Virus record (IMG/VR): IMGVR_UViG_3300025085_000188
Location: 1 to 24,043 of that record
Length of the DNA: 24,043 nt
Reading direction: 5' to 3' (one strand)
Origin: a virus
Of this stretch, positions 1 through 24,043 are shown piece by piece. Position numbers and translations under genes: made by a program. A model generated the notes under the pieces. That model saw only the letters and a list, made by a program, of their open reading frames with translations, did no database searches and had not been told where the DNA came from. How positions within the stretch are numbered: position 1 is the first letter of the stretch; the number at the start of each line of letters is the position of its first letter.

Positions 1-2
1 CT

Positions 3-230
3 CCTAAATTCAGAGATACTTACACTTACACTTACAATCCTACTTTGTTAGCTTCTGTAAGTACACTTAGTAAGTTCACACCTGAGACTGGATTCTTTAA
101 GTTTGCAGTACAAGCTCAACCTAATGACGCTACTATAGAAGTTAAGAGTAGTTCTGCACTGCCTTGTAAGTTATTGGCTGCTGAGTTTGAATCAACAATG
201 ATACCTAGAAGTAGAAGATATGGAAGTTAG
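3..230 (+). CDS. Tail tubular protein B (T7 gp12-like), C-terminal fragment
   Basis: The reading frame is open from the left edge of the window and stops at the TAG ending at 230. Only about the last 75 residues are present. They are rich in beta-prone Thr, Val and Phe and end in a basic tail (PRSRRYGS). I assign it by position: in T7-like phages the gene immediately before gp13 and the gp14-15-16 block is gp12, the large nozzle protein at the tip of the tail tube. The visible residues alone do not prove this. It overlaps the next gene by 11 nt, which suggests translational coupling. A TTG at 45 could be read as a start, but the frame continues upstream without a stop, so this is a truncated gene and not a 61-aa one. 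Confidence 0.6.
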   Translation, partial: PKFRDTYTYTYNPTLLASVSTLSKFTPETGFFKFAVQAQPNDATIEVKSSSALPCKLLAAEFESTMIPRSRRYGS

Positions 231-660
231 AATTGAACCTAGCATGGCTGATCTTGATGCTCCTATGTTGTACGAAGACTTACGAGAAGAAGATATGATG
301 GAGTGTATAGGATTAATGCACCACCCTAGAGATGCTGTGTACAGTTCCTTTGAAGCTAGTAGTAAGTGTTACAGCGTCAAAGATTGTCAAGACGGTCTGT
401 TAGCTTGCTTCGGAGTTAGTCCTAGAGAGAACATAGGAATAGCTTGGTTGTTAGGTACTAGGAACTTTTATAAGATTAAGAAGAAGTTTGTTAAGGAATC
501 ACAGATGTGGATAGATGATTTGATGGATGGATTTGACTACTTAACAAACTATGTTATGGAAGCTAATACACTGAGTGTTAGGTGGTTGACTTGGTTAGGT
601 GCTACTTTTGAAGATTGCAATTATCCTGGTTATAAGTCATTTAAGATAGAGAGGAAGTAA
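220..660 (+). CDS. T7 gp13-like virion assembly protein (GNAT-like fold)
   Basis: This 146-aa protein is close in size to T7 gp13 (138 aa), which is needed for virion assembly and is counted among internal virion proteins. The N-terminus MEVRIEPS resembles the MMTIRPTK start of gp13. The centre has the pattern of this family: a small-residue strand (LLACFGV), then GIAWLLGT, a basic helix (KIKKKFVKES), and a C-terminal SVRWLTWLGATF block as in acetyltransferase-like folds. No acetyl-CoA loop is evident, so catalysis is doubtful. The ATG at 220 is chosen because its first residues align with gp13; an in-frame ATG at 244 is possible. It sits exactly between the tail tube gene and gp14, as in T7. 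Confidence 0.75.
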   Translation: MEVRIEPSMADLDAPMLYEDLREEDMMECIGLMHHPRDAVYSSFEASSKCYSVKDCQDGLLACFGVSPRENIGIAWLLGTRNFYKIKKKFVKESQMWIDDLMDGFDYLTNYVMEANTLSVRWLTWLGATFEDCNYPGYKSFKIERK

Positions 661-666
661 TTTATT

Positions 667-1284
667 ATGTGTTTTTTCGCAGCATTAGGAGCAGGTTTAG
701 GAGCAACGGCAGGTACTGCTGCGGCTACTCAATTAGGTATTGCAGCAACAAGTGCAGCGGTAGGTGCTGCGTCTTCAATAGCAGGATATGCAGGACAAAG
801 ACAACAAGCTAAACAACAAGCAGCTTATCAAGCACAGTCAGCAGCAGCAGAACAACAAAGATCGTTACAAGAACAGACCTCAATCCGTATGCGACAAGCA
901 CAAGAGCAAGAAGCTACGGCAAGGGAACTTGAACAAGTCAGTAGGAAATCACAAGAAGCTTTAGCTAGAGCTAGGGTTTCAGCAGGTGAAGCAGGAGTTG
1001 CTGGTGCTAGTGTACAGGCTTTGATGGATGACTATACTAGACAGGAAGCAGGGTATAGAGCTGCTGTTACTAGACAACAAGAAATGAGTGCATTAGGCAC
1101 ACAATTAGGATTAGAACAGGCAGGACTAGCTTCTCAACAAAGACTTATAAGTATTCAACAACCTATAGATAGACCTAGTTTTTTAACAGCAGGATTAGGT
1201 GCTATCAGTGGTGGACTTAGTGGATACAGAACAGGACTTGATATTGGAAGTAGGATGAAGACACCTAAAACAACAGTAAGCTAA
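667..1284 (+). CDS. Internal virion protein gp14-like
   Basis: This 205-aa protein (T7 gp14 is 196 aa) begins MCFFAALGAG, like the MCWMAA start of T7 gp14. Residues 1-45 are a hydrophobic, Ala/Gly-rich stretch that can cross or insert into a membrane. Residues 45-100 are a Gln/Ala-rich helical segment, and residues 170-195 are a second Gly/Ala-rich hydrophobic stretch. In T7, gp14 is ejected first and forms the pore in the outer membrane; the same role is inferred here. A purine-rich GAGAGGAAG precedes the start but overlaps the end of the previous gene. The stop overlaps the ATG of the next gene (TAATG), so gp14 and gp15 are translationally coupled. Confidence 0.85.
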   Translation: MCFFAALGAGLGATAGTAAATQLGIAATSAAVGAASSIAGYAGQRQQAKQQAAYQAQSAAAEQQRSLQEQTSIRMRQAQEQEATARELEQVSRKSQEALARARVSAGEAGVAGASVQALMDDYTRQEAGYRAAVTRQQEMSALGTQLGLEQAGLASQQRLISIQQPIDRPSFLTAGLGAISGGLSGYRTGLDIGSRMKTPKTTVS

Positions 1285-3434
1285 TGGCTAAAGAACGAGT
1301 ACAAGTACAAGGTTTAGGAGGTGCAGTTCCAGGCATTCAACCTACTATTCAACGAGCAGGGCAGTACAGTGTAGCACAGGTACGAGCACCAAGGAATAAG
1401 TTGATGGACCTTGCAGATGCTTTGTCACAGGTTAATCCTATCCTACAACAGTACACACAAGTAGCCGATATAGAAGCAGAACAGTTTGAAGATGAGTTAT
1501 CAAGGAAGAGTCCTGAAGAGATTCAAGCAATGCTTCAAAAGACAGAGGGAGAGTTTGATAAGCAAGTAAGAAAAGGTGCAATGAGTTGGCTTACTTCTCC
1601 TTTGAATCAGAAGAGGAAGATAGAAGCGATAGGTAAGTTAGCTAGTAGAGATTTGATGGTTGAGATTAATAAGCGTTTAGCTAACCCTTTAGAAGATGAT
1701 CCTGAAGGTGGGGCTGACATTATTAATAAAGTAAGAGATGAGTACATACAAAATAATCCTGGATTAGCAGGTTCTGTTATTGCACAGCAAGGCTTACAAA
1801 AAGCCATAAACCCACAGATACAACCGCTTGTAACAAACTTTGAAGTAAGACAATCAGCAATAGCTAAAGAAGAATTAGCTTTCTCTACGAGTTCTGCTCT
1901 TTTTGAAACAGTAAGAAATATAACAGGGGCTTTAGACGATGACGCTAGGGCTGGTATATATGACTTAGAAACTCTCAATTCTTTTGCTGAAGATTGGGGT
2001 AATTTAAATGCTTACTCACCAAAAGAGCAACGAGCTATCTTTACTTCTGTTATTAGGAAACTAGCTGCTAGCGGTAACGAAGATAGAGCGGATGGATTTT
2101 TAAATTGGGCAGCAGAAAACCTAAAGTTTGGTAACGCTAAGATGAATGATGATGAGTACTTAGAGTACGAAAGAGTCATAAATAAAGCTGCTGAAATATT
2201 CGAAGGTCAAGAAGAGGAAGCAGGTGTTGAATTAGCAGATAATACACTTACTGAGTTTAAATTTGCACACGATCAACTGAACAGCGGAGAACAAGAAGTT
2301 GAGTTTGGAGGACAAAAATTCACAAACAAAAACGATTTAGAAAGATTTGCTTTAAACAATCCCAATCTTGCAGGTAATAAAGAAGCTTTTGTTAGTTTCA
2401 ATGACCAAGCTAAATCGTGGTTAGCTACAAATGTAAATTTTAATGTAAGGAAAAAAGAAGAGTTAAAAAGAAACACTCCTGGTTTAAGATTTATAAGCGA
2501 TGGTTTCACTACAAAGGTAAAAAGTTATTTCGATCAACAAGGTCTTTTAAATGGAGATCCTGAAGGTCGTAATCTACTGACAAATTCTTTAGCTGAGTTC
2601 CAAACAAATATAGATAATTATACTCTACAACTTACACAGACACCTCTATCTAACGAGGAAAGACAAGATAAACTTTTAGAGTTTACTAGAAAAGAAGATG
2701 AACGACTTTATAAGGAGTTACAAAACCAGCTTAAAACTCGTACAGTTGAAAAAACTAAAGAAGAGAATGAAGCTACAAGAGTCAAGGACTATTTAGAAAC
2801 AAAACAGGAAGATTTAGAAGCACCTGAAAAAGGAATGTTCGATAAAGCACTGGAAAATCTTTTTGGATACGACAGGAAAAAAGGTGACTTAGCGGAGACT
2901 ACTAAAGCTTTAAAAGTATTAGGAGCAAAAGAAGCTACACCAGAAAACAAACAGAAATCTTTTGAATTTCTTAGGTCATACGGTATTAGGACTTCTGCTA
3001 TCTTATCTGAACAGTTAGACCCCAACGCTTGGAAAGTAGAACCAACTCCAGATACAGCTGTTATGGCAGGTTCTGTTCCTATGACTGTTAAAGGACAACC
3101 TGGTGTGCGTTATACGGTGGAGGAAAAAGAAGGGATGCTTAATCAATGGATGAATATAAATGGTTTCTTAGAAACTTTTACTAGCACAGACACTCTTAGA
3201 AGAGGTTTATCACCTGACGGAAGAGTTAGGTTTGATGCTGCTGAATTTAAAGGTAGGGCAAGAATAACTCGACTTTTATCGGTGGCTACACTAGAACAAG
3301 CTAAAGACATAAAGAATAACGAGGATATGCCTCAAGAAGTAAAAGATAAAGCTAGTATAATAGGGATAGATGATCTAGTACAATTTGTGGAAGATCAACG
3401 AGAGTTCGCTAAAAGATTAAGACTTATAAAGTAA
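1284..3434 (+). CDS. Internal virion protein gp15-like (ejection tunnel)
   Basis: The 716-aa product is close to T7 gp15 (747 aa) and lies between the gp14 and gp16 homologues, where gp15 is always found. It is mostly predicted helix, highly charged, with many Lys/Glu-rich segments and no signal peptide or membrane segment that I can see. In T7, gp15 forms a hexameric tube that spans the periplasm during genome ejection with gp14 and gp16. I recognise it from position, length and composition more than from a motif. The start overlaps the gp14 stop by one base. Only 6 nt separate it from gp16. Confidence 0.8.
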   Translation: MAKERVQVQGLGGAVPGIQPTIQRAGQYSVAQVRAPRNKLMDLADALSQVNPILQQYTQVADIEAEQFEDELSRKSPEEIQAMLQKTEGEFDKQVRKGAMSWLTSPLNQKRKIEAIGKLASRDLMVEINKRLANPLEDDPEGGADIINKVRDEYIQNNPGLAGSVIAQQGLQKAINPQIQPLVTNFEVRQSAIAKEELAFSTSSALFETVRNITGALDDDARAGIYDLETLNSFAEDWGNLNAYSPKEQRAIFTSVIRKLAASGNEDRADGFLNWAAENLKFGNAKMNDDEYLEYERVINKAAEIFEGQEEEAGVELADNTLTEFKFAHDQLNSGEQEVEFGGQKFTNKNDLERFALNNPNLAGNKEAFVSFNDQAKSWLATNVNFNVRKKEELKRNTPGLRFISDGFTTKVKSYFDQQGLLNGDPEGRNLLTNSLAEFQTNIDNYTLQLTQTPLSNEERQDKLLEFTRKEDERLYKELQNQLKTRTVEKTKEENEATRVKDYLETKQEDLEAPEKGMFDKALENLFGYDRKKGDLAETTKALKVLGAKEATPENKQKSFEFLRSYGIRTSAILSEQLDPNAWKVEPTPDTAVMAGSVPMTVKGQPGVRYTVEEKEGMLNQWMNINGFLETFTSTDTLRRGLSPDGRVRFDAAEFKGRARITRLLSVATLEQAKDIKNNEDMPQEVKDKASIIGIDDLVQFVEDQREFAKRLRLIK

Positions 3435-3440
3435 AACACT

Positions 3441-6400
3441 ATGGCATTACCAGAAGACATTTTAAAGGAAGACGACAACGATTTTTTTGATATAGCAGGC
3501 GATGTATTAGCTGCTCCGTTTCGTGGTGTAGAAGGTGCTGTTCAAGGTGCTTACAATTTAGCGGATTATTTGTCTTTTGATATACTTCCTGACTATGATA
3601 CTAGATTCCTTGGTACTTCTAAAACTATGGCAGGAGGAGCTGTAGAAGGTATATCACAATTTGCGACAGGTTTCATTCCTTTGTTTGGTCTTGCAGGTAG
3701 AGCAGGTGCGTTAGCTAAAGCAGGTACTGTTACTAAGGGTGTTGTCGCTGGTGCTGCTACTGACTTTACATTCTTTAATGGGCAGGAAGCTAGACTGTCT
3801 AATCTTATCCAACAAGTACCAGAGTTACAGAATCCAGTAACAGAGTTCTTAGCTTATGATGGAGATGAAGGCGAGCTAGAGGGACGCATGAAGAATGTGC
3901 TGGAAGGTCTAGGTCTTGAAGCAGTAGCTGGTACTTTTATTGCAGGACTGAAAGCTATTAAAAGAGGCAGGAAAGTAAAAGAAGAAGGAGGTACTGCTGA
4001 ACAACAAGCACAGGTAGTTAACGATACTCTTGAAGGTGGTAAGGTTTTTCAAATCAAAGGTTATCACGGATCGCTTCAAGCTAAAGTAGTGTTTGAAGAA
4101 GGTTTTGATCCTGCTAAATTAGGTTCTTTTACAGGAGCAGCTTCTGCTAAGGAAGGTTTCTTCTTTGCTCGTAAACCTAAAACTGCTCGAAAGTATTCAG
4201 GAACTAAAGGACCGACAGGTCGATTGTTTGAGAAGATAGTAGAAACTTTTGAAGGTAAAACACCTGCTGTAAAACCTATCAAAAATACTTACTATAACTA
4301 TAGAGATGCACTGCAAGACCCTCGACAAAAACAAGGACTAGAGCTTGTAGAGGAAAAGTTAGTTGAATCAGGTCTAGTAAATACTAAAGGGAAGTGGAAC
4401 GATAAAGTAAAACAAGGGGATGTTAATAAATTTTTAAAGTCCTTAGACGAGGTGGAAACACAAGAAGAATTTGCAGGTGGAGCAGTTTCTCTCCTTAAAG
4501 AAGCGTTTAACGAAGCAGTAAAACCTGTAGCAGATAAACGAGGTGTTATAGAAGCTACGCTTTCTATGAATAATCCCAAGATAGTGGATTTCAAAGGAGC
4601 TAATAGAACTTACGCTGACTATGTTAAAGCTATTAAAGAAGCCAAGAAAAAAGGACATGACGGAGCTATTTTAAAAAATACCTTCGATCCAATGTCTGAT
4701 GATATTTATGTAGTGTTTGATCCTAAACAAATAGGAATGAATAAAATTATAGATACAGCTGATATGCCTAGTTTTACTGATGAAGCGAGAGTTTTACAAA
4801 AAGAACTAGACCAAGATAAAGCTAGGCTAGATGAGTTGTTAAAAAAGAAAGAAGAAGGTAAAGCTACAGGTGCTGATGAGACTAGAATATCGATGCTTGA
4901 AAGACGTATAGAAGGTATAGAAGCTGATATAAGAGTTTTAGGAGATGTTAGAACTGCCGACGTAAAGGAGAGAGTAAGAGCAGCAGAAGAAGCTGAACTT
5001 CAAGAGCGTTTAGAAACATTAGATGAGACGATTGAGGATTTTGAAGAAGTAGGAGAAAGAAGACCAAGACCGTTTAAGACCTACGAAGAAGAAGGGATGA
5101 TGGATATTATTCCTAAAGGGGCTGACACTTTAAAAAAGAGGTTGATGAAGAAGTTCCCAGTAAAGGGAGCAGATGCACAGGACGCAGCGGATGTAGAGAA
5201 GTTTATAGATGTAATGGGTCAGCGTCTTTTCGGAGATGTATCGTTATCAATAACAAATAAGATACCATCTGCTGGTCGTTATAACTTCGGTAATAACCTA
5301 CTACAAATAAGACAGTCTGTTATAGACGAGGGTGGTATTAAGCGTACTATGATCCATGAGTTATGGCACGGTCTTAGTCGTTATTTACCGAAGGCTGATG
5401 TTACTTCGTTAACTAAACAGTTTGATAAAGCTAGAAGAGATTACATTAGAAGCTTTGGTGTTGATTTAGATGACAGTGTTGATCCTGCTACTTTATTAAA
5501 AAAAGAATTACCTAAAGAACTAGAAAGGTTTTTAAAAGGTAAGCACACATCTGAAAACTACAGATTTAAAGATGTAGATGAATACTTTGCAGAAGAGATG
5601 ACCGATGCTTTCTTGAAGAAATTAGACGAGAAAGATTTAGCTCCTACAGGTACACTAAAAAGAATAGCACAAGAAGTAGCGATCATGTTCAAAGATATGT
5701 TTGCTTCTTTAAAAGCTAAGTTAGGTATAGACCAACGACAAAAAATATTTAACGACTTCCTTAAACAGCGTAATGTAACTAAGAGAGCAGAAGCACCTTT
5801 AGATATGAGAGGTAGATTATTTGCTGATCTTCCTGACTTTAAGAAAGGTAAAGAGGACGAGTTCCTCAGTGCTGTACCTGAGAAGTTCCGTGGATATGCA
5901 GAGGAGTTGTTAAAAGGAGGTAAACCTAGACTACCACAGTTTGCATTGGAGACTGGAGAAGATGCTATTGTTCTGAAAGAACTTACAGAAAAGTATTATG
6001 AAGCTAATCCTGATAAACTAACAGTAGCTGATGCTGTTAAGGATGTAGACGAAGAAATTAGGAAATCTGTTGAAGCACAAGCTGAAGAAGGACAAGATAT
6101 AGAGAAAACTTTATTAGATATACGCATTACCCAACAATCTTATCAAGATCAAGGCGAAGCACTTATACAAAATATATCTGAAATAGTTAAGGAGTTTGAC
6201 GCTACTGGAGGCGGTACGGTATCTGTGGCTAAATTAAAAAATGCTTTTCAACAGTTACTTGTAGTACATGATGTGCACAGGAGAATAGGACGAGGTACAG
6301 CACAAACTTTGCAAGCAAGGAGAACGAACTACGGAAAACGGAAGATTGGTATAACTGAAGCTGAAACAGGTATAGAAGGAATACGCAACGAGTTTGTTAA

Positions 6401-8513
6401 TAACTCAGGTAATATGAAGCCTGAGCGTATGATTAAACTAGTTAAAGAACACATAGACCCCAACGATCCTAAAGGTAGTTTCGAGCGGTTGTTTAACACT
6501 GCTAAAAAGGCACAAGGTAAACACTTCCTAGATATGCCTATTGAATATTGGATGAACTCTATATTGAGTGGTCCTAAGACACAAATGGTTAATATCATGG
6601 GTAATGCGTTGACTCAAGTGATGACCACCTTAGAAGCTGTTGCTGGTGGTATAGCTAGTGGAAACATGGATGTAGTCAAAGCTGTTATAGCTTCTTGGTC
6701 TGATAGTGAGATGTTTAAAGAAGCAGGTAAGTTTGCTAAACAAGCTTTTAAAGATCAAGACAATTTATTAGACCCGTCCAACCGTGCTTTTGAGGAAGGT
6801 CAACGAGCTTCTATTACTGGACAAAGACTACAAGAAGGACCAATGGGTAGCTTAGTATCTGACAGTGCTAAAGATTCAATAGATAAATATGCTAATTACA
6901 TAAGACTTCCGAGCAGGTTATTGTTAACTTCTGATGAGTTTTTTAAACAGTTAGCTTATCGTCGAGCTGCTAGAATGAAAGCCGCTATGTCAGGCATACA
7001 ACAAGGTATTCGTGATCCTAAAGGATTAGCTAGACACATCAATAAAACTATTGACGGCATTGTTACTGAAGGTGGACGCATGATGTCCGAGGAAGGTCTT
7101 GTTAGAGAAGCAGGTATTATAGCAGACAAAAAAGGTTTGAAAGGTAAAGACAAAGTAGATTTTATTATTAAACATAAAGACGATAATTTTAATCCAGACT
7201 CATCCGCTCTTATGCAGTACGCTGCTGAAGAAGCTCAGTATTTGACTTTTACTAAAGAACTACAGGATAAGACATTAGGTAAGGCATTACAAGAGGCTAC
7301 AAATAAAGTTCCTTATCTAAGACTTGTTGTACCTTTTGTACGTACTCCTACTAATATTTTAAAATTTGCGTTTGAAAGAACTCCTTTTGTTACTGTTTTA
7401 AAAGAAGAGCGAGAGAGGTTATTTGCAGAGTTCAACAGTACAGACCCTATCTTAAAAGCAAGGGCAAGAGGAAAGGTAGTTACAGGAGCACTTACTGTAG
7501 GAGGTTTAATTGACGTTGCTTTTAATAATAGAGAATACATAACAGGAGGTGGTCCTAGTAACGAAAGAGAAAAAGACGCTTTAATGGCAACAGGTTGGAG
7601 ACCTTATAGTATTAAAATCGGAGATACTTATTACAGCTATCAAAGACTTGATCCCTTGGCTACTCCTTTAGGAATAGTAGCTGATCTAGTGGAAACTGGT
7701 ATTAAAGAAGAAAAAGCATTTGATGAATCTTTGTTAGAGCATGGTGTTACTTCTATGATGTTAGCTTTAACTAGAAATGCTACTAATAAATCTTATTTAG
7801 CTGGTATTCAAATGTGGGCAGACGCTTTAGGTGATCCTGATAGATATATTGAAAAACTAGGTAGAAATTACACTAGCTCATTAGTACCTAATCTTATTTC
7901 TCAAGTAGCAGACTACGACACGCAAGCTATTAAGGAATCTAGGTCTGTAGCTGACGCAGTAAAACGAAAGTTAGGAATGCGTGGATCATTAGATACTAAG
8001 CGAAATATATTAGGAGAAGAGTACAAAGCAGAACAATGGATGGGTACAGGTTTTATAAATCCTATTCGGATGTCTACTAAGAAAGACGATCCAATTCTAA
8101 ATGAGATGGCAAGTTTAAATCATGCATTCAGAAACCCTCCACCCAGCTTAGGAGGTCAGATAGATATGCTAGAATACGAAAACGACAAAGGACAATCAGC
8201 ATACGATAGACAATTAGAGCTTCTTAAATCTGTTAAACTTAGAGGTCTTACTCTTAGGCAAACCCTAAACAAGTTAATCAAATCAAGAAACTATCAGCGT
8301 TTATCTCCTGATTCAGAACCAGGTCTTCCTAGTCCTCGTATTCAACAGATAAATAGTGTTCTAACTAAGTATAGAAAAGAAGCTAGAAGACAGATGCTAC
8401 GAGAGTATCCAGAGTTAAACACACAGTACGCTGCGTTAACAAAAGCTAGGGCAGGTCTAAGAGGTGGAATGCAAAGAGAAGATGTGCTTGAACTTTTACA
8501 ACAAACAAATTAA
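3441..8513 (+). CDS. Very large internal virion protein gp16-like with ART-like and HExxH metallopeptidase-like regions
   Basis: The protein has 1690 aa; T7 gp16 has 1318. Residues 1-175 hold Gly/Ala-rich hydrophobic stretches. About 205-435 looks like an ADP-ribosyltransferase-type fold: KGYHGS at 206-211, GAASAKEGFFFARKP at 232-246, KYSG at 251-254, and the closing strand IYVVFDPKQI at 422-431. This is the pattern seen in phage polyvalent-protein ART domains. About 600-740 has a zincin motif HELWH (His639, Glu640, His643), with a possible third ligand in DEYFAEE at 713-719. The remainder is helical, as in the part of gp16 that forms the inner-membrane channel with gp15. I do not see a soluble lytic transglycosylase signature near the N-terminus, where T7 gp16 has one. 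The two enzyme-like regions are read from motifs only; activity is unproven. Confidence 0.8.
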   Translation: MALPEDILKEDDNDFFDIAGDVLAAPFRGVEGAVQGAYNLADYLSFDILPDYDTRFLGTSKTMAGGAVEGISQFATGFIPLFGLAGRAGALAKAGTVTKGVVAGAATDFTFFNGQEARLSNLIQQVPELQNPVTEFLAYDGDEGELEGRMKNVLEGLGLEAVAGTFIAGLKAIKRGRKVKEEGGTAEQQAQVVNDTLEGGKVFQIKGYHGSLQAKVVFEEGFDPAKLGSFTGAASAKEGFFFARKPKTARKYSGTKGPTGRLFEKIVETFEGKTPAVKPIKNTYYNYRDALQDPRQKQGLELVEEKLVESGLVNTKGKWNDKVKQGDVNKFLKSLDEVETQEEFAGGAVSLLKEAFNEAVKPVADKRGVIEATLSMNNPKIVDFKGANRTYADYVKAIKEAKKKGHDGAILKNTFDPMSDDIYVVFDPKQIGMNKIIDTADMPSFTDEARVLQKELDQDKARLDELLKKKEEGKATGADETRISMLERRIEGIEADIRVLGDVRTADVKERVRAAEEAELQERLETLDETIEDFEEVGERRPRPFKTYEEEGMMDIIPKGADTLKKRLMKKFPVKGADAQDAADVEKFIDVMGQRLFGDVSLSITNKIPSAGRYNFGNNLLQIRQSVIDEGGIKRTMIHELWHGLSRYLPKADVTSLTKQFDKARRDYIRSFGVDLDDSVDPATLLKKELPKELERFLKGKHTSENYRFKDVDEYFAEEMTDAFLKKLDEKDLAPTGTLKRIAQEVAIMFKDMFASLKAKLGIDQRQKIFNDFLKQRNVTKRAEAPLDMRGRLFADLPDFKKGKEDEFLSAVPEKFRGYAEELLKGGKPRLPQFALETGEDAIVLKELTEKYYEANPDKLTVADAVKDVDEEIRKSVEAQAEEGQDIEKTLLDIRITQQSYQDQGEALIQNISEIVKEFDATGGGTVSVAKLKNAFQQLLVVHDVHRRIGRGTAQTLQARRTNYGKRKIGITEAETGIEGIRNEFVNNSGNMKPERMIKLVKEHIDPNDPKGSFERLFNTAKKAQGKHFLDMPIEYWMNSILSGPKTQMVNIMGNALTQVMTTLEAVAGGIASGNMDVVKAVIASWSDSEMFKEAGKFAKQAFKDQDNLLDPSNRAFEEGQRASITGQRLQEGPMGSLVSDSAKDSIDKYANYIRLPSRLLLTSDEFFKQLAYRRAARMKAAMSGIQQGIRDPKGLARHINKTIDGIVTEGGRMMSEEGLVREAGIIADKKGLKGKDKVDFIIKHKDDNFNPDSSALMQYAAEEAQYLTFTKELQDKTLGKALQEATNKVPYLRLVVPFVRTPTNILKFAFERTPFVTVLKEERERLFAEFNSTDPILKARARGKVVTGALTVGGLIDVAFNNREYITGGGPSNEREKDALMATGWRPYSIKIGDTYYSYQRLDPLATPLGIVADLVETGIKEEKAFDESLLEHGVTSMMLALTRNATNKSYLAGIQMWADALGDPDRYIEKLGRNYTSSLVPNLISQVADYDTQAIKESRSVADAVKRKLGMRGSLDTKRNILGEEYKAEQWMGTGFINPIRMSTKKDDPILNEMASLNHAFRNPPPSLGGQIDMLEYENDKGQSAYDRQLELLKSVKLRGLTLRQTLNKLIKSRNYQRLSPDSEPGLPSPRIQQINSVLTKYRKEARRQMLREYPELNTQYAALTKARAGLRGGMQREDVLELLQQTN

Positions 8514-8525
8514 TAATAGATTACT

Positions 8526-10100
8526 ATGGCTAATACATTCGTAGACTACACAGGAGATAATTCGACTACCTCTTTTGCTTTCCCTTTTCCTTATCTTGAT
8601 GACTCTCACATTGTAGTACAAATAGATGCAGCTAGTGTTTCAGGTGGAGGCTTTGTTACTAAGACATTAACCACTGATTACAGTATTCAAACTTCTCCTT
8701 CTAGTGCTATCATATTTGTTACTGCACCAGCTACTGGAGACAGGATAAGAATCAAAAGAGACAGTGCATCTCAGACAGCTCTTGTAGACTTTGAAAATGG
8801 TAGTGTACTTACTGAAGTAGAACTAGACCGTGCTTACCTTCATAACCTATACCTCAATGAAGAAATTGAAGAGGGTAGTGGTAAGAATGTAATGACCAAA
8901 AACACCGACGGTAACTTTGAAGCTGACTTAGCTAAGATAGTTGACCTAGCTGATCCTACAGCAGCACAGGATGCTTCCACTAAGAACTATGTAGACACTG
9001 AGATTGCAACTGAAAGAACTGCTAGAGTTGCAGATGTAGATGCTGAAGAGACTGCAAGGATTGCTGCTGTTAGTGCAGAGGAAAGTGCTAGGATTGCAGC
9101 TGATGCTTTGAAGGTAGATAAGGCAGGGGACACTATGACAGGTGCTCTTACACTTCCATCCTCTGATCCTACTGACGGAAATCATGCTACTAGGAAGACT
9201 TATGTTGACGCTGAGATTGCTACTACTCTAGCTACAGGTGTTGCAGGTGGTCCTATTGGAACTGCTAACATTGCTGATGATGCTGTTACTGCTGATAAAC
9301 TAGATCACACTGCTGTTACTCCTGGATCATATACTAATGCTGATATAACTGTAGACCAACAAGGAAGAATCACAGCTGCTTCTACAGGTTCTAGTGGTAC
9401 TCCTACAGCTAATGAAATATTAACTTCTTTAAAAACAGTAGATGGTACAGGTAGCGGATTGGATGCTGACTTATTAGATGGTCAAGAGGCTACAGCTTTC
9501 GCTGCTGCTTCACATACTCACTCTGCTTCTAACATTACAGACTTTGATACTGAAGTAGCTAATAACTCTGCTGTTACTGCTAACTCAGCTAAGGTTACTA
9601 ATGCTACACACACAGGAGATGTTACAGGTGCTACTGCTCTTACACTTTCAGACGGTGTAGTTACAGCTGCTAAACTTAGCTCATCGGATACTGAGTTAAA
9701 TTATGTTAATGGCGGTGTAGGTATTGGTACTCTTAATGAATCAGGTTACGATCTTACTGCTACAAAAGTAAAACTTAAAGGTACAGCAACTCAACTCTTT
9801 TTTGAAGATACAGATGAGGCAGGCACTCCCACAGAAATTGCTATGTCCCTTAACGCTAGAGCTTTAAGGTTTGGGTTTCAAGATTCACCTAGTACGCAAG
9901 CCTTTGCAATCTTTGGTAGGAATCTAACAATAGCTGGAGGTACAGTTGCTCAGATGAATGCTTTGACTTCTGATGACGGTGCGTTGCTAGGGCAAGTAGC
10001 TTATGTTTCTAACGGTAATGCAGGTAGTCCTTGTTTAGCAATGTATGACGGTAGTGCTTGGAAAGTAATAGCAACCTTAGGAGCAACTATATCAGCTTAA
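8526..10100 (+). CDS. Tail fibre protein, T7 gp17-type N-terminus
   Basis: This 524-aa protein (T7 gp17 is 553 aa) starts MANTFVDYTGDNSTTSFAF, followed by FPYLDDSHIVV. This is the classic T7 fibre N-terminal domain that docks on the tail. About 150-200 is a helical, Glu/Ala-rich shaft segment (ERTARVADVDAEETARIAAV). Phage fibre repeats follow (KAGDTMTGALTL near 200, then NHATRKTYVD). The C-terminus ends in a small block with YVSNGNAGSPCLAMYDGSAW, which recurs in the ORF at 11168. It should bind the host receptor. It follows gp16 by 12 nt, as in T7. The receptor-binding end cannot be matched to a known fibre tip by eye. Confidence 0.9.
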   Translation: MANTFVDYTGDNSTTSFAFPFPYLDDSHIVVQIDAASVSGGGFVTKTLTTDYSIQTSPSSAIIFVTAPATGDRIRIKRDSASQTALVDFENGSVLTEVELDRAYLHNLYLNEEIEEGSGKNVMTKNTDGNFEADLAKIVDLADPTAAQDASTKNYVDTEIATERTARVADVDAEETARIAAVSAEESARIAADALKVDKAGDTMTGALTLPSSDPTDGNHATRKTYVDAEIATTLATGVAGGPIGTANIADDAVTADKLDHTAVTPGSYTNADITVDQQGRITAASTGSSGTPTANEILTSLKTVDGTGSGLDADLLDGQEATAFAAASHTHSASNITDFDTEVANNSAVTANSAKVTNATHTGDVTGATALTLSDGVVTAAKLSSSDTELNYVNGGVGIGTLNESGYDLTATKVKLKGTATQLFFEDTDEAGTPTEIAMSLNARALRFGFQDSPSTQAFAIFGRNLTIAGGTVAQMNALTSDDGALLGQVAYVSNGNAGSPCLAMYDGSAWKVIATLGATISA

Positions 10101-10104
10101 TACA

Positions 10105-10356
10105 ATGACTGAACAACTCTCCCACTTTCTTGATACTGCTCTTGGTGTTATATTGGCTGTTATAGGTTGGATGATTAAGAAACTTACTGACAGGTTAGAT
10201 AACGATGAGAAAAGATTAACTAGGATAGAGGTGGAGTTAGCTGCTCAAAGTGAAAGAGATACTGCTGTTGAGAACCGCATGAGCGGATTAGAAACAAGTG
10301 TAAAAGAAATTAATAATAAACTGGATCGTCTAATGGAGATGTTAATGAAAAGATGA
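10105..10356 (+). CDS. Small one-helix membrane protein with coiled coil (holin or spanin candidate)
   Basis: The 83-aa protein has one hydrophobic helix near the N-terminus (about 8-26, LDTALGVILAVIGWMI) followed by KK and a long charged heptad-like helix up to residue 80. T7 places its holin gp17.5 directly after the fibre gene, so the position favours a lysis role. The layout of one N-terminal helix plus a coiled coil also resembles an inner-membrane spanin (Rz). It is unlike XhlA-type proteins, in which the coiled coil precedes the helix. Its stop overlaps the next start (ATGA). Function is inferred from topology and position only. Confidence 0.6.
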   Translation: MTEQLSHFLDTALGVILAVIGWMIKKLTDRLDNDEKRLTRIEVELAAQSERDTAVENRMSGLETSVKEINNKLDRLMEMLMKR

Positions 10357-10478
10357 GCTTATATAAAAACATAAATAAAAGAAGAAAGCTAGGCATTAGC
10401 CGTAGCAAGAAGAAGTCAACTATATCCCCTAAAGCATACGCTAACATGAAGCGTGGGTTTCCTAAGAAAAAGAAGTAA
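10353..10478 (+). CDS. Tiny lysine/arginine-rich protein (41 aa)
   Basis: ATG at 10353 overlaps the previous stop (ATGA), and the TAA shares its last base with the next ATG (TAATG). The 41-aa product is strongly basic: about 16 Lys/Arg, with KRRKLG near residue 9 and a KRGFPKKKK end. Coupling on both sides supports real expression. I do not know its function. High charge suggests nucleic-acid binding or a structural role, but that is only inference. Similar short basic ORFs next to fibre genes occur in marine podoviruses, as I recall. Confidence 0.6.
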   Translation: MSLYKNINKRRKLGISRSKKKSTISPKAYANMKRGFPKKKK

Positions 10479-10720
10479 TGGCTAGGAGTGTATCACTATC
10501 TCTAGGTAGAGGTGAGAAGTCTAAGAAAGGTGGACTCACTGCTAAAGGTAGAGCTAAGTATAACAGAGCTACAGGTTCTAATCTAAAAGCCCCTCAACCT
10601 GGTGGTGGTCCTAGAAAGAAGTCTTTCTGTGCAAGGATGTCAGGTGTAAAAGGACCAATGAAAGATTCTAAAGGTAGACCAACTAGAAAAGCTTTAGCCC
10701 TTAGAAGGTGGAAGTGTTAA
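10478..10720 (+). CDS. Small basic conserved marine-phage protein (80 aa)
   Basis: The 80-aa sequence has a pattern I recognise from many marine phage genomes: KKGGLTAKGRAKYNRATGSN, then APQPGGGPRKKSFCARM, then GRPTRKALALRRWKC at the end. I believe it corresponds to a Pfam domain of unknown function (possibly DUF6321), but could not check. It has two Cys (in SFCARM and the last residue) and is very basic. The conserved Cys and Gly/Arg/Lys pattern suggests a folded nucleic-acid-binding or virion protein, with no proven role. It begins on the last base of the previous stop and lies 3 nt before the next gene. Confidence 0.8.
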   Translation: MARSVSLSLGRGEKSKKGGLTAKGRAKYNRATGSNLKAPQPGGGPRKKSFCARMSGVKGPMKDSKGRPTRKALALRRWKC

Positions 10721-10723
10721 CAG

Positions 10724-10945
10724 ATGCCTAGAAGACCTGTAGTTCGTATCCACCCACTTACCTTTCAACAGCGTACTATCGCTGCGTCTGCTGGTGCTAT
10801 AGCTACAGACAATAAAGAAAAAGCAGAAACTTTAGAAACACAGGTGGAATCCTTAGAGAGTGATCCATTCTTTGTTACCCTTGACGGTGGTGGTGTTGTA
10901 GTACAAGAAGAAGATATTTTTGACGGAGGAGGAGCAAGTGCCTAA
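10724..10945 (+). CDS. Hypothetical protein (73 aa)
   Basis: The product starts MPRRPVVRIHPLTFQQRTIA, has a short Glu-rich helix in the middle (KEKAETLETQVESLES), and ends in a Gly-rich acidic tail (DGGGVVVQEEDIFDGGGASA). The middle could form a short coiled coil. I do not recognise the family. It is followed, with an 8-nt overlap, by an Mtd-type fibre module, so it may be a small virion or fibre-associated protein; this is inferred from position only. Confidence 0.55.
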   Translation: MPRRPVVRIHPLTFQQRTIAASAGAIATDNKEKAETLETQVESLESDPFFVTLDGGGVVVQEEDIFDGGGASA

Positions 10946-11171
10946 TTTTACTAAAAGAATACAATTACGAAGAGGAACTGATACTGAGTGGTCTACTGCT
11001 AATCCTGTCTTGCTTGAAGGTGAGATAGGAATTGAACTGGACTCTGAAAGAAACAGAATAAAGATAGGAGACGGTACTACTGCCTGGAACTCTTTACCTT
11101 ACTTCCTTGACGCTAGAGAAGCAGAGGTTGGAGATTACGATGACTTCGTAGATGCTTTAACAGGACCATGA
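10938..11171 (+). CDS. Stand-alone Mtd-N-like fibre module
   Basis: I choose the GTG at 10938 because GGAGGAGGAG lies just upstream (10925-10934) and the protein then begins PNFTKRIQLRRGT. A TTG at 10920 would give six extra residues. The 78-aa product matches the N-terminal domain of the major tropism determinant family: KRIQLRRGTDTEW, then VLLEGEIGIELDSERNRIKIGDGT with W and LP following. This domain normally sits at the N-terminus of a longer fibre or receptor-binding protein; here it is alone. It overlaps both neighbours (8 nt and 4 nt), so it is co-translated with the small fibre ORFs and probably assembles with them. Confidence 0.7.
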   Translation: MPNFTKRIQLRRGTDTEWSTANPVLLEGEIGIELDSERNRIKIGDGTTAWNSLPYFLDAREAEVGDYDDFVDALTGP

Positions 11172-11500
11172 GTACATTACTTACACAGCTTGGACAAAAG
11201 GTTAAGACTCAACTAGATACCAAGCTTAACACATCTGGTGGTACTATATCAGGTGATCTATCTATATCACAACTTTTTGAATTAGGGTCTTATACTTCTT
11301 CGTCATTGCCCAATGCAGGTGCTAGTGGTACTGTTATCTTTGTATCTGATGGGGATGATGGAAGCCCTTGTATAGCTGTTGACAACGGTAGTGATTGGAA
11401 AATATTATCTTTAGGTAACATCTTAACACCTGCTACTAAACTACTTACGGAACTAGGAGACAATCTAACAACAGAAGCAGGTGATCTTTTAGTAGTCTGA
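11168..11500 (+). CDS. Small fibre-like protein with duplicated N-terminal module
   Basis: The 110-aa protein starts MSTLLTQLGQKVKTQLDTKL, then a GGTISGDLSIS fibre-repeat motif. Its middle (about 55-85) carries VSDGDDGSPCIAVDNGSDW, which matches the C-terminal block of the large fibre (VSNGNAGSPCLAMYDGSAW). The end is Leu/Thr-rich (TKLLTELGDNLTTEAGDLLV). The same N-terminal motif recurs in the ORF at 11586, so this is a short paralogue built from modules of its two neighbours. It is probably a fibre accessory or receptor-binding tip, inferred from homology of modules. Confidence 0.65.
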   Translation: MSTLLTQLGQKVKTQLDTKLNTSGGTISGDLSISQLFELGSYTSSSLPNAGASGTVIFVSDGDDGSPCIAVDNGSDWKILSLGNILTPATKLLTELGDNLTTEAGDLLVV

Positions 11501-11585
11501 ATCTTGACAACTTTCCTTTGTGTTTGTAATACTATTTCTAAATACTCTCACATACAATACTAACATAGAAAATATATAATTAATT
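11501..11585 (+). promoter_or_regulatory. Intergenic gap with promoter-like sequences
   Basis: This is the longest gap inside the structural block, so a promoter is expected. Two signals are visible. A perfect sigma70 -35 hexamer TTGACA (11504-11509) has only a weak -10 (TAATAC at 11527, 17-nt spacer). AATACTCTCAC at 11541-11551 resembles the T7 promoter core AATACGACTCAC with one base missing. Neither is proven. The gap ends in an AT-rich stretch (ATATATAATTAATT) directly before the ATG, with no Shine-Dalgarno sequence. Confidence 0.35.
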
Positions 11586-12386
11586 ATGTCTACCTTACTT
11601 ACCCAATTGGGTCAAAAAACAAAAGTAGAGCTTGATAAAAAAGTAGCTCTTGCAGGAGGAACAATGACTGGTGCTTTGACACTCAGTGGTGCTCCTACAG
11701 CTAATCTTCACGCTGCCTCTAAGGCTTATGTTGACGGAGAAATCTCAACTGTTAGCTCAAGCGTTTCTACTAACGCAAGTAACATCTCCACTAACACAAG
11801 CAACATATCTACAAACGCTAGTGACATTGCTACTCTTCAAAGTAATGTATCAAGCAATGACTCTGATATAGCAACGCTTCAGTCAAATGTTAGCTCGAAT
11901 GACAGTGACATTTCTACACTTCAAAGCAATGTTGCTTCTAACGATACTGACATTAGTAACTTACAGACTCAAGCTGGTTCATTGGCTTCTGACGGTAACT
12001 CTGCTTCTTTCAGCGGTAACATCTCAGCTGCTAACGCTACATTCAGTGGTAACTTAACTGTTAATGGTACTACTACTTCGATTAGCACTACTAACATTGA
12101 TGTTGCTGATTCTTTGATGAATCTTTCTAAAGGTGCTGCTGACGGTACTAATGCTTCTAATGACGGTGGATTCATCGTTGAGCGTGGTTCTTCTGAAGAC
12201 AATGTGGCTCTTATCTGGGACGAAGGTGATGACAAGTTCAAAGTTTTAACAACTTCTGCAACTGCTGCTGCTACTGACATCTCTAGTACAGACGGCTCTG
12301 CTGCTCTTGCTGACCTTGATGCTAACCTATACCACAATGGTACTGAGTTAGGAACAGTTGCTGAGTTTGAGTCTGCTCTTACTTAA
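11586..12386 (+). CDS. Fibre/structural protein with coiled-coil repeats
   Basis: The 266-aa protein opens with MSTLLTQLGQKTKVELDKKV and a GGTMTGALTLSG fibre repeat, so its N-terminus is a paralogue of the ORF at 11168. Residues 55-130 are a coiled coil made of 7-residue units (NISTNAS type), then 14-residue units (DIATLQSNVSSNDS type). From about 140 a beta domain follows: NGNISAANATFSGNLTVNGT-like strands, then GGFIVERGSSEDNVALIWDE, a pattern I know from marine cyanophage fibre and structural proteins. It ends NLYHNGTELGTVAEFESALT. It is likely a trimeric fibre or appendage protein. A strong terminator follows 36 nt after the stop. Confidence 0.75.
   Translation: MSTLLTQLGQKTKVELDKKVALAGGTMTGALTLSGAPTANLHAASKAYVDGEISTVSSSVSTNASNISTNTSNISTNASDIATLQSNVSSNDSDIATLQSNVSSNDSDISTLQSNVASNDTDISNLQTQAGSLASDGNSASFSGNISAANATFSGNLTVNGTTTSISTTNIDVADSLMNLSKGAADGTNASNDGGFIVERGSSEDNVALIWDEGDDKFKVLTTSATAAATDISSTDGSAALADLDANLYHNGTELGTVAEFESALT
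11823..11948 (+). repeat. Three 14-codon coiled-coil repeats with recoded codons
   Basis: Three units of 42 nt (11823-11864, 11865-11906, 11907-11948) encode DIATLQSNVSSNDS, the identical peptide again, and DISTLQSNVASNDT. A partial fourth unit follows. Units 1 and 2 differ in 10 of 14 codons although the peptides are identical, and all four Ser codons switch between AGY and TCN. The DNA is therefore a poor repeat while the protein is a perfect one. Confidence 0.85.
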
Positions 12387-12422
12387 TCTTTTGGTTTAGA
12401 TACAAGATAATAAGATGTTATT

Positions 12423-12460
12423 GGGGAGGTCTCACATTTGTGGGGTCTCCCCTTTTTCTT
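12423..12460 (+). terminator. Rho-independent terminator after the fibre genes
   Basis: The left arm GGGGAGGTCTCAC (12423-12435) pairs fully with the right arm GTGGGGTCTCCCC (12440-12452): 13 pairs including three G-U wobbles, with a 4-nt loop ATTT. A run of TTTTTCTT follows. It lies between the last fibre ORF and the small terminase. This is the clearest intrinsic terminator in the window and probably ends structural-gene transcription, as T-phi does after the capsid gene in T7. Confidence 0.88.
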
Positions 12461-12467
12461 GTACTTT

Positions 12468-12493
12468 TATAATAACAATGTTAAAACTATAAT
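12468..12493 (+). promoter_or_regulatory. Two TATAAT boxes upstream of the terminase genes
   Basis: Perfect TATAAT hexamers occur at 12468-12473 and 12488-12493, just after the terminator and before the small terminase ATG at 12496. No good -35 box is present at the usual spacing. The second is too close to the ATG to give a leader. They may simply reflect AT-rich start regions. Low confidence as promoters. Confidence 0.2.
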
Positions 12494-12495
12494 AT

Positions 12496-12735
12496 ATGAA
12501 GACATTTGAAGAACTAGGTAACTTACAAGGTTATGTAGCAGATAGCTACAGGGCTGCAATAGATCAGATGCACGACACAGGAGAGTTCAATCCTTCAATA
12601 CTTAACGGTGCTAGACAACTTCTTAAAGATAACGAGATTGTTCTTGCAGCAGGTAAAGACACTCCAATCAATGATCTTTTAAATGTAGTACTGCCTTTTG
12701 AAGAAGACTCTGATTTAAAAGCTAAAGTTAAATAG
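12496..12735 (+). CDS. terS: Terminase small subunit (T7 gp18-like)
   Basis: The 79-aa protein (T7 gp18 has 89 aa) lies directly before the large terminase. It is helical, with MKTFEELGNLQGYVADSYRA, then a FNPSILNGARQLLKDNEI helix typical of small terminase N-terminal DNA-binding regions in this group, and an acidic end. It should bind concatemer DNA at the packaging site and load the large subunit. The assignment rests on position, length and the FNPSILNGARQLLKDN pattern. The start region is AT-rich (ATAATATATG) without a ribosome binding site. Confidence 0.75.
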   Translation: MKTFEELGNLQGYVADSYRAAIDQMHDTGEFNPSILNGARQLLKDNEIVLAAGKDTPINDLLNVVLPFEEDSDLKAKVK

Positions 12736-12763
12736 TAATAACTGTAATAACACCTAAGAGAGT

Positions 12764-14449
12764 ATGAGTAGTGAATCTAAACTTCACCAACTCAAGGACT
12801 TCCGTAACTTCTTATATCTAGTTTGGAAGCACTTGAACCTGCCTGACCCTACACCCCTTCAGTACGACATTGCTGACTATATGCAGGATGGTCCTAAAAG
12901 GTCTGTTATCATGGCTTTCAGAGGTGTAGGTAAGTCCTGGATATGTAGTGCTTATGCTGTACATCAACTCCTCCTAGACCCTACTAAGAACATACTTGTA
13001 GTGTCTGCTTCTAAAAACAGAGCAGATGACTTCTCCACTTTCACCCTTAAAATAATACATGACATCCCTGTTCTTCAAGGTCTTATACCTAAAGGTGATC
13101 AAAGATTCTCTAAGATTGCTTTTGATGTTGGTCCTGCACCTGCTGCTCACGCACCCTCAGTTAAGTCACTAGGTATATCATCACAGTTAACAGGTTCTCG
13201 TGCTGACATCATAATAGCTGATGACATTGAAGTACCTAACAACTCTGCTACTCAAGGCATGAGAGATAAGCTGGATGAACAGGTAAAAGAGTTTGAAGCT
13301 ATTATTAAGCCCTTAGACACCTCTAGAATCCTTTTTCTAGGTACACCCCAATGCGAAGACAGTATCTATAACAAACTGCGTGAGAGAGGCTATAACGCTC
13401 GTATATGGACATCTGAGTATCCTAGTGAGGATTTAGTGTTAAAGAACTATGACAATGATATAGCACCCTTCTTACAAGAACAGATAACAGATGAGTCAAT
13501 AGGGACTACTACAGAGCCTAGTAGGTTCTCAGATATGGACCTAGAGGAAAGAAAGATGTCTTACGGCAGGACTGGGTACGCTCTTCAGTTCATGCTCAAT
13601 CCCAGGCTTTCAGATGCTGACAGGTATCCTTTGAAGATTAATGATCTTATAGTAACAGATGTTGATGTAGAACTAGCACCTGAAAAGATTATGTGGTCTA
13701 GTGACAGAGATAACGAAAATAAAGACTTACCTAATGTAGGTCTAGGTGGAGACAGGTATCACAAACCCTTTAAGGTTATAGGTGATCTAGTTCCTTACAC
13801 TGGCTCTGTACTTTCTATTGACCCTAGTGGTAGAGGTAAGGATGAAACTGGGTTCGCTGTGGTTAAGATGCTTAACGGTCAACTCTTTGTTCCTCAAGCT
13901 GGTGGTCTGAAAGGGGGATATGATGAATTAACACTTAAACAATTAGTTAATATAGCTAAGGATAACAAAGTTAATAAGATAGTTATTGAATCTAACTTTG
14001 GTGATGGTATGTTCCAGGAACTCCTTAAGCCTTTACTCTTTACCTCTTACCCTTGCTCAGTAGAAGAAGTAAGACATAACAAACAAAAAGAGTTAAGGAT
14101 CATAGATACTTTAGAACCTGTACTTAACCAACATAAACTTATTATTGATCCTTCTGTTATTCAACATGACTATAAGAGTGCTCAAGGGTATCCTATAGAA
14201 CACCAAGCTAAGTATATGTTAATGTATCAACTATCAAGGATAACAAAAGATAAAGGTAGTCTTATACATGATGATAGATTAGATGCTTTAAGTATTGCTG
14301 TAGCTTATTGGGTAGAACAAATGAATCAGGTTGTAGATAATAACATATCCTTAAGGAAACAAGAACTCCTAGAGGAAGAGTTAACAAAGTTTACTGATTC
14401 ATTCTATAAGAGAAGTCTTAAAGGTCCTAGAGCTATGCTTTGGTCTTGA
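12764..14449 (+). CDS. terL: Terminase large subunit (T7 gp19-like)
   Basis: The 561-aa protein (T7 gp19 has 586 aa) has both domains of the packaging motor. ATPase: Walker A FRGVGKSW (RGVGKS at 53-58) and Walker B IIIADDIE (149-156), with the coupling region ILFLGTPQ near 190. RNase H-like nuclease: SIDPSGRGKDE (Asp353), VIESNFGDG (Glu409) and HDDRLDALS (Asp503, Asp504, Asp507) supply the acidic metal-binding residues. It pumps DNA into the prohead and cuts the concatemer at the genome end. It is the last clear late gene before the junction region. Confidence 0.97.
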   Translation: MSSESKLHQLKDFRNFLYLVWKHLNLPDPTPLQYDIADYMQDGPKRSVIMAFRGVGKSWICSAYAVHQLLLDPTKNILVVSASKNRADDFSTFTLKIIHDIPVLQGLIPKGDQRFSKIAFDVGPAPAAHAPSVKSLGISSQLTGSRADIIIADDIEVPNNSATQGMRDKLDEQVKEFEAIIKPLDTSRILFLGTPQCEDSIYNKLRERGYNARIWTSEYPSEDLVLKNYDNDIAPFLQEQITDESIGTTTEPSRFSDMDLEERKMSYGRTGYALQFMLNPRLSDADRYPLKINDLIVTDVDVELAPEKIMWSSDRDNENKDLPNVGLGGDRYHKPFKVIGDLVPYTGSVLSIDPSGRGKDETGFAVVKMLNGQLFVPQAGGLKGGYDELTLKQLVNIAKDNKVNKIVIESNFGDGMFQELLKPLLFTSYPCSVEEVRHNKQKELRIIDTLEPVLNQHKLIIDPSVIQHDYKSAQGYPIEHQAKYMLMYQLSRITKDKGSLIHDDRLDALSIAVAYWVEQMNQVVDNNISLRKQELLEEELTKFTDSFYKRSLKGPRAMLWS

Positions 14450-14472
14450 AGATCGCTATGCTCACTTCCTTC

Positions 14473-14500
14473 GTCTTTACTCACTATGTTCGATAAAGAC
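14473..14500 (+). other. Hairpin just downstream of terL, loop with T7-promoter-like core
   Basis: GTCTTTA (14473-14479) and TAAAGAC (14494-14500) form a perfect 7-bp inverted repeat with a 14-nt loop. The bases ACTCACTAT (14479-14487), starting at the last stem base, are identical to positions -10 to -2 of the T7 class III promoter. No T-run follows directly, so this is a weak terminator at best. It may be a processing site or a phage promoter. Confidence 0.4.
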
Positions 14501-14583
14501 TCCTATTTAACATATCTTTTAGTTATATATATATAGTGCTCCGATAGTTAGTACAAATACATAAATACTAAAGTACTTAATGT

Positions 14584-14592
14584 TGTTATAAT
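14584..14592 (+). promoter_or_regulatory. Extended -10 promoter candidate
   Basis: TGTTATAAT is a perfect extended -10 element (TG, one base, TATAAT). The -35 region at the matching distance (about 14564) is weak, which extended -10 promoters tolerate. It points to the right, toward the ORF at 14858. Confidence 0.4.
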
Positions 14593-14631
14593 GAATAATT
14601 CTAAAAGAAATATGAACACACCTATCCTTAA

Positions 14632-14680
14632 AAAGTTTAAGATTAAAGATTGTTTATGACATTGTCATCTTTTAAACTTT
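14632..14680 (+). other. AT-rich nested hairpin
   Basis: AAAGTTTAAGAT (14632-14643) pairs with ATCTTTTAAACTTT (14667-14680) with a 2-nt bulge. Inside it, ATGAC and GTCAT (14656-14668) form a 5-bp hairpin with a 3-nt loop. It could be an RNA processing site, such as an RNase III target, or a weak terminator downstream of the promoter-like element. It could also be a DNA structure at the genome junction. Confidence 0.4.
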
Positions 14681-14857
14681 ATACTAGATCAATAATTACA
14701 ATATGATTATCACCAACAACTTATTTCTTAGATGTCCTGTTTAACGCTAGTCGATACTCTCCTAGCTCCTTTAAAGCTTTGTCATAGAAAATCTATAACA
14801 ACCTATTAATAGGATTATAACGAATATTAGAAAATGTAAAGCCTTAAATTTAAATAT

Positions 14858-15043
14858 ATGAAATACGAAGATCAAATAGAACTGTTACACAATGACTTAC
14901 ATAACTTAATTTATCGTTATAAAAGTGAGTATGAACTTAACGATGAAACCATTATTGGAGCTTTAGAATGCTTAAAGTTGTCTGTCATAGAATCCTTCAC
15001 TGTAGACTTTGAAAGCGATATAGACCTGGATGAAGATGAGTAA
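14858..15043 (+). CDS. Hypothetical acidic protein (61 aa)
   Basis: The product is MKYEDQIELLHNDLHNLIYR followed by a second helix (NDETIIGALECLKLSVIESF) and an acidic tail (DFESDIDLDEDE). No membrane segment or metal site is visible. It stands alone between two non-coding stretches, which makes it either the last late gene or the first early gene; the extended -10 element at 14584 could serve it. Its start has an AT-rich leader (TTTAAATATATG) and no Shine-Dalgarno sequence. I do not recognise the family; two-helix acidic proteins like this are common in phage accessory regions. Confidence 0.6.
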   Translation: MKYEDQIELLHNDLHNLIYRYKSEYELNDETIIGALECLKLSVIESFTVDFESDIDLDEDE

Positions 15044-15113
15044 GGTTTTCAAAAAAGCTTAGTATAAGCGTTGGAGGAGTGTAGCGATTTCCAAAAATGG
15101 TGAAAAAATCTGA

Positions 15114-15184
15114 GGGGCTTACGCTATATACGCTGTCGCTCTGCTCCCCGATGCCACCCCTAAAAAAGTTGTCTGTGGGGTAGG
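15114..15184 (+). other. GC-rich structured island
   Basis: GGGG (15114-15117) can pair with CCCC (15146-15149). CCACCCC (15154-15160) can pair with GGGGTAGG (15177-15184) with one bulged base. Between them ACGCT occurs at 15121 and 15130, and CGCT at 15137, while AGCG occurs upstream at 15067 and 15083 and could pair with them. The island stands out against flanks that are far richer in A and T. Confidence 0.45.
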
Positions 15185-15369
15185 TATTGTTAAAACAAAA
15201 AACCTAGTGTTTAAGCGGTACTCAGCCTATTTACAATTAGACATAATCAATATTGTGCGATAGCAGTACTAACAATAGATCATTACATCAATAGGATAAG
15301 ACAATATATTCTGAGATGTTGTAAGGCTATTGTAATTAGAGGATAAAACATTGTTACTATCCATCGCAA

Positions 15370-15438
15370 ATCAACAGATCAACACCAGACATTGCGACAT
15401 TGTTTAACATATCAACATATCATGATGCGTTGATGTGT
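15370..15438 (+). repeat. ATCAAC repeats and 32-bp imperfect palindrome
   Basis: ATCAACA occurs at 15370, 15378 and 15411, and the inverted form GTTGAT at 15429. Positions 15407-15422 and 15423-15438 form a palindrome centred on ATCATGAT: 13 of 16 positions are Watson-Crick and two more are G-T. This is the best dyad in the window and looks like a protein binding site. Candidate binders are the small terminase, a host protein or a replication factor. Confidence 0.55.
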
Positions 15439-15709
15439 AAATTTGTATTTCTTTATTTCGTTTAAGTTTTCAATCTTTTCTGAAATCATTGAAACTTATT
15501 CAACTCTGCTCAATCTCGCTTAAACACTACAAATCATCCTTTAATCTTTTCATAAAGTCCTGCCAGACATAGCTTTACAACAAACTTTTTTGCTTTAACT
15601 TGTTTGTAAACTCGATCCTTAAAAGTTTTTTATCTTTTTATGCAGATAGTTGTAAACCCTTATTAATCAATATACTTACAAAATAAAAAATATACTAAAA
15701 GATAAGCTA

Positions 15710-15737
15710 TTGCATAAAACTATTACACTATTATATT
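15710..15737 (+). promoter_or_regulatory. Sigma70-like early promoter candidate 1
   Basis: TTGCAT (15710-15715), a 16-nt spacer and TATATT (15732-15737, 5 of 6 matches to TATAAT). The position just upstream of the early gene cluster is where host RNA polymerase should start. Only the -10 is good. Confidence 0.35.
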
Positions 15738-15745
15738 ATATCGAT

Positions 15746-15775
15746 TTGACAGATAATGTAGTCTATAGGTAGTCT
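15746..15775 (+). promoter_or_regulatory. Sigma70-like early promoter candidate 2
   Basis: A perfect -35 TTGACA (15746-15751) is followed after 18 nt by TAGTCT (15770-15775), a weak -10. A transcript would start near 15782, about 60 nt before the first early gene. The -35 is the stronger part of the evidence. Confidence 0.4.
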
Positions 15776-15840
15776 TTCTAATTTGAAGGATGCATGGCTC
15801 CTCTGCAGTTGAGCAATTAACCAATATTAACTATTATATT

Positions 15841-16035
15841 ATGAATATTAACTTACCTACCATAGGCTCTAAAATCATTTGGTCTGCAAATCCTGACTTT
15901 GTTTGGATAGTAGATCATCACTTGCCGTCCTTGAATCAATTTGAAGCACATCTAGAGGGTAATCCTTTAGAGGGTAATCGTTTTGATTTAGATCAGTTGA
16001 AAGACGCAGAAATTATTATTAATCACAACCAATAG
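15841..16035 (+). CDS. First early gene, hypothetical (64 aa)
   Basis: I start at the ATG at 15841, giving MNINLPTIGSKIIWSANPDF. An in-frame ATG at 15790 would add 17 residues, but its leader is in the position of the expected promoter transcript start and a purine-rich GAAGGA overlaps that ATG. The protein has WSANPDFVWIVDHHL and a repeated EGNPLEGNRFDL. No family is recognised. As the first gene after the early promoters it corresponds in position to T7 gene 0.3 (anti-restriction), but it does not have the strong acidity of Ocr, so I do not assign that function. Confidence 0.55.
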   Translation: MNINLPTIGSKIIWSANPDFVWIVDHHLPSLNQFEAHLEGNPLEGNRFDLDQLKDAEIIINHNQ

Positions 16036-16047
16036 AAAAAATATAAT

Positions 16048-16248
16048 ATGAAAAACTTTAATTCAGCTATTGAAAGAATAAATAAAGTAAAAGACTTTGA
16101 CTCATTAAGTGAGTTAGAAAAGAGTTTTGAAAGATTGTATAAGTACGGATTTCTAACTGAAAAGGAACTTTTAGAATTAGATCAAAAGCTTTTACATAAA
16201 TCCAATGTATTGAACGGATACAGAAACCTAAAGATAACAACCATATGA
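16048..16248 (+). CDS. Hypothetical early protein (66 aa)
   Basis: The product is helical and charged: MKNFNSAIERINKVKDFDSL, then ELEKSFERLYKYGFLTEKEL. The pattern FxxLxxYG followed by an EL-rich helix recurs in the 56-aa ORF at 16606 (FYDLFRYG), so the two may be distant paralogues. The start is preceded by AATATAATATG, with no Shine-Dalgarno sequence. The stop overlaps the next ATG (ATGA). Function unknown; by position it may act in host takeover. Confidence 0.6.
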   Translation: MKNFNSAIERINKVKDFDSLSELEKSFERLYKYGFLTEKELLELDQKLLHKSNVLNGYRNLKITTI

Positions 16249-16400
16249 AAAATCAAAACAACGAACCCGACATTTCATGGTTCAAAGAAGACCAAAAGAT
16301 TAAAATAACAGACTTCAAAACTTTGTTAGTTATGATCTTGTCTCCACTGAGTTGCATAGCGGTCTGGCTATGGCTCTTATTCCTAACTTCTAACGATTAA
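16245..16400 (+). CDS. Small one-helix membrane protein (51 aa)
   Basis: ATG at 16245 overlaps the previous stop (ATGA). The N-terminal 24 residues are polar and charged (MKNQNNEPDISWFKEDQKIK). Residues 26-48 are a strong hydrophobic helix (LLVMILSPLSCIAVWLWLLF), followed by TSND. The positive residues before the helix suggest the N-terminus stays in the cytoplasm. Phage early membrane microproteins often act in superinfection exclusion or alter host membrane proteins, but nothing here decides that. Confidence 0.6.
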   Translation: MKNQNNEPDISWFKEDQKIKITDFKTLLVMILSPLSCIAVWLWLLFLTSND

Positions 16401-16403
16401 AAC

Positions 16404-16601
16404 ATGTCAGTAACTGAATCAATAGACGGAGTAGACTTTTTTTACAGAGTCTTATCCGACCATCACAGGGGCTTTATAAAATGGCACATGAAAGACTTGC
16501 CAGACTTATTCAACGGCAAAGCTTATAGCCATGAGGAAAAGATCGAGCAATACAAGCAAGCTATTAAAGAACTTAAGAAAATGAACAATAGAAAGAAATA
16601 A
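16404..16601 (+). CDS. Hypothetical early protein (65 aa)
   Basis: The product begins MSVTESIDGVDFFYRVLSDH, has His- and Trp-containing HHRGFIKWHMKDLPDLFNG in the middle, and ends in a basic helix (YKQAIKELKKMNNRKK). It lies 3 nt after the membrane protein gene and 4 nt before the next ORF. No family is recognised. Confidence 0.6.
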   Translation: MSVTESIDGVDFFYRVLSDHHRGFIKWHMKDLPDLFNGKAYSHEEKIEQYKQAIKELKKMNNRKK

Positions 16602-16605
16602 TTCA

Positions 16606-16776
16606 ATGAATAAAGAAGAAATAATACACAAACTATCTTTGTACGATTCCGAAAATTTTGACATGGGAGATTTTTACGATCTTTTTAGGTATGGTATTAA
16701 AGGTTATGAAAATATGGATGAAGCCGAATTAAAAGGTATATACAAAAGTATATTTGAGCAAGACGATGAAAACTAA
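16606..16776 (+). CDS. Hypothetical early protein (56 aa)
   Basis: The 56-aa acidic product (MNKEEIIHKLSLYDSENFDM, then FYDLFRYGIKGYENMDEAEL) is short but sits in frame in a continuous overlapping series and overlaps the next gene by 11 nt. Its DLFRYG ... EAELKGIY pattern resembles the ORF at 16048. The M-D-E-A-E-L helix is a pattern seen in small phage proteins of unknown role. Confidence 0.55.
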   Translation: MNKEEIIHKLSLYDSENFDMGDFYDLFRYGIKGYENMDEAELKGIYKSIFEQDDEN

Positions 16777-16891
16777 ACTAATAATTATTCTTATTGTTAC
16801 ATTCTTAAGTGGATGTAAAAGCCCTAGATTATCCGACCGATGTGCTGACAAGGGTCATGGTATCTGTCCGATCTGCAACCACATACACTAA
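16766..16891 (+). CDS. 41-aa lipoprotein with Cys/His-rich mature part
   Basis: ATG at 16766 gives a classic lipoprotein signal: MKTK, a hydrophobic helix (LIIILIVTF), and the lipobox LSGC with Cys17 as the lipid-bearing residue. After cleavage only 25 residues remain, with Cys26, His31, Cys34, Cys37, His39 and His41; CPICNHIH could bind a metal or form disulphides. The TAA shares its last base with the next ATG (TAATG). Small phage lipoproteins such as T5 Llp block receptors against superinfection; outer-membrane spanins are also tiny lipoproteins but usually Pro-rich and next to Rz. Exclusion is my preferred guess; it is not shown. Confidence 0.7.
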   Translation: MKTKLIIILIVTFLSGCKSPRLSDRCADKGHGICPICNHIH

Positions 16892-17535
16892 TGAAAATAT
16901 TAATAGCTTGCGAATATAGCGGTGCAGTCCGTGACTCTTTCATTAAACAAGGTCACTATGCAATGTCATGTGATTTGTTGCCCACTGATTCTCCTGGACC
17001 ACATTACCAAGGTTCTGTTTTTGATGTTATAAACGATGGTTGGGATATGATGATTGCTCATCCACCTTGTACTTATTTAGCAGTAAGTGGAAACAGATGG
17101 TTGTACAATAAAGATAAGTCAAGAAATGAGGAGCGATGGAGGAATAGAGGGGAGGCTTTGGACTTTGTACGATTACTTATGGATGCTCCTATAGAAAAGA
17201 TAGCAATAGAAAATCCTGTTAGTGTTATAAGTTCAGAGATTAGAAAACCTGATCAGATCATTCAGCCTTGGCAATTCGGAGATGAGGCACAAAAGACTAC
17301 CTGTCTATGGTTAAAGAACCTAGCTAAGTTAAAGCCTACAAAGATTGTCGGTAAGGGTGAATTTACTACTTTTAAAAGTGGAAAGAGACACCCTAAATGG
17401 TACGCTGATGCACTTGCTAAAGCTAAGACAAAAGCAGAAAGACAAAAACTACGCAGTAAAACATTTCAAGGTATTGCAGATGCAATGGCAGAGCAATGGG
17501 GAGTTAAAACAACTAAACAACTGGAATTGATATAA
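16891..17535 (+). CDS. DNA cytosine-C5 methyltransferase-like protein
   Basis: The 214-aa protein has the order of C5-methyltransferase motifs: a SAM-binding start ILIACEYSGAVRDSF (motif I-like), an acidic CDLLPTDS loop, the HPPCTYLAVSG catalytic loop with Cys60 (motif IV), and AIENPV at 105-110 (motif VI, usually ENV). It is far shorter than restriction-type enzymes and I do not see a target-recognition domain or motif VIII (QxRxR). Such short forms are common in phages. It could methylate phage DNA against host restriction, or act on another substrate. It begins on the last base of the lipoprotein stop and ends on the first base of the next ATG. Confidence 0.72.
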   Translation: MKILIACEYSGAVRDSFIKQGHYAMSCDLLPTDSPGPHYQGSVFDVINDGWDMMIAHPPCTYLAVSGNRWLYNKDKSRNEERWRNRGEALDFVRLLMDAPIEKIAIENPVSVISSEIRKPDQIIQPWQFGDEAQKTTCLWLKNLAKLKPTKIVGKGEFTTFKSGKRHPKWYADALAKAKTKAERQKLRSKTFQGIADAMAEQWGVKTTKQLELI

Positions 17536-17606
17536 TGAGTATTGATATGTTCTTTTTCTTTATCATTATTATGATTATGGGCTTTAGCCTTTTATATCGT
17601 GAGTAA
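17535..17606 (+). CDS. Putative 23-aa membrane peptide
   Basis: MSIDMFFFFIIIMIMGFSLL followed by YRE is almost wholly hydrophobic. The ATG shares one base with the preceding stop (TAATG), and the end overlaps the next GTG by 8 nt, so it fills the gap between two genes exactly. This fit and the single-helix composition support a real microprotein, but an accidental ORF in T-rich DNA is possible. Confidence 0.4.
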   Translation: MSIDMFFFFIIIMIMGFSLLYRE

Positions 17607-17979
17607 TAATAAGATATGTATTAAATGTGGCTTGACATTGTACGGCATTGATCAAGAATCCGACATCTGTCTTACATGTCTTGCACAATCCACACCGCAT
17701 TGCAACTTTGATCAAGGGTACTCCTTAATAGAGGGATGTGTCCGTCAAACTATAAAACAACCAATAGAAAAACCAAAACCTATGAAACCGACAAACTTTA
17801 GTATCAAACAATCCTTAGAGGTAGTATGGGAAGCTATCCATGAATGGAATGAACAAGCTACCGATAAAGAATATAGTGAAGATGATGTTAAGACTGGCAT
17901 GGCATGGATCATGGAAGAACTAGGCTATGGCTATGATAGAGATGGAAGTATTGAAAAACAATGGGACAGACCACTATGA
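17599..17979 (+). CDS. Zinc-ribbon protein, unknown function (126 aa)
   Basis: A GTG start at 17599 gives MSNNKICIKCGLTLYGI. Cys7-x2-Cys10 and Cys24-x2-Cys27 form a treble-clef or zinc-ribbon site at the N-terminus. A Lys/Pro-rich linker (KQPIEKPKPMKP) leads to a helical C-terminal part (SLEVVWEAIHEWNEQATD), ending in an acidic GYGYDRDGSIEKQW. It may bind nucleic acid or a host protein through the ribbon. An internal ATG after the linker could give a shorter form. The stop overlaps the next start (ATGA). Confidence 0.65.
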   Translation: MSNNKICIKCGLTLYGIDQESDICLTCLAQSTPHCNFDQGYSLIEGCVRQTIKQPIEKPKPMKPTNFSIKQSLEVVWEAIHEWNEQATDKEYSEDDVKTGMAWIMEELGYGYDRDGSIEKQWDRPL

Positions 17980-18125
17980 TAGAAGAAACAATGAGGTACA
18001 TATATGATACCTTTTTCAAAGATAAGTTGAAGAACAACGAATATTACAACCATAAATACTTTCCATTGTACCTGTCCTTACAACACTTGTTGGATGAGTA
18101 TAATAATAATAAAACTAACCGATAA
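17976..18125 (+). CDS. Hypothetical early protein (49 aa)
   Basis: ATG at 17976 overlaps the zinc-ribbon stop by 4 nt. The 49-aa product is rich in Tyr, Asn and Lys (MIEETMRYIYDTFFKDKLKN, then EYYNHKYFPLYLSLQHLLDE). It is likely a two-helix protein. No family is recognised; it is supported only by its coupling and its fit in the operon. Confidence 0.5.
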   Translation: MIEETMRYIYDTFFKDKLKNNEYYNHKYFPLYLSLQHLLDEYNNNKTNR

Positions 18126-18130
18126 AACCA

Positions 18131-18592
18131 ATGGACATAACCAAATATATAAACAGAGAAAAACTAATACTTGATACAATAAAAGCTAATATACGATCTT
18201 ATGGAGACAATGACAGCTACAGCATTTTAAATGCTTTGTATCCTAATGAACTCGATGAAGTAGTAAAAGACGGAAAGAGATATTTTGAAGAACCTGAAGA
18301 AGGTGCAGATACTCACGCTTTAGCTGAAAATATAATCGACATAATTAAACAGGTTGAGCAACAAATAAATAATCTTTTTAGTTTCTTAAATGAACTAGAA
18401 TTAGATTACTTTGATCCTGATTTTACAGCTACGCAGATGGTTTGGATGAACGATTATTGGTACAAAGAATTTAAAGAAGGTGAATGGGGAGAGCTGAAAA
18501 AGAAAACACAAGCAGACCCTGATTATAAGAACTGGCACATGGAAAAGTTAGTTGAAAGAGAGCTAAAGAAAGGAATGAAAACCAATGGATGA
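18131..18592 (+). CDS. Hypothetical acidic helical protein (153 aa)
   Basis: The protein begins MDITKYINREKLILDTIKAN and is acidic and helical, with IIDIIKQVEQQINNLFSFLN in the middle. The C-terminal half is aromatic-rich (MVWMNDYWYKEFKEGEWGEL) and ends in a basic helix. No catalytic motif or membrane segment is visible. It lies 5 nt after the previous gene and overlaps the next by 8 nt. Unknown function; host-takeover proteins of this size are typical before the phage RNA polymerase gene. Confidence 0.6.
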   Translation: MDITKYINREKLILDTIKANIRSYGDNDSYSILNALYPNELDEVVKDGKRYFEEPEEGADTHALAENIIDIIKQVEQQINNLFSFLNELELDYFDPDFTATQMVWMNDYWYKEFKEGEWGELKKKTQADPDYKNWHMEKLVERELKKGMKTNG

Positions 18593-18722
18593 AGACATAG
18601 ATATTTACGATGACCTAAGATTCGAGTACGAGTTTGAACTTGTACGAGATTTAAGAATTAAAAGAGGAGAAGGATGGAGATACGAAGAACTAGACGAAGA
18701 AGAAGAGGAAGAAGATGAGTAG
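18585..18722 (+). CDS. Very acidic microprotein (45 aa)
   Basis: ATG at 18585 overlaps the previous gene by 8 nt. The product starts MDEDIDIYDDLRFEYEFELV, has a short basic middle (RDLRIKRGEGWR), and ends in an almost unbroken Glu/Asp tail (about 12 acidic residues). Strong negative charge suggests DNA mimicry or binding to a basic host protein, but that is speculation. The end overlaps the next start by 8 nt. Confidence 0.55.
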   Translation: MDEDIDIYDDLRFEYEFELVRDLRIKRGEGWRYEELDEEEEEEDE

Positions 18723-18942
18723 TAACGACGAAGATTACGAGTTCGTTGAGAAGTATGGGTGGAAGGCTTTCTCTGAGGAAGTCAATGAAGCATTTGAAAT
18801 ATTCTTTCAGAACACTGAGCTAGGATATGATAAGGATGGCAATGTAATTAGAACAGATAAGAAAAGAGTACATCCTAGACAGAATAACAATGACTTTCTA
18901 TTCGGAAAATACACAAAGAAATGCAAAACGAAGAAGCATTAA
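18715..18942 (+). CDS. Hypothetical protein preceding the RNA polymerase (75 aa)
   Basis: The product is MSSNDEDYEFVEKYGWKAFS followed by a helix (EEVNEAFEIFFQNTEL), GYDKDGNVIRTDKKR, and a basic tail (KYTKKCKTKKH). The GYDKDGNVIRTD loop resembles the GYGYDRDGSIEK loop of the zinc-ribbon protein at 17599, perhaps a shared small motif. It overlaps the RNA polymerase gene, so it is likely coupled to it. Confidence 0.6.
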   Translation: MSSNDEDYEFVEKYGWKAFSEEVNEAFEIFFQNTELGYDKDGNVIRTDKKRVHPRQNNNDFLFGKYTKKCKTKKH

Positions 18943-21293
18943 TGGTACACCTTGGCAAAGCCAGGTACAACAAAGCTAAAACACTACGAGAAAACAACAA
19001 TTTATTATCCGAAAATCCTAGCTATAAAAAGTTAGCTGATTCAATGCACGCAGATGTTGCAAGGGTAATAGGTAAGTTCTTTGATGATTGCTCTGAGCAG
19101 GGATCACCTTGTCCAGTCTGGTTGCCTTTGTTATGGGATTTAGATGCAGATGTAGTTGCTTTCCTAGCGATCAAACGAGCTATGGATTTACTGGATGGTA
19201 AGGACATGACCTTTGCCTATGTATCTTTTGAATTAGCAAAGGCAATAGAGGATGAAGTACGAGTCCGTTACTTTAAAGACTATGTGGACACGAATACATG
19301 GAAGCTGTTACAGAGAGATAGGAAGAATATAAAATCAAGGCAAAGATTTGTTGACAAGTTCTGGATTAGAGAAAAGAACTTACACTCAAAAGGAAGGTAC
19401 GAACGCTTTAAGCTATGGACTCAAAAGAACAAGGCTAAGATTGGTGCTTGGTTGTTTGAGATCATAAGGATGCAGACTAACTTGTTCTCGCTTAAAAGCG
19501 TACGTGTCCGTGATGGAAAGTATATAAAAAAGATAGCACCGAATCCCAAGCTACACGCATGGATTAAGCAGTACGATGAAAACTCTGAATGTCTCCGTCC
19601 TTTTTGGTTAGCTACTTCTGAAGAACCTGTAAAGTGGATGGGTAATTACGGAGGTGGATACCTGAGCGATGAACTTCCCATGCTTCCTATAATGAAGAAT
19701 GCTTATGACATTGATAACAGAGACTTTAGTAAGTTATATGAACCATTAAACAAGCTTCAAAGTGTAGCATATAGAATGAATGTGAAGCAATATGAAGTGA
19801 TGTTACGCTTATGGGAGGGTGATGTGTCCGTAGGGTCTATGGAAAAGCGTGAGTTATTACCTTTGCTTGAACCAATTGAGAACTTAAAAGAGAAAGACCC
19901 TGAAGCATTTAAAGCTTGGAAAAGAGAAGCTAAATATGTACATGATTGGAACTTAGAAACAAGTGGCAGGAGACTTAGATCACTGCGTATAATGTATGTT
20001 GCAAAGCTATATAGTAAGAAGGAAAAGTTTTACTTTCCATATCAAGTTGATTACAGGGGCAGGGTATATACTGTGCCATCCTTTGTCAGTCCACAGAGCT
20101 GTGACTTAGGAAGGAGTTGCATTGAGTTTTACGATGGTGTACCAATCAAGAATGAAGAGGATGCCAGGTGGTTAAAGATACACGGAGCTAATGTATGGGG
20201 AAGGAAGGGTACATTTGAGGATCGTATTGCCTGGATAGAACAGAATACAAAAGAGATAATTACAATAGCTAATGATCCATATAATTATAAATTGTGGCAT
20301 GATGCATCCGAGCCTTGGGCTTTCCTTGCCTTTTGTTTTGAGTACGCAGCGTTCAAGAAGGAAGGCTATGGATTCTTAAGTCACTTGCCTTGCAGGATGG
20401 ATGCTAGTTGCAATGGAATACAGATATTATCTTTGTTATTAAAGGATGAAAAGATAGGCAAGCTAACTAACTTAGTACCTAATCTACCACCACAAGATGT
20501 ATACCAGCACATAGCTGACAGGGTTAACAAGAACTTACACAGAGCTAAGAACAGACAGAGCCTAGCAGGTGACTGGTTGAAGTGGGGAATAGATAGGAAG
20601 TATTGTAAAAGGATAGTTATGACTAAGCCTTTCGGAATGAATGGATACACAAGTACCTTTGAACTTGAATCTGTATTCTTAAGTGAGCTTAGGAATGGAA
20701 GGAGTAATCCTTTCAGCAAGAGTGAATACTTAGAAGCACTCCTTTATCTTTCAACTGTGATTAACAAGCAAACAAATATTGTACTTGAAAACCACATAAA
20801 TTTTATGAAGTGGATCAAGTCAGTAGTGTTAGGATGTAATGATACTTTGAAGTGGGAGACACCATTCGGACTAGAGATTCAACAACACATTCACGAGTCA
20901 GTTCAGATTGGATTGTATTCAGTATTAGGAATGGAAAAGACAACTCTTAATTACAGAAGGGATAAAGATAATGTTGATCCTAAGAAGCAAGCTAAAGCAG
21001 TGGTTGCCAACTACATACACAGCATAGATGCAAGTGTTGTACATTTTTTAGCTTGCAAAGCTGACTACGATGTTTCAACTATACATGACTGCTTTGCTAC
21101 TCAAAGCCCAAACGCACCGAAGATGCACAGAGATTTAAGAGAGATATATAAAAACATTTTTAACCAAGACCTCACTGAAAAGTTCAAGGGTGAGTTATTG
21201 AAACAAACTGAGAACACAGAAGTTGCAGACAGCTTTGAACTTGGCACATTAGATGTGTCAGCAATTAACGACTGCCACTACATGTTCTCTTAA
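18921..21293 (+). CDS. Single-subunit DNA-directed RNA polymerase (T7 gp1-like)
   Basis: The 790-aa protein (T7 has 883 aa) carries all core motifs: DYRGRVYTVPS, motif A RMDASCNGIQ (Asp494 = T7 Asp537), motif B KYCKRIVMTKPFG (Lys563 = Lys631; Phe571 at the Tyr639 position), NYIHSIDAS (His700 = His784) and motif C TIHDCFAT (Asp723 = Asp812). It ends CHYMFS, like the FAFA foot. The N-terminus lacks about 50 residues of the T7 promoter-binding domain. The specificity loop differs from T7, so its promoters should too. The longest start is at 18921; an ATG at 18942 overlapping the previous stop (TAATG) is equally credible. It transcribes middle and late genes. Confidence 0.97.
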   Translation: MQNEEALMVHLGKARYNKAKTLRENNNLLSENPSYKKLADSMHADVARVIGKFFDDCSEQGSPCPVWLPLLWDLDADVVAFLAIKRAMDLLDGKDMTFAYVSFELAKAIEDEVRVRYFKDYVDTNTWKLLQRDRKNIKSRQRFVDKFWIREKNLHSKGRYERFKLWTQKNKAKIGAWLFEIIRMQTNLFSLKSVRVRDGKYIKKIAPNPKLHAWIKQYDENSECLRPFWLATSEEPVKWMGNYGGGYLSDELPMLPIMKNAYDIDNRDFSKLYEPLNKLQSVAYRMNVKQYEVMLRLWEGDVSVGSMEKRELLPLLEPIENLKEKDPEAFKAWKREAKYVHDWNLETSGRRLRSLRIMYVAKLYSKKEKFYFPYQVDYRGRVYTVPSFVSPQSCDLGRSCIEFYDGVPIKNEEDARWLKIHGANVWGRKGTFEDRIAWIEQNTKEIITIANDPYNYKLWHDASEPWAFLAFCFEYAAFKKEGYGFLSHLPCRMDASCNGIQILSLLLKDEKIGKLTNLVPNLPPQDVYQHIADRVNKNLHRAKNRQSLAGDWLKWGIDRKYCKRIVMTKPFGMNGYTSTFELESVFLSELRNGRSNPFSKSEYLEALLYLSTVINKQTNIVLENHINFMKWIKSVVLGCNDTLKWETPFGLEIQQHIHESVQIGLYSVLGMEKTTLNYRRDKDNVDPKKQAKAVVANYIHSIDASVVHFLACKADYDVSTIHDCFATQSPNAPKMHRDLREIYKNIFNQDLTEKFKGELLKQTENTEVADSFELGTLDVSAINDCHYMFS

Positions 21294-21323
21294 TAATAAT
21301 AAAACAAGAAGGAGAGAGAGAGA

Positions 21324-21965
21324 ATGGCAATAAAAGCTAGAACAAAACATCCACAAATAGTAACACCAGTTGGTACTGCAAAGTATCCTAATGTCAACAC
21401 ACCTAACACTAGGTTTAATGATCAAGGTGAGTTTACCTGTGATATAATAATAACAAAGGAAGAAGCTGCTGCTTTAAACTTACAATTCCAACCTTTATTT
21501 GATGCTGAATACCAAGCTAAGTTGGAGGAGTTAGGAAAGCAAAAGCTTAAGTTATCTGATCCACCTGTGCGTGAAGATGATGATGGTAATTGGGTAGTAA
21601 AAGCAAAGTTAAAGAATGTATTAGCTGGTGCTTACAAGAACGGAGATCCAAGACCTGCAAAGTCTATTGCATTGTACGATTCAAAAGGTAAGCCACTGAA
21701 AGATACATTGGTAAGAGGTGGATCAAAGGTTAAGTTAGCAGTTCGTCCTAGGTTTTGGTATGTTGCATCAACTGGTTTTGGAATGAGCCTTGATTTGTTA
21801 GCAGTCCAAGTAATCGAGTTAGGAGATGGTGGTCTGAGTGATAAAGCAGCTGAAAGCTTTGGCTTTACTGAAGTTGAAGGCGGCTATATTAACGGAGGTG
21901 AATCACTTGAAGGAGCACTCGATGCCGAAGAGGAAGAAGAAGACATCATCAAAGCAGACTTTTAG
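21324..21965 (+). CDS. Single-stranded DNA-binding protein (T7 gp2.5-like)
   Basis: The 213-aa protein (T7 gp2.5 has 232 aa) begins MAIKARTKHPQIVTPVGTAK, with strands typical of the gp2.5 OB fold (GEFTCDIIIT, then WVVKAKLKNVLAG). It ends in the family's hallmark acidic tail with a terminal aromatic residue (EEEEEDIIKADF), which in T7 contacts the polymerase and helicase. It coats single-stranded DNA and aids annealing. This gene has one of the best Shine-Dalgarno sequences in the window: AAGGAG at 21309-21314, followed by GAGAGAG before the ATG, suggesting high expression. It overlaps the endonuclease start by 44 nt. Confidence 0.93.
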   Translation: MAIKARTKHPQIVTPVGTAKYPNVNTPNTRFNDQGEFTCDIIITKEEAAALNLQFQPLFDAEYQAKLEELGKQKLKLSDPPVREDDDGNWVVKAKLKNVLAGAYKNGDPRPAKSIALYDSKGKPLKDTLVRGGSKVKLAVRPRFWYVASTGFGMSLDLLAVQVIELGDGGLSDKAAESFGFTEVEGGYINGGESLEGALDAEEEEEDIIKADF

Positions 21966-22434
21966 GTCTGGATTTGAAGAGAGAATAGCAAACCAACTTA
22001 AAAGGTGTGGGGTCTGCTACTCTTACGAATCGTTAGTCATTGAGTACAAGAGACTGAGTACCTACACTCCTGACTTTATACTACCCAACGGAATCATCAT
22101 TGAGACTAAGGGTAGATGGGTCAGTGAGGATAGATCAAAGCACTTGTTAATTCGTGAACAGCATCCTGAGTTAGATGTCAGGTTAGTGTTTATGAATGCT
22201 TATAACAAACTTCGTAAGGGTAGCAAGACTACCTACGCACAATGGTGTGAGAAGAAAGGAATATTATATGCACACAAACAAATACCAAAGTCATGGCTTT
22301 CACAAGAACGCATCAGCAATGTGATAAATGTGGATCGAGTGACGCTGTCGGAGTCAACGCAGACGGAAGCACAATGTGTTTCAGCTGCAATACATACAGT
22401 AGAAGCAGACAAACAAAAGAAAGAAAACAAATAA
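21922..22434 (+). CDS. Endonuclease I, Holliday-junction resolvase (T7 gp3-like)
   Basis: I start at the ATG at 21922 (MPKRKKKTSSKQTFRSGFEE) because AAGGAG (21910-21915) lies 6 nt upstream and T7 gp3 aligns from here. The 170-aa product has the catalytic set of this family: Glu19 in FRSGFEE, Asp51 in YTPDF, and Glu61/Lys63 in ETKGRW. LLIREQHPELDVRLVF is nearly identical to T7. It resolves branched DNA and degrades host DNA to feed replication. Its last 47 codons (22293-22434) overlap the primase gene in another frame and form a tail with no T7 counterpart. T7 gene 3.5 (lysozyme), normally next, is missing. Confidence 0.93.
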   Translation: MPKRKKKTSSKQTFRSGFEERIANQLKRCGVCYSYESLVIEYKRLSTYTPDFILPNGIIIETKGRWVSEDRSKHLLIREQHPELDVRLVFMNAYNKLRKGSKTTYAQWCEKKGILYAHKQIPKSWLSQERISNVINVDRVTLSESTQTEAQCVSAAIHTVEADKQKKENK

Positions 22435-23873
22435 ACAAAGTGAGTGAAACTAATTTTATAAATGGAAGACCACAAGAAATAGCTAGAAGAAATATAACTA
22501 AAGAGACATGTCAGAAATGGGGCTATCATATTGGAGAACACAATGGTGAACCAGTACATATAGCTAACTATAAATCTAGGAACGGAACACTTGTAGCACA
22601 GAAGCTTAGGTTCTCAAACAAAACTTTTTCTATCAAGGGTGAGCTGTATGGCTTATATGGACAGCACCTTTGGAGTAGTGGTGGAAGGAGAGTGGTAGTG
22701 TGTGAAGGTGAGATTGATGCACTATCTGTAAGCCAAGCATTCGGTAACAAGTGGGCAGTAGTATCTGTACCTAACGGTGCAGGAGGAGCTAAGAAATATG
22801 TTAGTCAGGCTATCGATTGGTTGGAATCCTTTGAGAAAGTAATCTTCTGCTTTGACAATGATGATCCAGGAAGGAGTGGAGCTACACAATGTGCAGCCCT
22901 GCTAACACCTGGTAAAGCACACATCGCAGAGTTACCTCTTAAAGATGCTAATGATATGTTAGTAGCAAAGCGTAGCGAGGAGTTGGTGAATTGCCTTTGG
23001 CAAGCAAGAGAGTACAGACCTGATGGGATAGTAGGAGGAGAAGAGATATGGGAGGCAGTAACAAAGGAAGACACATCTGAATGTCAGCCCTATCCTTATG
23101 CTTCCTTAAATGAGATGACACATGGTCTTAGGAGGGGAGAGTTGGTGACACTTTGTGCTGGTTCAGGGATTGGAAAGTCTCTGTTCTGTCGTGAAGTCTG
23201 TCACCACCTCCTAGGACTAGATCAGACTGTAGGATACATAGCACTTGAGGAGTCAGTAAGAAGGACTGCACTTGGGATCATGGGTATTCATGTTAACAAA
23301 CCATTACACTTGGAGAATGACTTGAAGGAGGAAGAACTTCGTAAAGCATTTGAAGATACAGTAGGTAATGGAAAGTTCTATACCTATGACCACTTCGGAA
23401 GTACTGAGTCTGACAATCTGTTAAGTAAGATCAAGTACCTATGCAAAGGATTAGGATGCAAGTGGATATTTCTTGACCATCTATCTATTGTTGTTAGTGG
23501 TATCGAAGGTGACGATGAACGAAGGTTAATAGATAATACAATGACAAAACTTAGAAGCCTAGTTGAAGAGACTGGATGTGGAATGGTGCTAGTCTCACAC
23601 CTTAGAAGACCACCGAATGGTGGAGGACATGAAGAGGGTGGAGTAACTAGATTATCAGACCTTAGAGGTAGTCATTCTATACCACAACTTAGTGATATGG
23701 TACTAGGATTAGAGAGAAATCAACAAAAAGAAAACAATAACGAAACAAAAGTAAGGGTGCTTAAGAATAGATTCTCAGGTGAGACAGGACTTGCTACTAC
23801 ATTGTACTACGAACAAGACAGTGGCAGGTATACTGAGGATGAGAATGTATTTAAAGACAAAGCACCATTTTAA
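22293..23873 (+). CDS. Primase-helicase (T7 gp4-like)
   Basis: The 526-aa protein (T7 gp4 has 566 aa) has in order: a Cys4 zinc-binding domain (Cys10, Cys13, Cys29, Cys32) for primer-site reading; a TOPRIM primase domain with CEGEIDALS (Glu138, Asp142) and FDNDDPGR (Asp188, Asp190); and a RecA-like helicase with Walker A GSGIGKS (290-296), ALEESVRRTA, IFLDHLSIVVSG (Walker B region), VSHLRRPP and LRGSHSIPQLSD. It ends VFKDKAPF; the terminal Phe is shared with T7, although the tail is less acidic. It unwinds the fork and makes primers. The ATG at 22293 is required to keep the zinc domain, so the overlap with the endonuclease is real. Confidence 0.97.
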   Translation: MAFTRTHQQCDKCGSSDAVGVNADGSTMCFSCNTYSRSRQTKERKQINKVSETNFINGRPQEIARRNITKETCQKWGYHIGEHNGEPVHIANYKSRNGTLVAQKLRFSNKTFSIKGELYGLYGQHLWSSGGRRVVVCEGEIDALSVSQAFGNKWAVVSVPNGAGGAKKYVSQAIDWLESFEKVIFCFDNDDPGRSGATQCAALLTPGKAHIAELPLKDANDMLVAKRSEELVNCLWQAREYRPDGIVGGEEIWEAVTKEDTSECQPYPYASLNEMTHGLRRGELVTLCAGSGIGKSLFCREVCHHLLGLDQTVGYIALEESVRRTALGIMGIHVNKPLHLENDLKEEELRKAFEDTVGNGKFYTYDHFGSTESDNLLSKIKYLCKGLGCKWIFLDHLSIVVSGIEGDDERRLIDNTMTKLRSLVEETGCGMVLVSHLRRPPNGGGHEEGGVTRLSDLRGSHSIPQLSDMVLGLERNQQKENNNETKVRVLKNRFSGETGLATTLYYEQDSGRYTEDENVFKDKAPF

Positions 23874-23877
23874 AATT

Positions 23878-24043
23878 ATGAAAATACTATTCTTTGATAT
23901 AGAAACAAATGGCATTGAAGACTTCACTAATCTTAGTGACCTTGAAGTTGTACATTGCTTATCAATCTACGATCCAATAGCACAGAAGATGATTACCTTT
24001 AGTGGTGATGGTATAGAAGAGGGATGCAGGATGTTAGCAAAAG
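23878..24043 (+). CDS. DNA polymerase (T7 gp5-like), N-terminal fragment
   Basis: The frame is open to the window edge. The 55 visible residues start MKILFFDIETNGIEDFTNLS, with Asp7 and Glu9 of the exonuclease I motif (DxE) of the 3'-5' proofreading domain; T7 gp5 has SDIEANAL at the same place. A LEVVHCLSIYDP strand follows. The gene follows primase-helicase by 4 nt, as expected from the T7 order. A proofreading exonuclease lacking a polymerase domain cannot be ruled out from this fragment, but gene order makes the full polymerase far more likely. Confidence 0.9.
   Translation, partial: MKILFFDIETNGIEDFTNLSDLEVVHCLSIYDPIAQKMITFSGDGIEEGCRMLAK

Follow-up and report, generated by a model that had tools for sequence, protein, structure and literature searches.

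The window analysed here is the whole stretch of 24,043 nucleotides of IMG/VR virus record IMGVR_UViG_3300025085_000188. Within it, a plus-strand ORF at positions 3441-8513 encodes a protein of 1,690 residues, set in a T7-like neighbourhood that includes genes for gp13, gp14, a T7 tail fibre, a T7-type terminase, a T7-type RNA polymerase, SSB, endonuclease I and a helicase-primase (Table 1). The ORF follows the gp14- and gp15-type genes and precedes the tail fibre gene, that is, it occupies the position of T7 gp16, or internal virion protein D. The whole protein matches PHROG 6651, 'internal virion protein', with an E-value of 3.2e-54 (best stretch, residues 1036-1483), and relatives of the protein carry the annotation 'internal virion protein D'. 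The gp16-like setting proposed in a first-pass annotation of the letters alone is thus borne out by gene order and by the PHROG match. Given its gene position and this match, the protein is probably packed in the virion and injected. As judged by the terminase, the closest named phage is Ayaqvirus S45C18 (AP013544; 66.4%), followed by roseophages at about 60%. Elsewhere in the window, an 80-aa ORF between the tail fibre and terminase genes (10478-10720) matches DUF6321 (PF19846; E 9e-27), and a 214-aa ORF (16891-17535), for which no Pfam match was obtained at E ≤ 0.01, contains the sequences ACEYSG and HPPCTYL and resembles, by eye, a DNA methylase-like phage protein.

Table 1. Genes and protein features of the gp16-like locus, in window coordinates.
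Feature	Position	Strand	Residues	Remarks
gp14-like internal virion protein	667..1284	+		PF24072, E 9e-26
gp15-position protein	1284..3434	+	716 aa	Position only; no family match above cut-off
gp16-like internal virion/ejection protein with ART and zincin modules	3441..8513	+		ART-PolyVal, PHROG 6651; between gp15-position ORF and T7-type tail fibre
N-terminal block	3468..4040	+	10-200	Common to ART-less relatives; hydrophobic at 67-92 and 152-171
ART cassette	4050..4757	+	codons 204-439	708 bp; one clean piece absent from L116; candidate active site H209, Y252, D407 (or D421)
Joint after ART	4755..4775	+	439-445	TADMPSF
Linker	4776..5039	+	446-533	Predicted coiled (by eye from sequence); kept in empty-site relatives
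Zincin-type metallopeptidase domain	5040..5810	+	534-790	
HELWH	5355..5369	+	639-643	
DEYFAEEM	5577..5600	+	713-720	Second helix; E714 or E718 likely third zinc ligand
Joint after zincin	5820..5840	+	794-800	FADLPDF; model pLDDT under 50
C-terminal gp16-type block	6231..8510	+	931-1690	Kept across marine Autographiviridae relatives
T7-type tail fibre protein	8526..10100	+		PF03906, E 8.8e-29

Relatives were drawn from IMG/VR in fetches of the best 80 loci, such that the sample leans to near relatives. Copies of the joint motif considered below were counted in 92 proteins having both the N and C blocks and not open at the 5' end. The tree, pair and HExxH counts rely on the 102 proteins that remained after exclusion of L012 and L016 (second, spurious N-block hit), of proteins with a C block of less than 500 aa and of those in which the N block does not end before the C block. 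The window's phage is represented in the counts by L001, L023, L103 and L169, a single contig that matches the window at 99.93% identity across 10,890 bases.

In these relatives, the N block, with identities of up to 97%, and the C block are continuous and the central part is exchanged; named relatives likewise share both blocks with the window protein. The earlier observation that no lytic transglycosylase motif is visible agrees with the Pfam scan, in which no transglycosylase family was matched at E ≤ 1 in the gp16-like protein, its N-terminus included, nor in the gp14- or gp15-position proteins of the window. A transglycosylase match at E ≤ 0.1 was found in none of seven named relatives. 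The N-terminal extension of some 100-130 residues seen in relatives was also considered as a transglycosylase and rejected, as it has no Pfam match. By contrast, the suggestion that the ADP-ribosyltransferase (ART) domain stands where T7 has a transglycosylase is not supported. In T7 gp16 the latter comprises residues 1-156, according to the accessible text of PMC8954989, while the ART begins at residue 204, behind an N-terminal block of about 190 residues that is also found in ART-less relatives. As such, the ART as a replacement for the transglycosylase is rejected, given that those ART-less relatives are also without a transglycosylase match. Because the named relatives that lack the domain share both blocks, its absence is taken to be a trait of the branch, and the ART therefore an addition. 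For the same lack of an N-terminal transglycosylase, the protein is filed as gp16-like rather than as a T7 gp16 with that domain.

When the whole protein was scanned with Pfam, ART-PolyVal (PF18760) was matched with an E-value of 1.1e-8 and 36.4 bits, relative to a cut-off of 31.2; the cargo stretch of L023, the near-identical record, scored 40.1 bits. The motifs KGYHGS (residues 206-211), GFFFARKP (239-246) and DIYVVF (421-426), together with the HExxH motif, are present where the first-pass annotation had placed the ART-type and HExxH sets, save that the histidine of KGYHGS, numbered there as His208, is His209. In an alignment with 26 IMG/VR relatives, H209, corresponding to the active-site histidine of strand 1, and Y252, corresponding to the active-site tyrosine of strand 2, are each kept in 25 of 26. 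Candidates for the strand-5 aspartate are D407 (26/26) and D421 (an aspartate in 16/26). A model of residues 194-448 had a mean pLDDT of 75.9, and all 50 of the PDB matches listed by VIA-align 2 for this model were tankyrase/PARP catalytic domains, with Z-scores of 9.8-10.6; the best among those listed was 4pnm_A (Z 10.6, 136 residues, 3.6 Å). Foldseek of the same model returned no match at E ≤ 0.001 (E ≥ 0.016), and no significant match to the PDB was obtained with the ART sequence. With a Pfam score above cut-off and a PARP/tankyrase fold match in the model, the ART call made at first pass is upheld, and the central domain spanning residues 204-439 is very probably an ART, with a predicted activity. 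Other relatives of this ART reside mostly in other very long phage proteins, of up to several thousand residues; prophage relatives in bacterial genomes were sought, with none confirmed.

Examination of L116 revealed an exact empty site, in which bases 7637 and 7638 are neighbours and correspond to window positions 4049 and 4758. The cassette is in frame and interrupts an ancestral F-ADMPxF joint, legible in both the window and L116, with F203 now on one side and A440 on the other. Among the IMG/VR N/C-block relatives compared, only the window phage and L002, L003 and L004 have the ART in this slot. Between the window and L004, the ART is 95% identical, as compared to 64% for the N block, 60% for the zincin and 49% for the C block. 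From this disparity it follows that the cassette has moved between backbones. Comparing cargo with C block in other pairs of relatives gave values of 88% (over 174 aligned residues) versus 34% for L111/L134, 97% versus 49% for L044/L070 and 87% versus 36% for L133/L137, showing that other cargo has been exchanged in a similar manner. Most cargo slots had no Pfam match; of 20 cargo stretches scanned singly, the named matches above cut-off were LPD37 (L054), HTH_40 (L044) and a methyltransferase (L091). Judged from such comparisons, the N and C blocks are a conserved frame, between which a cargo slot holds an exchangeable ART cassette, followed by a zincin-type peptidase. The zincin and cassette calls are both made with high confidence.

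Several further observations were made on the genes of this set. The stretch between the N block and the zincin in L109, L056, L058 and L150 contains DGNHRYELAK- or DGTVAQEGLKRALAAKELGLNEVPV-like sequences and appears ParB-like by eye, and in a pooled cargo scan one cargo matched a ParB-like PHROG. In L067:1-3696, with FAP-type joints (see below), AFHGTPHVF and GHGLYVAE precede the C block, suggesting, again by eye, another kind of ART. In L049:3077-7552, L114:2151-6661, L163:3-4282 and L164:1-3417, the gp16-like gene is found as two ORFs, the first running from the N block through cargo or zincin into the beginning of the C block, and the second covering the remainder; these are either true split genes or assembly frameshifts.

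For the zincin-type domain, the earlier reading of HELWH with acidic residues downstream holds, given the motif itself and the conservation of E714 and E718. Residues H639, E640, H643, Y707, D713, E714 and E718 are invariant in all 31 aligned zincins, with DEYFAEEM lying some 70 residues downstream of HELWH, and an HExxH motif appeared by chance in 0.95% of 2000 shuffles of the 1,690-aa protein. In a model of residues 514-800 (pLDDT 66.9), HELWH and the glutamates lie on consecutive conserved helices, at model residues 120-135 and 199-215, after three strands; this order of elements, namely helix, three strands and two helices, fits the zincin fold. The best VIA-align match to the model had a Z-score of 7.9 (3.7 Å, 122 residues), where the tool sets a caution line at 8, and the matches listed were nearly all zinc peptidases or relatives thereof (protein endopeptidases and aminopeptidases). 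Foldseek returned E-values of 0.03 or more, no Pfam zincin was matched at E ≤ 1 in the gp16-like protein and a sequence search of the PDB found no significant match (best 4jix_A, E 0.11). The zincin proposal is therefore sustained by motif, conservation and metallopeptidase-dominated model matches; its structural match is moderate, and because the best Z-score lies below the caution line, the fold is considered likely, yet unproven.

The central region contains HExxH in 90 of the 102 proteins having both blocks (57 HELWH, 11 of the HEGTH type and 22 others). In these 90, the region is 424-1043 aa long, as compared to 149-293 aa in the 12 lacking HExxH. The zincin accounts for part of this difference in length, and across the 102 proteins no long cargo was seen without a zincin.

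In near HELWH relatives, the motif F-[AS]-[DE]-[ML]-P-x-F recurs at the joints of the protein, namely after the N block, before the zincin when cargo intervenes and after the zincin, as exemplified by L044 (at 206, 410 and 699) and L133 (211, 414 and 698). The ART interrupts the first joint in the window, leaving TADMPSF and FADLPDF. The counting pattern, which was drawn up on the very sequences then used for counting, detected 81 copies in 51 near HELWH proteins, relative to a mean of 0.55 and at most 3 in shuffles. The motif was present in 44 of these 51 proteins, absent from the other 7 and found in none of the 41 other proteins of the first set. The 378,041 aa of other ORFs in the same loci contained two copies, both in ORFs of terminase length and at a corresponding position. 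Specificity for proline-containing sites, ascribed to known zincin-fold relatives, plays no part in the evidence here, and the literature searched yielded nothing on it.

The C-block tree requires at least 19 changes of zincin type. In 13 supported independent pairs differing in HELWH, the motif followed the zincin in a mean of 10.5 and went against it in 0 (median p 0.001). When the N-block-side joint, which is far from the zincin, was considered alone with a looser pattern, the corresponding values were 8.3 and 0 (median p 0.008). By these comparisons, the joint motif co-varies with the HELWH zincin across some 13 independent swaps in near relatives. Relatives with HEGTH-type zincins have FAP joints, with 5 of 5 independent pairs in agreement, a number of pairs that cannot reach p 0.05; FAP is also seen in 10 of 91 proteins without an HEGTH-type zincin. 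In a later fetch of 24 new proteins, among them 13 distant HELWH-zincin proteins, the joint motif was found in none, and it therefore belongs to one near lineage rather than to HELWH zincins as a whole.

Comparing the joint ahead of the cargo with that behind it showed significant self-similarity (p ≤ 0.05) in 39/57 HELWH proteins of the first set, 1/8 distant HELWH proteins and 0/12 proteins with other zincins. The window's twin, L023, reached p 0.03 through a stretch other than the joint motif, since the ART interrupts its first joint. A pairwise 8-mer search of proteins with other zincin types revealed no joint motif as clear as that of the near HELWH clade. At the repeated joints, codons agree in 121 of 189 same-residue comparisons, where 95.4 would be expected from codon usage, offering a hint of shared DNA descent. 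Joint and zincin may swap as one block, and co-variation therefore need not mean recognition.

Chains of this kind recall the polyvalent proteins of phages and conjugative elements described by Iyer, Burroughs, Anand, de Souza and Aravind (Iyer et al., 2017; PMC5512222). Going by the accessible text of that paper, these likewise combine enzyme domains of different kinds in a single long polypeptide that is probably injected, with ART plus zincin-like peptidase being a described pairing; the window protein, with an ART and a zincin in one 1,690-aa ORF, has the two or more unlike domains by which polyvalent proteins are recognized. It differs in its T7-type gp16 frame, exact empty site, cassette transfer and a candidate joint motif whose presence goes with the type of zincin. 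The main text of PMC5512222 contains neither 'internal virion' nor 'gp16'. With T7 gp16 the window protein shares gene position, a C-terminal internal-virion-protein block and the large size range of an inner-core protein (PMC8954989, accessible text), differing in having no N-terminal transglycosylase and in that ART, linker and zincin together place about 590 aa between its N and C blocks. Also as presented in the accessible text of PMC5512222, the virion RNA polymerase of Roseovarius Plymouth podovirus 1, likewise a marine podovirus, has both a zincin-like peptidase and an ART of this family; compared by description only, it has an N4-like RNA polymerase frame and not that of a T7-type gp16. 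T4 Alt, a head-packed and injected ART that acts from the start of infection, offers a functional model for the window's ART, yet is a separate protein of another ART clade (PMC5512222, same text) and has no cargo slot. The gp16-like gene of Ayaqvirus S45C18 (AP013544) has the gp16-type N and C blocks but neither ART nor HExxH in its parts at both record ends. This gene spans the record ends and is unannotated in both parts (L258:1-2376, minus strand, and L020:1-2376).

The reading put forward here, at slightly better than even confidence, is that of a polyvalent ejection protein, derived from the gp16-type inner-core protein of a T7-like marine phage, with an injected ART, a zincin serving as processing protease and joints serving as candidate cut sites. 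The protein would be packed in the virion and enter the cell with the DNA, as does T7 gp16, which is ejected and whose C-terminal part reaches the cytoplasm (PMC8954989, accessible text). The injected ART would then ADP-ribosylate targets in the host at an early stage of infection. Either in assembly or once inside the cell, the zincin would cut its own polypeptide at the F-A-D-[LM]-P-x-F joints (TADMPSF at 439-445 and FADLPDF at 794-800), separating the modules; the ART, lying inside the first joint, would remain joined to the N-terminal block. That the joints are cut sites is proposed tentatively, at rather less than even confidence. The same tentative standing applies to the wider idea of a cleavage code in T7-like marine phages, by which the ejection protein would be a self-cutting polyprotein with cassette cargo, and each zincin type would read its own joints (F-A-D-[LM]-P-x-F for HELWH and [FY]-A-P for HEGTH), the two switching together. 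Iyer et al. (2017; PMC5512222, accessible text) suggested that polyvalent proteins in general are processed by their own zincin; counting against self-cutting, the same text describes the N4 virion RNA polymerase, also with a zincin-like domain, as packed uncut.

Other explanations must be weighed against self-processing. The joint motif could be a recombination seam for module swaps with no cleavage role, in which case the cassette biology would stand and the processing would fall. In its favour, swaps are frequent, with 19 zincin-type changes on the C-block tree, the ART entered exactly within a joint and joint codons agree above expectation. A DNA seam needs identical bases, however, and this explanation is weakened since it is the residues that are kept while codons vary (three spellings within L133) and copies differ at D/E, M/L and A/S; joint sequences also differ by zincin type. 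As such, a pure seam is considered unlikely. Similarly unlikely is that ART and zincin are both host-directed effectors, with no self-cutting and with joints as linkers only, even though Iyer et al. name such a role as an alternative for these peptidases and ART is the commonest protein-modifying domain in polyvalent proteins (PMC5512222, accessible text). An effector under free choice would be expected to be lost or exchanged, as happens with the ART, whereas long proteins have a zincin irrespective of their cargo (90 of 90), with a joint motif that recurs and follows zincin type.

Of the peptidase roles offered in the first-pass annotation, self-processing is favoured by the comparative data over cutting of the cell wall. 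That the peptidase helps cut the wall, replacing the missing transglycosylase, would suit the absence of such a domain from the gp16-like, gp14- and gp15-position proteins, in a record that is an incomplete genome. Yet relatives with short, zincin-less proteins are also without a transglycosylase match (7/7), and the zincin is therefore not its stand-in; moreover, the structural matches are to protein endopeptidases and aminopeptidases, and in a related phage, AP013541, a gene upstream of the internal virion protein bears a lysozyme-type (pesticin) name. The wall-cutting role is thus highly improbable. 'Pesticin domain protein' is the name given in Sieqvirus S42C7 to the gene that precedes the internal virion protein (L259:2788-4695), and wall-cutting may there sit on the gp15-position protein. 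That the ART is a decayed or inactive passenger is very unlikely as well. The strand-5 acidic residue has two candidates, of which D421 is an aspartate in no more than 16 of the 26 aligned relatives, but the histidine, the tyrosine and D407 are almost invariably kept, and the ART is 93-95% identical in three distinct relatives whose backbones fall to 49%.

Part of this picture was already known, since injected chains of ART plus zincin and the idea of zincin processing were put forward by Iyer et al. (2017), as read from the accessible text of PMC5512222, in which no cleavage site was found named for self-processing polyvalent proteins. No cargo slot or joint motif for gp16-like proteins was found reported in the literature searched, which includes the accessible text of PMC5512222, PMC9503650, PMC8954989, PMC10386132 and PMC11440229 and mostly excludes subscription papers and preprints. 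Within that literature, what is new is a gp16 frame that offers a defined slot, together with its exact empty site and the joint motif. Should the joints indeed be cut sites, the self-processing proposal of 2017 would become testable on one purified protein, the borders of modules in large phage proteins could be read from the joint sequence, and occupied, empty and re-occupied examples would define a natural cargo slot for a T7-type injector.

Follow-up and report, generated by a model that had tools for sequence, protein, structure and literature searches.

Can a phage transcription polymerase do without the tyrosine by which enzymes of its type tell ribonucleotides from deoxyribonucleotides? 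The question is raised by a 24,043-base virus contig with T7-like gene order (analysed at its full length and referred to as the window), whose RNA polymerase carries phenylalanine at the position of T7 Tyr639. In T7, the ring of this tyrosine stacks on the hybrid and gates substrate loading, and its hydroxyl senses the 2'-OH (PMC9836923, PMC11617373), which it does through Mg at the pre-insertion site (PMC9836923). Tyr639 and Gly542 are regarded as conserved determinants of the choice between RNA and DNA substrates in phage-type RNA polymerases (PMC11617373, PMC4411677).

The RNA polymerase gene matches PF00940 (E 4e-70, 237 bits, gathering cut-off 22), PF14700 (35.6 bits, gathering cut-off 30.1) and phrog_414 (E 8e-174). 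An AlphaFold model computed with 40 aligned relatives as input (pLDDT 88, pTM 0.83) superimposes on T7 elongation complexes with Z 42-45, the structural matches including 8dh5 (Z 45.2) and 1s76 (Z 42.5, 760 residues aligned at 3.5 A). In this model, the O-helix (559-571) ends at its C-terminus with F571. The MAFFT alignment with T7 pairs Y639 with F571, K631 with K563, H784 with H700, D537 with D494 and D812 with D723; R425 (R381), R627 (R559), M635 (M567), Y571 (Y528), G542 (G499) and H811 (H722) are also kept. An earlier note, made from the letters alone, had placed Phe571 at the Tyr639 position and had listed Lys631, His784 and both catalytic Asp as retained, and the alignment bears out both statements, with an agreement well above chance. 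The positions in the window are as follows:

18921-21293, + strand: T7-type single-subunit DNA-dependent RNA polymerase, 790 aa (open reading frame, profile matches and AlphaFold model)
20205-20207, + strand: Lys429, equivalent to T7 Lys472; every member of the Phe clade has lost the neighbouring Asp471 by deletion (WGR-KG versus GVDK)
20400-20417, + strand: motif A, D494-ASCN-G499; D494 is the catalytic Asp (T7 D537) and G499 corresponds to T7 Gly542
20607-20636, + strand: motif B and end of the O-helix, KRIVMTKPFG (MAFFT alignment to T7, model)
20610-20612, + strand: Arg564, equivalent to T7 Arg632, ribose contact; Arg in the window, Lys or Thr in other clade members
20631-20633, + strand: codon TTC, Phe571, equivalent to T7 Tyr639, the gate and ribose-sensing residue (alignment to T7)
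20637-20642, + strand: Met573-Asn574, the pair that follows Phe-Gly; invariant among Phe-clade enzymes and all but missing from Tyr enzymes
21018-21020, + strand: His700, equivalent to T7 His784, 2'-OH contact, kept
21084-21089, + strand: His722-Asp723, equivalent to T7 H811-D812, catalytic, kept

The catalytic set of a T7-type RNA polymerase (D494, D723, K563 and H722) is therefore present, whereas Tyr639, described as catalytically essential and conserved (PMC4411677), is replaced by Phe571 here and throughout the clade. Since the fold, the profile matches and all the catalytic Asp, Lys and His residues are kept, Phe571 is treated as a variant site and the T7-type membership stands. The real start of the gene may be Met8 at 18942, which would make the Phe residue 564 instead of 571, because Met8 is invariant in the Phe clade and forms a TAATG overlap with the stop of the upstream open reading frame (18940-18944).

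The enzyme serves transcription in an uncultured T7-like phage that is probably marine. Genes for internal virion proteins, tail fibre and TerL are followed by small genes and then by the RNA polymerase, 3' of which lie ssb, endonuclease I, primase-helicase and the start of a T7-type DNA polymerase. TerL, ssb, endonuclease I, primase-helicase, tail fibre and family A DNA polymerase, the last complete in related contigs only, place the phage among the Autographiviridae, and by TerL and primase the closest named genomes are marine members of this family (Ayaqvirus S45C18, Roseobacter CRP phages). One of the small genes, a DNA methyltransferase-like open reading frame at 16891-17535, matches phrog_757 and shares 46% identity with a putative DNA methylase of S45C18; it has no Pfam match. 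A crude search of the whole window for repeated 22-mers between genes revealed no T7-like promoter set.

The phenylalanine is shared by the relatives of the window enzyme. VMTKPFG is the motif in all relatives at 79-99% identity whose sequence reaches the site, and VMCKPFG is found in a sister clade at 51-52% identity and in a third Phe group (L240, L241) at 56-58%. In IMG/VR, the Phe clade comprises three RNA polymerase sublineages that are 51-58% identical to each other, and all members covering the gate site have Phe, in 35 distinct motif-B neighbourhoods. Among the distinct DNA contexts, the codon is TTT in 42 and TTC in 8, with no Tyr codon, and dN/dS within the clade is about 0.08-0.1. 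Judged from these sequences, Phe is kept by purifying selection. As one base change would restore Tyr and the divergence is deep, its retention points to selection that favours Phe or, in this background, disfavours Tyr.

These data leave little room for an artefact or a neutral oddity, that is, a sequencing error, a decaying gene or drift at an unconstrained site. The earlier note had named Tyr in all close homologues as the sign of such an error, and all of them turned out to have Phe. The window itself is single-contig data, the one point found in favour of an artefact. Against it, Phe recurs in tens of independent contigs from many metagenomes, it is encoded by two codons in intact 790-aa frames, and outside the clade Tyr is found without exception (135/135). 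Sequencing error and pseudogene were rejected on the Phe homologues, the codon counts and the dN/dS of about 0.1, and an explanation of this kind is scarcely credible.

The gate residue was surveyed across IMG/VR, some phage records and bacterial contigs (one GTDB genome set), which together gave 279 distinct RNA polymerase sequences. Tyr is present in 244 and Phe in 35, with no other residue, a proportion that is not a frequency because about 120 loci were retrieved by a Tyr-requiring pattern; before these were added, 133 Tyr rows stood beside one Phe clade. The Tyr side was clustered to the 135 representatives used for comparison. In some bacterial genome contigs (L189, L191, L194, L209), the homologues are split across several frames and are apparently decaying prophage copies. 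Three degenerate DNA patterns for a Phe motif B, run on 2.9 million IMG/VR contigs, gave RNA polymerase matches in the Phe clade only, the remaining hits being chance matches outside RNA polymerases; a fourth, VMVxPFG, had no match in IMG/VR, and the Tyr form of one motif-B pattern had at least 120 there. Candidates for independent Phe origins elsewhere (L210-L215, L404-L409) had no RNA polymerase match by HMM, and the VMTKPFG matches outside the clade (L036, L043, L047 and others) belong to other proteins. About 2,600 of the named phages in the collection have an RNA polymerase, with at most 31% identity to the window enzyme, and all those sampled have Tyr at the gate. The comparison of motif B across marine phage RNA polymerases, suggested in the earlier note, gives Tyr in the sampled marine phages and confines Phe to the clade.

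Two trees were built, one of 145 rows with FastTree and one of 36 rows with IQ-TREE (LG+C20), motif B columns removed. In both, the Phe rows form one clade with support 100 and one state change, and the stem leading to it measures about 1.0-1.3 changes per site. L255/L083 (33-34% identity, KAPCMVKPYGG) are among the nearest Tyr relatives, the mixture tree leaving the exact sister order undecided. The clade thus carries a true, fixed and single-origin natural equivalent of Y639F in a T7-type RNA polymerase. A full-text literature search found no report of a natural Phe at the Tyr639 position, which is weak evidence of absence, since most subscription journals lie outside its coverage.

The gene encoding this enzyme is more diverged than its surroundings. 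Across the Phe-clade phages (G001, G002, G006, G009; L396-L403), TerL is 87-92% and primase 85-95% identical, whereas the RNA polymerase is 51-57% identical between sublineages. This disparity indicates that, within genomes otherwise much alike, the RNA polymerase gene either is exchanged or evolves fast, and that Phe survives each exchange. The ssb gene (21324-21965) switches independently between two types (53% or 92%). The pattern suggests allelic exchange of both RNA polymerase and ssb, which might serve to switch promoter class.

Beyond the gate, the pocket was compared with that of T7, whose pre-insertion site grips the triphosphate through D471, K472, R627 and K631 and the ribose through R632 and the Mg-bridged Y639 (PMC9836923), and in which G542 leaves space for the 2'-OH (PMC11617373). 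Eighty columns are at least 85% conserved in Tyr enzymes and five of these are broken in the Phe clade (P270A, the D471 deletion, Y639F, F733L and V735I), F733L and V735I being common to L255 too. The D471 deletion removes one residue (window 20202-20210) in the whole clade. Five Tyr-gate representatives, including the near relative L255, have Ser, Gly or a gap at the D471 position. R632 is Arg in 129 of the 135 Tyr representatives and Lys or Thr in most Phe-clade sequences. The G542 equivalent is Gly in all 241 Tyr enzymes and Ala (DASCNAIQIL) in 4 of 33 Phe-clade sequences, that is, in four distinct sequences from six contigs (L074/L222, L077, L078/L233, L079/L228, L229, L239); to judge from the sequences, the change probably arose once. 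H784 and R425 are invariant in the clade. On these comparisons, the pre-insertion site looks rebuilt, with the insertion-state contacts kept.

The remodelled site proposed in the earlier note is upheld in part, although on other residues than those it had cited. L637K and A638P, the two changes it had offered in support, do set the window enzyme apart from T7 but do not separate Phe from Tyr enzymes, and neither counts as evidence: most Tyr representatives (96 of 135) have Pro638, and Lys637 is found in Tyr enzymes too, the nearest relatives (KAPCMVKPYG) among them. The site looks remodelled instead at the D471 deletion, R632K/T, the G542A subset and the fixed Met573-Asn574.

The functional meaning of the Phe can be approached through engineered enzymes. 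T7 RNA polymerase discriminates rATP from dATP about 120-140 fold, and Y639F brings this down to 5-7 fold (PMC9836923), in agreement with the weakening described in the earlier note; Tyr-to-Phe changes lowered 2' discrimination in SP6 (PMC13286181), Syn5 (PMC4538805), KP34 and VSW-3 (PMC9624206). The effect has the same direction in all five enzymes with tests found (T7, SP6, Syn5, KP34 and VSW-3), which have diverged to <30% identity. On this ground, the most likely reading, and one we consider probable, is that of an enzyme of the Y639F type which arose in nature and checks the ribose less strictly at the pre-insertion stage.

According to this reading, the otherwise invariant gate Tyr would have changed to Phe once, in the ancestor of the clade. 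Phe keeps the ring and lacks the hydroxyl, so that the stacking on the hybrid, with its role in gating and translocation, would be retained and the sugar-sensing half alone would be lost. The Mg-bridged contact to the substrate 2'-OH could then not form at the pre-insertion site, and sugar choice would rest on the insertion-state contacts of His700 and Arg381, together with the cellular excess of rNTP over dNTP. The enzyme is predicted to behave like T7 Y639F, being active on rNTPs and readily using 2'-fluoro or 2'-amino substrates; its ribose discrimination would be lower than in Tyr enzymes by about one order of magnitude or more. Its product would be mostly RNA, as cells hold far more rNTP than dNTP; given a 6-fold selectivity and an assumed pool excess of 20 to 100 fold, dNMP would be expected at 0.2-0.8% of positions. 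More tentatively, the lineage may have taken apart its ribose check at the pre-insertion site (through Y639F, the missing D471, a looser R632 and partly G542A), relying on other checks or on substrate pools, with transcripts that contain appreciable dNMP in vivo or with a different sugar-selection mechanism.

What speaks against a Y639F-type enzyme is that the clade is old and strongly diverged, which could have allowed time for compensation. The VSW-3 Y578F change lowered the yield of native RNA (PMC9624206), so the bare substitution should cost something unless it is compensated. Nor does any gene seen in the related genomes point to an increased dNTP supply, the 37-39 kb contigs showing no ribonucleotide reductase open reading frame. 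A compensated pocket would keep normal ribose selection, the role of the hydroxyl having passed to other changes. Candidates for these are the Met573-Asn574 pair, the loss of D471, Ile at T7 position 633 and a more stringent check by His700 and Arg381 in the insertion state. The long stem branch and the clade-specific fixed residues around Phe would fit such a pocket, as would the invariance of H784 and R425, and the survival of the clade shows that the enzyme works. However, the Tyr-to-Phe change alone was enough to lower 2' discrimination in the five tested enzymes in spite of their divergence, and R632K/T and the loss of D471 look like loosening rather than like a new hydrogen-bond donor. 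Tyr576 (T7 F644), considered as a substitute tyrosine, was rejected, as it is no special replacement: Tyr occupies this position in 58 of the 135 Tyr-gate enzymes too. Compensation, the second alternative given in the earlier note, is the main rival, although it is judged rather unlikely.

It is much less probable that low ribose discrimination is itself the selected trait, yielding functional RNA with dNMP or other 2'-modified residues. The imagined benefit would be more nuclease-resistant transcripts or better primers for the DNA polymerase, with G542A as a second step in some members. Such a trait would be consistent with the fixation of Phe over deep divergence, with the restriction of G542A to the Phe background (4/33 versus 0/241) and with the origin of modified-RNA T7 variants from the randomising of R425, G542, Y639 and H784 (PMC4551944). 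However, the association with G542A is weak given its probable single origin, no ribonucleotide reductase or unusual nucleotide gene was seen in related contigs, and the DNA polymerase of these phages is of the ordinary T7 type (RDQAKTFIYGFLYG). A raised dNTP pool was likewise set aside as the cause, no ribonucleotide reductase open reading frame having been seen in the related 37-39 kb contigs; the Tyr relatives CRP-125 and S42-C7 carry this enzyme. A matching odd motif B in the DNA polymerase was also looked for and not found, the motif being of the ordinary Tyr762/Tyr766 type.

A group of uncultured T7-like phages carries naturally the change that was engineered in T7 to accept DNA-type or sugar-modified building blocks. 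In nature, a check between RNA and DNA that was regarded as essential seems on this showing to have been lost or replaced. With a natural clade that alters both Tyr639 and Gly542, the ribose selection needed by a transcription polymerase becomes open to direct experiment, and matched natural Phe and Tyr enzymes are available for comparison. Moreover, the Phe enzymes offer scaffolds for 2'-modified RNA in which Phe has been kept and tuned by evolution, not forced onto a Tyr enzyme.

Among known systems, the closest in kind is the engineered T7 Y639F (the T7 R&DNA polymerase type), with which the window enzyme shares the residue at the same place, H784, R425, K631, both catalytic Asp and the fold (Z 42-45). 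It differs in being natural and 25-27% identical, its sugar selectivity being predicted, and the Phe clade adds the D471 deletion, the relaxation of R632 and, in some relatives, G542A. The best phage matches are the single-subunit RNA polymerases of Syn5, HTVC pelagiphages, Ayaqvirus S45C18 and LUZ100 (26-31% identity). In the marine phages Syn5, HTVC and S45C18, the RNA polymerase is likewise followed by ssb, endonuclease I, primase-helicase and family A DNA polymerase. However, all those sampled have a Tyr gate, and almost all Tyr enzymes keep D471 and Arg632, in contrast to the Phe clade. The sister group L083/L254/L255/L256 (IMG/VR, 33-34% identity) has KP before the gate residue, as in the window enzyme, and Ser already at D471, but differs in its Tyr gate (KAPCMVKPYGG) and in Ala at R632. 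Finally, the T7 variants VRS (G542V/H784S) and FA (Y639F/H784A) were changed within the same sugar-selecting set (R425, G542, Y639 and H784), in which the Phe clade has altered Y639 in all members and G542 in some, but never H784 or R425.
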